DNA of 64,000 nt, from assembly GCF_026240635.1 (NCBI RefSeq), contig NZ_CP110848.1:808501-872500 (forward strand), given 5' to 3'. The notes below the pieces were generated by a model that ran no database searches, was not told the origin of the DNA, and saw only the letters and a list, made by a program, of their open reading frames with translations. Position numbers and translations under genes: made by a program. This DNA comes from Trichothermofontia sichuanensis B231. Lineage in GTDB: Bacteria > Cyanobacteriota > Cyanobacteriia > B231. How positions within the stretch are numbered: the first letter of the stretch is position 1; each line of letters opens with the position of its first letter. Of this stretch, positions 1 to 64,000 are shown in pieces.

Positions 1-211
1 ATGGCTCCTTTAAGTCGATCTAGACGCTGCTGGCGGCTGGAGACAGGAACAGTTCCAAGGCTGCTGTCTTTAACCTGGATCGGTTGAACCTAGATCAGGC
101 ATCCCGCGATCGGGCATTGATCTGGGATCGCTGTTTCCATCATAACGAATTGACACAAATGTTCAAGGTTGTTCCTATTGAATTTGTCTTGAATTTAGGA
201 TTCCGGCTTTC

Positions 212-256
212 CTGAGTTGATGGTGCAGGTGGGTAGCACCTCCACCATCAACTCAG
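212..256. repeat. 45-nt hairpin repeat, copy 1
   Basis: The outer arms CTGAGTTGATGGTG (212-225) and CACCATCAACTCAG (243-256) are perfect inverted complements. An inner AGGTG/CACCT pair continues the hairpin, with one mismatch between the two blocks. Total length and end sequence match a second hairpin at 62089-62133, so this looks like a dispersed palindromic repeat. It lies downstream of the cinA stop codon and could act as a bidirectional terminator, but there is no T-run. The rest of 1-271 shows nothing I can assign. Confidence 0.75.
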
Positions 257-271
257 CGTTTCCAATCGTTT

Positions 272-1540
272 TTAGGATGCCCCAATTTGTCGCCGCAGTA
301 ACAAGCTCCGTCGTAAACGATCGAGGGCATGATTAACGCTCAGGTTGCGAATCCAGTCGCGATCGCGCTGGGCACCTAGTTGGTACTCAAAACTCTGGAT
401 ACTGCCCTCCGGTCCTGCCAGCCCAACATACACTAGGCCAACGGGTTTACTGGCGGTGCCACCCCCTGGTCCCGCAATCCCGGTAATGCTCAAACCCCAC
501 GTCGTTTGCAACAAGGACTGTACCCCTTGGGCCATCTGCTGGGCGACCACATGGCTCACCGCCCCTTCTGCCGCCAATCGTTCGGCATCCACCCCCAGAA
601 GTTGGGTTTTCACGGCATTATCGTAGGCCAGAATCCCCCCCATAAAGTAAGCAGAACTGCCTGGGACCGTCGTGATGCGTTGTCCCAGCCCACCGCCGGT
701 ACAGGATTCGGCCACAGCCACGGTTTCCTGGGCTTCCTGGAGAAAGCGGCCCACGACCGAGGCTAAGGTTTCGGCATCAGCCCCAACGTAGTCCATGCCG
801 CCCAGTTGCCGCAGTTGTTGCTCGACGGGAGCAATTAAGGCGATCGCTTCTGCCTCAGATGCCGCCCTGGCCGTAATCCGCAGTTTCACTTCCCCGTGGT
901 TAGCGTAGGGGGCAACGGTAGGATTTTGCAGATAGAGGTAGGCGTTGGCTTTTTCCGCTAGGGCTGATTCAGCAATCCCCCAATACTTGAGCACCCGTGA
1001 GTAGATCACTTCCTGGCCCCATCCCTGACTGCGCAGGTAGGGAATGGCCACCTGGTTCCACATGGGCTTGAGTTCCGATGGCACCCCAGGGAACGTCAGC
1101 AGGGTCAGACCGGGGCGAGGTTGCCAGATAATACCGGGGGCCGTCCCAATTTCGTTAGTCAGAATGTCAGCCCCCTGGGGAATCAGGGCTTGTTTGCGGT
1201 TACCGGGGGTCAGTTCCCGGCCCCGTTGGGCATATTTCTGGCGAATATCTTCTAGAATTTCGGGATTCTCAACCAGAGGCACGTCGAAAAACTTGGCCAA
1301 GGTGGCATGGGTCAAATCGTCGGGAGTTGGTCCCAGCCCACCGGTGAAGATCAAAAGGCGCGATCGCTCACAGGCAGTTGCGAGGACCTTTTGCAGCCGT
1401 CGCTCATTGTCACCGACCACCGTCTGGTAGTAATGGGGAATCCCCAACTGGGCAAGCTGTTGGGCCAGGAACTGGGCATTAGTGTTCAGGATGTCGCCGA
1501 GGAGGAGTTCCGTGCCGACACAAATAATTTCAGCACTCAT
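272..1540 (-). CDS. cinA: CinA family competence/damage-inducible protein
   Basis: A 422-residue protein with the full two-domain CinA layout. The N-terminal molybdopterin-binding-like (MoCF/COG1058) domain starts with GTELLLGD near residue 10 and has the TGGLGPTPDD loop near residue 67. The C-terminal CinA domain carries AESCTGG near residue 279 and a GIAGPGGGTASKPVG segment. The C-terminal domain family includes nicotinamide-mononucleotide deamidases (PncC), and the N-terminal domain is linked to ADP-ribose pyrophosphatase activity in some bacteria. The likely role is pyridine-nucleotide recycling. In some bacteria the gene is co-expressed with recA, which is not seen here. The ATG start gives the canonical MSAEIICVGTE opening. 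The upstream transferase gene ends 52 bp away on the same strand. Confidence 0.93.
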   Translation of the reverse strand: MSAEIICVGTELLLGDILNTNAQFLAQQLAQLGIPHYYQTVVGDNERRLQKVLATACERSRLLIFTGGLGPTPDDLTHATLAKFFDVPLVENPEILEDIRQKYAQRGRELTPGNRKQALIPQGADILTNEIGTAPGIIWQPRPGLTLLTFPGVPSELKPMWNQVAIPYLRSQGWGQEVIYSRVLKYWGIAESALAEKANAYLYLQNPTVAPYANHGEVKLRITARAASEAEAIALIAPVEQQLRQLGGMDYVGADAETLASVVGRFLQEAQETVAVAESCTGGGLGQRITTVPGSSAYFMGGILAYDNAVKTQLLGVDAERLAAEGAVSHVVAQQMAQGVQSLLQTTWGLSITGIAGPGGGTASKPVGLVYVGLAGPEGSIQSFEYQLGAQRDRDWIRNLSVNHALDRLRRSLLLRRQIGAS

Positions 1541-1592
1541 TTAGCCATACTCATGGAGTTGCATGCATCATTCGCGGCATTCCTGCCTACCC

Positions 1593-2654
1593 TTAACTAC
1601 TCTGTTGGCGGGCATGTTTACGCACTTGCCAACTGATGTAGCTCAGCAAAGCAGTGGCCCCAATCACATAGGCAACGCCGCTGGGGATTCCTGACAGGGC
1701 TAAGGCTAGGGTTCCGACCCAAAGGGTAAGCGAATAGATGAAGATAACCGTCAAGCGATGGGATAACCCCGCCTTCAATAATCGATGGTGCAGGTGGCGT
1801 TTATCGGCTTTGAAGGGGGATTTACCACACCGCAGACGATCGATAATCACCGCTGACATATCAAGAATCGGAACCGCCAGAATCACGTAGGGCAGCAACA
1901 CCGCCGCTGTGGTGACGCTCTTGACTAGGCCAATTACCCCAACGCCCGCAAGGACAAAACCCACAAAATAGGCGCCCCCATCCCCCATAAAAATCTGGGC
2001 AGGATTGAAGTTATAGCGCAGGAAAGCGAGCAACCCCCCTGCAAGGGCGGCTGCGATTAAACCAGCTTCGGGACGGTTGACAAACAGGCTGACAATCAGC
2101 ATTGTCACTGCGGCAATGCCAGAAACCCCAGCGGCCAGACCATCTAACCCGTCGATCCAGTTAATGGCATTGGCCATCCCCACTAGCCAGGTAACGGTAA
2201 TGGGCAGGCTGACCCAATCAGGCAGAGCCATCAGGCTACCCTGGGCAAAGGGGATCGTGAGGAATTCAATTTGCACCCCCGCATTCCAGGCGAACGTGGC
2301 AACCATCACCTGGGTCAACAGGCGGGTGAAGGGAGACAGGTTAAAGAGGTCATCGGCTAAACCAATCAGGAAAAAGCAAATGCCGCCGATCGCAACTCCC
2401 CAAATTTCATAATCCTTGGCCGGGGGCAGGATCCCAAAGCCACCTGCCCACCAGACCACTAGCAGGGCAACCAGGGTTCCGAGAAAAATTGAAACCCCCC
2501 CCAGACGAACCATTGGACGCTGATGCACCTTACGCCCATTGGGGAGATCAAGACGACCACTTTTGAGCGCAATTTTCTTGACGATCGGGGTGGTCAGGAG
2601 AACCACCAGTCCCGCGATCAGAAATGCAACCAGATGATAGAACTGGGTGGGCAT
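1593..2654 (-). CDS. MraY/WecA-family undecaprenyl-phosphate sugar-1-phosphate transferase
   Basis: A polytopic membrane protein of 353 residues with the signature motifs of the polyprenyl-phosphate N-acetylhexosamine-1-phosphate transferase family. These are GLADDLF (first Asp pair), NAINWIDGLDGLAAG (central Asp motif), GDGGAYFVG, and the cytoplasmic HLHHRLL His motif that separates WecA/TagO-type enzymes from MraY. It probably starts lipid-linked glycan synthesis for cell envelope or exopolysaccharide by moving a sugar-1-phosphate to undecaprenyl phosphate. About ten hydrophobic segments are visible. I chose the ATG at 2654 rather than an in-frame TTG at 2660. It follows glyA on the same strand with a 90-bp gap. 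The exact sugar substrate cannot be told from sequence. Confidence 0.88.
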   Translation of the reverse strand: MPTQFYHLVAFLIAGLVVLLTTPIVKKIALKSGRLDLPNGRKVHQRPMVRLGGVSIFLGTLVALLVVWWAGGFGILPPAKDYEIWGVAIGGICFFLIGLADDLFNLSPFTRLLTQVMVATFAWNAGVQIEFLTIPFAQGSLMALPDWVSLPITVTWLVGMANAINWIDGLDGLAAGVSGIAAVTMLIVSLFVNRPEAGLIAAALAGGLLAFLRYNFNPAQIFMGDGGAYFVGFVLAGVGVIGLVKSVTTAAVLLPYVILAVPILDMSAVIIDRLRCGKSPFKADKRHLHHRLLKAGLSHRLTVIFIYSLTLWVGTLALALSGIPSGVAYVIGATALLSYISWQVRKHARQQSS

Positions 2655-2744
2655 CGGCAAGGGAACTGCAAGGTAAGAAACTGTCTAGCAAAGTCTACCT
2701 GGGTTTGACCCATTTGTGCTACCTGCCGGGGGAATTTTCTACCC

Positions 2745-4028
2745 TTAAGCCATTGCGGGCACGGGAATACTCAAATGGGGATAGAGGGGGAATTGACGAC
2801 AGAGGTTGGCAACCCGCTGCCGACAGTCCTGTATAATAGCTTCATTCTCTGGATCCAGCAGGCGATCCGCAATAATATTAGCAATTTCGGTAAATTCTGC
2901 CGTACCCAGGCCACGGGTGGTCATGGCGGGGGACCCCAACCGCAGACCACTGGTCACAAAGGGAGATTCGGGATCGAAGGGAATCGTGTTCTTGTTGGTG
3001 GTGATGTTGACGGTGCTCATGAGTTGATCGGCTTGCTTGCCCGTAAGGCCGATCGATCGCAGGTTCACCAGCATTAAATGATTGTCCGTCCCCCCCGATA
3101 CCAACTTGAGTCCCCGCTGTTGCAGTTGGGCCGCCATTGCCTGGGCATTGGCAATCACCTGGGCGGAGTAGGTTTTAAAACTGGGCTGGAGAGCTTCCCC
3201 AAAGGCGACGGCTTTGGCCGCGATCACATGCTCTAGAGGGCCGCCCTGGCTACCAGGGAAAACGGCTTTGTCGAATTTTTTGCCCAGTTCGGCATCCCGT
3301 GTGAGAATTAGCCCACCCCGGGGTCCCCGCAAGGTTTTGTGGGTGGTGGTGGTGACGACATCACAGTGGGGGATGGGGTTAGGGTGGTGGCCGGTAGCAA
3401 CGAGGCCGGCAATGTGGGCAATATCGGCCATCAGGTAAGCCCCCACCTCATCGGCGATCGCCCGGAATTGGGCAAAGTCGATCCTGCGGGGATAGGCGGA
3501 ATAGCCACAGATGATTAGCTTGGGACGGTGCTGCTGGGCTAGGGCGCGGATCTGGTCAAAGTCCAGTTGTTCGGTATCCCGACTGACGCCGTATTGATAC
3601 ACCTTAAACCATTTGCCAGACACATTGACGGGGGAGCCGTGGGTCAAATGTCCACCGTGGGACAGATCCATCCCCAAGATGGCATCGCCCGGTTCCAGCA
3701 GGGCCAGGAAAACGGCAAGGTTGGCCTGAGCACCGGAGTGGGGCTGGACGTTGGCATGGGCCGCACCAAACAGTTGTTTCGCCCGATCGATGGCAATTTG
3801 TTCAATCTCGTCAATATAGGCACAGCCACCGTAGTAGCGTTTACGGGGCAGTCCTTCGGCGTATTTATTGGTCAGCACTGACCCTTGGGCCGCCATCACG
3901 GCTGGCGAGGTGAAGTTTTCGCTGGCGATGAGTTCCAGGTGATCCCGTTGACGCTGTAGTTCCTGCTGAATCCAGCCAGCGACGATCGGATCGGTAGTAG
4001 CTAAGAAGTCTAAGTTGGTCTGCGTCAC
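2745..4028 (-). CDS. glyA: Serine hydroxymethyltransferase
   Basis: A full-length (427 aa) PLP-dependent SHMT that interconverts serine and glycine with tetrahydrofolate. It feeds one-carbon metabolism and, in cyanobacteria, glycine handling from photorespiration. The protein opens with the usual [14 protein letters not shown] helix, then LELIASENF and SNKYAEG-type segments (here [16 protein letters not shown]). The PLP lysine motif [14 protein letters not shown] lies near residue 230. The C-terminal TTRGLG segment is present. No truncation or frameshift is visible. The next gene upstream is the pentapeptide-repeat protein, 141 bp away and on the same strand. Confidence 0.97.
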
Positions 4029-4169
4029 GGCATCAACCCATCGGAATTTAATAAAGAGCCGAAATTTATGATAGTGCTTTTCCCAAACCTGAGAGCACTT
4101 GTCGCGTTAACGTTTGTTCCAGGGCCAGAATCTATCAGATGCCGGGTTGGCCGTGGCTAAACGGCCGAG

Positions 4170-5585
4170 TCATGAGGTCGTCGCTTGAGGGGATTCCAAA
4201 CGGTTGGGGATGCCCTCACAGCCGCCAGGGATCGTCCGGCGGGTTTTTTCGCCCCCCCAGGCACAACAGTAATAGCGTTGCTCTTCACTTAAGCGCTGCA
4301 CTTGGGAAAAATTGGCCCCTTCGACCACTGCGCCGGTATAGGCACCCGTTTGATAGTTGGGGGGATCGGTGCGGCTCCGGGGAGAGGCGGTGGCAACTGG
4401 TCCATAGAAGAGCTGGGTACCTTTGAGATCAGCGCCGCGCAGATTAGCTTCGTAGAGAATACAGCGGCTCAGATTAGCCTTGAACAGGTCACAATAGCTG
4501 AGGTTAGCCCGGAAGAGATTGGCTTCGCTCAGATCCACCCACCGCAGATCGGTCCCACTGAGGTCAGCCTTCGCTAACATCACCCCCAGGTCAATCACCC
4601 GCACGCCGTGTTCGCGATCTTCTTCGTAGCCGCCAACGCCGTCGAAGATGGCCCGTCCCAAACGCCGATCGCGCTTTAACGGGGTTAGCAACCGCGATCG
4701 CGACAGGAAACGAATAATTTTGGCCTTCCCGGCGGCATCGATGCTCCCCAAAATAGCGGCAGTGCGACCCTCGGCGATCGCCCGCTCCTGGGGCCAGTCT
4801 TCGAGTAAGCCTTCCTCATCCAACACCAGTTCAGAAATGCCCTGAAAATAGCTATCGATCGTCTGCTGTTGGGTAATCGTATTTTGCTGAATCGTTAAAT
4901 CTTTAGAAATAACATACTGTCGCCAGGCCACATAGACCGCCACGATCGCGATGAGGATCTGCCCCAAGGCACCAAAGACCTCCCCCAGCGCACCCACCGC
5001 ATCCCAATTCATCGTTTGCCATTGGTACTGCCAGTGATCGGCCAAACCGGTTAGCTGCACCAAGCCCCACAGGGCAACCCCTAACCCCAGTACGGCAAAC
5101 ACTTGTCCCCACTGACGGGGACTGATCAGCTTAGCCAGGGCGCGACCGATGCTAGGGGCCAGAATGCGTAAGGCAGCGAGTAAAGCCCCGATCGCCCCGA
5201 CCCAGCCCAAAATCGGGATATTCAATCCCAGACCCACCACCATCACCAAACAGGCGCTACCCAAAACCAGTAAGTTGAGGGGGGAAGCCGCCCTCCCTGA
5301 CAGGATGTCCCCTTTGCTCATCCCTAGCATCCCTAGGCGATTCTCCTGCCCAACTGCTGGGCGAACGCCAAAACGCGGTAGGTGCAAGAAACTCAGGTGC
5401 TGAAAGTCATCCGTCTCAGTCATCCCTGCGAGAACATCGGGTTCAGCAGCCGTCTGAGGGAGGGGCGATTCGCCGGCGCTAGTGCTGTGTGAACGCGGTT
5501 TAGGGGGGGAATTCACCAAAGACTCCATCTCCTCTGCCGAGGTAGGCGGGTTGGAGGGCGGGGGTGATTTTGGCGTATCAGTCAT
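4170..5585 (-). CDS. Pentapeptide-repeat membrane protein
   Basis: A 471-residue protein of unknown function. The first ~90 residues are Pro/Ser/Thr-rich and look disordered. Three to four hydrophobic segments follow: a pair near residues 105-150, one near 170 and one near 215. A predicted cytoplasmic region comes next, with pentapeptide repeats near residues 345-400 of the form A(D/N)LSG, ANLFRANLSYCDLFKANLS and ANLRGADLKG. These should form a right-handed quadrilateral beta-helix. Cyanobacteria have many such proteins, mostly uncharacterised. I prefer the ATG at 5585 over the TTG at 5606. No operon partner is evident, since nblB ends 388 bp upstream of this start. Confidence 0.8.
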   Translation of the reverse strand: MTDTPKSPPPSNPPTSAEEMESLVNSPPKPRSHSTSAGESPLPQTAAEPDVLAGMTETDDFQHLSFLHLPRFGVRPAVGQENRLGMLGMSKGDILSGRAASPLNLLVLGSACLVMVVGLGLNIPILGWVGAIGALLAALRILAPSIGRALAKLISPRQWGQVFAVLGLGVALWGLVQLTGLADHWQYQWQTMNWDAVGALGEVFGALGQILIAIVAVYVAWRQYVISKDLTIQQNTITQQQTIDSYFQGISELVLDEEGLLEDWPQERAIAEGRTAAILGSIDAAGKAKIIRFLSRSRLLTPLKRDRRLGRAIFDGVGGYEEDREHGVRVIDLGVMLAKADLSGTDLRWVDLSEANLFRANLSYCDLFKANLSRCILYEANLRGADLKGTQLFYGPVATASPRSRTDPPNYQTGAYTGAVVEGANFSQVQRLSEEQRYYCCAWGGEKTRRTIPGGCEGIPNRLESPQATTS

Positions 5586-5973
5586 CGCAACTGCAACGGT
5601 TGTCAATACTTCGACGGTTTTGAAGGATGAGTGTTGAGTGCTTAGGTCTTAGCAGCCCTTTACATTCTGAGCAGCCCTTTACGTTGAGCAGCCCTTTACG
5701 TAAGGAGAGCACGCAGTTAAAACCGTAACAACAACCAACCCAGATCAGCCCCTTCGCCCCGATCGGCCAAGTTGGGAGTAATGACTTTAGGCGTCAAATC
5801 CAAGTTAGTAGTGACGACCTTAGTCGTCAAACCCCCTGTATCTGGACCGTCCAAACCGGTTCTTGATTGAAAACTCAACATTAAACATTCAAACCCTTCA
5901 ACATTCAAACCTGCCATTGTTAGGGAGCGTCGATTCTCCTGGAGAGATGCGACGCGATTCTCCTGGAGAGACG
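5586..5973. other. Repeat-rich intergenic spacer
   Basis: This 388-bp gap separates nblB from the pentapeptide gene. It holds three copies of AGCAGCCCTTTAC (5651-5663, 5670-5682, 5687-5699). A short palindrome TGACGAC-cctta-GTCGTCA region sits at 5812-5829, with a diverged TGAC...GTCA partner at 5782-5796. Two copies of CGATTCTCCTGGAGAGA lie at about 5930-5972. No convincing coding potential was found, and the open frame across 5717-6106 is low-complexity repeat translation. Confidence 0.6.
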
Positions 5974-6630
5974 TTAAGCCAGGGGCGTTTGGGCCGCTTG
6001 TGCGACCTGCGGGACCGGATCTTGGGCCAGGATATTTAAAATTGTTTGCGCTTCGGGACCCCCTAAGCGCTGTAGTGCTTGGGCGACACGATAGCGCACC
6101 TGCCAATCGGGACTGTCGGCATAGGGCACCAAGACAGGCGTCGCCCGCGGGTCACCCAATTCACCCAGCGAGCCGATCGCCGCTGTACACAACAGCTCTT
6201 CACCGGATTCTAGGGCTGAGACGAGCAAATCAAAACAGCGCGGGTCCCCCCATTCCCCCAATGCCGCGACAATACTAAAGCGTACCAGCCACTCAGAGGA
6301 GGTTTCGTAGAGATTTTTTAGGTCTTCGTAGGCTTCATGGAGCTTGAGCGCGCCTAGGGCATCAGCCGCAGCGGCCTGGACATCAACCTCTGGATCCTTC
6401 AACAGTTGCCGGAGGATTTGTAAAGATAGGTTGCGATCTTGATTGCCGATGTGGGCCAGATGACTGGCTGCCGCATAGCGCACCCTGGCATTGGCATCAG
6501 CAAGGGCTTGCTGGGTCAGGGGAAAAGCCGTTGCGGCATCCAGTTGACGCAATTGGTTCACGCCAAGCAGGCGATCACCAAAATCATCGGACGTGAGCAA
6601 CTGCTGCACCGATTCAGGGGTAATACTCAT
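5974..6630 (-). CDS. nblB: Phycobilisome degradation protein NblB (HEAT repeat)
   Basis: A 218-residue all-helical protein built of HEAT/PBS-lyase-type repeats, for example ARVRYAAASHLAHIG, EVDVQAAAADALGAL, WLVRFSIVAALGEWG and WQVRYRVAQALQRLG. Overall sequence and length match cyanobacterial NblB, which is related to the phycocyanobilin lyases CpcE/CpcF and is needed for chromophore detachment and phycobilisome breakdown under nutrient stress. I place the start at the ATG at 6630 (MSITPESV). It has a GAGGAG ribosome-binding site about 12 bases upstream and begins one base after the CBS stop codon, so the two genes look translationally coupled. The upstream in-frame start at 6666 would overlap the CBS gene and lacks support. 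Confidence 0.88.
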   Translation of the reverse strand: MSITPESVQQLLTSDDFGDRLLGVNQLRQLDAATAFPLTQQALADANARVRYAAASHLAHIGNQDRNLSLQILRQLLKDPEVDVQAAAADALGALKLHEAYEDLKNLYETSSEWLVRFSIVAALGEWGDPRCFDLLVSALESGEELLCTAAIGSLGELGDPRATPVLVPYADSPDWQVRYRVAQALQRLGGPEAQTILNILAQDPVPQVAQAAQTPLA

Positions 6631-6631
6631 T

Positions 6632-7102
6632 TCAAGCGGTCTCCTCGTCTGCCATGGCTCGCACAATATCCCCCCGCGTCAGAATTCCGACAACACGCCC
6701 CGTTTCATCCAGAACCGGTAGGCGATGGACCTTATGTTGATTCATCATCCGTGCCGCCTCCCGTAGGGGTTTATCGGGAGTAACGGTGATAATGCCCTCA
6801 CGGCTCATGACTTCTTCAACCGTTTGCCCCAAGGCCTTGTGCAAATCCCGCTCGTAGGTGGCGGGATTTTGCAGAAAAATGACGCTATCCAACACCATAA
6901 TATAGGCAGGTGGAGTCACCCCCGCTTCCTGCCACATGAGATCCGTTTCCGAGATCACCCCAACTAACTTGCCCTCCGCGTCGATGACGGGTAAGCCACT
7001 AATGCGGCGATCGGCCAGAATTTTAATGACCTCTTTGAGGGGGGTGTCGGGGCGAACCGTGATCGGATCATGGGTCATAACATCGGCAACAGACTTGGCC
7101 AT
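6632..7102 (-). CDS. Two-CBS-domain protein
   Basis: A 156-residue stand-alone CBS pair. CBS1 covers about residues 5-65 (VADVMTHDPITVRPDTPL...SGLPVIDAEGKLVGVISE). CBS2 covers about 90-152 (VEEVMSREGIITVTPDKPL...HRLPVLDETGRVVGILTRGDIV). The linker is slightly longer than usual. Such proteins bind adenine nucleotides and act as energy sensors, but the partner here is unknown. The nblB start lies one base past this stop, which suggests co-transcription. A functional link to phycobilisome turnover is only an inference. Confidence 0.88.
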   Translation of the reverse strand: MAKSVADVMTHDPITVRPDTPLKEVIKILADRRISGLPVIDAEGKLVGVISETDLMWQEAGVTPPAYIMVLDSVIFLQNPATYERDLHKALGQTVEEVMSREGIITVTPDKPLREAARMMNQHKVHRLPVLDETGRVVGILTRGDIVRAMADEETA

Positions 7103-7144
7103 AGGTGCAAGGTATCAGGGGGTTAGCCTTCATATTCTAGCGAC

Positions 7145-7322
7145 GAACCTGACCCCGACGTAAGCCGTTGGGGGAGGGCTACGAGGGATCTGTGGGTAGG
7201 CGCGCCGCCGCTTGGGGCCACGCGAAGTGTGTCTTGATAGACATTTGGGGCCTCAAGGCGCGTGATAGGGTACAGGGGCACAAGCTTCTTGGCGGCCTCC
7301 TGTATCCCCTGGGGGCCTTTTT
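7145..7322 (+). ncRNA. Candidate structured small RNA (6S-like)
   Basis: No gene fits this spacer between two minus-strand genes, yet the plus strand has the parts of a small RNA gene. A TATTCT -10-like word lies at 7133-7138. A strongly foldable ~178-nt stretch follows, ending in a GC hairpin and T-run. Visible pairings: GGGGA (171-175 of the 7-kb block, i.e. 7171-7175) with TCCCC (7305-7309); TAC/GTA and AGG/CCT continuing inward; CTTGGGGCC (7211-7219) with GGCCTCAAG (7249-7257); and a TGTCT-TGAT-AGACA tip. A long closing stem, an internal bubble and an apical stem at this length resemble 6S RNA. The identification is by shape and size only, not sequence match. Confidence 0.42.
7294..7322 (+). 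terminator. Rho-independent terminator of the RNA candidate
   Basis: GGCCTCC (7294-7300) pairs with GGGGGCC (7311-7317) around a 10-nt loop and is followed at once by TTTTT (7318-7322). It reads on the plus strand, where no protein gene is present. Confidence 0.6.
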
Positions 7323-7371
7323 ATGGGTTAATTTGTGGGGGGAATGTTAGGGGGTGGACCTTCACCGTCCT

Positions 7372-8355
7372 CTAAAGCAAATGGCCAATGAGACCGAGGG
7401 CCTGATCAATATCGCGGCGAATGGCATGGGCAGAGAGGTGCAGGGCCGATCGCTCAACCTCGGAGAGTTCCAACTCAACGATATTGACAATACCTCGACG
7501 ATCAAGACGACAGGGAACCCCAATATACACGTCATTTAGCCCATACTCGCCTTGCACATAGGCAGATACAGGGATCAAGCGGGACTCATTGCGGAGGATG
7601 GCCTCTAGCATGAGGCAGGCAGATGAGGCCGGGGCGAAGTAGGCCCCTCCTTTTTGCATCAGTTCGACGATCTCGGTGCCCCCGCGACGGGTACGCTCTA
7701 CCAGACGCGCGATCGTGGCCGCATCCATTAGCTCGGTAATCGGCACGCCACCTACGGAACAGTAGCGGGGCAGGGGTACCATCAAGTCCCCATGTCCCCC
7801 TAGGACAAGGGCAATGACATCGTGGCTGGAAACACCCAGTTCTAGGGAAATAAAGGTTTGTAGACGGGCGGAGTCGAGCACCCCGGCCATGCCCATCACT
7901 TGCTGAGAGGGTAAACCGGTGGTTTTCCAGGCCAGGTAGGTCATGACATCCAGGGGATTGGTGACGATCAGCAGGATGGCATTAGGGGAATAGGCAACCA
8001 CTTGTCGGGCAGCATTGACCACAATTTCGGCATTGCTGCGCAGAAGATCCGATCGATCCATGCCCGGCTGACGCGGAAAGCCGGCGGTAATCACCACCAC
8101 ATCGGAGCCGATCGTGTCGCCGTAGTTGGCAGTGCCGATGAGTTTGCGATCGTGGCGTTCAATGCCGCGTGCTTGCAACAGGTCAAGAGCAATCCCTTGG
8201 GGCAGACCCGCATCAATGTCGAGTAATACCACATCCGCGAGGTCTTTCTCAACAATCCGTTGTGCCAGAGTGCTCCCAACGCGACCGGCCCCAATAATCG
8301 AGACGCGCAGAGACCGGGGCAGGGCTGAGGAGGGGTCAGGAGGGGGGATAGCCAC
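7372..8355 (-). CDS. mdh: Malate dehydrogenase (LDH-like MDH)
   Basis: A 327-residue NAD-dependent 2-hydroxyacid dehydrogenase. The Rossmann motif IIGAGRVGSTLAQ is near residue 20 and the coenzyme Asp is in VVLLDIDAG. The mobile loop TAGFPRQPGMDRSDLL has Arg in the malate/oxaloacetate-selecting position rather than the Gln typical of lactate dehydrogenases. The catalytic pair is seen as TNPLDVMTY and GGHGDLMVPL (His). It should run malate-oxaloacetate interconversion in the cytoplasm. The start is a GTG at 8355 with a GGAGG element about 13 bases upstream. Its 3' end converges on the plus-strand RNA candidate at 7145-7322. Confidence 0.93.
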   Translation of the reverse strand: MAIPPPDPSSALPRSLRVSIIGAGRVGSTLAQRIVEKDLADVVLLDIDAGLPQGIALDLLQARGIERHDRKLIGTANYGDTIGSDVVVITAGFPRQPGMDRSDLLRSNAEIVVNAARQVVAYSPNAILLIVTNPLDVMTYLAWKTTGLPSQQVMGMAGVLDSARLQTFISLELGVSSHDVIALVLGGHGDLMVPLPRYCSVGGVPITELMDAATIARLVERTRRGGTEIVELMQKGGAYFAPASSACLMLEAILRNESRLIPVSAYVQGEYGLNDVYIGVPCRLDRRGIVNIVELELSEVERSALHLSAHAIRRDIDQALGLIGHLL

Positions 8356-8393
8356 AGGTGTCTAGGACCTCCGATTGTGACAGCAGCCCTAGC

Positions 8394-8612
8394 CTACTGA
8401 AAGGGTTCTAATTGGTCAATGCGCAACCAGATGTTAGGGGTGGGAACTTGACCAAACTTAACCAGCGCGTAGTCACCCTGGGTTTCCATCACTTCACCTG
8501 CGGTTTCAAACAGATAGCTGGGGAAGCGATCGTCACTCGCCTTAGCTTCGAGACTGTTGACAAGTTTTTCACGCACTGCTTTGACAAGGCTGCCTTTTTT
8601 GATATCTGCCAT
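8394..8612 (-). CDS. ndhO: NAD(P)H-quinone oxidoreductase subunit O
   Basis: A 72-residue NdhO protein, a small peripheral subunit found only in photosynthetic NDH-1 complexes of cyanobacteria and chloroplasts. Family hallmarks are the N-terminal [19 protein letters not shown] stretch, the [12 protein letters not shown] core, and the C-terminal WLRIDQLEP. It contacts the hydrophilic arm of NDH-1 on the cytoplasmic face of the thylakoid. It sits 38 bp upstream of mdh on the same strand. The other ndh genes of the window lie at 23.9-27.0 kb, as expected for a separately located ndhO. Confidence 0.93.
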
Positions 8613-9137
8613 AGAGGGTCAATCGGTTGGATATAATTTAGGTTTAGCTTGCTCTAGTGTACGCTGCTAGGGAGTAGCACAACCCAGGGGCAGGGGAGCC
8701 ACACAGGTCACTGTAGCATTTTGTAAACCTAACTCCCCCTCCCCCGTCGAGGACAGCCTGACACAATAGCCACTGCGAGCCAGGGAGTCTGAATTATCCT
8801 GGCTGGCGTGGCTTACCTGCAAATTTACGGAGTCGGTCTAACTTGTGTAGTATATTCCCCTATCAGTAAACTCTGTAGAACCCATTAGCCGTCATTTTCA
8901 ATGATGAAAAAGTCATTCAATTAGGATGATAATGATAATTTTAATTCAGATTAATTAAGATTATCCTTGGGAACTCGTAAACGCTCGCCCAATAGAAAAT
9001 TTACAAAAATAGACATGATTCTTGTTCTTGCAAAAGTATTTATGATATTATTGCAAATGCCATGCAAATTATCTCTTAAATATCTTAAACGCTAGGGCAC
9101 AAAGAACACGATATTATCATAGTTGATAGGTGTTACC
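8613..9137. other. 525-bp divergent spacer, AT-rich toward the STAND gene
   Basis: The spacer lies between divergent ndhO and the STAND gene, so it should contain both promoters. The half next to the STAND gene is AT-rich. It has a doubled GATAAT word at 8928-8939, followed by TTTAAT, which resembles two thirds of a Fur-type hexamer array but has no inverted half. No RNA gene or conserved ORF was recognised. Confidence 0.4.
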
Positions 9138-10472
9138 GTGAATTCTTCAGACTTCGTCGTCTTTCTCAGACAGGAAGCCCGCAAGTGCCGGGTTTCCAAT
9201 GCCGAACTGGCTGCCTTGGAGCTTGCGCTAGAGAATCACTCAAGCGAGGAGATTGCCCGTAAACTGGGGATTAGCCCCGCCGCCGCCCGTCAACGCTTGA
9301 GCGAGGTGTATCGGAAGTTTCAGGTGGAGGGACGTGGTCCGGTGAAGCTTCGGAACTTGATGCAGCGGTTGAATACGCAATTTAAGGACCTAGCGGCCAC
9401 GATGCCGACGGTTATGGCTGCGCCCGCGGAACCGGTGGAAGTAGGGCGTAGTTGGGAGGAGATGCCGCCGATCGTCAGCCATTTCTACGGTCGGGAACCA
9501 GAACTGACGATGCTTCAGCATGCGATTATCCAGGAGCGTACGCCGTTGGTGGGGTTGGTGGGACTCCCAGGGATTGGTAAAACAACGCTGGCGGCAAAGC
9601 TGGCAGAAGACTTGAAGTCAACGTTTGAACACGTGATCTGGCGAACGTTGAACCAGCCGATCCCGTTGCTGAGCTTCTTGAATAATTTGCTACAAAGCTT
9701 CAAAGAGCCTTCGGATCTGCAAGTACCTTCGGTGCAGGCGGGTTTGGAGCAATTGCTGGTGTATTTGGAACAACAGCCAACCTTGCTGATCCTGGATAAT
9801 TTTGATGTGCTGTTGCGTCCGGGTGATCCGCATGGTCGCTATCAGTCGGGTTGTGAGGGGTATGGCCAGTTGATCCGGGCGATCGCGAAGCGGGATCATG
9901 CCAGTTGTTTGATCCTCACTAGCCATGCTGAAACCGTTGAACTGGTGAATTTGGAACGGCGTCAGTTGGCAGTGATACTAAAGTTGGAGGGGCTGAGTCC
10001 GGAAGCTGCCCAGTCGATGTTGAGTGAGCGGGGCCTGAAAGGGGAGGCCAAAACCTATCAACAGTTGATCGATCGCTACCGCAGCAATCCTTTGCAACTG
10101 GAAGATGTGGCCACGATTATCCAGAATGTATTTGATGGTGATGTGGCTCAGTTTATTGGTTTAGATACGACGATCGTGGATACAACGTATCGTAAAGTGT
10201 TGGATCAGTATTTTAACTATTTGACGGATCTGGAAGTTGTCGTTGTTCATGCTCTGGCACAGGCCGATCAACCGATCGGGATTCAAGCGATTAAGGAGCA
10301 GGCCTCTAAGGATTTAGCAACTTCGGAGGTGATTGAAGCCTTAGAGCAGTTGAGCAATCGCTCTTTGTTAGAGAAAAAGCGGGGGCGGGGCCAGGGTGAG
10401 TTGCTGTTCACGCTGCAACCGGTCATCCGCAAATATGTTCGTAAGTATCGGATGTCGGCGGCGGGTATCTAG
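9138..10472 (+). CDS. HTH-STAND (NB-ARC-type) signalling NTPase, short form
   Basis: About 444 residues. The first ~80 form a sigma-region-4/LuxR-like helix-turn-helix (ENHSSEEIARKLGISPAAAR, then RQRLSEVYRKF). A P-loop STAND ATPase follows, with Walker A GLPGIGKTT near residue 140, Walker B LLILDNFDVLL near 220, and a SCLILTSHAE sensor strand. The C-terminal third is a helical/winged-helix arm ending in EKKRGRGQGELLFTLQPVIRKY. STAND proteins usually carry WD40 or TPR repeats after the NTPase. None are encoded here, but the next gene starts three bases later and brings TPRs and a kinase. I prefer GTG at 9138 (NSSDFVVFL) over TTG at 9123. The role is presumably regulatory, with the ligand unknown. 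Confidence 0.8.
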   Translation: MNSSDFVVFLRQEARKCRVSNAELAALELALENHSSEEIARKLGISPAAARQRLSEVYRKFQVEGRGPVKLRNLMQRLNTQFKDLAATMPTVMAAPAEPVEVGRSWEEMPPIVSHFYGREPELTMLQHAIIQERTPLVGLVGLPGIGKTTLAAKLAEDLKSTFEHVIWRTLNQPIPLLSFLNNLLQSFKEPSDLQVPSVQAGLEQLLVYLEQQPTLLILDNFDVLLRPGDPHGRYQSGCEGYGQLIRAIAKRDHASCLILTSHAETVELVNLERRQLAVILKLEGLSPEAAQSMLSERGLKGEAKTYQQLIDRYRSNPLQLEDVATIIQNVFDGDVAQFIGLDTTIVDTTYRKVLDQYFNYLTDLEVVVVHALAQADQPIGIQAIKEQASKDLATSEVIEALEQLSNRSLLEKKRGRGQGELLFTLQPVIRKYVRKYRMSAAGI

Positions 10473-10475
10473 GGC

Positions 10476-12260
10476 ATGGATGCACTTACGCCATCGGAAC
10501 GGCCTGCCTCTGTCCCTTTGGGTCAGCATGATGGAGTAAGTTATTGTATCAACCCTCACTGTCGCCAGATGCAAGCGATCGCGGCGGGAGAGGTTTGCCG
10601 CTCTTGTGGCACCTCTCTCCTTGTGCATGGCAAATATCGACTTATCCGCTCTTTGCGAGCCATGAATCCGTTCGCTACGACGGAGATTTTCGAGGTTGAA
10701 AGTTGGCCCGATCGCACCCGGAAAGTGATGAAGGTGTTGAAAGACACCGATCCCCAGACGATCGAGCGATTTGAGCGAGAAGCGTTGGCGCTGCAGTGGT
10801 TAGATCATCCCGGTATCCCCAAGTCAGAACTGGGGGACAATTTTACGGTTGAGGTGCCAGCCACGGGGGAAGTCCTGCACTGTCTGGTAATGGAAAAAAT
10901 TGCGGGGGAGAATTTAGAGACCTGGGTGAAGCAGCACGGACCCATTGATCAGAAGACGGCGATCGCCTGGTTGAAACAACTCCTGGAAGTGCTGGAGGTT
11001 CTCCACGAAAATCAATTTTTCCACCGGGATATTAAGCCCTCCAATATTATGCGTCGGCCCGATGGGCAGCTTGTCCTGATCGATTTTGGCAGTGTGCGGA
11101 CGCTCACAACGACCTATCTGGTCTCGGTTCATGCGCGGGCGGTGACCACGTCTCTCTCTGTGGGGTACACGCCCCAGGAACAATTGGATGGGCAAGCAGT
11201 GCCCCAGTCTGATTTATTTGCGTTGGGACGAACATTTGTTTACCTATTAACGGGGCTTCATCCTGCCGATATTCCCTACAAAACGACCAACAATCAGCTA
11301 TTGTGGCGTGATCAGGCTCCCCAAATCTCCCCAGCGCTGAAGGATCTGATTGATGAACTCATGGCTCTCAGACCCACCGATCGGCCCGCCAGTGCAGCGG
11401 TTGTGCATCGCCGTTTATCCGCTAACGACCTACGCCTCACGGATATTAAGCTATTTTTCAACTCGCGCAAATTCAAGCTAGGAGCAACCTTACTATTAGG
11501 ACTGGGTATACTCACACTAGCCGCTTATAAAATCTCATTACCTTTCTTAGGTAGACATTACTTTGATTTAGCGCAAGAAGCTCTCAAAAATAACCAACTG
11601 GATAGGGCAGAGAAATACTATCAAAAAGCCAAAAACTATAATCCCAATGATTCTAGAATTTATAATAACCTTGGTTTTATCTGTCAACAGCGACAAGATC
11701 GAGTTTGTGCTGAGGCGATGTATGCAAAGTCATTGGAGTTAGACCCCAATGATCTGATCACCCAGTATAATATCGCTGAACTCAATGCTGAAGCTGGAAA
11801 CTTGCAGAAAGCCAAGGAACAATATCGCTCAATTATCCAGTCTCCGTCCCAAACTAATAATGTGCTCGTAGTCACGGCTATGAATAATTTGGCACGGCTA
11901 GAGGTCATAGATGGTAACCTTGAGGAAGCAATATCTCTAGCATCAAAAGGATTGAAAAAGGCTACTACTGATCTTGATAAAGCAATACTTTACAAAAATC
12001 GTGGTTGGGCCTATTATTTGCAAGGAAATTATGAACTAGCGATCGCCGACTTAGAATTATCGATAAAACGAGCTAGCGATCGAGCAGACGCGTATTGTCT
12101 TTTAGCCCAAATTCTGCAAGAGGAAGGTAACCAGCAAGCATCGAGTTTATGGAAAGATTGTTTAAAGTATGGTTCCCCCAACGAAGATTTAGAAGTTAAG
12201 CTTTGGAAGAATCTTGCTAGGAAGTTCCTGAATATCCAGGAGGCAAAAGATGAAGGCTAA
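10476..12260 (+). CDS. Zinc-ribbon Ser/Thr protein kinase with TPR repeats
   Basis: A 594-residue Hanks-type kinase. A four-Cys zinc ribbon (Cys24, 29, 41, 44) precedes the kinase domain, which spans roughly residues 55-310. The catalytic loop HRDIKPSNIMRR and the DFG motif in LIDFGSVRT are intact. A membrane segment near residue 335 (LGATLLLGLGILTLAAY) is followed by about six TPRs. The likely topology puts the kinase in the cytoplasm and the TPRs outside. The start codon lies three bases after the STAND stop and no strong ribosome-binding site is visible, so translational coupling is likely. The last 11 bases overlap the next ORF, giving a three-gene operon. Confidence 0.88.
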   Translation: MDALTPSERPASVPLGQHDGVSYCINPHCRQMQAIAAGEVCRSCGTSLLVHGKYRLIRSLRAMNPFATTEIFEVESWPDRTRKVMKVLKDTDPQTIERFEREALALQWLDHPGIPKSELGDNFTVEVPATGEVLHCLVMEKIAGENLETWVKQHGPIDQKTAIAWLKQLLEVLEVLHENQFFHRDIKPSNIMRRPDGQLVLIDFGSVRTLTTTYLVSVHARAVTTSLSVGYTPQEQLDGQAVPQSDLFALGRTFVYLLTGLHPADIPYKTTNNQLLWRDQAPQISPALKDLIDELMALRPTDRPASAAVVHRRLSANDLRLTDIKLFFNSRKFKLGATLLLGLGILTLAAYKISLPFLGRHYFDLAQEALKNNQLDRAEKYYQKAKNYNPNDSRIYNNLGFICQQRQDRVCAEAMYAKSLELDPNDLITQYNIAELNAEAGNLQKAKEQYRSIIQSPSQTNNVLVVTAMNNLARLEVIDGNLEEAISLASKGLKKATTDLDKAILYKNRGWAYYLQGNYELAIADLELSIKRASDRADAYCLLAQILQEEGNQQASSLWKDCLKYGSPNEDLEVKLWKNLARKFLNIQEAKDEG

Positions 12261-12738
12261 TCAAATACTGTTTCAAGTAGCCCTTACTGCTACGACATCA
12301 CTGCTATCGATATCAGTGTTCGGACTAACGATCTTCGGACTAACGATGCAAAAAGCGACAGCGGGTATCTGTTTTTCCCCATCTGGTCGCGCCTACTCAT
12401 GCACACCCCGGAGTGCTAATCGTTTTCTTATCGTTAGCCCTGGTCCTGAAGTGTTACAGGCTCGGCCTGAATTAAGTTGGGTACCCGTAGTAGGTGCAAA
12501 CCAATATGTGATTAGTATTTTTGATGAGGAGGAAGTGGAACCGTCAAAAGTGGCTACGGTAGCGGCTTTAGGCCTGATTCCTTCGCAAGCGGGGTATGTC
12601 AAGATTCCGTATCCTTTTCCGGAAGCGCTCACGGTTGGCAAACCCTACCAGTTACAAATTGAGGCGCAGAGCAATGATGTTAATCAGCCAGAACCGATCG
12701 TGGCGAAGGTATTTTTCCAGGTTACTGCCGATCAGTAG
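12250..12738 (+). CDS. Small secreted protein with Ig/FnIII-like core
   Basis: A 162-residue protein of unrecognised family. A long N-terminal hydrophobic stretch (about residues 9-38) ends in KATAG, a plausible signal-peptidase site. The mature part has two Cys pairs of possible disulfides near its start (ICFSPSGRAYSC). It then shows a beta-sandwich-like pattern, PELSWVPVVGANQYVISIFD followed by GKPYQLQIEAQ, reminiscent of fibronectin-III-like modules of cyanobacterial secreted proteins. It overlaps the kinase gene by 11 bases, so it is probably co-translated. The arrangement suggests an extracytoplasmic partner for the kinase TPR region, but that is inference. It converges on the CHAT gene with a 6-bp gap. 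Confidence 0.65.
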   Translation: MKANQILFQVALTATTSLLSISVFGLTIFGLTMQKATAGICFSPSGRAYSCTPRSANRFLIVSPGPEVLQARPELSWVPVVGANQYVISIFDEEEVEPSKVATVAALGLIPSQAGYVKIPYPFPEALTVGKPYQLQIEAQSNDVNQPEPIVAKVFFQVTADQ

Positions 12739-12744
12739 GTGGCT

Positions 12745-15372
12745 CTAGGTCCAGCTACCCACGAGGATAAAGGCGGCCCAGTGGTAGGGATGGTGGTATT
12801 GCGGATCAGGATGATGGAGGAGGGTCAGTTGGGCATGGCATAGGCTCTCGGCCCGACTTTCGCCCTGACGCAACGATCGATAAAACTGCTGCATCAACAG
12901 GGCTGTAGACTCATCATTCACCTGCCACAGGCTACCAACCGTGCTCCGTGCCCCGGCGCGAATGGCTACCCCCGCTAGTCCTAGTCCCCCCCGCCGATCG
13001 TCTTTGGCGGTTTCGCAGGCACTCAGGACAAGCAATTCTAGATCCACAGAATGCTTTTGTGTTTTTTCCCGTAATAGGCGATCGAGATCAGGTAAAGTCA
13101 GGGGCTGATCATAGGCCCAAATTTTGGTCTCGTTGGGATCTGAGCTAAATTGGCCGTGGGTCGCTAAATGGAGAATCGCGATCGGGTCGGTATACAATCG
13201 GTATTGCAATTCGCTCACCGTAAAATCTTGGTCGAGCAGTGCAATACTGGATGGCTTTAATAAGGGTTGAATGGCTTTAATTTCTGGCTGCACAAAGTTT
13301 AACGGCTCAAGGCCATCGACCCTAAAGGCTTCTCCCGCTGCAGCACCTGAAATGAGCGCTTGGCTCCGTTTCAGGTCTAAGGCCTTGAGCGGGCGAATAT
13401 AGGAACCGGGAATATAGGCAATTGTATAGTCCTCAATTAAATAGCGATCGTGTTCATCTTGTAGCAGGGCGAAGGGAATACCTTGTAGGTCGCTATCTAC
13501 GACAAACAGCAGATTACCTGATGTTGGCAGATAGGGACGAATCGGTTGCAAAATTTTCTGATAAAGGCTCTTAGCGGTGGCAGTCAGACGATGATTACCT
13601 GCTAAGGTTTCAGCCCGCCAGTGAGAGGATCCAAGGATAGTTTGCATCACATTAAATGGCGTTCTCAGCTCATGCCAAGTACCCATATAGGATTGTAGAG
13701 TCTGATGGGGTCGATTAACGATAATGAGGACTTTATCAGCTGCTTTTAAACTAATCAGATAAATAATGGTATCCGCTTGTTTAGCGGCTGCCTCTTCAAG
13801 CACAACTTTCATCTCACTACTATAGAGGCCGCATTTCAAAAAGTTCTCTAACTCCACTTGCTGAAAGTTTTTATTGACTTTAATAATCTCACGTAGCGTC
13901 TCCGGGGTCGGTTGTGGCGCTTGTTCCAGATAAAGGGCAATTAACTCGCGATAAATTGGCTCAATTTTATTACGGAAAGAAAATAGCAAATCGGAGCTAT
14001 TATATAAAACTTCCTTGCGAACACTTTCCAGATCTACGATCGCGGCTTGATAGGCAGCAATGGCAGCCTTGATATCTCCTAGACGCTGATAAATTTTTCC
14101 TAGCTGGTGTTGTTCGCGAAACGTGATTTCATCTGCGTTCAGACGTTGGGCGAGCAAAAGCCCTTGCTCAGTATAGGTTTTAGCTTGCCAGAGGTGGCCC
14201 ATTTCCTGATGAAGATTGCCTAACTCTGTCAGGGCGATCGCCTGGAGGCGGGGGTTGTCAAGCTGCTTGGCTAGGGTCAGGGCTTCGGTAGTTAGTTGAA
14301 AGGCAATTTCGGTAAAATTTTGTCCCAGGTCTTGAGACTGCATTAGACCTTGGGCAAATTTGAGACGAGCATAGAAACCATCGATCGCGGATAAGCCAGA
14401 AAATAGATCTGAAGTATCTAATAAACTGGCGATCGTGCTTTGCTTAGAATTTTTGACATCAATGATTTGTTGTTTTTCTGTGTCTGATTGCAGATAGTTC
14501 TGATTGGCATTGAGCCATTGTTCATATTCAATCAAAAAACTTAGCTGATTGATGCGTAAAAGATTACTGATATGCGGTTCTTCTGGATAACGGTTAACAA
14601 CGGTAATGGCTCGATGGTAATGATCAAGGACTTGTTTGGCTGTGTCAATTACCCTTCGCCGATCGCGCTCTAGCTTGTTATCCCGGCGATCGGCGATTTC
14701 TTGGGTACTTCGATAAAATAAAACCTTGAGGTTACTTAAACTTAAATAGTCCCTGGCAATTTCTGGGGCTAATTGCAACGTGCTGGCAATATCTAAGCTT
14801 TTACTGAGGAGTTGTTTAGCTACTTCAATTTCCCCTAATTTCCGCAGAGATTCACTAGCGACTCGTAATCCCAGGGCCATGATGGGGGTTGGGGTCAGTT
14901 GCTCAAATTGCTGAGTGAGGTGATATTTCTCTGCATCAGGTAGATAATTTTGGAGATCGCGCAAGTGGCAAAGCTCTGAGATCCGGGTTAATTGGATCGC
15001 AGTGAGTGAGGTGGTGCAGGCTTGGCGATCGTGGCCCAGGGCTAACCAGGCAAGGCTACGATTAATCTGACTACCCGCAATGCCATCTGCATACTGTAGG
15101 TCTTGATAAAGTTTAAGTGCCTGACCCCAGGTTTGCAGGGCGGCTTCCGGCTGGCCATTGTTTAACTGTTCATGGCCCTGAGCCGTGAGTTGGGCCGCTT
15201 GTTGGCGTAGGTTTTCAACCCGATCGGCGGTTGTGGCCACAGCAAAGGCAGACGGGGCTTGAGGCGATGGGGGGGGCTGAGCAACCGCAGCAGCAGCGAT
15301 ACAGAGGAGGGTAACCAAAACGACTAAAAAGAGGAACCGCAGGTGCGAGCGCTTGCCGTTGAATCGCATCAC
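12745..15372 (-). CDS. Secreted TPR-CHAT domain protein
   Basis: An 875-residue protein. An N-terminal signal sequence (LFLVVLVTLLCIAAAAVAQ) is followed by TPRs over roughly residues 50-480 and a C-terminal CHAT (caspase-like) domain. The His-Cys dyad is visible in HLATHGQFSSDP and VLSACETAKDDRRGG, then GLAGVAIRAGARSTVGSLWQVND. It is therefore a predicted active clan CD cysteine peptidase acting outside the cytoplasm. The start is GTG at 15372, or ATG at 15369. The GTG overlaps the stop codon of the upstream adhesin gene by one base, so the two are translationally coupled. CHAT-TPR genes next to haemagglutinin-like genes are common in cyanobacteria. The substrates are unknown. Confidence 0.9.
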   Translation of the reverse strand: MMRFNGKRSHLRFLFLVVLVTLLCIAAAAVAQPPPSPQAPSAFAVATTADRVENLRQQAAQLTAQGHEQLNNGQPEAALQTWGQALKLYQDLQYADGIAGSQINRSLAWLALGHDRQACTTSLTAIQLTRISELCHLRDLQNYLPDAEKYHLTQQFEQLTPTPIMALGLRVASESLRKLGEIEVAKQLLSKSLDIASTLQLAPEIARDYLSLSNLKVLFYRSTQEIADRRDNKLERDRRRVIDTAKQVLDHYHRAITVVNRYPEEPHISNLLRINQLSFLIEYEQWLNANQNYLQSDTEKQQIIDVKNSKQSTIASLLDTSDLFSGLSAIDGFYARLKFAQGLMQSQDLGQNFTEIAFQLTTEALTLAKQLDNPRLQAIALTELGNLHQEMGHLWQAKTYTEQGLLLAQRLNADEITFREQHQLGKIYQRLGDIKAAIAAYQAAIVDLESVRKEVLYNSSDLLFSFRNKIEPIYRELIALYLEQAPQPTPETLREIIKVNKNFQQVELENFLKCGLYSSEMKVVLEEAAAKQADTIIYLISLKAADKVLIIVNRPHQTLQSYMGTWHELRTPFNVMQTILGSSHWRAETLAGNHRLTATAKSLYQKILQPIRPYLPTSGNLLFVVDSDLQGIPFALLQDEHDRYLIEDYTIAYIPGSYIRPLKALDLKRSQALISGAAAGEAFRVDGLEPLNFVQPEIKAIQPLLKPSSIALLDQDFTVSELQYRLYTDPIAILHLATHGQFSSDPNETKIWAYDQPLTLPDLDRLLREKTQKHSVDLELLVLSACETAKDDRRGGLGLAGVAIRAGARSTVGSLWQVNDESTALLMQQFYRSLRQGESRAESLCHAQLTLLHHPDPQYHHPYHWAAFILVGSWT

Positions 15373-18197
15373 TAACTCCGATTTTCGGTGGGGGTAAGCT
15401 GAGGGCAGCTATGGTGAGGATGCCCCGATCGCAGGGCCGGATTAAACCCGTTGGCCCCAACTAACTCAATCTGGCCATCCGCATTCATTTGCCAACTCGC
15501 GGCTTCAACGATCGCCTTTGGGAGAATAGGCTTATCTGAAATACGGTCTGGACGATTGGTGGCGATCGGGGCCACGGGGTCAGACCATCCCCCCATACTG
15601 GGCAGGGTTCCCCCAACTTCCGGCGGCAATCCTCCCCGGCCCACATCTTGGTAACGCGAGATGCCCGACTCGCCTGCGGAGACGCTACGGGAACGACAGC
15701 CCGTTTCCACTGGCGGTAGGTCTTGAAAAGTGGGGAGGGTGGCCAATACTCCTCGACCCGGATCACGCTCCAGGATAGTTAGCTCAATCTGACCATCAAA
15801 TTCCGGTCCCAGGGCAGAACTGGCGGTAATGTCACTATTCGGGGTGAGTTCGCGTCGGGCCCCTGTCCCAAAGATCCCCTGGGCTGCAATGCGCACCCGG
15901 CCCCCCGGCCCCCCCAGGGAGTTGGCGGAAATATCACTATTTCCCAGGGCAGTTAGCAAACTTGTGGTGATGAAAATATTGCCCCCAGTGGTTGTTTGGG
16001 CGGCATTGGTAGTAATTTGGCTGCCGCGACGCAGTTGGAGATTTCTCGTATTGATTTCAATATTGCCAAACTCACCAGAGATAACTTCAGCCGTTATTTT
16101 TCCATCACTGAGTTGAATTAAGGGTGAACGAATGATCACACTACCGGCATTTCCCGGCCCAGTATTGTTAACTCCAATCTCGCCCCCATCTCGAATGATA
16201 AGTTCCGGTGTCATGAGGATAATGCTGCCCGCATCTCCTTCGAGAGGATAAGGATTCTCTTCAAAGGTGCCACCATCCGCTCGAATAGCACTACCATCTC
16301 GTTCACGGAAACAATTGCATTTTCCCACGACTTCAATACGATCGAAAGCAGTAATAATCACATCGCCTGCATTACCAATTCCTCTCGTTGACGAGTAAAT
16401 TGCAGCACCATCTTGCACAATTAAGCGATTAGTATTTATTCTTAGCTTCCCAGCCTCTCCTAATGACAATGTACTGGTGTTTAGTGCGGAAGGAATTGGC
16501 CCTTCCGGATTATCAAAAGGAATCGATGATTGACCAGAAATGATAATTAAATCAGCATTGATCGTCATATCTCCGGAAGTACCTATATCGCTATAATTAC
16601 TTGTATTGATCTGGCTACCTCCTTCCAGATTTAAATTTCGAGCATTAATGATGAGATCGCCAGCATTTCCCTCGCCGATCGTTTCTGTAATAACAATACT
16701 CACACCAAAAACAAGCCTTAGACTTCTGATGAGTGCTATGGAAAGATTTTCTGTACTTTTTAAGGAAATGTCTTCCGCATTAATTCTGATTTCGCCACCT
16801 TGTCCTTTGTCCAGGGTAATGGCAACGATATAACTGCCATTCAGGGATAAATTTTTTGTGTTGATGTCTAGATCACCCGCTTTACCTATGCCATCCGTAC
16901 CAGTGGCAAGAATTGCGTTTTCGAATCGGATATCATTAGCTACGTCAACCTTAAGGTTCCCCCCTTGACCATCACCAAACACTAAGGTCATAATAGCCGT
17001 TCCGCTATCAATAGATAATCTATCTGATGTGATGCTTAAATCTCCTGAATTCCCGATTCCAAAACTTAAACTAAAAATACCATCATCTTCAATAGGCAGA
17101 TTCAGACCCTCAGATTGACCAGCGGTTTCTGCTATCCCATATTCCAGTAAACCTGTGATCCGTTCCGGGAGGTTACTCTCACCTCGAATTTCAATGGAAT
17201 TGGCTTGAATGGCAATGTCACCTGCATTGCCTGCCCCCAGAGTTAGAGATGTGATAAAGGATTTGTCCTGAAGTTTAAGATCCCTGGCCCGAATGACAAT
17301 ACCCACGCCATCCTGATCGCCGATCGTATTGGCCGTAATCGCCGATCGCTCCCGTAGCACCACCTGATCGCCATGCACGGCAATCCGCCCCCCTCCTGGC
17401 CCGGTGGCATCGATTCGGGCCTGATTTTGCATCACCACATCCCGAAAAGCCTGCACCTGGGAAAAGTCAAGCTGATAGCCCAACGGATTCGCCGCTAAGC
17501 CCACATAACTCCCACGTTCGACCCCAGACACCTCCACATTGCCAGCCAGCGCCACCAGGTTGCCGTCCAACGTGACATCCCCGCCTACTAAGGCCAACGT
17601 TTGCCCCGGTAGCACCTCTAACCCACTCATTCGGTTGACAGTGGCATTCATCGGAACAAGATGACGGGCCGCATTGGCGATCGTGCCTCCCTGTTGCCCA
17701 AATTGCAGCCCGATCGGCGTTGAAATCGTGAGCAAGCTAGGTTGATCAACGCTATCTGTCCGAAACTCCGTATTATCAGCAAATTTCAAACCAGTGGCGG
17801 TTGTCGCAAAAAATGAGCCGCCTACTTCTAGCCGTGCATTGGGGCCAAAGACAATCCCATTGGGATTCAGAAGGAAAAAATTAGCGGGACTGGCCGATCG
17901 CAGGGTGCCCTGAATATCCGAGATTGATTGCCCTGTGACCCGGCTGATAATGTTGTCGATCTGGGCCGTTTGAATAAAGTCCGCGATCGTGCCGTTGGGG
18001 ATTGAAAAGCTTTCAAAGCTATGGAAAAGGTTACGGCCCGCGATCGTGCCTTCTGTGATTTGGTAGATATTGCCTTGTTGGGAGACGACGGAATGATTGG
18101 GGAGTGTACGATCGGGTATTATTTGGGCATAACTTCGATTATCGTAACCACTGGAAATAACCAACGGGATAGCAATTAAAGCAGGCCAAATTTTCAT
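15372..18197 (-). CDS. TPS-type filamentous haemagglutinin-like adhesin
   Basis: About 941 residues. After a signal peptide (WPALIAIPLVISS...YAQ) comes the two-partner-secretion domain, with NHSVVSQQGNIYQITEGTI, the NPNGIVFGPNARLEVGGSF segment and SFFATTATGLKF. A long beta-helical region follows, with repeated blocks such as GNAGDI.I.A/GEGNAGDLIINARNL. The C-terminus has a few Cys residues (GKCNCF, ETGCRS, HSCPQL). Export normally needs an FhaC/TpsB-type outer-membrane pore, which is not in this window. I chose the ATG at 18197, directly before the signal peptide, because the longer frame starts inside repeat DNA. It is coupled to the CHAT gene. Confidence 0.9.
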   Translation of the reverse strand: MKIWPALIAIPLVISSGYDNRSYAQIIPDRTLPNHSVVSQQGNIYQITEGTIAGRNLFHSFESFSIPNGTIADFIQTAQIDNIISRVTGQSISDIQGTLRSASPANFFLLNPNGIVFGPNARLEVGGSFFATTATGLKFADNTEFRTDSVDQPSLLTISTPIGLQFGQQGGTIANAARHLVPMNATVNRMSGLEVLPGQTLALVGGDVTLDGNLVALAGNVEVSGVERGSYVGLAANPLGYQLDFSQVQAFRDVVMQNQARIDATGPGGGRIAVHGDQVVLRERSAITANTIGDQDGVGIVIRARDLKLQDKSFITSLTLGAGNAGDIAIQANSIEIRGESNLPERITGLLEYGIAETAGQSEGLNLPIEDDGIFSLSFGIGNSGDLSITSDRLSIDSGTAIMTLVFGDGQGGNLKVDVANDIRFENAILATGTDGIGKAGDLDINTKNLSLNGSYIVAITLDKGQGGEIRINAEDISLKSTENLSIALIRSLRLVFGVSIVITETIGEGNAGDLIINARNLNLEGGSQINTSNYSDIGTSGDMTINADLIIISGQSSIPFDNPEGPIPSALNTSTLSLGEAGKLRINTNRLIVQDGAAIYSSTRGIGNAGDVIITAFDRIEVVGKCNCFRERDGSAIRADGGTFEENPYPLEGDAGSIILMTPELIIRDGGEIGVNNTGPGNAGSVIIRSPLIQLSDGKITAEVISGEFGNIEINTRNLQLRRGSQITTNAAQTTTGGNIFITTSLLTALGNSDISANSLGGPGGRVRIAAQGIFGTGARRELTPNSDITASSALGPEFDGQIELTILERDPGRGVLATLPTFQDLPPVETGCRSRSVSAGESGISRYQDVGRGGLPPEVGGTLPSMGGWSDPVAPIATNRPDRISDKPILPKAIVEAASWQMNADGQIELVGANGFNPALRSGHPHHSCPQLTPTENRS

Positions 18198-18291
18198 ATC
18201 CGTAACCTGATCTAGGTAGGTGGGTGCCATTAAACTGAAGCCCCTGCCCAGGCTAAAAGGGCCGAGAGGGGGTTGAGCGTAAAAGCCCACT

Positions 18292-18350
18292 CTGATTGGG
18301 CGACTGACACAACTTGAACCGCCCTCACCCCAACTTCTCTCCCAGAGCGG
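18292..18350 (+). repeat. Family D repeat module, copy 1
   Basis: Begins CTGATTGGGCGACTGACA and continues into a CCCTCACCCC block. It resembles the minus-strand copy at 28253-28304 and the copy at 45654-45698. It sits at the outer edge of a composite that also holds family B and C modules. Confidence 0.55.
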
Positions 18351-18393
18351 GCAAGGTGCTCATCGCGCCAGGGTTTTGAGTGAAAGTCCCTTC

Positions 18394-18536
18394 GGGTGCA
18401 TCTCACTTGTGCGGCCCTCACCCTAAATCCCTCTCCCAGAGCGGGAGAGGGACTTGAAAATCCAGCTCCCCTTCTCTCAAGTGGGGAGAAGGGGTTGGGG
18501 GATGAGGGCCGCATCTTGCCCAACTGAGATGCTCCC
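18394..18536 (+). mobile_element. Family B MITE-like element, copy 1
   Basis: A 143-bp element from GGGTGCATCTCA to TGAGATGCTCCC, giving 11 of 12 matching terminal inverted bases. The flanks GTCCCTTC (18386-18393) and GTCCCTTT (18537-18544) look like an 8-bp target duplication with one later change. It is nearly identical, inverted, to 28036-28178. It has no coding capacity, so it would need a transposase in trans. Confidence 0.8.
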
Positions 18537-18544
18537 GTCCCTTT

Positions 18545-18647
18545 AGGAGTGAGGATAGAGCAGTGAGCAGCGAGGGCAACTGAGTGACTATCTCTTTTCT
18601 CTCTCCTCTCTCCTCGTGAAAGGGGAAAACGTTTGTCGGTCAACCAG
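18545..18647 (+). repeat. Family C repeat, copy 1
   Basis: Starts AGGAGTGAGGATAGAG and ends near TTTGTCGGTCAACCAG. It matches copies at 31279-31388, 54805-54917 and 59263-59365 over about 105 bp. Confidence 0.7.
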
Positions 18648-18680
18648 GGGTATACCTCATGCAGCAGCCATTCTCAACAC

Positions 18681-19793
18681 TTAAGCCCAGGCTAATTGTA
18701 GGGCCACCGCATTATCAATCAACGCTAGCGTGCCCTCGTCCGTTACGGCACTAAAACGACGAATGTAGCGTTGCACCGGCAGGGGCAGGTGGGGAAACTC
18801 AAACAGGGCATCCCCATCGGCAATGTCGGCCCAGAAGTAGCGCAAATCCGGCGCGATCGCCGTCGCTTCTCCGAGCGGCAAATTCAACGGTGGTTCCGTC
18901 AGCAGGCGCACCATAAACCCCAAACTGCGATCGCCCATCCACTCCCGCGAGTGATTCTGCAAATGGACTAAGTCCGGTACCTGCGTCACCCGATGGGATT
19001 CCACCTCCAGCCAGGACTGACCGTGGCGATCGCGGTGCAACGTCAACACCCGATAGGGATGGGGATAGCTCACCAGCGACCCCGTGGTAATTTCATACAT
19101 CCCGGCCTGATGGGCAATATCCTGAACGTGCAAGTGGCCCGTAAACAGGAGTTGCACCCCTGCCGATCGCAGTAATCGCAGCAAGACAGGGGCATTCTCC
19201 AGCATGTACCGCCGCCCCATCCCATGCCACGACTGACCCGGAATATGTTCCAACACATTATGGTGAATCATAACCAGGACCAACTCATCCGGGTCCAACG
19301 TCGCCAGCACCGCCGCTAACCACCGTAATTGGGCCTCGTCCATCCGTCCCACCTGGTTCCCCTCCCCATCAAACTGGTTCGAGTTAAGGGCAATCAGCCG
19401 CACCCCCGGTACCAATTCACAGGTGTAGTAAAGCTGTTCTGGATTGGCATAGCCACAGTGGCGATAGTAGTAGGGAAAATCGGACAGCCCGATCGCCGTC
19501 GCCGTTGCATGGGGCGAAATCACGTCATGATTACCGGGAATCACATAGGCGGGGAAGGGTAACCGCGCGAGGCGATCGGCCAGCCAGCGATGATTATCCG
19601 GTTCCCCATGCTGCGTTAAATCCCCCGGCAACAGTAAAAAATCCAGGTCCAACGCGCTCAAGTGATCCAGAATTCCCTCCAGCGCCGGAATGCTCACCTC
19701 CACCAGATGAAACCGACCGGGGTGGTCCCAAATTGTATGGGGAAGGGCAATGTGGGGATCACTCACGATCGCAAAGCGGAACACCACAGCCAT
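18681..19793 (-). CDS. Calcineurin-like metallophosphoesterase (CpdA-like)
   Basis: A 370-residue protein with all dimetal-site motifs of the calcineurin-like fold in order: SDPHI near residue 10, LLPGDLT, PGNHD, VMIHHN and FTGHLH. The layout matches class III cyclic-nucleotide phosphodiesterases such as CpdA, and an adenylate cyclase is encoded at 43.9-45.5 kb. The substrate is nonetheless undetermined, because the superfamily also covers nucleotidases and other phosphoesterases. The C-terminal ~100 residues after the catalytic core are specific to a cyanobacterial subgroup. It is divergent from trmB. No signal peptide is visible. Confidence 0.85.
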   Translation of the reverse strand: MAVVFRFAIVSDPHIALPHTIWDHPGRFHLVEVSIPALEGILDHLSALDLDFLLLPGDLTQHGEPDNHRWLADRLARLPFPAYVIPGNHDVISPHATATAIGLSDFPYYYRHCGYANPEQLYYTCELVPGVRLIALNSNQFDGEGNQVGRMDEAQLRWLAAVLATLDPDELVLVMIHHNVLEHIPGQSWHGMGRRYMLENAPVLLRLLRSAGVQLLFTGHLHVQDIAHQAGMYEITTGSLVSYPHPYRVLTLHRDRHGQSWLEVESHRVTQVPDLVHLQNHSREWMGDRSLGFMVRLLTEPPLNLPLGEATAIAPDLRYFWADIADGDALFEFPHLPLPVQRYIRRFSAVTDEGTLALIDNAVALQLAWA

Positions 19794-19931
19794 AGGTCTT
19801 AAAATCAGGTCTTAAAATTGGGATCAACAGCAATGGGGAAAAATCAACGCATTCGCAGGCCATCCCCATACACTCACCATACCCTTGATGATCCTAAAGT
19901 TGTTTTTTTGTCGTTATCTCCCATTCTGCCC

Positions 19932-20591
19932 GTGGCTGCCGTTCGTGTTCGTCAACATGTCAATCCCCTCAGTCAACGTTACCAACAACCCCTGGCGCTA
20001 CCTGATTGGTCAACCGTCTTCGCTGACCCTACTCGTCCTCTTTGGTTAGATATTGGCTGTGGGCGCGGCTATTTTGTCGAACAGATGGCACAACTAGAGC
20101 GCGATGCTCCGACAGCGACACGCTGCGGTAACTTCCTGGGGGTTGAGATTCGGGAACCCCTGGTAGAGCAGGCCAACCACCGGCGCGATGCCCTTCACCT
20201 GACTAACCTGCACTATCTCTTCTACAACGCTAACGTGGGCCTCCGTGCCCTGCTGGACTCCCTCCCCCTAGGGACCCTGCAAACCGTTTCCATCCAATTC
20301 CCCGATCCCTGGTTCAAAAAACGCCACCAGAAACGACGCGTCGTTCAACCTGAACTGGTGGCCGATCTCGCCGCAACCTTACCCCCAGGCGGCGAAGTGT
20401 TTCTACAATCGGATATAGAGGCCGTTGCCCAGGAAATGTACGATCGCTTCTTGGCACATCCTGCCTTTGTACGCCAAGGCCCCCTCTGGCTGCCCGACAA
20501 TCCTCTGCCCGTGATGACAGAACGGGAGCGATCGACCCTCGCACGGGGAGCACCCGTCTATCGCGTACTCTTAAAACGCCAACCTGACTAG
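19932..20591 (+). CDS. trmB: tRNA (guanine-N7-)-methyltransferase
   Basis: An SAM-dependent enzyme that forms m7G46 in the variable loop of tRNAs. The SAM motif [13 protein letters not shown] lies about 45 residues in, and the TrmB signature [17 protein letters not shown] and the C-terminal TERE segment are present. I place the start at GTG 19932 ([17 protein letters not shown]), where family members usually begin. An ATG at 19833 would add 33 residues with no recognisable similarity. Neither start has a strong ribosome-binding site, so the start is uncertain. The usual length is about 215-220 residues, which fits the GTG. Confidence 0.93.
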
Positions 20592-20666
20592 CCCTGCCGA
20601 ACAGAGCCTGTCACAATAGGCCATCCCCCGGCTCACAACTCATACGGAAGTTATGTAGAAGTCATA

Positions 20667-20772
20667 TATAGTCATTGCAATTTAGGCTGAAACAACACCC
20701 TCATCCCCAGCCCCTCTCCCAGAGGGGGAGAGGGGAGTGAAAACTGTATCGTTCTTATTTGGATTGACCATA
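20667..20772 (+). mobile_element. Family A MITE-like element, copy 1
   Basis: A 106-bp element from TATAGTCATTGCAATTTAG to GGATTGACCATA. The revcomp of the right end, TATGGTCAATCCAAATAAG, is an imperfect terminal inverted repeat of the left. Inside is a CCCCTCTCCCAGAGGGGGAGAGGGG palindrome. A 14-bp direct repeat, TAGAAGTCATATAT, brackets it (20656-20669 and 20771-20784). The right copy runs into the start codon of the next gene. Confidence 0.75.
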
Positions 20773-20782
20773 GAAGTCATAT

Positions 20783-21253
20783 ATGCAAGTCGAGTTTCGC
20801 GAATTTAACCCCTTTGATGTCTGGTTGTGGCTGGAACTGGAGCAGCCCCCCCAGGAAATGGAAAAGCAATACCTCGAAACCCTGTTTGATTCCTGGTTCT
20901 TCCTCGGCAAACTGGGCGGCTTCAACGCCGAAAACCTTCAGGTTCAGGAAACCGGCCTAGAGCTAAGCTACCTCACCTACGACCTAGAGCAGTCGCAGGG
21001 AAGCTTTATGGCCCTGATGCACAACGCCAGTGACCTGGAATATCAGGATAACTGGGCACGCGCCTGGTTTGATCTGGGCACCAGTGACGCGATCGCCCTT
21101 GATGTCCTGATTAATGCCCTCCAGCAACTCAGCGCCGAATATGTCCCGATCGTGCGCCTGATCGTCGGCGGGGAGAACGAAGACTGGCCCATCCCCGATC
21201 GTGAGGAAGATGATTTCGATGCGGACAGCCGCGCTCAAGGGCTGTATAACTGA
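20783..21253 (+). CDS. DUF3531 family protein
   Basis: A 156-residue conserved cyanobacterial/plastid-lineage protein that begins MQVEFREFNPFDVWLWLELE and matches the DUF3531 pattern through the NLQVQETGLELSYLTYDLEQ segment. No catalytic motif or membrane segment is visible, and the C-terminus is acidic. The function is not known. The ATG lies directly at the right edge of a family A repeat, so the native upstream region, including any ribosome-binding site, has been displaced or rebuilt by repeat sequence. The gene is otherwise intact. Confidence 0.85.
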   Translation: MQVEFREFNPFDVWLWLELEQPPQEMEKQYLETLFDSWFFLGKLGGFNAENLQVQETGLELSYLTYDLEQSQGSFMALMHNASDLEYQDNWARAWFDLGTSDAIALDVLINALQQLSAEYVPIVRLIVGGENEDWPIPDREEDDFDADSRAQGLYN

Positions 21254-21283
21254 AACAGAACTGAAACAGGCGCAAGCGATGTC

Positions 21284-21844
<561 letters not shown>

Positions 21845-21907
21845 TTAGGGTGGTAAACGTTTCGGATGTCAGTATCTAGATAGTATATCCTCCCTCCCCT
21901 TTTCCCA

Positions 21908-22630
21908 ATGACGGCTCCCGGTCTAAAAGCATCCACCCTGGAACTCCTCAAGCGCTTCAACCGAGCGTTTCCCCAGTTTTATGAGCAATTCGTGAGCAGT
22001 GAGATCCAGCTTCAGAACCTGCGATTGGCCTATCAACTCTATAAAACCCGGCAGGCCGTGATTGAACTGAAGCCGGAGGGCAGTAAAAGTGCGCTCCAGT
22101 TTGCCTACCGCAACCAGTCCTTTCTGCTCAGCGATATTTTTGGGGTGCTGGCGGCCTATGGCCTCACGGTCCATAGTCTAAGCCTTTACGGCCAGATCTA
22201 TCCCCCCATGCTCGTCTTCGTCAAGCTGGTGGTCTCCCGTGGGGGTAAGGCCCTGACGGAGAAAACGTCGGAAAATGTTTGTCGGGCGATCCGGGAAGCC
22301 CTGGCCGGCCACTTCGAGGTGGAGGAAATGCTGGCGGTGGAGTTTAACCTGGATGCGGGGCTGGAGCAGGTGGAAACTGAGTTTTATGTGGACCCCGTGT
22401 TCCATCTCCCGGCATTACTGATCGAAGCCGATAACCAGCCAGGCTTGTTCTATAAGGTCATGTACGCCATCTGGCAGGAGGATTTATTGGTGGTGAATGC
22501 GAACCTACTGGTTTGGCGCGGGCGCACGCGGCTCATCCTGTATTTATTGGGTCCCAATGAAAGCCTGATCCCGGAATATTTGGGCCAAAAGATTGCGGAG
22601 GGGGTCCGCCAGCGGTTAATGGGACGTTAG
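21908..22630 (+). CDS. ACT-domain regulatory protein
   Basis: A 240-residue cyanobacterial protein with two ACT-like beta-alpha-beta modules. The first spans about residues 75-130 (FLLSDIFGVLAAYGLTVHSLSLYG). The second spans about 170-225 (ALLIEADNQPGLFYKVMYAIWQEDLLVVNANL), with the DNQPGLFYKV ligand-loop signature seen in GlnD-type ACT domains. There is no catalytic domain, so an amino-acid or nitrogen-sensing regulatory role is likely but unproven. The next gene starts 8 bp downstream, giving a probable two-gene operon with the alpha/beta hydrolase. Confidence 0.75.
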   Translation: MTAPGLKASTLELLKRFNRAFPQFYEQFVSSEIQLQNLRLAYQLYKTRQAVIELKPEGSKSALQFAYRNQSFLLSDIFGVLAAYGLTVHSLSLYGQIYPPMLVFVKLVVSRGGKALTEKTSENVCRAIREALAGHFEVEEMLAVEFNLDAGLEQVETEFYVDPVFHLPALLIEADNQPGLFYKVMYAIWQEDLLVVNANLLVWRGRTRLILYLLGPNESLIPEYLGQKIAEGVRQRLMGR

Positions 22631-22638
22631 GGTATAGG

Positions 22639-23553
22639 ATGAAAATTATGGATATTACGCTGATCAATGGCATTCCCTGTGCATACGAGTTAACCGAAGC
22701 CCCAGCCCAGTCCCCTACCCTGGTGTTTGTGCATGGTTGGCTGTTGAGCCGCCACTACTGGCAACCGCTGGTAGCCCGCTTAGCAGCGACCTATTCGTGT
22801 TTAACCTATGACCTGCGGGGATTTGGGGACTCCCAGTTGGCTCATGCGGCACCCGGAATGCGGCGATCGTACCCCACCCGTGCGATGGGTCCAGACTCCC
22901 CCTACTCACTCCAAGCCTATGCTCAGGATTTGGCCGATTTGCTGCAAACCCTGAATTTATCGAATGTTTGGCTCGTGGGCCATTCCCTGGGAGGGAGCAT
23001 TGCCCTGTGGACTGCGCAACAGCAGCCAGCCGCGATCGCCGGGGTCATCTGCCTCAATGCGGGGGGTGGGATTTATCTCAAAGAAGATTTTGAACGCTTT
23101 CGCTCGGCGGGGACCCAGTTGGTCAAATATCGTCCCCGGTGGCTGGGGCAGGTGCCCTTTTTGGACACGCTCTTTGCCCGCCTCAATGTGGCCCGTCCAC
23201 TCGATCGGGCCTGGGGTCGCCAACGTATCCGGGATTTTGTCAACGCTTGTCCTGAAGCGGCCCTCGGCAGTCTGCTGGACTCCACCACCGAGGCTGAAGT
23301 CCATCGCCTGCCCCACCTCGTCGCCCACCTCCACCAACCCGTTTACTTTATTGCCGGCGATCAGGATGAGGTGATGCCGCCCCAATATGTCCGGCATCTG
23401 GCCAGTTTCCATCCCCTCTTTGCTGCAACTGGACAGAATGTGTTGGAGTTGTCTAACTGCGGTCATTTGGCAATGCTGGAGCAGCCTGATGCGGTCGCCG
23501 ATCAGATCAGGACGATCGTCACCACCCGTTGTCCCAGTTCCTATCCCAGTTAA
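22639..23553 (+). CDS. Alpha/beta hydrolase
   Basis: A 304-residue alpha/beta-hydrolase-fold enzyme. The oxyanion region is FVHGWLLSRHYW. The nucleophile elbow GHSLGGS lies near residue 114. The acid is in FIAGDQDEVMP and the catalytic His in NCGHLAMLE. The family resemblance is to small esterases and epoxide-hydrolase-like proteins of cyanobacteria. There is no signal peptide, so it should be cytoplasmic. The substrate cannot be inferred. It lies 8 bp after the ACT-domain gene. Confidence 0.88.
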   Translation: MKIMDITLINGIPCAYELTEAPAQSPTLVFVHGWLLSRHYWQPLVARLAATYSCLTYDLRGFGDSQLAHAAPGMRRSYPTRAMGPDSPYSLQAYAQDLADLLQTLNLSNVWLVGHSLGGSIALWTAQQQPAAIAGVICLNAGGGIYLKEDFERFRSAGTQLVKYRPRWLGQVPFLDTLFARLNVARPLDRAWGRQRIRDFVNACPEAALGSLLDSTTEAEVHRLPHLVAHLHQPVYFIAGDQDEVMPPQYVRHLASFHPLFAATGQNVLELSNCGHLAMLEQPDAVADQIRTIVTTRCPSSYPS

Positions 23554-23897
23554 CGGCTAACCTGCCGAACGCTCATTACGACGCTCATTACATTGCCTAA
23601 GCTCTATCGTTGCAATTTTACAATTCCTATCCCCAATTTCCGCATCCCTCGTCCCGATCGCCCATCTGCTACCGCCGCTTATCGTGCCTCGTAGAATTTC
23701 CTATCGGGAGTGATTCAGTTTGCCAGCCGTCGAACGCTATACTAGCGGTTGGTTTAATTAATAGTCTGTAACGATCGCTGGCCAGTACGGATGCGCTCGC
23801 AGCGCGGTAGGCGAAGGTACTTGCCCGTTGCAGTCCCACGGTGGGCGATCGCGATAGTGAGTGACCGATCCAGGCAGGACACACTGAGCAAACCGCT
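23554..23897. other. Spacer with probable ndhA promoter
   Basis: A 344-bp gap upstream of the ndh cluster. A TATACT word at 23738-23743 is a plausible -10 element, but no -35 box is well placed: TTGCCA lies only 12 bp upstream. Otherwise it holds HIP1-type CGATCG words and no recognisable gene. Confidence 0.35.
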
Positions 23898-25016
23898 ATG
23901 AACTCAGGAATCGACTTACAGGGCAGTTTTATTCAGATTTTGGAAGGGTTGGGACTGCCGCCCGGTTTGGCTAAAACCCTATGGCTTCCCTTCCCGATGC
24001 TATTGATGGTAACCGTGGCTCTGGTGGGCGTATTGGTAGCTGTCTGGCTGGAGCGTAAAATTTCCGCTGCGGCCCAGCAACGGATTGGCCCGGAGTTTAT
24101 TGGCCCCTTTGGGCTACTGGCGCCGTTGGCCGATGGCCTCAAGCTGGTATTTAAGGAAGATATCGTACCCGCTAAGGCAGATCCAGTTCTCTTTACCCTG
24201 GGGCCAGTGCTGGTGGTAGTGCCCATTTTCCTGTCGTATCTCATCGTTCCCTTTGGACAAAATCTGGTCATCACTGATTTGAGTGTAGGGGTGTTCCTGT
24301 GGGTGGCTCTGTCCAGTGTGGCCCCGATCGGTCTGCTGATGTCAGGCTATTCGTCTAACAATAAATACTCGCTACTGGGGGGCCTGCGGGCTGCCGCCCA
24401 GTCCATTAGCTACGAAATTCCCCTGGCACTGGCGGTGTTGGCGGTAGTAATGATGTCCAATAGCCTCAGCACGATCGATATTGTCAACCAGCAAGCGGGC
24501 TATGGCCTCTTGAGTTGGAATGTCTGGCGACAACCCGTTGGCTTCATCATTTTCTGGGTGGCGGCCCTGGCTGAGTGTGAACGTCTGCCCTTTGACCTGC
24601 CAGAGGCTGAGGAAGAACTGGTGGCGGGTTATCAAACTGAGTATGCCGGGATGCGTTTCGGCCTCTTCTACGTGGGGTCCTATGTCAACCTGGTGCTGTC
24701 GGCCCTGTTGGTGGCAATTCTGTACCTGGGGGGCTGGGAACTGCCCATACCCATTTCGGCGATCGCGGGTTGGATCGGGGTGAGCGAAACTGTCCCCTGG
24801 TTCCAGGTGATTGCAGCCAGCTTGGGCATTTTAATGGTCCTGTTCAAAGCCTACTTGCTGGTCTTTCTGGCTATTTTGTTACGCTGGACGGTGCCCCGCG
24901 TGCGGATTGATCAACTACTTGACCTGGGTTGGAAGTTCCTGTTACCCGTGGGTCTTGTCAATTTACTCCTCACTGCGGCACTGAAATTAGCGTTCCCTGT
25001 CGCGTTTGGGGGATAG
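23898..25016 (+). CDS. ndhA: NAD(P)H-quinone oxidoreductase subunit 1
   Basis: A 372-residue NdhA (NuoH/ND1 family), the membrane subunit that helps form the quinone chamber of NDH-1. It has about eight hydrophobic helices. The conserved blocks include [19 protein letters not shown], the cytoplasmic [20 protein letters not shown] loop and [16 protein letters not shown]. It starts the canonical cyanobacterial order ndhA-ndhI-ndhG-ndhE on one strand. NDH-1 serves respiration, cyclic electron flow and CO2 uptake at the thylakoid. It is full length with no irregularity. Confidence 0.97.
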
Positions 25017-25140
25017 GCGATGGGGAACAGGGAATAGGTAACAGGGAATAGGGATTTGTTGGGTTAACGCTTGTCGGTTGGGTCAAACACCGTGCGACTT
25101 AACCACTCTGGAAATCGTTAAACAGGGAGGGTTCTTACGT

Positions 25141-25755
25141 ATGATGCGTTTTTTGAAACAGGTGGGGGACTATGCGAAGGAAGCCACCCAAGCAGCCCGG
25201 TACATCGGGGAAGGGCTATCGGTCACCTTCGACCACATGCGGCGGCGTCCGATAACAGTGCAATATCCCTACGAAAAACTGATCCCCTCGGAACGCTATC
25301 GGGGACGAATTCACTTTGAGTTCGACAAGTGTATTTCCTGCGAAGTGTGTGTGCGGGTCTGCCCGATTAACCTGCCCGTGGTGGATTGGACGTTTGACAA
25401 GGAGTCGAAGAAGAAAAAGCTCAATCACTACAGTATTGACTTTGGGGTGTGTATCTTCTGCGGCAACTGTGTGGAATACTGCCCCACCAACTGCCTGTCA
25501 ATGACCGAGGACTACGAACTGGCAACCTACGATCGCCACGAACTCAACTATGACAACGTCGCTTTGGGGCGTCTTCCCTACAAGGTCACTAATGATCCAA
25601 TGGTGAGGCCGTTACGTGAGTTGGGCTACTTACCCAAGGGGGTTCTCTCTCCCCATGATTTACCCCCTGGTTCGCGGCGGGCGGGTAAAATGCCAGCGGA
25701 AATTGTGGCCGAAGAGCAGACGAAGGCAGCAGCCACTCAGGCACCCGAAACCTAG
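25141..25755 (+). CDS. ndhI: NAD(P)H-quinone oxidoreductase subunit I
   Basis: A 204-residue ferredoxin-like NDH-1 subunit with two [4Fe-4S] motifs, [16 protein letters not shown] and [15 protein letters not shown]. It passes electrons through the hydrophilic arm toward the quinone site. The start is ATG 25141 (or 25144), preceded by GGGAGG, and matches the usual [15 protein letters not shown] opening. An upstream in-frame start at 25078 lies in sequence without similarity. The 124-bp gap after ndhA holds a short purine-rich direct repeat (GGGAATAGG). It is followed by ndhG. Confidence 0.97.
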
Positions 25756-25855
25756 GCAGGCGTTGGCGCAGCCCAGGGGCTGGGGCCTGGACACTGAAGG
25801 TGTTAGAATCCCAATCGCACCTGCCGATCGCAGGGCTAAAAAATGAGGAGCGAGC

Positions 25856-26500
25856 ATGAATTTAGCTGAAGGCGTTCAATTAGTTTCGTTGGCCATTCTT
25901 TCTCTGATCGTGATCGGCGGGGGACTGGGGGTGGTCCTACTGGCGAATATCGTCTATTCGGCCTTCCTGCTGGGAGGCGTGTTTATCGGTATTTCGGGGT
26001 TGTACATTCTGCTGAATGCTGGTTTTGTCGCGGCGGCCCAGGTTTTGATTTATGTGGGTGCGGTCAATGTGTTGATCCTGTTTGGGATCATGTTGGTGAA
26101 TCGCCGACGCACCTTTGCCGACTCCCCCCGCCTCTGGACCCGGCGTATCCTGACCGGGGCTGTCTGCCTTGGCCTCTTTGCCCTGTTAGCAACGGTGGCT
26201 TTAACGACTCCCTGGCAGATCTCGACAGCGGCGATCGCCGAGCCTTCCCAAGGAGGAATTGCGGGTGACAACGCCACGGTGTTGATTGGCCAGCACTTCT
26301 TTACCGACTTCCTCTTGCCCTTTGAACTGGCCTCACTGCTACTGCTGATTGCGATGGTGGGGGCGATCATCCTGGCCCGTCGGGAATACCTACCCGATGA
26401 GCCACCAGAGCAACTGGCCACTGAACTCACCCTGGCCGAGCGTCCCCGCGAACCGGTTCTAGCTGGTCAGCAAGGACAACTCCCGGCTGGAGGCAATTAA
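25856..26500 (+). CDS. ndhG: NAD(P)H-quinone oxidoreductase subunit 6
   Basis: A 214-residue NdhG (NuoJ/ND6 family) with five hydrophobic helices. The conserved stretch around NAGFVAAAQVLIYVGAVNVLILFGIMLVN matches the NuoJ pi-bulge helix region. The hydrophilic C-terminal tail is variable in this family. It has a GAGGAG ribosome-binding site just upstream of the ATG. Third gene of the ndhA-I-G-E cluster. Confidence 0.95.
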   Translation: MNLAEGVQLVSLAILSLIVIGGGLGVVLLANIVYSAFLLGGVFIGISGLYILLNAGFVAAAQVLIYVGAVNVLILFGIMLVNRRRTFADSPRLWTRRILTGAVCLGLFALLATVALTTPWQISTAAIAEPSQGGIAGDNATVLIGQHFFTDFLLPFELASLLLLIAMVGAIILARREYLPDEPPEQLATELTLAERPREPVLAGQQGQLPAGGN

Positions 26501-26501
26501 A

Positions 26502-26541
26502 GTTTGGGGTTTGGGGTTTGGGGTTTGGGGTTTGAGGTTTG
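26502..26541 (+). repeat. TTTGGGG heptamer tandem repeat
   Basis: Directly after the ndhG stop, TTTGGGG is repeated four times, then degenerates to TTTGAGG and TTTGAAT. It is a short slippage-prone tract inside the ndh transcription unit. Confidence 0.85.
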
Positions 26542-26671
26542 AATTTTGATGATTAATTGGGTATCCCCTGTAGGGGCGAGTTGGCGCCAACACTTGCCTT
26601 GTAACTGATAATTTTGGTAAACCCCTCATTCAAAATGTTGAGTTTTGCAGTTTGAATTAATTGAGATTTCT

Positions 26672-26977
26672 ATGCAATTGCAGTATTTTCTACTGATCGC
26701 TGCCGCGCTGTTCGGCATTGGCATCTATGGGTTGGTCAATAGCCGGAATGCCATTCGGGTGCTGATGTCGATCGAACTGATGCTGAATGCCGTTAACCTG
26801 AATTTGGTGGCCTTCTCCAATTACCTCGATCCCCAGGAAATTAAGGGGCAGGTGTTTGGGGTGTTTGTGATTACGGTGGCGGCGGCGGAAGCAGCGGTAG
26901 GGTTGGCGATCGTTCTGGCCATTTACCGCAACCGTGATACGGTCGATATGGAGCAGTTCAATCTCCTGAAGTGGTAG
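26672..26977 (+). CDS. ndhE: NAD(P)H-quinone oxidoreductase subunit 4L
   Basis: A 101-residue NdhE (NuoK/ND4L family) with three transmembrane helices and the conserved membrane Glu residues in [14 protein letters not shown] and [13 protein letters not shown] use the ATG at 26672 ([10 protein letters not shown]), which gives the standard length, instead of a TTG at 26645. Last ndh gene of the cluster. The NAD kinase gene starts 5 bp after its stop. Confidence 0.96.
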
Positions 26978-26981
26978 ATGG

Positions 26982-27923
26982 GTGCAACTGAAGCAAGTCA
27001 TTATTGCTCATAAGGCGGGGGAAGCGAGTAGCCAGCAGTTGGCCGAACGCTATGCGCGGCTGTTGGAGTCCCGTGACTGCCATGTGCTGATGGGTCCTAG
27101 TGGCCCGAAGGATAATCCTTATCCAGTGTTTCTGGCATCGGTGCCCCAAACCATCGATCTGGCCTTAGTCTTTGGTGGCGATGGTACCGCTTTAGCGGCT
27201 GCTCGTCACTTGGCGCCAGCAGGTATTCCGATCCTGGCCGCCAATGCAGGGGGGCATTTGGGTTTTTTGACGGAATCACTGGAGCAGGTACAGGATATAG
27301 AACTGGTTCTGGAGCGGCTAACCTACGATCGCTTTGCGGTTCAGCAGCGCATGATGCTCCAAGCGGTCTTAGGGGAAGGGAACGTGTCCCATCCCCGTCC
27401 CCATCTCTATCCCCAGCCAACTCCAGGGGCACCGTTTCTGGCCCTGAATGAGATGTGCGTTAAACCGGCTTCGGCGGATCGAATGCTCACGTCGATTCTG
27501 GAGATGGAAATCGATCGCGAGGTGGTGGATCAGTACCAGGGGGACGGCTTAATCGTGGCCACACCCACCGGTTCGACCTGCTACACCGTAGCAGCGGGCG
27601 GGCCGATTTTGCATCCAGGGATGACGGCGATCGTCGTAACGCCGATTTGTCCCCTGAGTCTTTCCAGCCGCCCGATCGTCCTACCTCCAGGTTCCACTGT
27701 CAGTATCTGGCCGCTCCATGATCCGGATCTCAGTACCAAACTCTGGACCGATGGGGTGTTAGCCACTTCTATTTGGCCGGGACAACGGGTGGATATTCAG
27801 GTAGCCGACTGTCAGGCCCAATTCATTATTCTGCGCGAGAATTATTCCTATTACCAAACCCTGCGGGAAAAGCTCCAGTGGGCAGGTGCACGGATTCGCT
27901 ATAACAACTTGCATCGCCCATAG
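26982..27923 (+). CDS. nadK: NAD kinase
   Basis: A 313-residue ATP-NAD kinase that makes NADP from NAD. It carries the GGDGT motif (LALVFGGDGTALAAAR), the NAGGHLGFL segment, the NE motif in FLALNEMCVKP and the GSTCYTVAAGGPILHP loop. It starts with GTG 26982, five bases after the ndhE stop, so it is probably read through from the ndh operon. That is a sensible link, because NDH-1 and NADPH supply are tied. Many cyanobacteria have two NAD kinases. This one is of the shorter, ~305-residue type. Confidence 0.95.
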   Translation: MQLKQVIIAHKAGEASSQQLAERYARLLESRDCHVLMGPSGPKDNPYPVFLASVPQTIDLALVFGGDGTALAAARHLAPAGIPILAANAGGHLGFLTESLEQVQDIELVLERLTYDRFAVQQRMMLQAVLGEGNVSHPRPHLYPQPTPGAPFLALNEMCVKPASADRMLTSILEMEIDREVVDQYQGDGLIVATPTGSTCYTVAAGGPILHPGMTAIVVTPICPLSLSSRPIVLPPGSTVSIWPLHDPDLSTKLWTDGVLATSIWPGQRVDIQVADCQAQFIILRENYSYYQTLREKLQWAGARIRYNNLHRP

Positions 27924-27966
27924 GTTAAGGTTTCACCATAATCTTGACGCTACCTTTACACTACAA

Positions 27967-28035
27967 GCTGACCAATCTTTGCCCCTGATGTCAGGGGAGA
28001 GAAGCGAGGCAAGAGAACGGAGCTAGTCGCTCAGT
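27967..28035 (-). repeat. Family C/D composite, interrupted half (distal)
   Basis: On the minus strand this reads ACTGAGCGACTAGCTCCGTTCTC and on to AGGGGCAAAGATTGGTCAGC, the second half of a family C element. The other half lies at 28179-28220, on the far side of a family B insertion. Confidence 0.6.
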
Positions 28036-28178
28036 GGGAGCATCTCAATTGGGCAAGATGCGGCCCTCATCCCCCAACCCCTTCTCCCCACTTGGGAGCA
28101 GGGGAGCCGGATTTTCAAGTCCCTCTCCCGCTCTGGGAGAGGGATTTAGGGTGAGGGCCACACAAGTGAGATGCACCC
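28036..28178 (-). mobile_element. Family B MITE-like element, copy 2, nested
   Basis: A 143-bp element, the same length as the copy at 18394-18536 and nearly identical in inverted orientation. The ends GGGAGCATCTCA and GCATCTCACTTG-type TIRs are intact. A perfect 8-bp direct repeat CGCTCAGT flanks it (28028-28035 and 28179-28186). The flanks join to rebuild a family C element, so this is an insertion into an older repeat. Confidence 0.85.
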
Positions 28179-28304
28179 CGCTCAGTTTCCCTCGCTTCTC
28201 ACGCCTCTATCCTCACTCCTTGTATCTTGAGAACGGAGAAGAAGACCGTTCACTCTGGGAGAGGGGTTGGGGTGAGGGTAGTTCGAGTGTTGTCAGTCAA
28301 TCAG
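28179..28304 (-). repeat. Family C (proximal half) plus family D module
   Basis: 28179-28220 is the first half of a family C element on the minus strand (AGGAGTGAGGATAGAGGCG... at its start). 28253-28304 is a family D module on the same strand (CTGATTGACTGACAACACT then CCCTCACCCC). Together with 27967-28035 they form a C/D composite broken by element B. Confidence 0.55.
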
Positions 28305-28366
28305 GCGACTACCCATGATGCCACTGCAAATCGCGAGGTACTTAAGCAACTGAGCCGTCTCTCCCT

Positions 28367-29021
28367 ATGCAAAATAGACTGATTCTCATCATTGTGCTCC
28401 TGAGTCTAGAAGCGTCGGGGGTATTCACCTGGCAGTGGCTGCGCGATCGCCAGCGGGTCCATACCTTAGTGTTGGTAACCGGGGGTGAGGAGGGAGAATA
28501 TTATGCCTTTGGACAAGCCCTTGCCCAAGTGGTGGCTCGCCATCAACCGCACCTGCGTATCGCGGTAAGGGCAACGGCAGGCTCGCTCCAAAATCAAAGT
28601 CTGCTGGCGGCAGGAGACGTAGATTTGGCGATTCTTCAAAGCGACACCCTGATGAGTCCCAAAACACAAGCGATCGCCCTGCTGTTTCCAGAAGTTTTTC
28701 ACCTGATCGCCCGTCGCCCGTCTCAAATTCAATCCGTGAGTGATCTCCGGGGCAAGCGTATTGCCCTGATGCCCACGGGCAGTGGTTCCTACCGTCTGTT
28801 CTGGCCCTTGAGTCAGCACTATGGTCTGGCCGAGACAGACTTTGTGGCAATCCCCATGACCTCAGATGCCGCCTATGTGGCCCTGCAACAAGGTCGAGTC
28901 GATGCCCTGTCCCCAGGGGACCTATAACGGGGCCGTTCCCATTCCCCCCACCGATCTGCCGACGGTGGCCGTGCGGGCAATCCTGGTGACTCGCCAGGAT
29001 GGATATGACTGCCCAGAGTAA
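28367..29021 (+). pseudogene. TAXI-family solute-binding protein, internally deleted and frameshifted
   Basis: The first 183 codons encode the N-terminal part of a TAXI-type (TRAP-associated extracytoplasmic immunogenic) binding protein. It shows a signal-anchor, then LVLVTGGEEGEYYAFGQALAQVV, the LQNQSLLAAGDVDLAILQSD segment and LRGKRIALMPTGSGSYRL. The frame ends at TAA 28925-28927. In the +1 frame from 28917, GTYNGAVPIPPTDLPTVAVRA continues to a stop at 29019-29021. That is the C-terminal TAXI motif. The ~60 residues that normally sit between VDAL and the GTY(N/P)G motif are missing, and the tail after the LVTR segment is cut short. The gene is therefore broken by a deletion that also shifts frame. 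It lies next to a repeat cluster. Confidence 0.75.
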
Positions 29022-29045
29022 GGCGCTCTCCCCGATCGAAAAACC

Positions 29046-29897
29046 CTAGGCAAGTAGGGCCAGAATGCCGTAAAAGCTCAGGTGGGGATCAAGCGTCACC
29101 TGTTGGGCGATCGCCGGGTTATCCGCCGCTAAATAGCGCCAGATATGCGAGGCATCACCACCGGTTAAGCCTAGGGAACTACTGGGAAACTGCCGTTGCC
29201 AATCGGCGATAAAGGTTTGCACCGTGGCCAGTAGGCCGTAGATGACCCCACTGGTGATCGCGGTTTCAGTGTGCTGTGCCCAGCGGGGTGGGAGGGCAGT
29301 TGGCAGCGCGACGCGTGGGAGGGCAGCGGTCTGTTGGGCAAGTGCCTTTAGCTGTAGGGAAAGACCAGGGAGAATTGCTCCCCCGACCAGGTGGCGATCG
29401 GCGTTGGCTCCCGTCACCGTCAGCGCTGTACCCGCATCGATCACCAGGGTAGGAAACCCCCAGCGGGTTCCGGCTCCCAGCAGGGCCAGGGCGCGATCGA
29501 TGCCCAACGTCGAATAGAGACCGGTCAAGGGGAGGTGCTCCAGCGTCAAGATCCTGGCCCCTGGGTAGGTTGCCACCCATTGGGTTTGGCTAGGGACCAC
29601 GGAGGCAATCCACAGGGGAACGACTGAGGCGGGGTTAGAGCAGCGACTAGCACTGTGCCGAGAACGCTGTAACCATGCCCGTACTGCTGCCTGGGTGTTT
29701 ACCGCTGCCTTTGAGGATGCAGGGGGGAGGGGGACCTGGGCCAGATCGGTCAGGGGAGCATTCAGATGGGGGGTATCCCAGGTATAACGGAGGTGGCGAT
29801 GCCCTTGCACCCAGGCCCAATGGAGACGGGAGTTCCCAATCACCAGGGCTAGTGCATCTCGGTGGCTAGGCTGCTCAGAAGCCTTGAGGTCAGTCAT
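29046..29897 (-). CDS. coaX: Type III pantothenate kinase
   Basis: A 283-residue CoaX of the ASKHA fold, catalysing the first step of CoA synthesis. The second and third motifs are clear: [11 protein letters not shown], and [13 protein letters not shown] with [14 protein letters not shown]. The first motif reads [11 protein letters not shown], so Val stands where most family members have the Asp of D-x-G-N. The ATG at 29897 overlaps the pdxA stop by 8 bases (ATGACTGA), which implies translational coupling. The frame extends further upstream to 29999, but only inside pdxA. Confidence 0.88.
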
Positions 29898-30948
29898 GAC
29901 AAATAGGTTGTGGGAAGCGGCGTTGGGCTGCCGCGATCGCCTGCTCCAGAGCCGCGAGAAAACTGGTGGCATCCGCAATCCCCTGGCCCACAATATCAAA
30001 CGCCGTTCCGTGATCGGGGGAAGTCCGAATCAGGGGCAGGCCAATTGTGGTATTGACCGCGCGATCGAAGGCCAGTAATTTCACGGGGATTAAGCCCTGA
30101 TCGTGATACAGCGCCAAGTAGGCATCGGGCACTTCTGTGGGTGGGATCGTTCCGTACCACGCTTGCCCCGCCTTCACCCACAGCGTATCCGGCGGCACCG
30201 GCCCCTGTAAACGGACATCGGCATTCTGGGCCTGGGCAGCAGCCAGCCAGGGAATCAGCCAAGTTTGTTCCTCCTGTCCGAATTGGCCCTGTTCGCCACT
30301 GTGGGGATTAAGGCCGGCAATCGCAATGTGGGGGTAGGGAATGCCCACATCCTGTTGCAGGTAGGCAACCAGTAGATCCAGCTTAGTCTGCATCAAATCG
30401 GGAGTAAGGCGGGTCGGTACCTCAGCCAGGGGAATATGGGTGGTCGCTAGTAGGGTGCGTAGGGTCCAACCCGTGTAGGGCGATCGCGCCACAAACAACA
30501 TCCCGTAGTGCGCCTGTTGACACAGTTCAGCCAGTAACTCCGTTTGCCCTGGATAATCATGCCCCGCTGCCTGCCATGCCGATTTGGCGATCGGGGCCGT
30601 TACAATCCCCTGGAAGTCCCCAGCGAGGGTGCGCACGATCGCCGTTTTTAGGTAAGCAAAACTGGCAGTGCCGCTGGCCGCACTACCGATCCCTGGTTGA
30701 ATCTGGTCCAGGACACCAGAGGGCAGGTCTACCTCCAGGATGGTGAGGCTATCCGGATGGACAATCTCACCGGGGTGGGACAAGCCCTCCTGCTGCAACT
30801 GGTCGTAACATTGCTCCAACAGACGACGATGACCGACGATCGTCAAAGCTGTCCTTTGGGCTGGAGGCACCCTTGCCAGTGCTTTTAAGATCACTTCCGG
30901 GCCAATACCAGCCGGATCACCCAGGGTCAGGGCAAGGGCAGGATACAT
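29890..30948 (-). CDS. pdxA: 4-hydroxythreonine-4-phosphate dehydrogenase
   Basis: A 352-residue PdxA of the DXP-dependent pyridoxal-phosphate pathway. It opens [19 protein letters not shown], the family hallmark. It contains the [12 protein letters not shown] segment with a metal-binding His, [10 protein letters not shown], and the C-terminal [12 protein letters not shown] and [14 protein letters not shown] blocks that carry the remaining metal ligands. The ATG at 30948 is preferred to a GTG at 30966. It is coupled to coaX downstream and divergent from petM. Confidence 0.95.
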
Positions 30949-31034
30949 AGCACTGAGTGCGTTCACTACGTTTTACAATGAGGTCTGGTTAATTACCCGC
31001 ATTCTATCCTTAGTGTCTATTAGGAGTAATCTCA

Positions 31035-31139
31035 ATGGGTGGCGAAATTTTGAATACGGCGATTGTATCAGCCACGATCGTCATGATCGGGTTAGGGTTA
31101 GGCTTTCTGCTGCTAAAAATTCAAGGCGGCGAAGGCTGA
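31035..31139 (+). CDS. petM: Cytochrome b6-f complex subunit PetM
   Basis: A 34-residue single-span protein: MGGEILNTAIVSATIVM, then IGLGLGFLLLKIQGGEG. Length, N-terminal GGEILN and C-terminal LLLKIQG match cyanobacterial PetM, the small PetM/subunit VII of the cytochrome b6-f complex in the thylakoid membrane. A TAGGAG ribosome-binding site lies 9 bases upstream of the ATG, and an intrinsic terminator follows within 10 bp of the stop. It is monocistronic and divergent from pdxA. Confidence 0.85.
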   Translation: MGGEILNTAIVSATIVMIGLGLGFLLLKIQGGEG

Positions 31140-31147
31140 AACCGCTT

Positions 31148-31173
31148 GCTCCCTCCCTGGGAGCGGGATTTTT
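31148..31173 (+). terminator. Intrinsic terminator of petM
   Basis: GCTCCC (31148-31153) pairs with GGGAGC (31159-31164) around a TCCCT loop. A GGGATTTTT tail follows. Confidence 0.7.
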
Positions 31174-31278
31174 CCCACCGCCCCCTGAAAACCCAGAGTA
31201 AAGCCCCTAATGCGTGCCCCACTCTTACAACCGCAGCCTGTAAGCGAGCACAGCCCCTCCCTCAATCATAAGGGATTT

Positions 31279-31388
31279 AGGAGTGAGGATAGAGGAGTGA
31301 GAAGTGAGAGAAACTGAGCGACTATCTCCGTGCTCTTTCCTATCTTCTCTCTCCTCACGTAAGGGGCAAAGGCTTGTCAGTCAACTAG
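31279..31388 (+). repeat. Family C repeat, copy 2
   Basis: Runs from AGGAGTGAGGATAGAGGAG to TTGTCAGTCAACTAG. Its last 8 bases overlap the 3' end of the histidine kinase gene, so the kinase stop codon (TGA at 31383-31381) lies inside the repeat. Confidence 0.7.
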
Positions 31389-33690
31389 ATAGGGATGCAG
31401 ATGTTGCGGGTGGATTACCCTGACGGGTTGGGATTTCAATGATAAATGCAGTGTCCCTGCCTGGCTGCGACTCGCACTTGAGCCTGCCCTTATGCTTATC
31501 CACAATGATCTGATAACTGATCGACAGTCCTAATCCTGTTCCTTGACCGATCGGCTTAGTAGTAAAGAATGGATCAAACAGTCTTGACTGAATCTCGGCA
31601 GGAATCGGGGGACCGTTATTAATGATATGAATGCTGACCCAGTCGGCATTAAGCTGTTGGGTTTTGATCCAGATTGTGGGTGGGTCTGTTTGCTGCTGTT
31701 CCTCGGTACTGGTACGAGCATAAGCTTCCAATGCATCGATCGCATTAGTCAAAATATTCATAAAAACCTGATTGAGTTGCCCGGCATAGCACTCAATTTT
31801 AGGTAGATCTGCATAGTCTTTAATGACATTAATCCCTGGATGCTCGGGGCGTGCTTTGAGACGATTGTGTAAAATCATCAGGGTACTATCGAGTCCCTCG
31901 TGAATATCTGCTTCCTTAAATTCGGCTTCATCCACGCGGGAGAAGTGACGTAACGATTTAACGATGTTATGAATGCGTTCAGTACCGACATTCATTGAAC
32001 TTAATAGTTTTGGAAAATCACCCTTGATGAAGTCAAGATCAATAGCATCTAGTTCTGTCTGTGTTTGTCCATCCAGATTAGGATTAGCGGTTTGATAGAG
32101 ATCGATCGTTCTTAATAAATCTTCTGCATACTCCTGAGCGTGGAGAAGATTACCGTGGATAAAATTAACAGGGTTATTGATTTCATGAGCAACCCCAGCC
32201 ACCAATTGTCCCAAACTCGACATTTTTTCATTTTGGATCAATTGGGCCTGCATTTTTTGGAGTTCGATCAAGGCGTCTGAGAGTTCGGCGGTTCTGGCTG
32301 CAACGCGATCTTCTAGCTCAGTATTGGCCTTTTCTAACTGTACAAAGGAATCTTTCAACTGTTGGGCCATGCGGTTAAAAGAATTAGCCAGCGTTTTTAA
32401 TTCCTTGATTTTGGGGAGAGCAACCGTTTGATCTAAATCACCGGCTGCGATCGCTTCACTGGCGGCACTCAGGCGCAAGATCGGTTTAGAGATCCAGTGG
32501 GAAGTGAGCAGGCTCATCACCACCGCTAACAAGAAGGTTACCACCGATAGCTGGAGGGTGGCGTTGGTGATCGCAGCATTCACCTCACCCAGATAATTTG
32601 ATTCTGGAATGAGGGTGACGACTCGCCAGTCCAGTAGTCCCAGAGGAGCAATGGCCAGATAGTAACGTTCTCCTGTGGTGGGATCGCGATCGCTTACCTG
32701 TTGGGAGCGATCGACCTGAGCGATCGTAAGGTTTTGGTTGGTCAGTATCTGATTGATGAGCTGAAGGGCTGGCTCGGTAGCCTCCTGAAGACGCTTTAAT
32801 TTCAATGTATCTGAACCATTAATGGTATAGGGTTCCTCCTTAACGATGGATGTGGCGATCAATTCACCTTTGGAATTGATCAGAACAACGGTCAATTTAT
32901 TCTGGGCAGCGAGTTCCTGAAGATAACGGCCAATCTGTTTTAACTCGAAGGCAATACTGACAACACCGATCACCTGATCTTGCTGCATCAAAGCTAAGGA
33001 CGCATTAATCCCTGCCGTGCGACTGGTCCGAAAGACATAGGCATCTGTCCATGCTAATTTGCCCGGTTCGGCAAGGGCTACCTGGTACCAGGGACGTTGG
33101 GGGGCATAGTAGGTTTCTGTTTGTATCTCTCGCCCCAACCAGCGGAGGGTATTGCCCTCAATCACGTAGCGATCGATTATCTTCTGAGCTTTTTGAGTTT
33201 CGGGATTCCAATCCCGCTGAATCAGATTGATACGGGTATCAGACTCGCGTTGCACCCCCAGGTAGTCCCCATTCTGACGCCCCAACTCCAACCAGGCAAA
33301 ATTGGGATAGGCTTGGCTCATGCGAAGGTAGAACTGGGCTAAGGCTTGGGGATTATCTGAATTGATTAGTTCCTCCGTCAGTTCAAGTCGCACCAACTTC
33401 CCTGCCGACTCCACCCGTGCGAAAATATCAGCGACGGCCTGCAAGGTACTACGGGTGGTAGCCCCATGCACCTGGGTCACGATGCTTTCGAGATTGCGGC
33501 GCGACACCATCAACCAAGACACATGGACGATCCCGGCAGTGGCACTGACCGCTATTAAAATGGCGCTCACTAACGTCGCCTGAAGCCCCAGACCACGATG
33601 CCCTTTATTCGGGGGGACTGGAGTCGGGGTTAGTGCGTCGGCAGTGACTGAGTTTGGGGTTACTGGATTGGGAGCAGGTTGGATTGCCAT
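31381..33690 (-). CDS. Cache-HAMP sensor histidine kinase
   Basis: A 769-residue membrane histidine kinase. A first transmembrane helix lies near residues 38-60. A large periplasmic dCache-type sensor follows (with RPWYQVALAEPGKLAWTDAYV and VIGVVSIAFELKQIGRYL), then a second helix near 375-395 and HAMP (WISKPILRLSAASEAIAAGD). A coiled coil leads to HisKA with phospho-acceptor His in LVAGVAHEINNPVNFIHGN. The catalytic domain has the N box NILTNAIDAL, FFTTKPIGQ and GTGLGLSIS. The small-molecule ligand is unknown. No response regulator is adjacent, so it is an orphan in this window. The C-terminus runs into a family C repeat. Confidence 0.93.
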   Translation of the reverse strand: MAIQPAPNPVTPNSVTADALTPTPVPPNKGHRGLGLQATLVSAILIAVSATAGIVHVSWLMVSRRNLESIVTQVHGATTRSTLQAVADIFARVESAGKLVRLELTEELINSDNPQALAQFYLRMSQAYPNFAWLELGRQNGDYLGVQRESDTRINLIQRDWNPETQKAQKIIDRYVIEGNTLRWLGREIQTETYYAPQRPWYQVALAEPGKLAWTDAYVFRTSRTAGINASLALMQQDQVIGVVSIAFELKQIGRYLQELAAQNKLTVVLINSKGELIATSIVKEEPYTINGSDTLKLKRLQEATEPALQLINQILTNQNLTIAQVDRSQQVSDRDPTTGERYYLAIAPLGLLDWRVVTLIPESNYLGEVNAAITNATLQLSVVTFLLAVVMSLLTSHWISKPILRLSAASEAIAAGDLDQTVALPKIKELKTLANSFNRMAQQLKDSFVQLEKANTELEDRVAARTAELSDALIELQKMQAQLIQNEKMSSLGQLVAGVAHEINNPVNFIHGNLLHAQEYAEDLLRTIDLYQTANPNLDGQTQTELDAIDLDFIKGDFPKLLSSMNVGTERIHNIVKSLRHFSRVDEAEFKEADIHEGLDSTLMILHNRLKARPEHPGINVIKDYADLPKIECYAGQLNQVFMNILTNAIDALEAYARTSTEEQQQTDPPTIWIKTQQLNADWVSIHIINNGPPIPAEIQSRLFDPFFTTKPIGQGTGLGLSISYQIIVDKHKGRLKCESQPGRDTAFIIEIPTRQGNPPATSASLSS

Positions 33691-33971
33691 TTTGGGTTAT
33701 CTTGCAATTACAACAGCCGATTGCTGGCCTCAAAGCTAGCGCTTTTAGCGTGCCCAGCTACTGGTGGGAAGCAACAGGTGAATGCCCCCCAGTAGCAATG
33801 CACCTCAATCTCAACTTAAACATTCCCTTTTACGGGGGCTGTCGGCTCAATTCCAGAAACCTATCCTAATTTTCTATCGGGATTCTGTGACTGAGTTGCC
33901 TGTATCCTGACTTTAAACCCTTGCCCAGGGGAAAAGCCAGTCGGAAAGGAGGTCTCCTATGGCCATCGCCA

Positions 33972-36815
33972 CTAGGTCGGAGCGTCTGTGGGGGAGACTG
34001 TCAAGGTCAGCACGGGGGTGAAACGTCCGTTCTCGCCATACACCCAGGCGATCGCGTCAGGGTCTCGGCTTTGGGTCCATTGCGAGAAGTTGGGCTGCTT
34101 TTTTATGCGATTGATCGTGCGGCGGGTGGTATTTAGGCGGCGAGCAAGACCACTACTGGAGAGGGACAGATCACTATCGCCGACTTCCTCCAGGATAGCC
34201 TCGTAGGTCTGCCAAATGATGATAAACAGGGCCAACAGAAACACGATGACGATTTCAGGCCGTAGGATCCACTCGCTTTTTTCCTCTGTTGCTTCCGCCT
34301 CGCTCTCAGCCGTTGGTTGAACTGGCGGCTGGGCGATCGCCAACGGTGGACCGAAGGTTGCCTCTGGACTGGCTGTGGGTGTAACATCCTCGCGTTCTGC
34401 TTGCCAAGCCTCGGGGGGGGTATTGAGGGCACTGTGTAGTTCGAGCGCCTGTCCTTCCAGTTCCATCGCTTCGCCGCGATCGGCAGCCGGTGATGAGCAC
34501 TCTGTGGTTTGACGAGCATCCACTGCTGATGTGGCCATCAGACCGGTCAGCAAGGGGGCGGCTCCTGATAGGCTGGTTACTCCCTGGGGCGCTGCAACCT
34601 CTGGATCGGTCAATTGGTCCTCAATGGCTGGTTCTGTAGTGGCCAAATCTTCTTCTTGGTCAGCCTCCACCTCAGTAGCCAGTAAGACCGTTGCTAAGTC
34701 ATCTGGTGCTTGATCGCCCCCAATCTCCCCAGTCAAATCCTCATCGGTCAGATTTGCATCAGTTAGCTCCTCAGCAGTCAGGCTGGTGAGTTGCAGCGGT
34801 GAGCTTTCTAGTTCTGGAGTGTCCTCCAAATCTTCGCTACCTAAGTCTCCAGTACCTAAGTCTTCAACACCTAGTGCTTCAGCATAGTCTTGAGCACCTA
34901 AATCTTTAATGTCTGACACTTCAGCGTATGCTTGGGTATCTAAGCCTTCAGTATCTAGGTCTTCAATGTCTGAATCTTCAGCGTATGCATCAGTGGCTGA
35001 AGCTTCAACGTCTGAATCTTCAGTATCTAAGTCTTCAGTATCTAGGCCTTCAATGTCTGAATCTTCAGCGTATGCATCAGTGGCTGAAGCTTCAATGTCT
35101 GAATCTTCAGTGTCTAGGTCTTCGACGTCTAGGTCTTCAATGTCTGACGTTTCAGTGCATGTATCAGTATCTAAATCTTCAACGTCTGAATCTTCAATAT
35201 CTAAATCTTCAGTATCTAGATCTTCAACCTCTAGGTCTTCAATGTCTGACGTTTCAGTGCATGCATCAGTATCTAAATCTTCAACGTCTGAATCTTCAGT
35301 GTCTAAATCTTCAACACCTAAGTCTTCAATATCTGATGCTTCAGCGTATACATCAATATCTGAACTTTCAACGTCTGAACCTTCAGTGTCTAGGTCTTCA
35401 ATGTTTGGCTCTTCAGCGTATGCTTCAGGCTCTAAATCTTCAATGCCTAAGTCTTCAATGTCTGATTCAATGCCTAAGTCTTCAATGTCTGAACCTTCTG
35501 TGTCTAAATCTTCAACACCTAAGTCTTGAATGTCTGATGCTTCAGCGTATGCATCAATATCTGAATCTTCAGTATCTGAACTTTCAACGTCTGAACCTTC
35601 AGTGTCTAGGTCTTCAATGTTTGGCTCTTCAGCGTATGCTTCAGGCCCTAAATCTTCAATGCCTAAGTCTTCAATGTCTGAACCTTCTGTGTCTAAATCT
35701 TCAACACCTAAGTCTTGAATGTCTGATGCTTCAGCGTATGCATCAATATCTGAATCTTCAGTATCTGAACTTTCAACGTCTGAACCTTCAGTGTCTAGGT
35801 CTTCAATGTTTGGCTCTTCAGCGTATGCTTCAGGCCCTAAATCTTCAATGCCTAAGTCTTCAATGTCTGAACCTTCTGTGCCTAAATCTTCAATGCCTAG
35901 GTCTTCAAGGTCTGACGCTTCAGTGTATACTTCAGGCCCTAAATCTTGAGCGCCTAAGTCTTCAACATCGGATTGTTCAATGCTGCTGCCTGGTTCTGTT
36001 GCTTCTGATTCCTGAGCTTCGTGGGAGAACGTCCCAAGTAGTGTCTCACTGTTCCCCCCCCGCTCTAGCTCTAAACCCTCCTGTTCGCGAACGTCAGTAA
36101 ATTTATTGACCAACGAATGGGCTACCTCGCCGGCAAAGGTTTGTCCCTCTTCCGATACCTCCTCATCTGGCAAGGTCTGTCCCTTGGTAAACTCTGAGGT
36201 GATCGCAACTGATTCTGGTTCCTGACTGTCGCGATCGGGCATCTCGCTAACGTCTGCCGTAGTCCCTCCTGCAACTGCTTCTACACCGGCTGTAACCCCT
36301 GCCGTGATGGCTACTTCAAGTTCTGGATCACGGTCCGAAGTCGGTACGGCTGAGTCTGGTCCCTGATTTTCCAGCTCATGGGTAACGTCAACATCTTTGG
36401 CGATCGCGTCTAGCTCGGCGGCTGGGCACGCTTGCGCCTGCGGCTTGGCAAGATCGGTCGTAACGGGTTCCGCCTGGAGGGGCGGTTCTGGAGCTGCGGG
36501 TGGCTGCAAATAGGGAGCCAACGCCAGATTCTCAACCCAATCGGCAAAGCGTTGTCCCCGGCGGCGACCCCAAATGCGGACAGTGTGCGCAGCAGCGATC
36601 GTTAACGGCTGAAGTTGTGCCAGAAAACTCCGAATCAGCGCCACTGCTCGCCGTTGGTCAGGGGTCGACTCTGCTTCCAAGAGGATCTGGAGGCAATTGT
36701 CATGTATCCGTACCTTGATTACCCAGCTTGGTTCCGGATTTTGCATCTTAAAGACGGCTTCGAGTGCCTGTGGATTACCCTGTTGTGCCAGTGGCCAGAG
36801 GTCTGCGAATGGCAT
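33972..36815 (-). CDS. Acidic-repeat protein with C-terminal membrane helix and HTH
   Basis: A 947-residue protein of unrecognised overall family. Residues 1-~105 form a folded domain (CLQILLEAESTPDQRRAV...VRIWGRRRGQRFADWVENL) like an unnamed module found at the start of other cyanobacterial proteins. A very acidic, low-complexity centre (about residues 270-640) follows, made of five-residue units such as D-I-E-D-L and larger 63-residue repeats. A single hydrophobic helix (EIVIVFLLALFIIIWQTY) lies near residue 855. It precedes a C-terminal ~70 residues with a helix-turn-helix-like pattern: SSSGLARRLNTTRRTINRIK, then W-x-x-x-x-D-P-D-A-I-A-W. The ATG at 36815 has GGAGGG 10 bases upstream, so it is preferred to TTG 36833. 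No signal peptide is visible. The function is unknown. Confidence 0.8.
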   Translation of the reverse strand: MPFADLWPLAQQGNPQALEAVFKMQNPEPSWVIKVRIHDNCLQILLEAESTPDQRRAVALIRSFLAQLQPLTIAAAHTVRIWGRRRGQRFADWVENLALAPYLQPPAAPEPPLQAEPVTTDLAKPQAQACPAAELDAIAKDVDVTHELENQGPDSAVPTSDRDPELEVAITAGVTAGVEAVAGGTTADVSEMPDRDSQEPESVAITSEFTKGQTLPDEEVSEEGQTFAGEVAHSLVNKFTDVREQEGLELERGGNSETLLGTFSHEAQESEATEPGSSIEQSDVEDLGAQDLGPEVYTEASDLEDLGIEDLGTEGSDIEDLGIEDLGPEAYAEEPNIEDLDTEGSDVESSDTEDSDIDAYAEASDIQDLGVEDLDTEGSDIEDLGIEDLGPEAYAEEPNIEDLDTEGSDVESSDTEDSDIDAYAEASDIQDLGVEDLDTEGSDIEDLGIESDIEDLGIEDLEPEAYAEEPNIEDLDTEGSDVESSDIDVYAEASDIEDLGVEDLDTEDSDVEDLDTDACTETSDIEDLEVEDLDTEDLDIEDSDVEDLDTDTCTETSDIEDLDVEDLDTEDSDIEASATDAYAEDSDIEGLDTEDLDTEDSDVEASATDAYAEDSDIEDLDTEGLDTQAYAEVSDIKDLGAQDYAEALGVEDLGTGDLGSEDLEDTPELESSPLQLTSLTAEELTDANLTDEDLTGEIGGDQAPDDLATVLLATEVEADQEEDLATTEPAIEDQLTDPEVAAPQGVTSLSGAAPLLTGLMATSAVDARQTTECSSPAADRGEAMELEGQALELHSALNTPPEAWQAEREDVTPTASPEATFGPPLAIAQPPVQPTAESEAEATEEKSEWILRPEIVIVFLLALFIIIWQTYEAILEEVGDSDLSLSSSGLARRLNTTRRTINRIKKQPNFSQWTQSRDPDAIAWVYGENGRFTPVLTLTVSPTDAPT
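35329..35907 (-). repeat. Three near-identical ~189-bp tandem repeats inside the acidic-repeat gene
   Basis: Units at about 35329-35529, 35530-35718 and 35719-35907. The last two are identical over roughly 165 bp before diverging after ACCTTCTGTG. The first carries a small extra segment. Each encodes about 63 residues, and all repeats stay in frame. More diverged 15-bp units continue down to about 34840. Confidence 0.85.
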
Positions 36816-36912
36816 GATCTGGTTTCCCTCCAATTACCCCAAAGGAGATGCTCCCACGATAAGGGCAATTGGTCACAATGGCATCCTCTGCTCAACCTTC
36901 CTTCAGAAATAC

Positions 36913-37632
36913 CTAGGCCGACTCCGGGGTATTGTCAGCAGGGGTCGTGAGCGCATTGGCACTAGCCTGCTCCCGCTGTTCCCGTCGTTTTCGTTCAGCA
37001 GCGATCGCATCCTGCATCACGGCTTGGGCCTGAAGCATTTTTTCCAGATTACTCCGATATAGCTCTAGGTCGCGTTGGAATTTGTCTACTGGGATACCTA
37101 AAGTAGTCCCAACCTTCTCTAGGGCTTGGGCGAGGCGGGTCTCGTCCTTAGTGAGTTCCGGGTCCGCCCACTCTAGGAGCGAAAAAATGCCGATCGCAAA
37201 CAACCGGCTGTACTTAAAACGCGGATTTTCGGCAATCGCCCGCAGGAATTGTTGCAGGTCCGCGACCTCGTCCCGATGGGATTGGAGACACAACCAGTCG
37301 AGGAGTTCATCGGCTGACAGGTGCTTCGCTAAATTGCGCAAACGCTCGGCATCCTGACGGAAGCGTTCGGGATCCGCTTCCACCGATCGACACAAGGCTT
37401 GGAAAATCGATTCCTGATCTTTGGCGGGCTGATATCCCTGCATAAACCGCTCAAAGGACGTGACTACCCCCACCGCATAGACGGGATCGTACCGGAAGTC
37501 AAGGTTGACTGACAGAAGATGCATCTCCACAATCAGTTCCTCAACGACCCGCCGGTAGATCGTGTGAATTGGCCGAGTGTGTAGGCTATAGAAGCTACGT
37601 TTGGTATCGGAAACGGTGCGGACGTTGTTCAC
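36913..37632 (-). CDS. thf1: Thylakoid formation protein Thf1/Psb29
   Basis: A 239-residue Thf1/Psb29, a factor needed for normal photosystem II assembly and turnover and thought to interact with FtsH proteases. It matches throughout: TVSDTKRSFYSLHTRPIHTIYRRVVEELIVEMHLLSVN, cut here for length, then RYDPVYAVGVVTSFERFM and FKYSRLFAIGIFSLLEWA. A predicted coiled coil covers the C-terminal IAAERKRREQREQ stretch. The standard length is 210-250 residues. It is followed 97 bp downstream by the acidic-repeat gene on the same strand and is divergent from the SH3 protein. Confidence 0.95.
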   Translation of the reverse strand: MNNVRTVSDTKRSFYSLHTRPIHTIYRRVVEELIVEMHLLSVNLDFRYDPVYAVGVVTSFERFMQGYQPAKDQESIFQALCRSVEADPERFRQDAERLRNLAKHLSADELLDWLCLQSHRDEVADLQQFLRAIAENPRFKYSRLFAIGIFSLLEWADPELTKDETRLAQALEKVGTTLGIPVDKFQRDLELYRSNLEKMLQAQAVMQDAIAAERKRREQREQASANALTTPADNTPESA

Positions 37633-37791
37633 GGAAATCTGTTAGCGCCTTAAAAATCCTTTTTCCATTCTACGAGGGGTTGGACTCATTCGACGCTTCC
37701 CGATAAGACTTAATAGACTGGGCAAAAGCACGAACGGTTACCAAGTGAACGGGCTGCTGAGGAGATCAGGGGTGCAAACTTTTGAGGATGT

Positions 37792-38817
37792 ATGCGACGT
37801 CAATCGTTTGTCTGGATAGGAATGGGCTTGGCTGGTATCGTCTTGACGATCGCCCTACTGTATGGATTAGTCAGCACAACCCGGCGTTTGGTACAGGGGG
37901 AGGTAGCCATCTCTCCCCAAACCGCCTTCGCAACCACGGCCTGCGTAACGATCGTGGCTGACCCCAACCCCCCGCTGAATGTCCGGTCTAGCCTGGGCAC
38001 GAGCAGCCAAGATAACGTGGTAGGAACGCTGGCGAATGGCACGATCTTAACAGTAGAAGCGGAAGCCGAGGGCTGGCTCCACCTGAAGGCCCCTATTGCC
38101 GGTTGGGTGTACCAGGAGTTAACCGCCGTCGTTTGCCGAACCCCGATCATGCCAGCCCAACCCAACCTGCCACCCACCCCCGACCTAGGAACACTCATTT
38201 GGGCAGGGGCCAGGGAACAGTACCAAGCCGGTCGCCTTGAAGATGCGATCGCGATTCTCAAGTCAATCCCCCCGGATAGCCCCGCCTATGGCCGGATTGA
38301 AGACACGGTAACCCAATGGCGACGGGAGTGGCGACAGGCAGAGACCCAATTTAGCCAGATCCAACAGGCATTTGAGCAGGGGCAATGGTCAACGGTACTC
38401 ACGGCAGTGCCGCAGATGCCTGCTATTCGATTCTGGCGGAGCAAGGTGACCCCGATCGTCCTGACAGCGATCGCCCAACAGCAACAACCCTCTACTCCAT
38501 CAGCATTATCTCAGCCCCTGGTTTTCTCCGAGCCGCAGCGATCAGTTTCCATATCAGGATTTTTCACCGGGACTGAACTCCAGTCGTATACGTTCCAGGC
38601 CACCCAAGGCCAACAGTTGCGGATTGAAACCACTGGGCAAACCCCGCTGCCCCGGTTATTTGCCCCCGACGGTACACTCCTGACGCCACCGCTAGAGCCG
38701 CCCCCCGCCTCATGGACCGTGCGTTTACCCCAAAGCGGAACCTATCGTCTCGAACTCAGCCGCGATCGGCTTCCCTATGCCTATGCCTTTGTGATTTCCC
38801 TGGAACCGGGCGTTTAA
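37792..38817 (+). CDS. SH3-domain envelope protein with PPC-like C-terminal domain
   Basis: A 341-residue protein anchored by an N-terminal hydrophobic helix (residues 6-27). An SH3b-type module follows (about 45-110): CVTIVADPNPPLNVRSSLG, then VVGTLANGTILTVEAEAEGWLHLKAP. A short helical, TPR-like linker (about 135-200) leads to a C-terminal beta-sandwich with GTELQSYTFQATQGQQLRIE and SGTYRLELSRD, as in the bacterial pre-peptidase C-terminal (PPC) domain. It is probably periplasmic and may bind cell wall. There is no catalytic domain. The combination is common in cyanobacteria without assigned function. Confidence 0.8.
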   Translation: MRRQSFVWIGMGLAGIVLTIALLYGLVSTTRRLVQGEVAISPQTAFATTACVTIVADPNPPLNVRSSLGTSSQDNVVGTLANGTILTVEAEAEGWLHLKAPIAGWVYQELTAVVCRTPIMPAQPNLPPTPDLGTLIWAGAREQYQAGRLEDAIAILKSIPPDSPAYGRIEDTVTQWRREWRQAETQFSQIQQAFEQGQWSTVLTAVPQMPAIRFWRSKVTPIVLTAIAQQQQPSTPSALSQPLVFSEPQRSVSISGFFTGTELQSYTFQATQGQQLRIETTGQTPLPRLFAPDGTLLTPPLEPPPASWTVRLPQSGTYRLELSRDRLPYAYAFVISLEPGV

Positions 38818-38838
38818 TGAGTCCAGTCTAGTTCATGC

Positions 38839-38926
38839 GGGAGCATCTCAGTTGGGCAATAGGCGGCCCTCATCCCCCAACCCCTTCTCCCCAAAAGGAT
38901 GAGGGTTGCACAAGTGAGCTGCACCC
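38839..38926 (+). mobile_element. Family B MITE-like element, copy 3, internally deleted
   Basis: An 88-bp derivative with both ends kept (GGGAGCATCTCAGTTGGG at left, GAGCTGCACCC at right) and a shortened interior. A perfect 9-bp direct repeat AGTTCATGC flanks it (38830-38838 and 38927-38935). Confidence 0.75.
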
Positions 38927-38946
38927 AGTTCATGCTGCCTAGGGCT

Positions 38947-40575
38947 TCAGAGGGCCGCCCCCTGCTCTAGATAGGTGGCAATGGTCTGAATTCCCTGACG
39001 CAATTCCCGTTCTCCTTTGCCGGTTTGATCCACGATTGTCACAATGTAGAGGTTTCCCTGAAGCTTCAAGGCAAGGGTGGTCCCCAACGTGGCGGCAGTA
39101 CGTCCCGTTTTTTCCCCCACCCAAAGGCCGGGATTAGCAGCGAGGGCACGGATACCTAACTCCCGATCTTGCTGATTGGCCAGAGCCTGTCGCACAACCT
39201 GATGACCAGGGGAATCTCCCTGATAGATCTGTTGCATCATCCGGCTTAGCTCGTCGCTAGTCAAGGTATTTGCCTGACGACCCGGATTAGCAGGCATCCA
39301 GGATTGGCCCATCAGCTTAAAGTTCACCCGAGTGAACCGATAGCCCGCCTGCTGAAGGGATTGGTTAATCCTATCCCAGCCCAAATAATCGATGAGCTGA
39401 TTCGTCGCAATGTTGCTGCTGTGGCTCAGCATTTGTGAGAGCAATACTTGCAGCGGATAGGTTTTCCCCACTTGAATCTCTGCCGGATCTTCAGTGAAAT
39501 TTCCCGGTGTTACCCTAATGGGGGTGCCTAAGCTCACCGTGCCCTGTTGCAGTTGCTGGAGAACCGCGATCGCCACCGGGATTTTAATCAAACTCGCTGG
39601 ACTGACCACGATCGCATTCCCGCCATAGTGGCGACATTCGCCGCTCACCCGACACACTGTAATGCGCGTCTGGGGAGATAATTGGGCTTGGGCCGCGATC
39701 GTCCGCAGAAAGCCTGACTGCAAAAGTTCACTCCGATACCGGGCCACATCCAGGTTATGGCGATATTCCTCATATTTCCGCAGGACCTGTTGCCGACGCT
39801 TCGACTCCGCTGGGATCTGGCGCAGATGGGCCAGCGCACTTTGCCAATAGGTCTTGGCACGATACCACGTGCTCAGGGTAGGCTGACGGAGATTGCCCAA
39901 CATGGCCGCCTGGCTCGCAAAGTGGATTGCTTGCTGCCATTGCTGAGTTGCCCAGACCTCCGCTTGTACCTGTAACTCCAGCGTAGCCAGCGCCTGAATC
40001 CGTCCCACCACATCGCCGGTCCTAACGGTTGACGTGTCCGATGGCTGCAATACCAAGCTCGTTAGCCAGGTTTGTCCCTGCTCCAGCAGTTCGGCCTGCA
40101 GGCGCGATCGTTGCTGCTCAAAACGGCGTAATTGAACTGGATCGAGCCTCACGGCTGAGTCGAGAGGCGGAGTCACCTGGACTAACGGGCGATCGGGAGG
40201 ACGGGGATGGGCAGCCTGCCGTCTGCGTGCTGTATCTGGACAGGGAAACGGCTGGTCCTTCATGCTCACCCCTGTTGGCGCCAAGTGTGGGCAGGGAAAA
40301 CGACTTGAAACGTGCCGTCTTTGTGCACCAAACTGGGTTGCCAGGATGGCATCGGATGGCAGGGAGTGGACGGAGCGCGATCGCGGCTCTGGAGTGGTCG
40401 CAGGCCGGGGGATAGCCACCAAAACCCAAACGCCTAAAGCGTGACCTACGATAAAAACCACCCAGGGACCATATCCGTTGAACGGTCTACGCCTTGGCCC
40501 GATCAGCTCACGATGCCCAGGGTATCCTCTGCCCCAGGCAAAACGATACCCAAGCCAGCGAAGCCACCCTTTCAT
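38947..40575 (-). CDS. Class A beta-lactamase-fold serine hydrolase
   Basis: A 542-residue protein. The N-terminal ~250 residues are Arg/Pro-rich, with one hydrophobic segment (WVVFIVGHALGVWVLVAI near 40-57) and a helical linker. The C-terminal ~270 residues have the active-site motifs of class A beta-lactamase and PBP-like enzymes in order: SxxK as SLIK, SxN in SHSSNIATNQLI, and KTG in VGEKTGRTAA. It may be a peptidoglycan-active enzyme or a lactamase-like hydrolase. Cyanobacteria often have several such proteins, and resistance should not be assumed. It is probably membrane-anchored and periplasmic. Confidence 0.85.
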   Translation of the reverse strand: MKGWLRWLGYRFAWGRGYPGHRELIGPRRRPFNGYGPWVVFIVGHALGVWVLVAIPRPATTPEPRSRSVHSLPSDAILATQFGAQRRHVSSRFPCPHLAPTGVSMKDQPFPCPDTARRRQAAHPRPPDRPLVQVTPPLDSAVRLDPVQLRRFEQQRSRLQAELLEQGQTWLTSLVLQPSDTSTVRTGDVVGRIQALATLELQVQAEVWATQQWQQAIHFASQAAMLGNLRQPTLSTWYRAKTYWQSALAHLRQIPAESKRRQQVLRKYEEYRHNLDVARYRSELLQSGFLRTIAAQAQLSPQTRITVCRVSGECRHYGGNAIVVSPASLIKIPVAIAVLQQLQQGTVSLGTPIRVTPGNFTEDPAEIQVGKTYPLQVLLSQMLSHSSNIATNQLIDYLGWDRINQSLQQAGYRFTRVNFKLMGQSWMPANPGRQANTLTSDELSRMMQQIYQGDSPGHQVVRQALANQQDRELGIRALAANPGLWVGEKTGRTAATLGTTLALKLQGNLYIVTIVDQTGKGERELRQGIQTIATYLEQGAAL

Positions 40576-40714
40576 GCCTTCCTCCTGCCACTGTTATTAG
40601 GCCAATGGCAACCTGCTTGCGTCTTGATCTTGCCAAAGATGACTGACTTGTCAAGGCGCTGGGGGGTAGCTCCACTGGGCGCATCCGGCTTTTGTAACCC
40701 TCACCCTTGTATCT

Positions 40715-40816
40715 TATAGTTATTGCAGATTAGAAAGAGATATCTAAGCCCCTCTCCCAGAGCGGGAGAGGGGTTGGGGGGAGGGTGCTGTTTCAGCCTA
40801 AATGGCAATGACTATA
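40715..40816 (-). mobile_element. Family A MITE-like element, copy 2
   Basis: 102 bp from TATAGTTATTGCAGATTAG to the inverted TATAGTCATTGCCATTTAGGCTGAAACA end. Interior palindrome CCCCTCTCCC-agagc-GGGAGAGGGG. The rest of 40576-40952 holds no recognisable gene. Confidence 0.8.
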
Positions 40817-40952
40817 AAAGCGGACGCTGCCGTTGCGCGATCGCGATCGTCCGCGCCGCATCGCCACCGGCGAATCGGGTTGCCCGTTGTCCCCAACTTA
40901 AGCCGATCAAACAGGGTAAGCTTGAAAACGTCACCGTTTATCCTGATCAGCC

Positions 40953-41402
40953 TTGCTTGTCTCGTTACCCAACTCTCGCCTTCGCATCTTTGTGTATGGC
41001 ACCCTCAAACCGGGTGAGGTCAACTATGACTACCTTCAGGGCCAAACCTTCTCCATCTGCGATGCGTTCACTCGGGGATACCTCTACTACTTACCAACCC
41101 TGGGCTACCCAGCGCTAATTCCGGGTAAGGGTACCGTGTATGGAACCTTGTTGCATTTTATTGGTATCGATATACTGGCTCATCTGGATGCCTTGGAAGG
41201 GTATAGCCCCGATCGCCCAGCCGTGGACAATGAATACCAGCGGCAACAACTAGAGGTCTATGGCCTAGATGGCAAATCCTTGGGGCGAGCCTGGGGGTAC
41301 GTGATGGTACCTGAGCAAGTTGAACGTCTAGGGGGAATTTTCCTGCCTGCGGGATGGTGGAGTGGTCGCGGGACAAAGATAGATAGTCTCTCTAGTAGAT
41401 AG
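40953..41402 (+). CDS. Gamma-glutamylcyclotransferase-like protein
   Basis: A 149-residue protein of the GGCT/AIG2-like fold, with the substrate-binding YGTLKPGEVNY loop near the N-terminus and a Glu in HLDALEGYSPDRPAV at the catalytic position. It could cyclise gamma-glutamyl amines or peptides, but many family members are uncharacterised. An in-frame stop at about 40944 leaves TTG at 40953 as the only start that precedes the motif, and no ATG is available. A family A repeat lies 136 bp upstream. Confidence 0.78.
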   Translation: MLVSLPNSRLRIFVYGTLKPGEVNYDYLQGQTFSICDAFTRGYLYYLPTLGYPALIPGKGTVYGTLLHFIGIDILAHLDALEGYSPDRPAVDNEYQRQQLEVYGLDGKSLGRAWGYVMVPEQVERLGGIFLPAGWWSGRGTKIDSLSSR

Positions 41403-41484
41403 GCCCTCTAGCCACCCATAAATCACCGGCGACTGATTAGGCACTCATTCTGCCCTAACAAGCGGCATCAAGCGGCATCAAAAA

Positions 41485-41599
41485 AAAGGGCATTGAGCAA
41501 GTTAACAGGGGCCTGGATGATGACTCACACCTTTAACTACTAATAATTTGCATCTAAGCTGTATCCAAGCATCCTAGATTTACTCGCTAAATGCCCTTT
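41485..41599. repeat. 115-bp inverted-repeat unit
   Basis: AAAGGGCATTGAGCAAGT (41485-41502) and ACTCGCTAAATGCCCTTT (41582-41599) are inverted complements at 16 of 18 positions, around an AT-rich 79-bp centre. It lies in the 647-bp gap 41403-42049 and has no coding potential. It may be another short non-autonomous element, though no target duplication is evident. Confidence 0.55.
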
Positions 41600-41763
41600 C
41601 AGGATTTGGTTTTGAGAGGAGAACACACTATTTACTTTAGCATTATTGAGAAAATATATCAATAAGATTCTAAAAAAGGGGGTGGCTCAATGGCTCTAGC
41701 GAGTGCGATCGGGTGGGTAGGCTGGGTGGTTCCGAGGGGTACCCAGAGAGTAGCCGGCAAAAA

Positions 41764-41780
41764 GGGGCGCAACGCGCCCC
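41764..41780. repeat. GC-rich perfect hairpin
   Basis: GGGGCGC-AAC-GCGCCCC, a 7-bp perfect stem with a 3-nt loop. It has the same GC core style as the hairpin at 62089-62133 but lacks its arms. Confidence 0.6.
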
Positions 41781-41837
41781 ACCGGATTAGGCTCGATGGC
41801 CGGTTGATTTGGGAAGGTTTGGATCTGGACCCGACCG

Positions 41838-41933
41838 GCAGCCCTCATCCCCCAACCCCTTCTCCCACAAGGGGCAAAGGCAACCCTCACCCTCAATCCC
41901 TCTCCAGCGCTGGGAGAGGGAGAGGGCCGTACC
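41838..41933 (+). repeat. C-rich repeat fragment related to families B/D
   Basis: Contains CCCTCATCCCCCAACCCC and CCCTCACCCTCAATCCC blocks and a CTCTCC-agcgctgg-GAGAGG hairpin, as in the other spacers. The ends are not clear. Confidence 0.5.
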
Positions 41934-41960
41934 CGTGGGCTGCAGCCGGCCTAACCCAGG

Positions 41961-42009
41961 TAAAACTGTACTTTATGATTGTACTTTATGATTAAGGTGA
42001 AGGCTGTAA
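41961..42009 (+). repeat. TAAAACTGTACTTTATGAT repeat, copy 1
   Basis: Shares about 38 bp with the minus strand of 54651-54690 (TAAAACTGTACTTTATGATT, then AAGGT(G/A)AAGGCTGTAA). This copy has a tandem duplication of the 13-mer TGTACTTTATGAT. Confidence 0.7.
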
Positions 42010-42049
42010 TTGGCAATCACCCAGAGTCGAGATCCTGGGACGATCGCGC

Positions 42050-43255
42050 CTAGGCATCATCTAGGGCTGCGATACCGGGGAGCACTTTACCTTCGAGGAG
42101 TTCCAGACTGGCCCCGCCCCCGGTCGAAATGTGGCTCATTTGCGCCGCCAACCCTACCTTTTCCACCGCGGCGACCGAGTCACCGCCGCCGATGATGGTA
42201 GTTGCACCTTTTTGGGTTAGATCCCCCAGGGTACGGGCGATCGCTTCCGTGCCAGCCGCGAACTTATCGAACTCAAACACGCCCATCGGCCCGTTCCAGA
42301 TCACCGTCTTACAATCGGCTAGGGCCTCTTGGAAGGCTTTCACTGAGTCTGGGCCAATATCCAGGCCCATCCAGCCGTCAGGAATGGCATCAATGCTGAC
42401 GGTTTGGGCATTAGCATCGGCGGCGAAGTTATCGGCAACGACGACATCCGTCGGCAGTAGCAGCGTGACCCCCCGCTCCTGAGCCTTGGCTTCGAGCGAT
42501 CGGGCCAGTTCCAACTTGTCTTCTTCAACCAAAGACTTACCGACGCTGAGGCCACGGGCCTTGTAGAAGGTGAAGATCATTCCCCCACCCAGCAGCAGCT
42601 TGTCGCACTTCTCCAGGAGGGTTTCGATCACGCCGATCTTGCTGGAGACTTTGGACCCCCCAATGATTGCAGCTAGAGGGCGTTGGGGATTTTCGATCGC
42701 CGCTTGCAGGTATTGCAATTCTTTCTCAACCAGGAGACCAGCCACACAGGGACTCAGGTAGTGGGTCACCCCCTCCGTCGAAGCATGGGCACGGTGGGCT
42801 GCCCCAAAGGCATCGTTGACGTAGAGATCGGCAAGCGAGGCCAGTTGCTTGGCAAACTCAGGATCATTTTTTTCCTCTTCCGCATGGAAGCGCACATTCT
42901 CCAGTAGCAGCACTTGGCCACTGTGCATGGCCGCTACCTTAGCCGCCACCTCGGGACCAATGCAGTCATCGGTTTTGGTCACCGGTTGACCCAATAGCTC
43001 GGCAAGGCGGGCTGCCACGGGGGTTAACCGCATTTTTTCATTCACCTGTCCTTTGGGACGCCCAAAGTGGCTGGCCAAAATCACCTTGGCACCCTGACGG
43101 ATCAGGGTTTGGATCGTGGGTAGGGCTGCCCGAATCCGTGTGTCATCGGTGATCGCCAATTGGTCATCCAAGGGCACATTGAAGTCAACCCGGACCAGAA
43201 CGCGCTTCCCGGCTAAATTTGAGGCGGTTAAACTAGCTACAGTTTTTTTGGGCAC
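42050..43255 (-). CDS. pgk: Phosphoglycerate kinase
   Basis: A 401-residue full-length PGK acting in glycolysis and the Calvin-Benson cycle. The N-terminal substrate loop [22 protein letters not shown], the [10 protein letters not shown] stretch, [13 protein letters not shown] and the C-terminal nucleotide-binding [15 protein letters not shown] are all present. The ATG at 43255 is the natural start. It is divergent from the universal stress protein gene. Confidence 0.98.
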
Positions 43256-43446
43256 AGCGTGACTCTCCTAAATGTCGTCTTTGTGTTTATTGTCCAATAG
43301 ATCGGCCTCACGATCGGCCTCTTTCCAGCAATCTTGGGACACAGGAGCACGCAAATGCGAGACTAAAAGAGAGAGGAGTGTCTGGCCTGTTATCTGAAAC
43401 GCCATCCCACTTCTATGCGAACTTCGTTATTTCGGAGGGGCGTGCG

Positions 43447-43863
43447 ATGTTCAAAACTGTGTTGTTCCCGATTGATCAAAGCCGTGAGTCCCGTGAAGCT
43501 GCGGGGACGGTGGCGGATATCGTCAAGACCTATGGCAGCAAGCTGTTACTACTCTCAGTGGTTGAGGAGCCACCGGCAGGGGCACCCCCCCGTGCGGGGG
43601 ATGAGGTGATGTCCTCGCCGGCGGCGATCGCCGAACTCCTAGAAGAGGCTCAAACCTTTTTCTCCCAGTTGGATATTCAGACCGAGGCCGTTGAGCGACA
43701 GGGCCAACCTGCCTTTGTGATTTGTGACGTGGCAGATGAGATGAATGTGGATTTAATTGTCATGGGATGTCGGGGTTTGGGTCTAACCGAGGAGGGGGCT
43801 GCTGAGAGCGTGACCTATCGGGTTATCAATCTATCCCCCTGTCCAGTTTTGATTGTTCCCTAG
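43447..43863 (+). CDS. Universal stress protein
   Basis: A 138-residue UspA-fold protein. It opens MFKTVLFPIDQSRESREA and has the ATP-binding pattern VMGCRGLGLTEEGAAESVTYRV, ending CPVLIVP. This is the G-2x-G-9x-G(S/T)-like loop, but with changed spacing. It should be a cytoplasmic stress-linked nucleotide-binding protein. The ATG at 43447 has GGAGG 9 bases upstream, so the extra 23 codons from 43378 are unlikely. It converges on the cyclase gene with a 5-bp gap. Confidence 0.88.
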   Translation: MFKTVLFPIDQSRESREAAGTVADIVKTYGSKLLLLSVVEEPPAGAPPRAGDEVMSSPAAIAELLEEAQTFFSQLDIQTEAVERQGQPAFVICDVADEMNVDLIVMGCRGLGLTEEGAAESVTYRVINLSPCPVLIVP

Positions 43864-43868
43864 GCGAG

Positions 43869-45470
43869 TTAACGGGGAATTTTAATTTGCTGCCAGGGCA
43901 GGCGGTAAAGCTGAAGGGGCAGAGTCTTCCCCTTCACGAAAATTGCTGGGATTTTTTCGATCGCCAACTTCATCCCACTCATCATCAGGCGATCATAGGT
44001 AGATTGGGAGATAAGAATTTCACCAGCTTTAGCTGCATTGCAAATCCGGCTAGTGACGTTCATCGTATCGCCAATGTGGGCATATTGAATCAACTGCGGC
44101 GACCCGATATTGCCAGCCGCAACGGGTCCCGTATTCAGACCGATATGGATGTGCATTTGTAAGTTCCGTTTTTGTAACCATTGTTGGTTCAGGCGTGTCA
44201 TCGCCCATTGCATCTCGATCGCGGCCCAGACAGCCCGTTGCACATCATCCTCATGGGGATAGGGCGATCCCCACACTGCCAACAGGGCATCAGCAATATA
44301 CTTTTCCAGGGTGCCTTCGTAGCGAAAGACAATATCTTCAACCATTACCTTGAAATACTCATTGAGCATTTCTAGAACCTGATAGGGTTCCATTGTCGAG
44401 GAGAGTTCTGTATAGCCACTAATATCTGAAAAGAGGGCTGTCACCTCAGTTTCAATAATGGGCAGATCTCCGTTTTCCTCAATAATGCGTTTGCTCACCG
44501 CCTGGGGGAAAAATCGTTCTAGTTTGGCCCGTTTAACCGCCTCTGCCTGCATGGTTTGGTAGAGGGTAGCATTATCGATCGCGATCGCTGCCTGATTGGC
44601 TAGGGCCGTCAGGAACTCTAGGTCATCTCCTGAATACACATCGGCAATGGAAAGGTTATCAACATAGAGAACCCCCAGCACGCGATCGCGCGGCTTCAAA
44701 GGCGTGCACATCGAGGCATGGATCGATTGGTTCATGATTGAAAACGAGTCCAGGAAGCGCTCATCAGTCTTGGCGTCCGAGGTGAGAATAGCATCCCCCT
44801 TTTCGCAAACCATTTCTACAATTTGTCGGCTATAGAACTGATTCTCTGTTGGTACATTCGGACGCATCTTAACCGCTTTCTCTTCCAAAACACCCGTCTC
44901 AGGATTCACCAACAGGAGCACGGCGCGATCGATATCCATAATTTGGAAGAGCAGCTCCAGAATCTTTTCTGGTAAATGCTCAAACGCCTCTGGATTGGAG
45001 AGTTGCTTACTAACCTCTAGTAAGATTTTTAGCTTATCGACAGCCTGTTGTGATTGATCCTGTTGGCGGAGACGGAGAATCGATCCCTGGTAGTCAAAAA
45101 TGCCGGAATGAACCAGATCCCTCATGGTAAAGCGGGTTTCATCTGGTGAGACCTGGTGCAGAATCGACACATCGGGACGATGTTCAAACCGAAACACTTC
45201 ACTACCACAGTGGATAATATCCCCGCTTTTAAGTTCGGTCTGGGTGATTTTAAGATCATTAACATAGGTGCCATTACTGCTGTGGCGATCGGTAATGACA
45301 ACGCGTTCATCATTAATGATAATTCCAGCATGATGGCGCGACATTCCTCGTGCATCATTGGGGAGCACAATGCTATTGTCCTGCTCGCGACCAATCGTAT
45401 TAAAACCAAAGCGTAGGACATAGGTCTTTTCCTGGGGTGTTCCTGGGTTATGGATCAACAGGTAGGGCAT
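43869..45470 (-). CDS. FHA-GAF class III adenylate/guanylate cyclase
   Basis: A 533-residue soluble signalling enzyme with an FHA domain at residues ~20-90 (FNTIGREQDNSIVLP, SRHHAGI and DRHSSNGTYVND motifs that bind phospho-Thr). A GAF domain covers ~165-310 and a class III cyclase domain ~335-525. Metal-binding Asp residues are in LFSDISGYTEL and in the EKYIADALLAVWG segment, and the late motif is AHIGDTMNVTSRICN. The FHA head suggests input from Ser/Thr kinases, and one such gene lies 337 bp upstream on the same strand. ATP rather than GTP as substrate is likely but not proven. Confidence 0.92.
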   Translation of the reverse strand: MPYLLIHNPGTPQEKTYVLRFGFNTIGREQDNSIVLPNDARGMSRHHAGIIINDERVVITDRHSSNGTYVNDLKITQTELKSGDIIHCGSEVFRFEHRPDVSILHQVSPDETRFTMRDLVHSGIFDYQGSILRLRQQDQSQQAVDKLKILLEVSKQLSNPEAFEHLPEKILELLFQIMDIDRAVLLLVNPETGVLEEKAVKMRPNVPTENQFYSRQIVEMVCEKGDAILTSDAKTDERFLDSFSIMNQSIHASMCTPLKPRDRVLGVLYVDNLSIADVYSGDDLEFLTALANQAAIAIDNATLYQTMQAEAVKRAKLERFFPQAVSKRIIEENGDLPIIETEVTALFSDISGYTELSSTMEPYQVLEMLNEYFKVMVEDIVFRYEGTLEKYIADALLAVWGSPYPHEDDVQRAVWAAIEMQWAMTRLNQQWLQKRNLQMHIHIGLNTGPVAAGNIGSPQLIQYAHIGDTMNVTSRICNAAKAGEILISQSTYDRLMMSGMKLAIEKIPAIFVKGKTLPLQLYRLPWQQIKIPR

Positions 45471-45653
45471 CAGTTCCCCTCAGACATAAATGTTTGATTG
45501 TTTTATCACTAGCACGCACAAGGCACCCTTGACCTGCATTTAGGCTAGCAGCTTTGTGTTGCGACTGGCAGAGTTGGCTTCGCAGAGCCGGCTGAGTGGG
45601 CCGGATTTTTCTGTTCTAACATACGCTTCGGAGAGAGAGCCGGTCTGGATACC

Positions 45654-45761
45654 CTGATTAACTGACAAAACTCGGACTGCCCTCACCCCCAAGCCCTCTT
45701 CCACAGGGGGTGAGGGCTTGGGGGTGAGGGGGCTGTTTCAGTCTCAATTGAAATGACTATA
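45654..45761 (-). repeat. Family D module fused to a degraded family A copy
   Basis: The plus-strand start CTGATTAACTGACAAAACTCGGACTG resembles family D. The right end, TCAATTGAAATGACTATA, is the inner and terminal part of a minus-strand family A element. Between them, a 19-bp perfect inverted repeat (45680-45698 with 45712-45730, CCCTCACCCCCAAGCCCTC) could terminate transcription of the upstream kinase gene. Confidence 0.6.
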
Positions 45762-45807
45762 GCTGGATACCAGTCGCCAGCTAAGTTTTTGCACTAGGGC
45801 ACACGTC

Positions 45808-47661
45808 CTAAGGCTTACGGCGTTGCCGCATTTGCTGGCGTAGCTGCTTGGCATCCTGATAGTCTGGCTTAAGGGCGATCGCCCGCTCCACCGATTGCAG
45901 GGCCTCTGAATATTTGCCTACGCCCCACAGGGCAGCCCCGCGATTATTCCAGGCTTCGGCCAGGTTAGGATCACGGGCGATCGCCTGATCAAAGGCTGCC
46001 ACGGCTGCCGCTGGCCGTCCCAAGGCTAGGAGCGCAGTGCCCTGGTTGTTCCAGGCAGCCGCAAAGTCCGGGTTGTGTTGGGTAGCCTGCTGATAGAGGG
46101 CTAGGGCAGCAGCCGGTTGTTGCCGTTGTTCGAGGGCATAGCCCTTACTCCACAAAGCCTCTGGGTAGTCGGGCTTAAGGGCGAGGGCACGATCGCAGGC
46201 GGCGAGGGCTGCATCAAATTGCCCGAGGCGATTGAGGCTGTAACACCGTCCCCAGTGGGCGGTCGCATTCTCTGGATCAAGGGCAAGGCTGCGATCGTAC
46301 AAAGCCAACGCTGCTGCTGCCTGATCCGCCTGTCGCAACGATTCTGCCTGTGCCAACAGGGAACGGGCTAATTCAGGGTTGGGAACTGTAGGGTTGGGAG
46401 ATGGAGACGGGCTAGCGGTTGCGGCACTTTCAACAGGGACCATTGCTGCCGAGGGTGATGTTTCTGGGATAGGTGTTGGTGTTACAACGGGTTGAGGGGT
46501 AGGGACTGGTGCGGGCAGCAGGCGTCCCAGCAGCACTAGGGCGATTGTCCCCATGACCACCCCACCGCCTAGCCAAACCCAGCGTTGCCATCGGGTTGGG
46601 CGCTTACCCGTAGGTGCAGGCACAACGATCGTAGAGTCTGCCTGCGCATGGGGGGTCAGTGCGGCAGGCTTCCCAGCAGCAAGGCCAGGAAGCGCGAGGG
46701 TAGGATCGGTCACAGGCGATGGCAACTGAGGCGAGGAGGAAAAAACTTGGGTGGGAGCAGCCAGGGAAGGCGGGGGGACTCCTGCCCCCGCAGCGGGGGC
46801 AGGGAGGGTACGGAGCGCGGCCAGTGCCTCGGCAGCAGTGGCGTAGCGATCGCGAAAGTCGTAACGAACCATCTGTTCCAGTATCGTCGCTAAAGCCAGA
46901 CTCACTTGGGGTGCCCGATCGCGCCAGACCCATTCGCCAGTATGGGGATCCGTCGTCAGGGTACGGGGATGACACCCCGTCAGCGCCTGAATCCCAATCA
47001 TGCCAACGGCATAGACATCACTGCTGAAGCGGGGGTTACCGCTAATCTGCTCCGGAGGCATATAGCCCTGGGTCCCGATCGACACCGTAAGATTCGTTTG
47101 ACCAGTCGCCGTGGGGGGCGTTTGGGCAACCTGTTTAACGGCACCAAAATCAATCAGCACAATCTTGCCGTCGCGAGTCCGTCGCATCAGGTTATCCGGC
47201 TTGAGATCCCGGTGAATAACCTGTTGTTCATGGACAAAAGCCAACCCTTCGAGGATCCCCAGAAGCAGGGTTAAAACGCGATCGCTGGACCACGGCTGGT
47301 TGGGTAAGAACTCCTGGGACAGGGGGACCCCTTCGATTAACTCCTGAACCAGATAAAATTCTTGCCCCTCCTCAAAGTGAGCCAATAACCGAGGGATCTG
47401 ATCATGATTTCCCAGCCGATACAGCACCCTAGCTTCAGTATCAAACAGACGACGAGCTGTTTGGAGACTCGCCTCATCTCGAAAACAGGGTTTCAACTGT
47501 TTGACCACACACAGCGGATGATCCGGCAGGTGGCGATCGCAAGCAATAAACGTCTGGCCAAACCCCCCCGCTCCCAATTGTTGGATCACATCATAGCGTC
47601 CACCCAACCGGGGCAAAGGGGGTGAGTTCGGTGTCCTTAGCATCTGAGGATCAACTGCCAT
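45808..47661 (-). CDS. Ser/Thr protein kinase with TPR repeats
   Basis: A 617-residue Hanks-type kinase. The domain spans residues ~20-285: LGAGGFGQTFIA (Gly loop), catalytic HRDLKPDNLMRR, LIDFGAVKQ, and GTQGYMPPEQ. A Pro-rich linker and a membrane helix (WVWLGGGVVMGTIALVLLG near 365) follow, then another Pro/Ser/Thr-rich stretch. About five TPRs lie at the C-terminus (e.g. NATAHWGRCYSLNRLGQFDAALAACDRALAL, shortened here to its key spacing A-W-G/Y-L/G/A). The kinase should face the cytoplasm and the TPRs the outside. Together with the FHA cyclase downstream it may form a phospho-signalling pair. Confidence 0.92.
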   Translation of the reverse strand: MAVDPQMLRTPNSPPLPRLGGRYDVIQQLGAGGFGQTFIACDRHLPDHPLCVVKQLKPCFRDEASLQTARRLFDTEARVLYRLGNHDQIPRLLAHFEEGQEFYLVQELIEGVPLSQEFLPNQPWSSDRVLTLLLGILEGLAFVHEQQVIHRDLKPDNLMRRTRDGKIVLIDFGAVKQVAQTPPTATGQTNLTVSIGTQGYMPPEQISGNPRFSSDVYAVGMIGIQALTGCHPRTLTTDPHTGEWVWRDRAPQVSLALATILEQMVRYDFRDRYATAAEALAALRTLPAPAAGAGVPPPSLAAPTQVFSSSPQLPSPVTDPTLALPGLAAGKPAALTPHAQADSTIVVPAPTGKRPTRWQRWVWLGGGVVMGTIALVLLGRLLPAPVPTPQPVVTPTPIPETSPSAAMVPVESAATASPSPSPNPTVPNPELARSLLAQAESLRQADQAAAALALYDRSLALDPENATAHWGRCYSLNRLGQFDAALAACDRALALKPDYPEALWSKGYALEQRQQPAAALALYQQATQHNPDFAAAWNNQGTALLALGRPAAAVAAFDQAIARDPNLAEAWNNRGAALWGVGKYSEALQSVERAIALKPDYQDAKQLRQQMRQRRKP

Positions 47662-47724
47662 GCTAGATTTCCTTACTCACTAACGCCCTCTCTTGCCTCT
47701 TCCCTCTTTCCGGTCTTCTGTCTT

Positions 47725-48507
47725 CTAGGGCACTAACCAACCATATTGGCCCAAAATGACGTGTAGCTGTACCTCCGGTTCCAATAAACAGGCATGACCA
47801 CTATGGGGTAAGAGATGCGATCGCGCCTGGGGAAGTAGCCGTTGCAAATAGGTTGCCTCAGCGACAGAGGGTAACAGGCGATCGGCTCCACTGGCCAGAA
47901 TCAAGGTAGGGTGCCGAATTTGGCGCAGGGCCGTTGGCGCAGGAACAAACCAGCGCAGTTGTTCTAAGCGCCCCGCCACCGTGCGCTGGGGGAGCGATCG
48001 CACAATTTGCAACAGGGTACGATAGATGGCCGCTGTCACCCGCTCACGGTTTACCAGCAATTCAACCAGGGCCAGACAGGACAGATCATACAACCAAGGC
48101 GGTAGACATTGAGCCAACCAACCACTGCCGTGGAGCCAAGGCTGACGCGGTAGGGATGAGGCCGGGTTGACCAGAATTAAGCGATCGACCAATTGCGGAA
48201 ACTGCATCGCAAATTGCAGGGCCACACACCCCCCAAAGGACTCGCCACACAGATAGACAGGGCGCTGCGGCATACCTTGCTGCTCCTGAGTAATCAAAGC
48301 TGCCAACCGTTGGGCCAGGGTACACCAGTCTAAAGACAAGTCCGGTGCGATCGCCAGACCGCGCACGGTGAACCAACGGCTCAAGTGGGGGACTTGCACG
48401 TCAAATAGGGTACCCATGCCATCCATCCCCGGTAAATAGACCAGCAGCGGAGCCAACGGGCGCACAGGCGCCAGATCCAGTAATTTCATCGCGTTGGGCA
48501 CGTTCAT
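47725..48507 (-). CDS. Alpha/beta hydrolase
   Basis: A 260-residue alpha/beta-hydrolase-fold enzyme with the oxyanion strand LLVYLPGMDGMGTLF, nucleophile elbow CGESFGGCVA, an acid in LASGADRLLPS, and the catalytic His in PHSGHACLLEPE. The LPGMDGMGTLFD opening resembles the plant/cyanobacterial esterase-type (PES1/2-like) hydrolases. The substrate is unknown. It lies 63 bp upstream of the kinase gene on the same strand. Confidence 0.85.
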   Translation of the reverse strand: MNVPNAMKLLDLAPVRPLAPLLVYLPGMDGMGTLFDVQVPHLSRWFTVRGLAIAPDLSLDWCTLAQRLAALITQEQQGMPQRPVYLCGESFGGCVALQFAMQFPQLVDRLILVNPASSLPRQPWLHGSGWLAQCLPPWLYDLSCLALVELLVNRERVTAAIYRTLLQIVRSLPQRTVAGRLEQLRWFVPAPTALRQIRHPTLILASGADRLLPSVAEATYLQRLLPQARSHLLPHSGHACLLEPEVQLHVILGQYGWLVP

Positions 48508-49336
48508 TGGCCGTGTTGTTCATGAGCAATGCTAAACGGTTTGACAAATCGCCTGCCGTTAGGGAAGGCTGCTTGCCTAGCCGCAGAATAGCGATCTTCA
48601 GCCGAAAGCGCTATCATGAAAAAGTAGTTTACAAAATCAAGCAAAGCTGATATAGTGCAACCCTTGCACGTCAGGTAGTCAGGGGCTAGTCATAGGCATC
48701 GATAGGTAGAAAACAATTGAAGTATGACAATAGACGACAGTTAGAAAGTGCGTGTTTACACTTAGGTGTCAACCCAGTTAATATCAATAACTAATGCCTG
48801 ACTTTTAGACTCACTTAATTAGCAAGTTCGATTAATTAGCAGATCTGGTTACCTAGTCTGTGATTAGCGAGCCTAGCGATCGAGGGTTACCTAGGCTGAC
48901 GATAGCCTGCTGCGTAGCCCTGCGTAGTCGTCCTGATGGTCACGTAGTGGTTGGCAAGCTAGCGTTAGGGCTAATGCCGCAAGCATTGACTGTTTTTCTA
49001 GAGGTGCAAGTTCTAGAGGTGCAAGCAGGGATGACAGGTAGCTTGAGGTATTAATCGCTGAGATGGATTTCGGTCACAAGATGGTTTGGGGACCAGGATG
49101 GGTAGCTATCCTTCTTTGCGTGTAAATACTGAGGATTCCTCCAAGTACCCCGACTGAAAAATGGGTACATCCCCGGCGTTGCGAACGGGGATGAGGCGGT
49201 GATTCTCGGGTAATTGGCCATGAGGGCAGATGATGAAGCTGATCAATCGGTCTAGCCTTCCCGCACTGAGTGACCATCAGGTAATAAAATAGAAAACAGT
49301 TGCTAATCATGCAAATAAGAAAAAGTTAATGTTTCT
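48508..49336. other. 829-bp non-coding spacer upstream of metG
   Basis: The longest non-coding spacer free of family A-C repeats. Small direct repeats are visible: TTCTAGAGGTGCAAG twice near 48995-49025, and GGTTACCTAG twice near 48848 and 48886. Two adjacent hairpins sit 145-190 bases before metG: GTACCC/GGGTAC (49145-49150 with 49163-49168) and CATCCCCG/CGGGGATG (49168-49175 with 49186-49193). No gene was recognised. It may be a long leader or a decayed region. Confidence 0.4.
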
Positions 49337-50965
49337 ATGAGTTCTGTTAATAAAAATTCTGAACAAACACGAAAAGCCTTTGCGCTTACCACACCGCTTT
49401 ATTACGTTAACGATGTGCCTCATATTGGCAGTGCATATACAACATTGGCTGCGGATGCGATCGCCCGATTTCAGCGGTTGCAGGGCTACGAAGTGCTCCT
49501 GATTACCGGTACGGATGAGCATGGGCAAAAAATTCAGCGAGCTGCCGAAAGTCGCGGCCAGTCGCCCCAGGCTCACTGTGATGCGATTGTGGCGCGGTTT
49601 GTCGAGCTTTGGGATTGCCTTAATATTCAGTACGATCGCTTTAGTCGAACCACGAGCGATCGCCACCACGCGATTGTCAAGGAATTTTTTCAACGCGTTT
49701 GGGACCAGGGGGACATCTACCTAGGCCGTCAGCAAGGTTGGTATTGTGTTTCCTGTGAAGAATTTAAGGAAGAACGGGACCTATTGAGTAACCAACGTTG
49801 TCCACTGCACCCCAATCAGCAGGTGGAATGGCGTGATGAACAAAATTACTTCTTCCGGTTATCGAAATACCAGGCCCAATTAGAGCAGCTTTATGCCGAT
49901 CAACCGGACTTTATCCAGCCGGCAAGTCGGCGTAATGAAGTGCTCAGTTTTGTTCAGCAAGGGTTACAGGATTTCTCCATCTCGCGGGTGAATCTGGACT
50001 GGGGATTTCCCGTTCCGACTGATCCCAGCCATACCCTTTATGTCTGGTTCGATGCCCTACTAGGTTATGTGACGGCTTTGCTGGATCCAGAAGCGGAACC
50101 TACGCTAGCGAATGCGATCGCCCATTGGTGGCCGATTAATTTGCATCTCATTGGTAAAGATATCCTGCGCTTCCATGCAGTTTATTGGCCCGCTATGCAA
50201 CTGTCGGCGGGTTTGCCCGTATCGCGTCAGGTGTTTGGGCATGGATTTCTCACCAAGGATGGCCAGAAAATGGGCAAGAGTTTGGGCAATACCCTTGATC
50301 CCTTCCAGTTAGTTGCCGCCTATGGAGCCGATGCCCTGCGCTATTACTTCCTGAAGGAGATTGAGTTTGGTCGGGATGGGGATTTTAGTGAAGTTCGCTT
50401 TATTAACATCATCAATGCCGATCTAGCCAATGATCTGGGGAATTTGCTCAATCGGGTGCTTAAATTAGCCAGTCGATACTGCGATCAAAAGGTCCCAACG
50501 ATCGCGGTGGGTGATCTTCCCGCCGATCATCCCCTCGTGGCGATCGCGGCTCCCCTGGGCCAAGCCGTGCAACAGGCTTACCGCCAACTGGCCTTTAGCG
50601 ACGCCTGCACTGCTTGTTTGCGGTTGGTGCAAGCGGGGAATAAGTTCATTGATGAGCAGGCACCCTGGCAATTGTATAAGCAGGGGCAGACGGCTGAGGC
50701 CGATGCCGTATTATATGTCCTGCTAGAGGCGGTTCGCTTGGCGGCCTATTTGTTATCCCCCGTTATTCCGACTACCAGTACTAAGATCTATCAACAATTG
50801 GGATTTGCTGTCGACTTTAACGATCGCGCCCGGATTGCGACGATCGCGCCCTTTGCCCAACACGCCCAATGGGGGATACTAGCGGCTGGCCAAGCCTTAG
50901 CTGAACCCGACCCTGTCTTCCGCCGTTTAGAATGGCAGGATGTGGCTCCCGCACCGATTGGTTAA
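49337..50965 (+). CDS. metG: Methionyl-tRNA synthetase
   Basis: A 542-residue class I synthetase charging tRNA-Met. The HIGH-like motif lies in YYVNDVPHIGSAYTTLAADA and the second signature is KMGKSLGNT (a KMSKS variant). A single-knuckle zinc-binding insert has CVSCEEF and a following Cys. The anticodon-binding helices are at the C-terminus. It ends without the C-terminal tRNA-binding (EMAP-like) dimerisation domain, as is normal for the short bacterial form. The ATG at 49337 lacks a strong ribosome-binding site. The LabA-like gene follows 72 bp downstream on the same strand. Confidence 0.97.
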   Translation: MSSVNKNSEQTRKAFALTTPLYYVNDVPHIGSAYTTLAADAIARFQRLQGYEVLLITGTDEHGQKIQRAAESRGQSPQAHCDAIVARFVELWDCLNIQYDRFSRTTSDRHHAIVKEFFQRVWDQGDIYLGRQQGWYCVSCEEFKEERDLLSNQRCPLHPNQQVEWRDEQNYFFRLSKYQAQLEQLYADQPDFIQPASRRNEVLSFVQQGLQDFSISRVNLDWGFPVPTDPSHTLYVWFDALLGYVTALLDPEAEPTLANAIAHWWPINLHLIGKDILRFHAVYWPAMQLSAGLPVSRQVFGHGFLTKDGQKMGKSLGNTLDPFQLVAAYGADALRYYFLKEIEFGRDGDFSEVRFINIINADLANDLGNLLNRVLKLASRYCDQKVPTIAVGDLPADHPLVAIAAPLGQAVQQAYRQLAFSDACTACLRLVQAGNKFIDEQAPWQLYKQGQTAEADAVLYVLLEAVRLAAYLLSPVIPTTSTKIYQQLGFAVDFNDRARIATIAPFAQHAQWGILAAGQALAEPDPVFRRLEWQDVAPAPIG

Positions 50966-51037
50966 ATAACACTTCCACTTCCCAGTGGGTTATTGCCGCT
51001 GGGCGGTGTCTATTAAAAAAACAGAGGCACGACAACA

Positions 51038-51661
51038 ATGTTTGAAAATCTTTCAACAGATCCCGTTTTCACACCGGAACAGGTTTTGGACAATCGCGGT
51101 CGGGTTGCTATTTTTATTGATGGGTCTAACTTGTTTTACGCCGCCCTGCAATTGGGGATTGAAATTGACTACACCAAATTGCTGTGCCGACTAACGGCGG
51201 GTTCCCGTCTGCTGCGATCGTTCTTCTATACCGGGATCGATCGGACCAACGAGAAACAACAGGGCTTTTTGCTCTGGATGCGGCGCAATGGGTATCGGGT
51301 AATCTCGAAAGATCTGGTGCAATTGCCGGATGGCTCGAAGAAAGCCAACTTGGATGTGGAAATTGCTGTGGATATGATGGCGCTGGTGGGGGCCTACGAT
51401 ACGGCAGTCCTGGTTAGTGGCGATGGGGATTTGGCCTATGCAGTGAATGCGGTGAGCTATCGCGGGGTGCGGGTAGAGGTGATCAGCTTGCGATCGATGA
51501 CCAGTGATAGTCTGATCAACGTTGCCGATCGCTATATTGACCTTGAAAGTATTAAGGACGATATCCAAAAAACCAGCCGTTCTACCTATACCTACCGCCC
51601 CTTGGGAAACCTGGAGTTTACCTCACCGGAGGAACCGCGTCCCCATCCCCATCGGCCATAA
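51038..51661 (+). CDS. NYN domain protein (LabA/DUF88 family)
   Basis: A 207-residue NYN (PIN-like) domain protein. The acidic metal site is set by IFIDGSNLFYA, the VDVEIAVDMM-type segment (here NLDVEIAVDMMAL) and VLVSGDGDLAYAV. The LabA group is known in cyanobacteria for a role in circadian output in Synechococcus. PIN-like folds are often RNases. Whether this protein has nuclease activity or a clock function cannot be told. It follows metG and precedes lptC on the same strand. Confidence 0.85.
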   Translation: MFENLSTDPVFTPEQVLDNRGRVAIFIDGSNLFYAALQLGIEIDYTKLLCRLTAGSRLLRSFFYTGIDRTNEKQQGFLLWMRRNGYRVISKDLVQLPDGSKKANLDVEIAVDMMALVGAYDTAVLVSGDGDLAYAVNAVSYRGVRVEVISLRSMTSDSLINVADRYIDLESIKDDIQKTSRSTYTYRPLGNLEFTSPEEPRPHPHRP

Positions 51662-51723
51662 TAGGGGCGGGTCAGTGCCCCCGCTGGTTGGCACGCTGTT
51701 GCTCATGTTGGGATCAAGACGCT

Positions 51724-52992
51724 ATGGCATCGCCAGTTCTTGCCCGGTTATTTCGGGCTAGGCTTTGGGCTAATTTTCGGAGTTGGTTGGGGGTCGGGTG
51801 TCGGGCGGGTGTGTTGCTAACGCTCCTGCTCGTGGCTGGGGTTGCTTGCCGGAATACAGAGCGGGCCACGGACAAACTGGCAGCGGATGTGGAAGAGGCC
51901 CGTGGCAGCAGCAGCTTGACCCTCAGTAACATTACCCTGGAACAACCGGATGAAAAGGGGACCCTGCTCTGGCGGGTCAAAGCGGATCAGGCCACCTACG
52001 ATCGCCAATCGGGGTTAGCTCAGGTGGAAAACCCCCGTGGAGAATTATTCCAGGGTGGCAAGGTAGTGTATCGCCTGGAGGCAGAGCGGGCCGATGTTGA
52101 GCAGGATGGGGAAAGGATTTTTCTGCGGGGTAAGATTACGGCGATCGATATCCAGGATCAAGCGGTCTTACGGGGCAATGAGGTGGAGTGGCGGCCCAAG
52201 GAGGATATCCTCGTGGTGCGGCACCAGTTATCCGGTACCCATCCCCAATTAGACATTAAGGCCCAGGAGGCCCGCGCCTATAGCCGCAAGCGTCGGATTG
52301 AATTGGTGGGGGCGATCGTGGCTGAGGCGAAGAACCCTGTTCTGCAACTGCGTGCAGAACGGGCGATTTGGGAGTTAAAACAGGAGCAGCTCACCATTGG
52401 GGATCAGTTGCCGTTACTCACCCCACCCCCCCCTGCTCCAGGGAATCAAACCCGCTCCTACCGCTTGATTGAGATCGATCGCTATCAGAATGAGCAGGAT
52501 CAGAATGAGCAGGTAACCGATCGGGCACGGGCACAGACCGCGATCGTCGATCTCAAGCGTAAAATAGCGACGTTGAAGCAAAATGTGGTGTTAACTCTAC
52601 AAGAGCCGCCCTTGGATGTGAAGGGGAATCTCCTGGTTTGGCAAACCCAACAGCAACAGGTTCTGGCCGACCAACCTGTGCAGATTTTCCATCGCCAGGA
52701 TCGCATTAACCTCACTGCCAATCGGGGGCAATTGGATCTTAAGCAGGAGGTAGCCACCCTCACGGGTAATGTGTATGGCATGGAACCGGAACGCCAAGCC
52801 AAGTTACGGGCCGATCGCCTCACTTGGACGATCCCCACCCAGCAAATGGAGGCGATCGGGAATGTGAGCTATCAACAGGCTGATCCCCCCTTGAATCTAA
52901 CGGGACCACGAGCAACGGGTAAGTTTAAGGACTCGGCCCAAACCGTAGTCGTCAGTGGCGGTCGCGTTGTGACGGAGATCGTGCCGGAGTAG
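51724..52992 (+). CDS. lptC: LPS export periplasmic protein LptC
   Basis: A 422-residue LptC/LptA-like protein with an N-terminal membrane anchor (AGVLLTLLLVAGVACRN; the Cys could be a lipidation site). Repeated OstA-like beta-jellyroll segments follow, including EQPDEKGTLLWRVKADQATYDRQSG, shortened here to its first half, ITAIDIQDQAVLRGNEVEW and NRGQLDLKQEVATLTGNVYG. Cyanobacterial LptC proteins are longer than the ~190-residue enterobacterial form, so the length fits. It should move LPS across the periplasm as part of the Lpt bridge. I prefer the ATG at 51724 over 51688. Confidence 0.85.
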   Translation: MASPVLARLFRARLWANFRSWLGVGCRAGVLLTLLLVAGVACRNTERATDKLAADVEEARGSSSLTLSNITLEQPDEKGTLLWRVKADQATYDRQSGLAQVENPRGELFQGGKVVYRLEAERADVEQDGERIFLRGKITAIDIQDQAVLRGNEVEWRPKEDILVVRHQLSGTHPQLDIKAQEARAYSRKRRIELVGAIVAEAKNPVLQLRAERAIWELKQEQLTIGDQLPLLTPPPPAPGNQTRSYRLIEIDRYQNEQDQNEQVTDRARAQTAIVDLKRKIATLKQNVVLTLQEPPLDVKGNLLVWQTQQQQVLADQPVQIFHRQDRINLTANRGQLDLKQEVATLTGNVYGMEPERQAKLRADRLTWTIPTQQMEAIGNVSYQQADPPLNLTGPRATGKFKDSAQTVVVSGGRVVTEIVPE

Positions 52993-53022
52993 GCATAGAA
53001 GTAGACGTAGGAGTAGACTAAA

Positions 53023-53880
53023 ATGACTGCTGCCCCCTCCCCCCCCACGCCGCCAATCCTTACCCCGACGCTGCGGGCGTTGCAAGATCTGATCCAGGTA
53101 GTTGCCCAATTACGATCGCCCACGGGTTGTCCTTGGGACCGGGAGCAAACGCCTCAAAGCCTTATTCCCTACGTTCTAGAGGAAGCCTACGAAACCGTCC
53201 ATGCTCTGCGTAGTGAAGACCCGGCTGCGATCGCCGAGGAACTGGGGGATCTCCTGCTGCAAGTTGTGCTTCAGGCCCAAATTGCCAGTGAGCGGGGCCA
53301 ATTTTCACTAGCCACTGTGGCAGAGCACATCACCCAAAAGCTGATTCGCCGTCATCCCCATGTGTTTGGCGATCGGTCCCTGGAGACGGCAGACGAGGTA
53401 CATCGACAGTGGGAGCAGATTAAGGCGGCGGAAAGGGGGGAAAGCGATCGTCCCCCGTTACTGTCAACAGTCCTTGAGCGCTACGCCCGCACCCTCCCTC
53501 CCCTGCTTGCTAGCGAAAAAATTTCCCGCAAGGCCGCCGCTGCCGGCTTCGAGTGGAACTGCATCACCGATGTATGGGAGAAGGTACATGAGGAATTGGA
53601 CGAACTGAAGCACGCCGTGCAGAGTGGAAGTCGCGCAGCACAGGAGGCAGAATTAGGGGATCTCTTCTTTGCCCTGATTCAGATTGCCCGCTGGCAACAG
53701 ATTGACCCCATGGCAGCCCTTCAGGGTACTAACCAGCGCTTTATCCAACGTATTGCCATCATGGAAACCCTCAGCGATCGCCCCCTGACCGATTGTACGA
53801 TCGCTGAACTTGAGGCCCTCTGGCAGCAAGCTAAAGTCCAACTGGCTGCTTCCTCGGCCCCCAGCCAACCCTCATCTTAA
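53023..53880 (+). CDS. mazG: Nucleoside triphosphate pyrophosphohydrolase MazG
   Basis: A 285-residue MazG with two all-alpha NTP-PPase domains. The first holds CPWDREQTPQSL, then YVLEEAYETVHALR and EELGDLLLQVV (the EExx..ExxD metal motif). The second holds WEKVHEELDELKHAV and AELGDLFFALIQIARW. It hydrolyses non-canonical or damaged NTPs and can affect ppGpp-linked stress signalling in other bacteria. It starts 30 bp after lptC. The short low-complexity N-terminus (TAAPSPPTPPILTP) is not part of the domain. Confidence 0.95.
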   Translation: MTAAPSPPTPPILTPTLRALQDLIQVVAQLRSPTGCPWDREQTPQSLIPYVLEEAYETVHALRSEDPAAIAEELGDLLLQVVLQAQIASERGQFSLATVAEHITQKLIRRHPHVFGDRSLETADEVHRQWEQIKAAERGESDRPPLLSTVLERYARTLPPLLASEKISRKAAAAGFEWNCITDVWEKVHEELDELKHAVQSGSRAAQEAELGDLFFALIQIARWQQIDPMAALQGTNQRFIQRIAIMETLSDRPLTDCTIAELEALWQQAKVQLAASSAPSQPSS

Positions 53881-54166
53881 CTACTCAACGCGTGTCCTCT
53901 GGTCGGGAAAGTGGCTGTGCGATCGCCGCCAGCACACTGGGAATATCAGGAAAATTCAATCTCGCCACTCAATCTTGCCACTAAGGATAAGATACAGTAG
54001 AGTGGGGATCGGCAAGAAGGACATTGGTTAGATTCATAAAGTTATATTAAGATTGACGCAGGTCAACCTGTGAATGTTACCCTCAAGTCTTAATGAACCA
54101 TTGGGGATTTGGTATTTGTTTCCTGAATTTATGAATGTTTCCTAAACTTACGAATTAAAGGCACCC

Positions 54167-54442
54167 ATGAACGAAGACGCCATGAGCAATAATACCAGGC
54201 ACGAGAAAGAGAAATTTCTCTATCCCACTAGCGGTTATCATGGCGAGTTTACCCCGGAATATTTAGCCTTTAATGCTAATCTTCAGGAATTTGCTCAGCG
54301 CGTTTCGATTCTCTGTGCCTTGGAAACAGGTGGGAAAATCAAACCCGATGTTGCCTATAGGGAAATTAAGCAATTATGGAAACAATTGAAAGAGTCCAAG
54401 AAGAACTTGCTGGACTCCCGGCCACCCACTGATCCCCCTTAA
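54167..54442 (+). CDS. DUF7219-like conserved cyanobacterial protein
   Basis: A 91-residue soluble protein. The core KFLYPTSGYHGEFTPEYLAF, then NLQEFAQRVSILCALETGGKI and QLWKQLKESKK, matches a small conserved cyanobacterial family (DUF7219, recalled from memory). No motif suggests enzyme activity. The pattern looks helical. The ATG at 54167 has AAAGG just upstream, and ATG at 54182 is an alternative. It stands alone between mazG and a repeat-rich spacer. Confidence 0.75.
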   Translation: MNEDAMSNNTRHEKEKFLYPTSGYHGEFTPEYLAFNANLQEFAQRVSILCALETGGKIKPDVAYREIKQLWKQLKESKKNLLDSRPPTDPP

Positions 54443-54534
54443 GCGGGCTGCGGAAAATCAAAATCGGGTACGGACAACCAACGTCATCTGGTCAGTTGAG
54501 GCAGTTCAGCTATCCCCATTCCCATTAATCGAGT

Positions 54535-54637
54535 TATAGTCATTGCCATTTAGGCTGAAACAGCCCCCTCACCCCCAACCCCTCTCCCCCTGTGGGAGAG
54601 GGGCTTAGACATCTCTTGCTAATGTGAAATAACTATA
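54535..54637 (+). mobile_element. Family A MITE-like element, copy 3
   Basis: 103 bp from TATAGTCATTGCCATTTAGG to AACTATA. The right-end complement TATAGTTATTTCACATTAGC shows the second right-end subtype, as in the 40715 copy. Confidence 0.8.
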
Positions 54638-54650
54638 CTCTTAGAAACTA

Positions 54651-54690
54651 TTTTACAGCCTTTACCTTAATCATAAAGTACAGTTTTATA
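54651..54690 (-). repeat. TAAAACTGTACTTTATGAT repeat, copy 2
   Basis: The minus strand matches 41961-42009, but without the 13-bp internal duplication. Confidence 0.7.
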
Positions 54691-54700
54691 GGGGTAGGAT

Positions 54701-54800
54701 GGGTGCACCCTGCTGGTGCGGCCCTCACCCTAAATCCCTCTCCCAGAGCAGGAGCCGGACTTAAACATCCGGCTCTCCTTCACTCCTTGTGGGAGAAGGC
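54701..54800 (+). repeat. Family B fragment, copy 4
   Basis: Starts GGGTGCACCCTGCTGGTGCGGCCCTCACCC and follows the family B interior, but the right-hand TIR is missing. It leads into a family C copy. Confidence 0.6.
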
Positions 54801-54804
54801 ATTT

Positions 54805-54917
54805 AGGAGTGAGGATACAGCAGTGAGCAGTGAGGGCAACTGAATGACGACTATCTCTGTTCTCTTTTCTCTCTCCTCTCTCCTTGTGAAAGGGGAAAAG
54901 ACTTGTCAATTAACTAG
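54805..54917 (+). repeat. Family C repeat, copy 3
   Basis: Starts AGGAGTGAGGATACAGCAG and ends TTGTCAATTAACTAG. Confidence 0.7.
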
Positions 54918-54957
54918 GGGCTACTGGTTACCCCATTGGGATGCTTCCCCATTATCC

Positions 54958-55578
54958 TCACGATCGCCGCGAAGGCCATTGGGGTAGTATGTTGATGAAT
55001 GCTGCAATCGCGATCGCCAAAATGCCGCCTAACTCCAGCACCCAGTTCATACGAACCCCACCAGGATCGAGGCCAATAAAGTAATCAATGTGATGAAATG
55101 ATGCGGCTCGCACAATCACAAAACTGCTGAGAAAGCCAAGGCCGATTAATCCCATGAATGACGATCGGGTTTGCTTGGCCAAAATTGGCCGAATCTTCTT
55201 CAAGCCAACGACAACCGTCCCTACAATACCCAGGATAAAAAATAACTGGACCCAGCGGCGATAATGGTACCATCCTTGCTTCTGGGAAATTGCTTTACCT
55301 GCGATCGTGAGCCAGGATTGCAGATCTAACTGTTTATTGATACCCAAGAAAACCAGGATTAGGGCAATGATACCCCACACGATCCCTCCAGTTTTATCTT
55401 TTAAGCCCAGACTTAATCTCAGAGCACAGAGGGCACAAAGAACTGCTGTTGTTAAATAGGCAACCACTGTAAACCACCCCATTGGGGTGGGATCACCAAT
55501 CCCAGGAAACCAATGGCCATCCCGGATGACTGCCAAGCAGAAGCGAGGGAGTTTATTCAGCATGTTATCTACCAGCAT
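54958..55578 (-). CDS. Conserved membrane protein of unknown function
   Basis: A 206-residue polytopic protein that I do not recognise. Five hydrophobic stretches are visible (about residues 34-55, 66-85, 110-130, 142-162 and 178-200). The block GDPTPMGWFTVVAYL near the N-terminus and ILVFLGINKQLDLQSWLT look conserved rather than random. There is no signal peptide beyond the first helices and no catalytic motif. It lies between repeat-rich DNA and the transglutaminase gene, 151 bp from the latter. Confidence 0.7.
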   Translation of the reverse strand: MLVDNMLNKLPRFCLAVIRDGHWFPGIGDPTPMGWFTVVAYLTTAVLCALCALRLSLGLKDKTGGIVWGIIALILVFLGINKQLDLQSWLTIAGKAISQKQGWYHYRRWVQLFFILGIVGTVVVGLKKIRPILAKQTRSSFMGLIGLGFLSSFVIVRAASFHHIDYFIGLDPGGVRMNWVLELGGILAIAIAAFINILPQWPSRRS

Positions 55579-55729
55579 GAGAGGGTATCAAGGCTAACAG
55601 ACCCTGCTTGGCAGACTGTAGCAGCTAGATTCCTGTATAACGTTCTGTATAACGTTCATCATACTTTACCAAATGCCAGCCCGTAACCTCAAGGGAAGGT
55701 TGCAAGCGTCTGGGGCAGGGAGTCAGACT

Positions 55730-56590
55730 TTAGCCAAGATGCTCAATCCTTAGCTCATACCCCATCTCAGCCCTAACCCCCTGACCCCGAAAATGGCCAC
55801 TAATCGGCGCACACAAATGCGGGTACGGGCCAGCCACCAGTGCTATATTCCTATCCGCAACAGCTAGACCGTGGGTGGGATCATAGCCGCGCCAACCGGC
55901 TCCTGGTAAGTAGACCTCCACCCAGGCATGGAGGTGACGCTCGTCTGCGTTTGGATCCCCTTCCTGGTAACCACTGACAAAGCGGCTGGCTAACCCTAAC
56001 TTACGGCAGACGGCCATAAACAGCACCGTAAAATCGCGACAGGAACCGGCTTTTTGCTGCCATGTGAGGCTGGGGGGAAAGGGGGCACCCGTAGCGCGAA
56101 TTTGGTGTTCGCAGTCTTTGTAGATGCGCTGGTTTAAGTCACTTAAGAGGGCCACCACATTATCTTTATTGGCATGGGCGACCTCGTAGGCCAGTTGCAC
56201 TGCGATGGGGTCCGGGCCGTTGTGACCAGGGGTCAGGCTGGTGAGATAGGGTTGCAGTTGGGTCAGCAGGGTACTGGGGTAGTCGATCGGCAGGTGGGTG
56301 GCCCAGGGTTCAAGAATATAAACAAAGGGATTGACCCAGTGGGTTTCCACAGTGGAGGTGGCAGTGATGGTCAGGTGATCGGTTGCTCCCTCAAACCGCA
56401 ATTGCAGCAGATTGTTCCCATCCAGATCCACCCATTCCGTTGTGTGGGTGGCTGGAGGATCAACGGCTAATTCAAACGTGTGTAACGTCTGGGCAAGGTT
56501 GCTGCGGGGACGCAGGCGGACCAAGTGGGGTTCCAGTTCAACGGGGTGGCTATAGCGATAGGTGGTGCGATGAACGATGTGATAGCGCAT
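55730..56590 (-). CDS. Transglutaminase-like protein
   Basis: A 286-residue protein with the bacterial transglutaminase N-terminal region (MRYHIVHRTTYRYSHPVELE) and a core with the Cys-His-Asp triad: Cys in AGSCRDFTVLFMAVCRKLG, His in HLHAWVEVYLPG, Asp in WRGYDPTHG. Proteins of this type are usually cytoplasmic cysteine proteases or transglutaminases of unknown target, often found beside alpha-E or circularly permuted ATP-grasp genes, which are not seen here. It is full length. The dtd gene lies 11 bp upstream on the same strand, so the pair is probably co-transcribed. Confidence 0.88.
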   Translation of the reverse strand: MRYHIVHRTTYRYSHPVELEPHLVRLRPRSNLAQTLHTFELAVDPPATHTTEWVDLDGNNLLQLRFEGATDHLTITATSTVETHWVNPFVYILEPWATHLPIDYPSTLLTQLQPYLTSLTPGHNGPDPIAVQLAYEVAHANKDNVVALLSDLNQRIYKDCEHQIRATGAPFPPSLTWQQKAGSCRDFTVLFMAVCRKLGLASRFVSGYQEGDPNADERHLHAWVEVYLPGAGWRGYDPTHGLAVADRNIALVAGPYPHLCAPISGHFRGQGVRAEMGYELRIEHLG

Positions 56591-56601
56591 CTTCTGGTTC
56601 C

Positions 56602-57057
56602 TCAGCCTTGATTGGCCTCACGTTCCAGTAATAGGGTAACAGGCCCATCGTTGACGATCGTGACCTGCATCATCGCCCCAAACACCCCTGTGGCCACCTT
56701 CAGGCCACTGGCCCGTAATTTCTCAACAAACTGTTCGTAAAGCACTTCGGCCCGATCGGGGGCAGCGGCGCGATCGAAGGACGGACGGCGACCCTTGCGC
56801 CCATCGCCATACAGGGTGAACTGGCTAATGACCAACAATTCCCCGCCAATCTCCTGGACCGACTGCTCCCAGCGATCGCCCGGGCCGGCGGGGAACAAGC
56901 GTAGATCCAGACACTTGCGGGCCATCCAATCTAGTTCAGCCTCCGTATCTGTGGCGGCAATCCCCACCAAGAGATTGAGGCCCCGCCCAATTTGGCCGAC
57001 AACTTCCCCCGCGATCGCGACCGATGAGGCCGTTACCCGTTGCACCACAACTCGCAT
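56602..57057 (-). CDS. dtd: D-aminoacyl-tRNA deacylase
   Basis: A 151-residue DTD that removes D-amino acids from mischarged tRNA. It starts [20 protein letters not shown], has the [17 protein letters not shown] motif and the C-terminal [15 protein letters not shown] cross-subunit motif (here [19 protein letters not shown]). The ATG at 57057 gives the standard length. The in-frame extension to 57186 has no similarity. Next gene downstream is the transglutaminase. Confidence 0.95.
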
Positions 57058-57110
57058 AATTGATCCCTGACCTTTGCCCTCAGTACATTGTCTGAGTACA
57101 TTGTCTGAGT

Positions 57111-57257
57111 CTATTGGAAACGATTTGAGACTATTTGCATACACGGCTTCAATGGGGTGAACGATTCCGGTTGCCAGGAGAGCCAATCTTCATCCAGGAC
57201 TGCTTCCAGAGTCAACGCCGGCGCTTTGGGAACCAGGCTAGGATTCAACTTTAGCAA
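57111..57257 (-). CDS. Possible small ORF after the GHL10 gene
   Basis: Low confidence. A 48-codon frame starts with TTG three bases after the GHL10 stop and has a protein-like composition: [18 protein letters not shown], then [13 protein letters not shown]. No family was recognised. It has no clear ribosome-binding site, so it could be a small gene or the remnant of a longer one. Confidence 0.2.
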
Positions 57258-57259
57258 CC

Positions 57260-59011
57260 CTAATTCGCCACTGTAACCACGATCGGGCGACTTTCATTGG
57301 CAAGGCGATCGACCGCTTGCAGGGCATAAGTACCAGGTAGAACTGGGATACTCGTTGTATTAGCGTTGAGCAACTGCACCAACTGCCAAGTTGGCCCTTG
57401 CTGGCGGTAGAGAGTCCATCCCCGGACATCGGCATTGCCAGCGTTCCAAGTGAGTTGACCGGCCCTCGCCTGGACACCCGTCGGGGGAGCAGGTGGGATA
57501 TTGTCCAACCAGGGCATCGTGGGCGGTAAGGCCGGTGACGGATAGAGCGAGGTCTTAAAGGTTTCGTGAATGCCCAAGCGATTATCGCGGAGGACCTTGG
57601 CGCTAAAAAAGATATTGCCCAGGGAGTTTTGGGCTGCTTTTTGGCGGGAAAGGGCCACCTGTCGTTCAAATTCAGTTTTGCCCCAGGCTTTCCCATCCAG
57701 CTGACTCAGGTAGTTACCCGCATAAATGTGCCGTCCCAGAGAATTCTGTTGACTCCACCAGTTGAGCAAGGTGGCGTAACTCTGTTGGGGGGGATCAATG
57801 CGCCAGTAGAGTTGGGGCGCGAGGTAATCGACCCACCCTTGCTGTAACCAGAGTTTTGGATCGGCATAGAGGGCATTGTACTGATCTAACCCCTGAATGC
57901 CTGCCGGTTGGCCAGGGCGATAAATGCCAAAGGGACTGATGCCAAATTTAACGTAGGGTTTGGTGCCCCGGATGCCCGTTGCCAGACGCTGCACCAGTTG
58001 GTTCACATTATCCCGCCGCCAGTCCGCCAGGGACAGGGAACCCCCGGCCTGCCGATAGGCCGCGTAGGTTTGGCTGTCGGGGAAGGGGACCCCACTTTGA
58101 GGGTAGGGATAGAAGTAGTCATCCAGGTGAACGCCGTCGATATCGTAGCGGCGCACCACATCGAGGATGACGGTGTAGGTCCAGTCTTGGACTTCCTTCG
58201 CCCCAGGGTCCATCCAAAGTTGATTGCCGTAGCGGTAGGTGTATTGGGGATAACGCTGGGAAATGTGGTTAGGGGCGATCGTCTCCGTCGGACTCACCTG
58301 CGCTCGGTAGGGGTTAAACCAGGCATGGACTTCGATATTGCGCTTGCGGCTTTCCCGAATGGCAAATTCCAGGGGATCGTAACCGGGGGATTGGCCCTGG
58401 GTACCCGTCAGCCAACTACTCCAAGGTTCGTAGGGGGAGGCATAGAGGGCGTCGCTTGCCGGTCGCACTTGCAGGATCAGGGCGTTAAGGTTCAATGCCT
58501 GCATTTGATCTAAGAGCCGGACGAGTTCGGCCTGCTGCTGGACGGCACTGAGGCCCGGGCGGGATGGCCAGTCAATGTTATTCACCGCCGTTACCCAGAT
58601 ACCCCGAAATTCCCGCTGATGCCCGATCGCCCCTTGGGGGAGAGAAATTCCTGGCTGCACGGGAGGGTTAGGCGGGGTCGGCAGGCTGGGCTGGCCAGGT
58701 GGTGTTGGGTGGACGCTGGGTCGGGGTAATTTGGACCCGGCGGGAATTGTGTCCACCATCACTGGAGCATTGGGACTGCGACTAGGACTGTTCGGGCGGG
58801 GGTGGTTGGACTGAGTGGGTGTGGGTGGTTTGAGGGGTTGACTCGGCAGCGATCGCACCGGCACAACATCGACGACAATGGGTCTCCGGGCCAAACTGGA
58901 GGCAGGAGCCAGGACCATGACCAGGCCACAGAGGGCTGCTAGGGTTCGGCACGCGCCTGGGGCGGAGGAACGCAACGACGTTGGGGAGAAATAGGAGACT
59001 AACCGTGGCAT
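57260..59011 (-). CDS. GHL10-type glycoside hydrolase-like protein (DUF187/YngK)
   Basis: A 583-residue secreted protein. An N-terminal signal region (TLAALCGLVMVLAPASSLA) precedes a Pro-rich linker (about 40-120) and the GHL10 TIM-barrel, from REFRGIWVTAVNNIDWPSR near 145 to about 480. It includes GIDGVHLDDYFYPYP-type acidic residues (YDIDGVHLDDYFYPYP) and EVHAWFNPYR. A C-terminal FnIII-like module of ~75 residues ends the protein. The family is related to glycoside hydrolases, but substrates are mostly unknown. A cell-wall or exopolysaccharide target is plausible. The ATG at 59011 is preferred to 59044. Confidence 0.9.
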   Translation of the reverse strand: MPRLVSYFSPTSLRSSAPGACRTLAALCGLVMVLAPASSLARRPIVVDVVPVRSLPSQPLKPPTPTQSNHPRPNSPSRSPNAPVMVDTIPAGSKLPRPSVHPTPPGQPSLPTPPNPPVQPGISLPQGAIGHQREFRGIWVTAVNNIDWPSRPGLSAVQQQAELVRLLDQMQALNLNALILQVRPASDALYASPYEPWSSWLTGTQGQSPGYDPLEFAIRESRKRNIEVHAWFNPYRAQVSPTETIAPNHISQRYPQYTYRYGNQLWMDPGAKEVQDWTYTVILDVVRRYDIDGVHLDDYFYPYPQSGVPFPDSQTYAAYRQAGGSLSLADWRRDNVNQLVQRLATGIRGTKPYVKFGISPFGIYRPGQPAGIQGLDQYNALYADPKLWLQQGWVDYLAPQLYWRIDPPQQSYATLLNWWSQQNSLGRHIYAGNYLSQLDGKAWGKTEFERQVALSRQKAAQNSLGNIFFSAKVLRDNRLGIHETFKTSLYPSPALPPTMPWLDNIPPAPPTGVQARAGQLTWNAGNADVRGWTLYRQQGPTWQLVQLLNANTTSIPVLPGTYALQAVDRLANESRPIVVTVAN

Positions 59012-59162
59012 AACACCCGCGATCGTGTAATTGGCAAACAACACGATCGCTAGACGCTATTCATCCTTAAAAGTCCGGATAATTTAGTGATAAAAATAAA
59101 AGTTTATTGATGTGGAACTTTTTACTATTAATCACGTCTTAAAAGCTTATTTGCCAGCTTAA

Positions 59163-59263
59163 TATAGTCATTGCAATTTAGGCTGAAACAGCCCCCTCAC
59201 TCCCCTCTCCCGCTCTGGGAGAGGGGAGTGAAAACTGTATCGTTCTTATTTGAATTAACCATA
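59163..59263 (+). mobile_element. Family A MITE-like element, copy 4
   Basis: 101 bp from TATAGTCATTGCAATTTAGG to GAATTAACCATA. Its right end abuts a family C copy directly. The remaining AT-rich stretch 59045-59162 has no recognisable feature. Confidence 0.8.
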
Positions 59264-59365
59264 GGAGTGAGGATAGAGAAGTGAGAAGTGAGAGCAACGG
59301 AGCGACTATCTCTATTCTCTGTTCTCTCTCCTCGTCAAAGGGGCAAAGATTTGTCAATCAACCAG
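59263..59365 (+). repeat. Family C repeat, copy 4
   Basis: Starts AGGAGTGAGGATAGAGAAG and ends TTGTCAATCAACCAG. Confidence 0.7.
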
Positions 59366-59454
59366 GAAATCACCCAGATCGCCAGCCTCTCTCCCGGCTT
59401 TCTTAGCCCCTGCAAACAGTGTAGTGGCTCAAGCTGGGTATTCAATACCAGAGC

Positions 59455-60462
59455 CTAATTCAGGGCTTGTGCGCCGATCGGGCAGCGTACCTGTTGGGGA
59501 TCTTGGACGGGCATTTGGACCAGGAGGGTCGGCGGTATGGTAGAAGGACGCGCACTTTGGCACAGGGTTGTTCCGAACTGAGGGGGGGTATCCCCTGGGT
59601 AGGTGAATACCAGACTGGTAAAACTGCGGAGGCCAGGGGCTTTAGCCTGAGCCATCAGGGTTACTCCCCATTTGGGGTTAGCAGCGGGTACAACCATATA
59701 TCGATAGAACTCTGTTTCTGGCTCAATCCCAGCCACAAACTCCTCTAAGGTTGCGGCAAATTTCTCAAACCGCTGATAGAACGCTGCCTGCGCCTGGGCG
59801 AGGGCACCCATATAAAGTTGAGCTTCCCGTTCCCGTACCTGCTTCTGGCGCTGATCAAAGCCTTGAATGGTCGTAGCCTGGGGTGGGGTCGTCGATCGGG
59901 AGGTTTGCTGAAAGACCAGGACCTGATCCGTGAATGCTAGGGGCCGTTCATCCCCAGGGGCAATATGGGTGAGTTCGAGGCGGAGTTGGCGCTTCTCCTG
60001 TGGCGAGGCGGTGTGAATTGGGGTCAGTTCAAAGATAGTTGTAATGGTTTCATTCTGATTCAACATCAGGTCAATTTGCATCGGCTGGGTCTTGGGGTTC
60101 AGACGATAACGAATTTCCTCCGCCAACCTCACCACCCCATCGGCATCTAGCAGTAGGAATAGCTTACCCTCCGGCGCAAAGATCAGCGTCATGGGGGGAG
60201 TTTGCGCTTGCCAGCGTCCCAGGATTGCTTCAGAAATGGATTCAGCCGCTGTGACCGTTGGGGTTAGTTCAGGTTCCTTGGCCCAGGTAGGCAGAATATA
60301 CCCAACCCCACCACTGATGCAGCCGAGGGCGAGGGCTATTCCCCCCCATGGGCGCAGGCTGTACCGGAACGCTCGGACCACCTGAGCAACTAATGACTGG
60401 ACAACTAACAACTGGACAACCAGTAGCTTGGCAATCAGTAGCTTGGCAATAACAGACTGCAT
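59455..60462 (-). CDS. Type IV pilin-like G/H domain protein
   Basis: A 335-residue protein. The N-terminus is an odd repeat: (I/V)AKLL/(V/A)VQLL-type pentapeptides, then a hydrophobic segment (GGIALALGCISGGVGYIL). The middle (about 80-195) is a beta-rich region of unknown family. The C-terminal ~110 residues match the type IV pilin-like G/H domain of cyanobacteria (EAQLYMGALAQAQAAFYQRF, then FVAGIEPETEFYRYMVV). A classic pilin prepilin-peptidase site is not visible, so a non-pilus secreted role is likely. The ATG at 60462 is preferred to GTG at 60468. Confidence 0.78.
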   Translation of the reverse strand: MQSVIAKLLIAKLLVVQLLVVQSLVAQVVRAFRYSLRPWGGIALALGCISGGVGYILPTWAKEPELTPTVTAAESISEAILGRWQAQTPPMTLIFAPEGKLFLLLDADGVVRLAEEIRYRLNPKTQPMQIDLMLNQNETITTIFELTPIHTASPQEKRQLRLELTHIAPGDERPLAFTDQVLVFQQTSRSTTPPQATTIQGFDQRQKQVREREAQLYMGALAQAQAAFYQRFEKFAATLEEFVAGIEPETEFYRYMVVPAANPKWGVTLMAQAKAPGLRSFTSLVFTYPGDTPPQFGTTLCQSARPSTIPPTLLVQMPVQDPQQVRCPIGAQALN

Positions 60463-60554
60463 GGACACCGCTCCCGCCCCAAAACCGCCGCAATTCTAAC
60501 AGGCCGTTCCCTAGGGAGCAACAGAGATCCTGGGTGGGGGCAAGGCGTTTACGC

Positions 60555-61517
60555 TTAGCTCCGGTGGGGTTCGAGGACCGTTGCCCCAATATCAGCCAGC
60601 AATTGCCGATCAGCGTCGCGTTCAGGGTTGGGAGTCGTCAGCAGCGTTTCCCCATAAAAAATCGAATTGGCCCCTGCCAGGAAGCACAGGACCTGGGCCT
60701 CACGGCTAAGTTGGGTGCGCCCCGCGCTCAGGCGAACCTTGGCCTGGGGCATGAGGATGCGGGCCGTGGCACACATACGTACCAGATCCAGGGGATCGAT
60801 CGGGGGGCGATCGGCCAGTGGAGTACCCGCGACGGCCACGAGGGCATTGATCGGCACACTTTCAGGATGGGGATTGAAGGTTGCCAGCACCTCCAGCATC
60901 CGAGCACGATCGGTCAGGGTTTCGCCCATGCCAATGATGCCCCCACAGCAGACCCTGATTCCTGACTGACGTACATAGTCCAGGGTTTGCAAGCGTTCTG
61001 CATAGGTACGGGTGGTAACGATCTGGTTGTAGAATTCGGGACTGGTATCGAGGTTGTGGTTGTAGGCCGTCAATCCTGCTGCTGCCAGTCGTTTTGCCTG
61101 AGTCGCCGTCAACATCCCCGCCGTAACACAGGTTTCTAGCCCGATCGCCCGCACCTGGCGCACCATTTCCAGCATAGCTTCGAAGGCCGGCCCCTCACGA
61201 ATCTCCCGCCATGCCCAGCCCATACAAAACCGACTTGCCCCTAGGGCCTTGGCCTGCTTCGCTTTAGCCACGACGGCCTCTACATCCATGACCGCCTGGG
61301 GATGGACTGAGGTTTCGTAGTGACCCGACTGGGGGCAATAGCCACAATCTTCGGCACACCCCCCCGTTTTGACACTGAGGAGCGTCGCCAGTTGAATTTG
61401 GTTGGGAGGGTGGTAGTGGCGATGAACGGTTTGAGCCTGGTAGACCAGATCCAGCAGCGGCAAGCGTAACAGGTCGAGAATTTCGGACGTGGTCCAGTCG
61501 TGACGAATCGCGAACAT
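60555..61517 (-). CDS. bioB: Biotin synthase
   Basis: A 320-residue radical-SAM enzyme that inserts sulfur into dethiobiotin. The CxxxCxxC cluster motif is in [14 protein letters not shown], and the second-cluster ligands and YNHNLDTS motif are present, followed by [10 protein letters not shown]. The ATG at 61517 ([14 protein letters not shown]) fits the family start. The extension to 61565 is unlikely. It is not next to other biotin genes here. Confidence 0.97.
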
Positions 61518-61652
61518 GGGCAATATGAACGTAGGGCATTCGTTATCGTCGCATATCCTGTTCACGATCGCTCATGCTCGTGTCGGCCTTGTAGGGCAAA
61601 CGCATAGCATTAATAGCGCTAGAGCTTATCAAATCAGAGGATGGTGATCGGG

Positions 61653-61718
61653 CTACTGGCTGGTTTGGCGAGGGAGGACTTCTTGAATGATTTGGCGGTA
61701 GATGGCTAGTCGATCCAT
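61653..61718 (-). pseudogene. xisI: xisI remnant
   Basis: A 21-codon N-terminal remnant, MDRLAIYRQIIQEVLPRQ, then a stop. It matches the start of XisI (fdxN-element excision controlling factor). It overlaps the xisH stop (ATGGATCGACTAG), the usual xisH-xisI overlap. No XisI body follows. Confidence 0.65.
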
Positions 61719-61873
61719 TGGGTGATGACCTCCTGGTTAGGGTCGAAGATGAGGAGTTTGGCAACTGGTCGTTGAAGCAGGAGTTTGTCTAAGTCTTCTT
61801 CAAAGAATTCTAGAAAAATGGATTCGATGAGGGCGTTTTTGACAGCGTTGTGGAAGAGGTCTTTGGCAGGCAT
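61706..61873 (-). pseudogene. xisH: xisH with in-frame internal deletion
   Basis: A 55-codon frame that joins the N-terminus of XisH (MPAKDLFHNAVKNALI) to its C-terminus (FFEEDLDKLLLQRPVAK, then LLIFDPNQEVITQWID). Intact XisH is about 135-140 residues, so some 80 residues of the core are missing, without loss of frame. It was found by reading the minus strand of the 61566-62606 spacer. The protein is unlikely to work, because XisH carries an endonuclease-like fold in the missing part. Confidence 0.7.
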
Positions 61874-61901
61874 TGGGACATTGGGAGTATATTTAGAAGT
61901 T

Positions 61902-62008
61902 TATGGTCAATCCAAATCAGAACGACACAGTTTTTGACTTCCCTCTCCCGCTCTGGGAGAGGGGTTGGGGGTGAGGGTGTTGTTTCAGCCTAAATTGCAA
62001 TGACTATA
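61902..62008 (-). mobile_element. Family A MITE-like element, copy 5
   Basis: 107 bp from TATGGTCAATCCAAATCAG to the inverted TATAGTCATTGCAATTTAGG end. It lies 29 bp upstream of the decayed xisH start. Confidence 0.8.
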
Positions 62009-62088
62009 TTGATCAACGTTATATTGATGGTTCTTCTGGGATTTTGGGGTAAGCAGTATCAGCAGCTACAAATAAACGATCGCAAATG

Positions 62089-62133
62089 CTGAGTTTATGG
62101 TGGGGGCGCGTAGCGCCCCCACCATAAACTCAG
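62089..62133. repeat. 45-nt hairpin repeat, copy 2
   Basis: A perfect 21-bp inverted repeat with a GTA loop: CTGAGTTTATGG then TGGGGGCGC, and its complement. Same length and outer CTGAGTT arm as copy 1 at 212-256. Confidence 0.85.
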
Positions 62134-62372
62134 AAGAGCCATATTGATCAACGTTAAGACGTTCTTTCTCTCCAGGGTAGGTAGTGAAATAATCTTTTAG
62201 GCTGTCCCCTTACGCTGTTGTCAACGTCGTCTGGGCTGTAGCGACCGTAGTTTCCGGAGACCTAGCCCCAGCCGCTATAGCCAGCGATTACCTAGCCCAC
62301 TTTCTCGCTGCTTGAAGCGTATGCGTTTGCCCTAGTCCCCCTGTCCTTCGTGGCTGCGCCCGTCGCCCCTGC

Positions 62373-62401
62373 TTGCGATCGCTCGGTGTCACTGATATAG
62401 A
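62373..62401 (+). promoter_or_regulatory. Probable sigma70-type promoter of rpsU
   Basis: TTGCGA (62373-62378), a 17-bp spacer and TATAGA (62396-62401). Transcription would start near 62408, leaving a ~200-nt leader before rpsU with several GATCAG/GCCGTCAG direct repeats. Confidence 0.5.
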
Positions 62402-62606
62402 ATGGGGAAAAGCCACCGGCGCCGCCAGTGTGCCGTCAGCGCCGTCAGATCAGTCACGATCAGAAAAGGCCAGAAAGATCAGAAAATAGTTATTATAGGC
62501 GTTTAGCCCCAGTGTGCGGCGAGGATGCTCAGCACGCGGGGAACCCCAATTGCGCCGTTAGTGTCACAATGTCGTTAGTGTCAAAACAGGAGGAAGTGGT
62601 CAACGA

Positions 62607-62786
62607 ATGACTCAAGTAGTTCTCGGTGAAAATGAAGGGATTGAGTCGGCATTACGTCGGTTTAAGCGCCAAGTTTCCAAAGCCGGGATTTTGGCGGATG
62701 TCAAGTATCGCCGTCACTACGAAACCCCCCAAGAAAAGCGGAAGCGCAAAGCAGTTGCCGCCCGCCGCAAGCGTCGCTATCGTTAA
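62607..62786 (+). CDS. rpsU: 30S ribosomal protein S21
   Basis: A 59-residue S21: [20 protein letters not shown], then [19 protein letters not shown] and the Arg/Lys-rich tail [16 protein letters not shown]. It is the right size and composition for cyanobacterial S21. It begins with ATG at 62607, and AGGAGG lies 10 bases upstream. It is single, with its own promoter and terminator. Confidence 0.97.
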
Positions 62787-62901
62787 CGCCATTCTGGAGC
62801 CGGTACGTGCTGGCGTTGCCCGCTGGCAGGAGCGTTGTGCTAACTGCGTATGATTGCTGAGTCTTTAGTCAGCAAGTAGCACTGGTGTCAAGGATTGAAT
62901 A

Positions 62902-62936
62902 GGACTTTGTCGAGTGGCAAAGTCCGTTTTGGTTTT
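62902..62936 (+). terminator. Intrinsic terminator downstream of rpsU
   Basis: GGACTTTG (62902-62909) pairs with CAAAGTCC (62918-62925) around an 8-nt loop. It is followed by GTTTTGGTTTT. Confidence 0.75.
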
Positions 62937-62950
62937 AAGCAGTCCCCGTA

Positions 62951-64000
62951 ATGAGTGTAGAGCAAGAACTAGAGCAAACCATCCTCGATTTCACGGCGAT
63001 TCAGGCGAATCTCCACTATAAACATGCCCAGGATGCCTTGCGCGAGTTGCTGGTGCGGCTAGATCTCACTCCCCAGGAGCAAGCGGGACTGGAGCCGGAA
63101 ATTCGAGGACTGATCCAGATGCTAGATAAGCTGGAGCGATCGGTGATCCACATCGCGGCCTTTGGCATGGTGGGTCGGGGCAAGTCGTCCTTGCTAAATG
63201 CACTGGTGGGACGGGCGGTGTTTGCAACCGGGCCAACGCATGGGGTAACCCGATCAATCCAACGGGTGGATTGGCAAGTTGAACGGGAAAACTTGGCGGG
63301 CAGTCCCCGTGCGGATGAGGATGCTCCCGCAACGTCGCCATCAGCGCCTCCCACGATTGTGCGGGTAACGTTACCCGGGACGGGCAATGCCCAGATTCAA
63401 CTCATTGATACGCCTGGTATTGATGAAGTTGCGGGGGAACAACGGGAACAACTGGCCAAACGCTTAGCCCGACAGGCAGACTTGATCCTGTTTGTGATTA
63501 CGGGGGATATGACACGGGTCGAACACCAGGCGCTTTCGGAATTACGACAGGCGAGTAAACCGATTCTCCTGGTGTTTAACAAGGTAGATCAGTATCCGGA
63601 TACCGATCGCGATCTGATCTACGCCACGATTCGCGATCAACGGGTGCGGGAACTTCTCTCACCCGATGAAATTGTGATGGCGGCGGCAGCCCCCCTCGTG
63701 CCACAACTGGTCCAACGGGATGGCCAGACTCGGGTGCAATTGCAACCGGGTGCCCCCCAAGTAGAAGCCCTGAAGTTGAAAATTTTAGAAATTCTCGATC
63801 GTGAAGGCAAAGCCCTGATTGCCCTGAACACCATGCTCTATGCCGATGAGGTGAATGAGCAGGTCGTGCAACGTAAATTAGAAATTCGGGAGCAGGCGGC
63901 AAATCAGATTATCTGGAATGCGGTGATGATGAAGGCGCTGGCGATCGCCCTTAATCCGGTCACGGTCGTGGATATTTTCAGCGGGGCGATTATTGATGTT
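62951..64000 (+). CDS. Dynamin/Era-like GTPase, partial (3' end beyond window)
   Basis: The first 350 codons of an open frame that runs to the window edge without a stop. A helical N-terminus (about 1-70) precedes a GTPase domain. The P-loop GMVGRGKSSLLNAL lies near residue 72 (G1), a Thr in the THGVTRSIQRV region could serve as G2, G3 is IDTPGIDEV, and G4 is NKVD in LLVFNKVDQYP. A hydrophobic segment starts near residue 330 (MMKALAIALNPVTVVDIF), as in cyanobacterial DUF697-type GTP-binding proteins. These are likely membrane-associated, with unknown function. The ATG at 62951 lies 164 bp after rpsU, beyond its terminator. Confidence 0.85.
   Translation, partial: MSVEQELEQTILDFTAIQANLHYKHAQDALRELLVRLDLTPQEQAGLEPEIRGLIQMLDKLERSVIHIAAFGMVGRGKSSLLNALVGRAVFATGPTHGVTRSIQRVDWQVERENLAGSPRADEDAPATSPSAPPTIVRVTLPGTGNAQIQLIDTPGIDEVAGEQREQLAKRLARQADLILFVITGDMTRVEHQALSELRQASKPILLVFNKVDQYPDTDRDLIYATIRDQRVRELLSPDEIVMAAAAPLVPQLVQRDGQTRVQLQPGAPQVEALKLKILEILDREGKALIALNTMLYADEVNEQVVQRKLEIREQAANQIIWNAVMMKALAIALNPVTVVDIFSGAIIDV

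What the first reader, a model, noticed from the sequence alone, without database searches (positions are those of the whole stretch)
33972..36815. Acidic-repeat protein ending in a membrane helix followed by a helix-turn-helix
The layout is rare: a small folded N-domain, then several hundred residues of Asp/Glu-rich five-residue units, a single transmembrane helix near residue 855, and a C-terminal ~70-residue HTH-like domain (SGLARRLNTTRRTINRIK with D-P-D-A-I-A-W). No signal peptide is present. A membrane-anchored HTH could tether DNA or a regulator to the thylakoid or plasma membrane, or the HTH-like part may bind another protein. The acidic region could bind cations or basic proteins. It lies between a Cache histidine kinase and thf1, both envelope/thylakoid-linked.
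Basis: partly seen in the sequence, partly recalled or inferred. Interest (0 to 1): 0.65.

Follow-up and report, generated by a model that had tools for sequence, protein, structure and literature searches.

The report
Membrane-anchored helix-turn-helix protein, acidic arm
A cyanobacterial gene encodes an undescribed type of membrane protein, with a small head domain, a long acidic flexible arm, one membrane helix and a DNA-binding-type domain at the tail; the type is conserved in dozens of cyanobacteria, but on which side of the membrane the tail sits is an open question, because the sequence clues contradict each other.

Summary
In detail: a 947-residue protein on the MINUS strand (36815→33972; the finding gave no strand). 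Parts: N-domain (1-100), acidic arm (101-852, net charge -229, a ~400-residue period-5 array), one strongly hydrophobic helix (853-872), and a C-terminal winged-HTH-like domain (886-936) modelled with good confidence.

The layout is not unique. 46 other cyanobacterial genomes carry the same membrane helix plus HTH, and 40 of these also have the N-domain. The arm is almost always acidic but ranges from 46 to 1,534 residues, so the repeat array is a local expansion of a spacer. Neither end has a Pfam or NCBIfam family. The HTH module also sits on two-TM proteins, HMA_2 P-type ATPases, response regulators and ribbon-helix-helix proteins. The neighbouring histidine kinase and thf1 are not conserved neighbours.

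A conflict remains. The N-domain has no export signal and K/R lie only on the N side of the membrane helix, which puts the HTH outside the cytoplasm. Yet its recognition helix is more basic than in relatives whose HTH must be cytoplasmic. I lean to a membrane-tethered, cytoplasmic, DNA-binding HTH (0.4); an extracytoplasmic HTH-fold domain is a serious rival (0.35). Topology fusions would decide.

The parts
36516..36815 (-). N-domain, residues 1-100; undescribed cyanobacterial domain (predicted helix-helix-strand-strand-helix-strand-strand)
   Evidence: Profile hits in 34 of 39 related genomes, up to 10 copies each; 9 matching stretches in the own genome, this one included; AF2 pLDDT 82; no Pfam or NCBIfam family
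34260..36515 (-). Acidic, probably disordered arm, residues 101-852, net charge about -229
   Evidence: Composition and linker statistics
34716..35975 (-). Period-5 acidic repeat array (DIEDL/DTEGS/DVEDL-type units; higher-order 29-residue unit), about residues 281-700
   Evidence: Autocorrelation against shuffles; tandem repeats with periods that are multiples of 3 bp
34200..34259 (-). Single hydrophobic (membrane) helix, residues 853-872, with family-invariant P-E at its start and W..Y at its end
   Evidence: Family alignments; hydrophobicity; AF2 helix 853-879
34008..34160 (-). C-terminal HTH-like domain with a beta hairpin, residues 886-936 (LARRLNTTRRTINRIKK ... W ... DPDAIAW ... F.P)
   Evidence: Profile conserved in 186 of 390 genomes of the class; AF2; weak HTH Pfam hits
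33972..36815 (-). Whole gene, 947 aa plus stop

Best explanation
This is a member of an undescribed cyanobacterial family of membrane-anchored HTH proteins. Shown by sequence: the order N-domain, acidic arm, one hydrophobic helix, HTH-like domain. Inferred: the N-domain is a cytoplasmic docking head; the arm is a flexible, charge-repelling spacer that keeps the head away from the membrane and from DNA and whose length drifts by repeat expansion; the hydrophobic helix fixes the protein to the thylakoid or plasma membrane; and the HTH, held within about 20 residues of the membrane surface, contacts DNA through its very basic second helix, so that the protein acts as a tether or local regulator that brings a DNA site to the membrane. 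For both ends to be cytoplasmic the short hydrophobic helix must lie in the membrane without the usual single crossing, or the charge signal must be overridden. That step is not shown and is the weak point.
For: The order N-domain, arm, helix, HTH is kept in 41 of 47 helix+HTH proteins at linker lengths from 46 to 1,534 residues, so it is a maintained architecture and not a chance fusion. The helix itself carries invariant P-E and W..Y positions, so it is more than grease. Five proteins of one genus keep only helix+HTH (100-140 aa), which makes that pair the minimal unit. The HTH core is modelled at pLDDT above 90, and many of the Foldseek hits, though weak, are DNA-binding HTH proteins (BldC, RacA, Xis of Tn916, MarR, IdeR). 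The second-helix region holds 4.66 K/R per 16 residues, against 3.26 in relatives on other proteins; loss of DNA contact would be expected to erode this. The same module elsewhere sits on proteins where it must be cytoplasmic: response regulators, ribbon-helix-helix proteins, the C-terminus of P-type ATPases, and two-TM proteins. There too it is mostly attached to membrane proteins, about 40 of 56.
Against: Within 10 residues of the helix, K/R are on the N side in 46 of 47 proteins (the remaining one is a tie) and almost absent on the HTH side (mean 1.85 against 0.04). In the two-TM relatives, whose HTH is cytoplasmic, the flank after the last helix has 2.8 K/R per 15 residues, against 0.45 here. 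By the positive-inside rule, and by negative-outside enrichment (PMC5525207), the HTH would be outside. The N-domain has no signal peptide and in paralogs looks cytoplasmic, so with one crossing the C-terminus must be outside. No Foldseek hit is significant (best E 0.75). DNA binding is untested.
Confidence: 0.4

Rival explanations
1. The membrane helix is an ordinary N-in/C-out anchor. The N-domain and acidic arm are cytoplasmic and the HTH-fold domain is exported to the periplasm or thylakoid lumen, where its basic face binds something other than the chromosome (a protein, anionic lipid or wall polymer, or incoming DNA).
For: Flank charges in 46 of 47 family members and the contrast with the two-TM HTH relatives. 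N-domain proteins with an acidic arm ending in a single tail helix exist without any HTH (L231, L232), which fits a cytoplasmic N-domain plus arm. Single-TM N-domain paralogs carry TPR-like or DUF1574-like parts after the helix. The short forms (100-140 aa) look like plain signal-anchor proteins.
Against: All other carriers of this HTH module place it in the cytoplasm, and the recognition helix is more basic here, not eroded. Beyond 30 residues the K/R balance reverses in favour of the C-tail. Single-TM N-domain paralogs themselves show only a weak N-side charge bias (8 more, 3 equal, 4 less).
Confidence: 0.35
2. The HTH module is a cytoplasmic protein-binding or membrane-surface-binding adaptor, not a DNA binder, shared by several cyanobacterial membrane proteins to recruit a common partner.
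For: Strong preference for membrane proteins (about 40 of 56 carriers) and a conserved W / DP[DE]G.W.Y motif outside the putative recognition helix, which could be a docking site. Winged helices that bind proteins appear among the weak Foldseek hits (ESCRT-II).
Against: Also fused to response regulators and ribbon-helix-helix proteins, which are typical DNA-binding company. Basic second helix.
Confidence: 0.15
3. N-out/C-in: the acidic arm and N-domain are exported and the HTH is cytoplasmic, a mirror image of ToxR/CadC.
For: Would satisfy the HTH chemistry; the total C-tail K/R exceeds the N side beyond 30 residues.
Against: No signal peptide. It would require translocating up to about 1,700 N-terminal residues, and the K/R flank is on the wrong side. 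The N-domain occurs on soluble pentapeptide proteins without an export signal.
Confidence: 0.03
4. Artefact: the repeat region is non-coding or a frameshifted fusion of two genes.
For: Repetitive DNA, and long ORFs on the opposite strand.
Against: Both ends are conserved in one frame and the same order occurs in dozens of genomes. Repeat periods are multiples of 3. The opposite-strand ORFs are the mirror of the in-frame repeat.
Confidence: 0.01

Closest known systems
ToxR/CadC-type membrane-integrated one-component regulators (e.g. PMC5430869, PMC6320335)
   Same: A DNA-binding-type winged HTH and a single membrane helix in one polypeptide; works like a membrane-tethered DNA binder if the HTH is cytoplasmic.
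   Different: There the HTH is N-terminal and cytoplasmic and the sensor is periplasmic; here the HTH follows the membrane helix at the C-terminus, the N-terminal part has no export signal, and no sequence relation was found.
RodZ-type membrane-anchored HTH proteins (own knowledge)
   Same: An HTH fold used next to a single membrane helix, with protein-binding rather than DNA-binding use known.
   Different: N-terminal HTH, periplasmic C-terminus; no similarity seen here.
Cyanobacterial two-TM + wHTH + acidic arm + C-terminal HTH proteins (e.g. L046, L195, L207, L216; unnamed)
   Same: Same C-terminal HTH module, membrane anchoring, acidic variable arm, and a W[QD].Y-like motif at the end of the last membrane helix.
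   Different: A hairpin of two helices puts the HTH in the cytoplasm; no N-domain; the arm lies between the membrane and the HTH.
MerR/excisionase-like HTH domains (BldC, RacA, Tn916 Xis)
   Same: Helix-turn-helix plus hairpin order in the AF2 model; among the best, though non-significant, Foldseek hits.
   Different: No significant sequence or fold score; the conserved W / DP[DE]G.W motif was not compared with these families.

Membership tests
Family proposed here: N-domain + acidic arm + TM + C-terminal HTH | N-domain at the N-terminus | tested here: met
   Own profile E 2.2e-33 (the target is a seed member); 33% identity to G005's protein, BLAST E 6e-11
Family proposed here: N-domain + acidic arm + TM + C-terminal HTH | Acidic low-complexity arm between the N-domain and the membrane helix | tested here: met
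   753 residues, 32% D+E, net -229
Family proposed here: N-domain + acidic arm + TM + C-terminal HTH | RPE...W[QD].Y membrane helix followed within about 20 residues by the HTH with W/DP[DE]..W | tested here: met
   Alignments A1 and A4
ToxR/CadC-type regulators | N-terminal winged HTH followed by one TM and a periplasmic sensor | tested here: not met
   The HTH is C-terminal to the TM
ToxR/CadC-type regulators | HTH in the cytoplasm and binding DNA | tested here: inconclusive
   Flank charges say outside, HTH chemistry says cytoplasm; DNA binding not testable here
Known HTH Pfam families (HTH_11, HTH_24, HTH_Crp_2, MarR_2) | Score above the curated cut-off | tested here: not met
   Target hits: HTH_Crp_2 16.2 bits against 27, HTH_11 15 against 25; family members reach E about 1e-4 at best
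Known HTH fold (structural) | Significant fold match to a solved HTH structure | tested here: inconclusive
   Confident model, but best Foldseek E 0.75; many top hits are HTH/winged-helix DNA binders
KH or ring-building-motif domain (for the N-domain) | Significant fold match | tested here: inconclusive
   Best hits E 0.09-0.7 include ribosomal S3 KH domains, FliF/SpoIIIAH/PrgK ring domains and unrelated enzymes

The most novel reading that the evidence does not exclude
A winged-HTH domain of DNA-binding type, shared with cytoplasmic proteins of the same bacteria, has been moved to the periplasmic or thylakoid-lumen side of the membrane in a whole cyanobacterial family, keeping and even strengthening its basic face for a new ligand.
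Probability: 0.33. Interest if true: 0.72.

Novelty: new variant of a known kind. Interest (0 to 1): 0.42.

Why it matters
It defines two undescribed cyanobacterial domains, an N-terminal head in most genomes sampled and a C-terminal HTH in about half of the class. It also shows that the HTH is attached mainly to membrane proteins, which hints at a membrane-linked way of touching DNA or a partner that has not been studied in these organisms. The topology conflict is sharp and cheap to test: either a membrane-tethered DNA-binding family, or a rare case of an HTH fold working outside the cytoplasm.

Tried and rejected
Gene neighbourhood: no conserved neighbour across 20 family loci. thf1 and the Cache kinase are next to the gene only here. 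A weak kinase/TPR/WD40 cluster came from common repeat domains; an M50 peptidase-TPR gene is adjacent only in L038 and L100, two similar loci, so a proteolytic-release link is not supported.

Viral and plasmid origin: no relative of the helix+HTH in viral contigs or plasmids. Outside the class, one borderline hit.

Known families: Pfam and NCBIfam give nothing above cut-off for either end. The NCBIfam DdfA hit to the N-domain (15.9 bits against a cut-off of 70) is far below threshold and taken as chance. PDB sequence search: only weak HipB-type HTH for the C-end and designed proteins for the N-end.

Fold search of the N-domain: KH-like and ring-building-like hits are all non-significant, so no function is claimed.

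First genome-contig query with a nine-row alignment failed for lack of conserved columns; a closer alignment gave ten named loci.

HTH tree: short and poorly resolved. Helix+HTH forms and other carriers mostly separate, but the number of origins is not settled.

Literature: no paper found that describes this family (one search; the library is incomplete).

Full report
OBSERVATION. The gene is on the minus strand, ATG at 36815 and stop ending at 33972, 947 residues; a TTG six codons upstream is possible, but the ATG aligns with the start of homologs. Residues 1-100 are a compact domain; residues 101-852 are an arm with 32% D+E and 2% K+R; the part from about 281 to 700 has a period of five residues (identity 0.34 against 0.12 in shuffles, z 14.7) and a higher-order period of 29 (z 18.2), seen in the DNA as repeats whose periods are all multiples of three. 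Residues 853-872 are strongly hydrophobic. Residues 886-936 carry the HTH-like sequence.

FAMILY. A search of 59 relatives found the C-terminal stretch in 24 genomes. Nine other genomes match over the hydrophobic helix as well, and there the protein has the same order: N-domain, arm, helix, HTH (the N-domain of the L038 protein is divergent and that of the L041 protein is cut off by a contig end). A profile search of 390 genomes of the class gave a clearly two-part result: 186 genomes have the HTH, of which 47 (this one included) match helix plus HTH at E below 2e-26, and the rest match the HTH alone. I extracted the 47 proteins: 41 have the N-domain (E below 1e-10), five from one genus are short forms of 100-140 residues with only helix and HTH, and one is truncated. 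Named members come from Oculatella, Leptolyngbya and other Leptolyngbyaceae. The arm is 46 to 1,534 residues long with median 102, net negative in 40 of 41. The repeat array in the window is therefore a local expansion of a spacer. G005, G055 and G002 have long acidic arms of their own.

THE ENDS. Neither end belongs to a Pfam or NCBIfam family. The N-domain occurs in 34 of 39 related genomes with up to ten copies, at the N-terminus of many different proteins: pentapeptide-repeat proteins, single-TM proteins with TPR-like tails, DUF1574-like proteins, two-TM proteins with zinc ribbons, an M50B-like membrane protein, and proteins that are just N-domain, acidic arm and a tail helix (several of these names are read from the sequence, not from a database hit). 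Its model (pLDDT 82) has only non-significant matches to KH and ring-building domains. The C-terminal model is confident (pLDDT above 90 through the HTH): helix, turn, helix, third helix, hairpin. Foldseek finds no significant match, but many of the best hits are HTH or winged-helix DNA binders. All nine seed members match HTH_11 weakly.

OTHER CARRIERS OF THE HTH. Among 56 HTH-only proteins read, about half are proteins with an N-terminal pair of membrane helices, mostly with a winged helix, often an acidic arm and the HTH at the end; 11 are P-type ATPases; about 7 are HMA_2-domain proteins; 3 are response regulators; 5 are ribbon-helix-helix or coiled-coil proteins (the 15 that the pattern rules left as 'other' were sorted by eye). 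In these the HTH must be cytoplasmic.

TOPOLOGY CONFLICT. Three ordinary expectations cannot all be true: an N-domain without a signal peptide is cytoplasmic; a strongly hydrophobic 15-20-residue helix crosses the membrane once; a basic HTH is cytoplasmic. In the family, K/R within 10 residues of the helix are on the N side in 46 of 47 proteins (mean 1.85 against 0.04), and in 41 of 47 within 15 residues, never the reverse. As a control, the two-TM HTH proteins have 2.8 K/R in the 15 residues that follow their last helix, against 0.45 here. This favours an exported HTH (positive-inside rule; for the acidic side see PMC5525207, read as title and abstract only). Single-TM N-domain paralogs, a second control, show only a weak bias (8 more, 3 equal, 4 less). 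Against export, the second-helix region holds 4.66 K/R per 16 residues here, against 3.26 in the cytoplasmic carriers, with the same conserved positions, and beyond 30 residues the C-tail has more K/R than the N side. I could not resolve this with the tools at hand.

MECHANISM. Most likely (0.4): a membrane-tethered DNA-contacting HTH with a cytoplasmic head on a long acidic arm. The arm's charge should repel DNA and membrane and act as a spacer; the head would dock to a partner. Shown: the order of parts and its conservation, the predicted HTH fold, the membrane helix by hydrophobicity. Inferred: DNA binding, side of the membrane, role of the head. Serious rival (0.35): an exported HTH-fold domain. 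Lesser rivals: cytoplasmic adaptor (0.15) and inverted topology (0.03).

CONTEXT. thf1 lies 97 bp upstream on the same strand and the Cache kinase 281 bp downstream on the same strand. No sigma-70-like promoter and no terminator-like site was found in the gap, so co-transcription with thf1 is possible here, but the neighbourhood is not conserved.

NOVELTY. Membrane-anchored HTH proteins are a known kind (ToxR/CadC: PMC5430869, PMC6320335). This one has the reverse order and no sequence relation was found, so it is a new variant. If the HTH is truly outside the cytoplasm it would deserve more.

Noticed in passing
L051, L188, L189, L190, L219, L221, L222, L223, L224, L225, L230: The same C-terminal HTH module is fused to the end of large HMA_2-domain P-type ATPases (830-1,030 aa); HMA_2-only small proteins (L192, L193, L199) also carry it. 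They may be related to ferrosome-type ATPases, which was not tested.
   Followed up: partly
L045, L046, L049, L050, L194-L198, L200-L205, L207, L208, L211-L214, L216, L217, L228: A widespread unnamed cyanobacterial protein: N-terminal hairpin of two membrane helices, a winged helix, an acidic or repetitive arm and the HTH at the C-terminus.
   Followed up: partly
L059:3787-4950 (own genome, G000:C1 about 1336590): An N-domain paralog joined to a multi-TM part with HEFGH (weak Peptidase_M50B match).
   Followed up: partly
L060:3992-7660 (own genome, G000:C1 about 345000): Several N-domain copies in tandem, a TM and a large C-terminal part that looks like a DUF1574/SGNH-type protein (no Pfam hit at 0.01).
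   Followed up: no
L231:1231-4728, L232:2065-5730: N-domain proteins of about 1,200 aa with a long acidic array and a single tail membrane helix but no HTH.
   Followed up: partly
window 34928-36100 (+) and 34909-35529 (+): Opposite-strand ORFs of 390 and 206 aa over the repeat are mirrors of the in-frame repeat and should not be annotated as genes.
   Followed up: yes
L237:2519-4867 (G014:C11): A family member whose HTH is lost after the membrane helix, apparently by a frame change; the TM motif is intact.
   Followed up: no
window 38947-40575 (-): A Beta-lactamase2/transpeptidase-like domain behind a long, unusual N-terminal extension.
   Followed up: no
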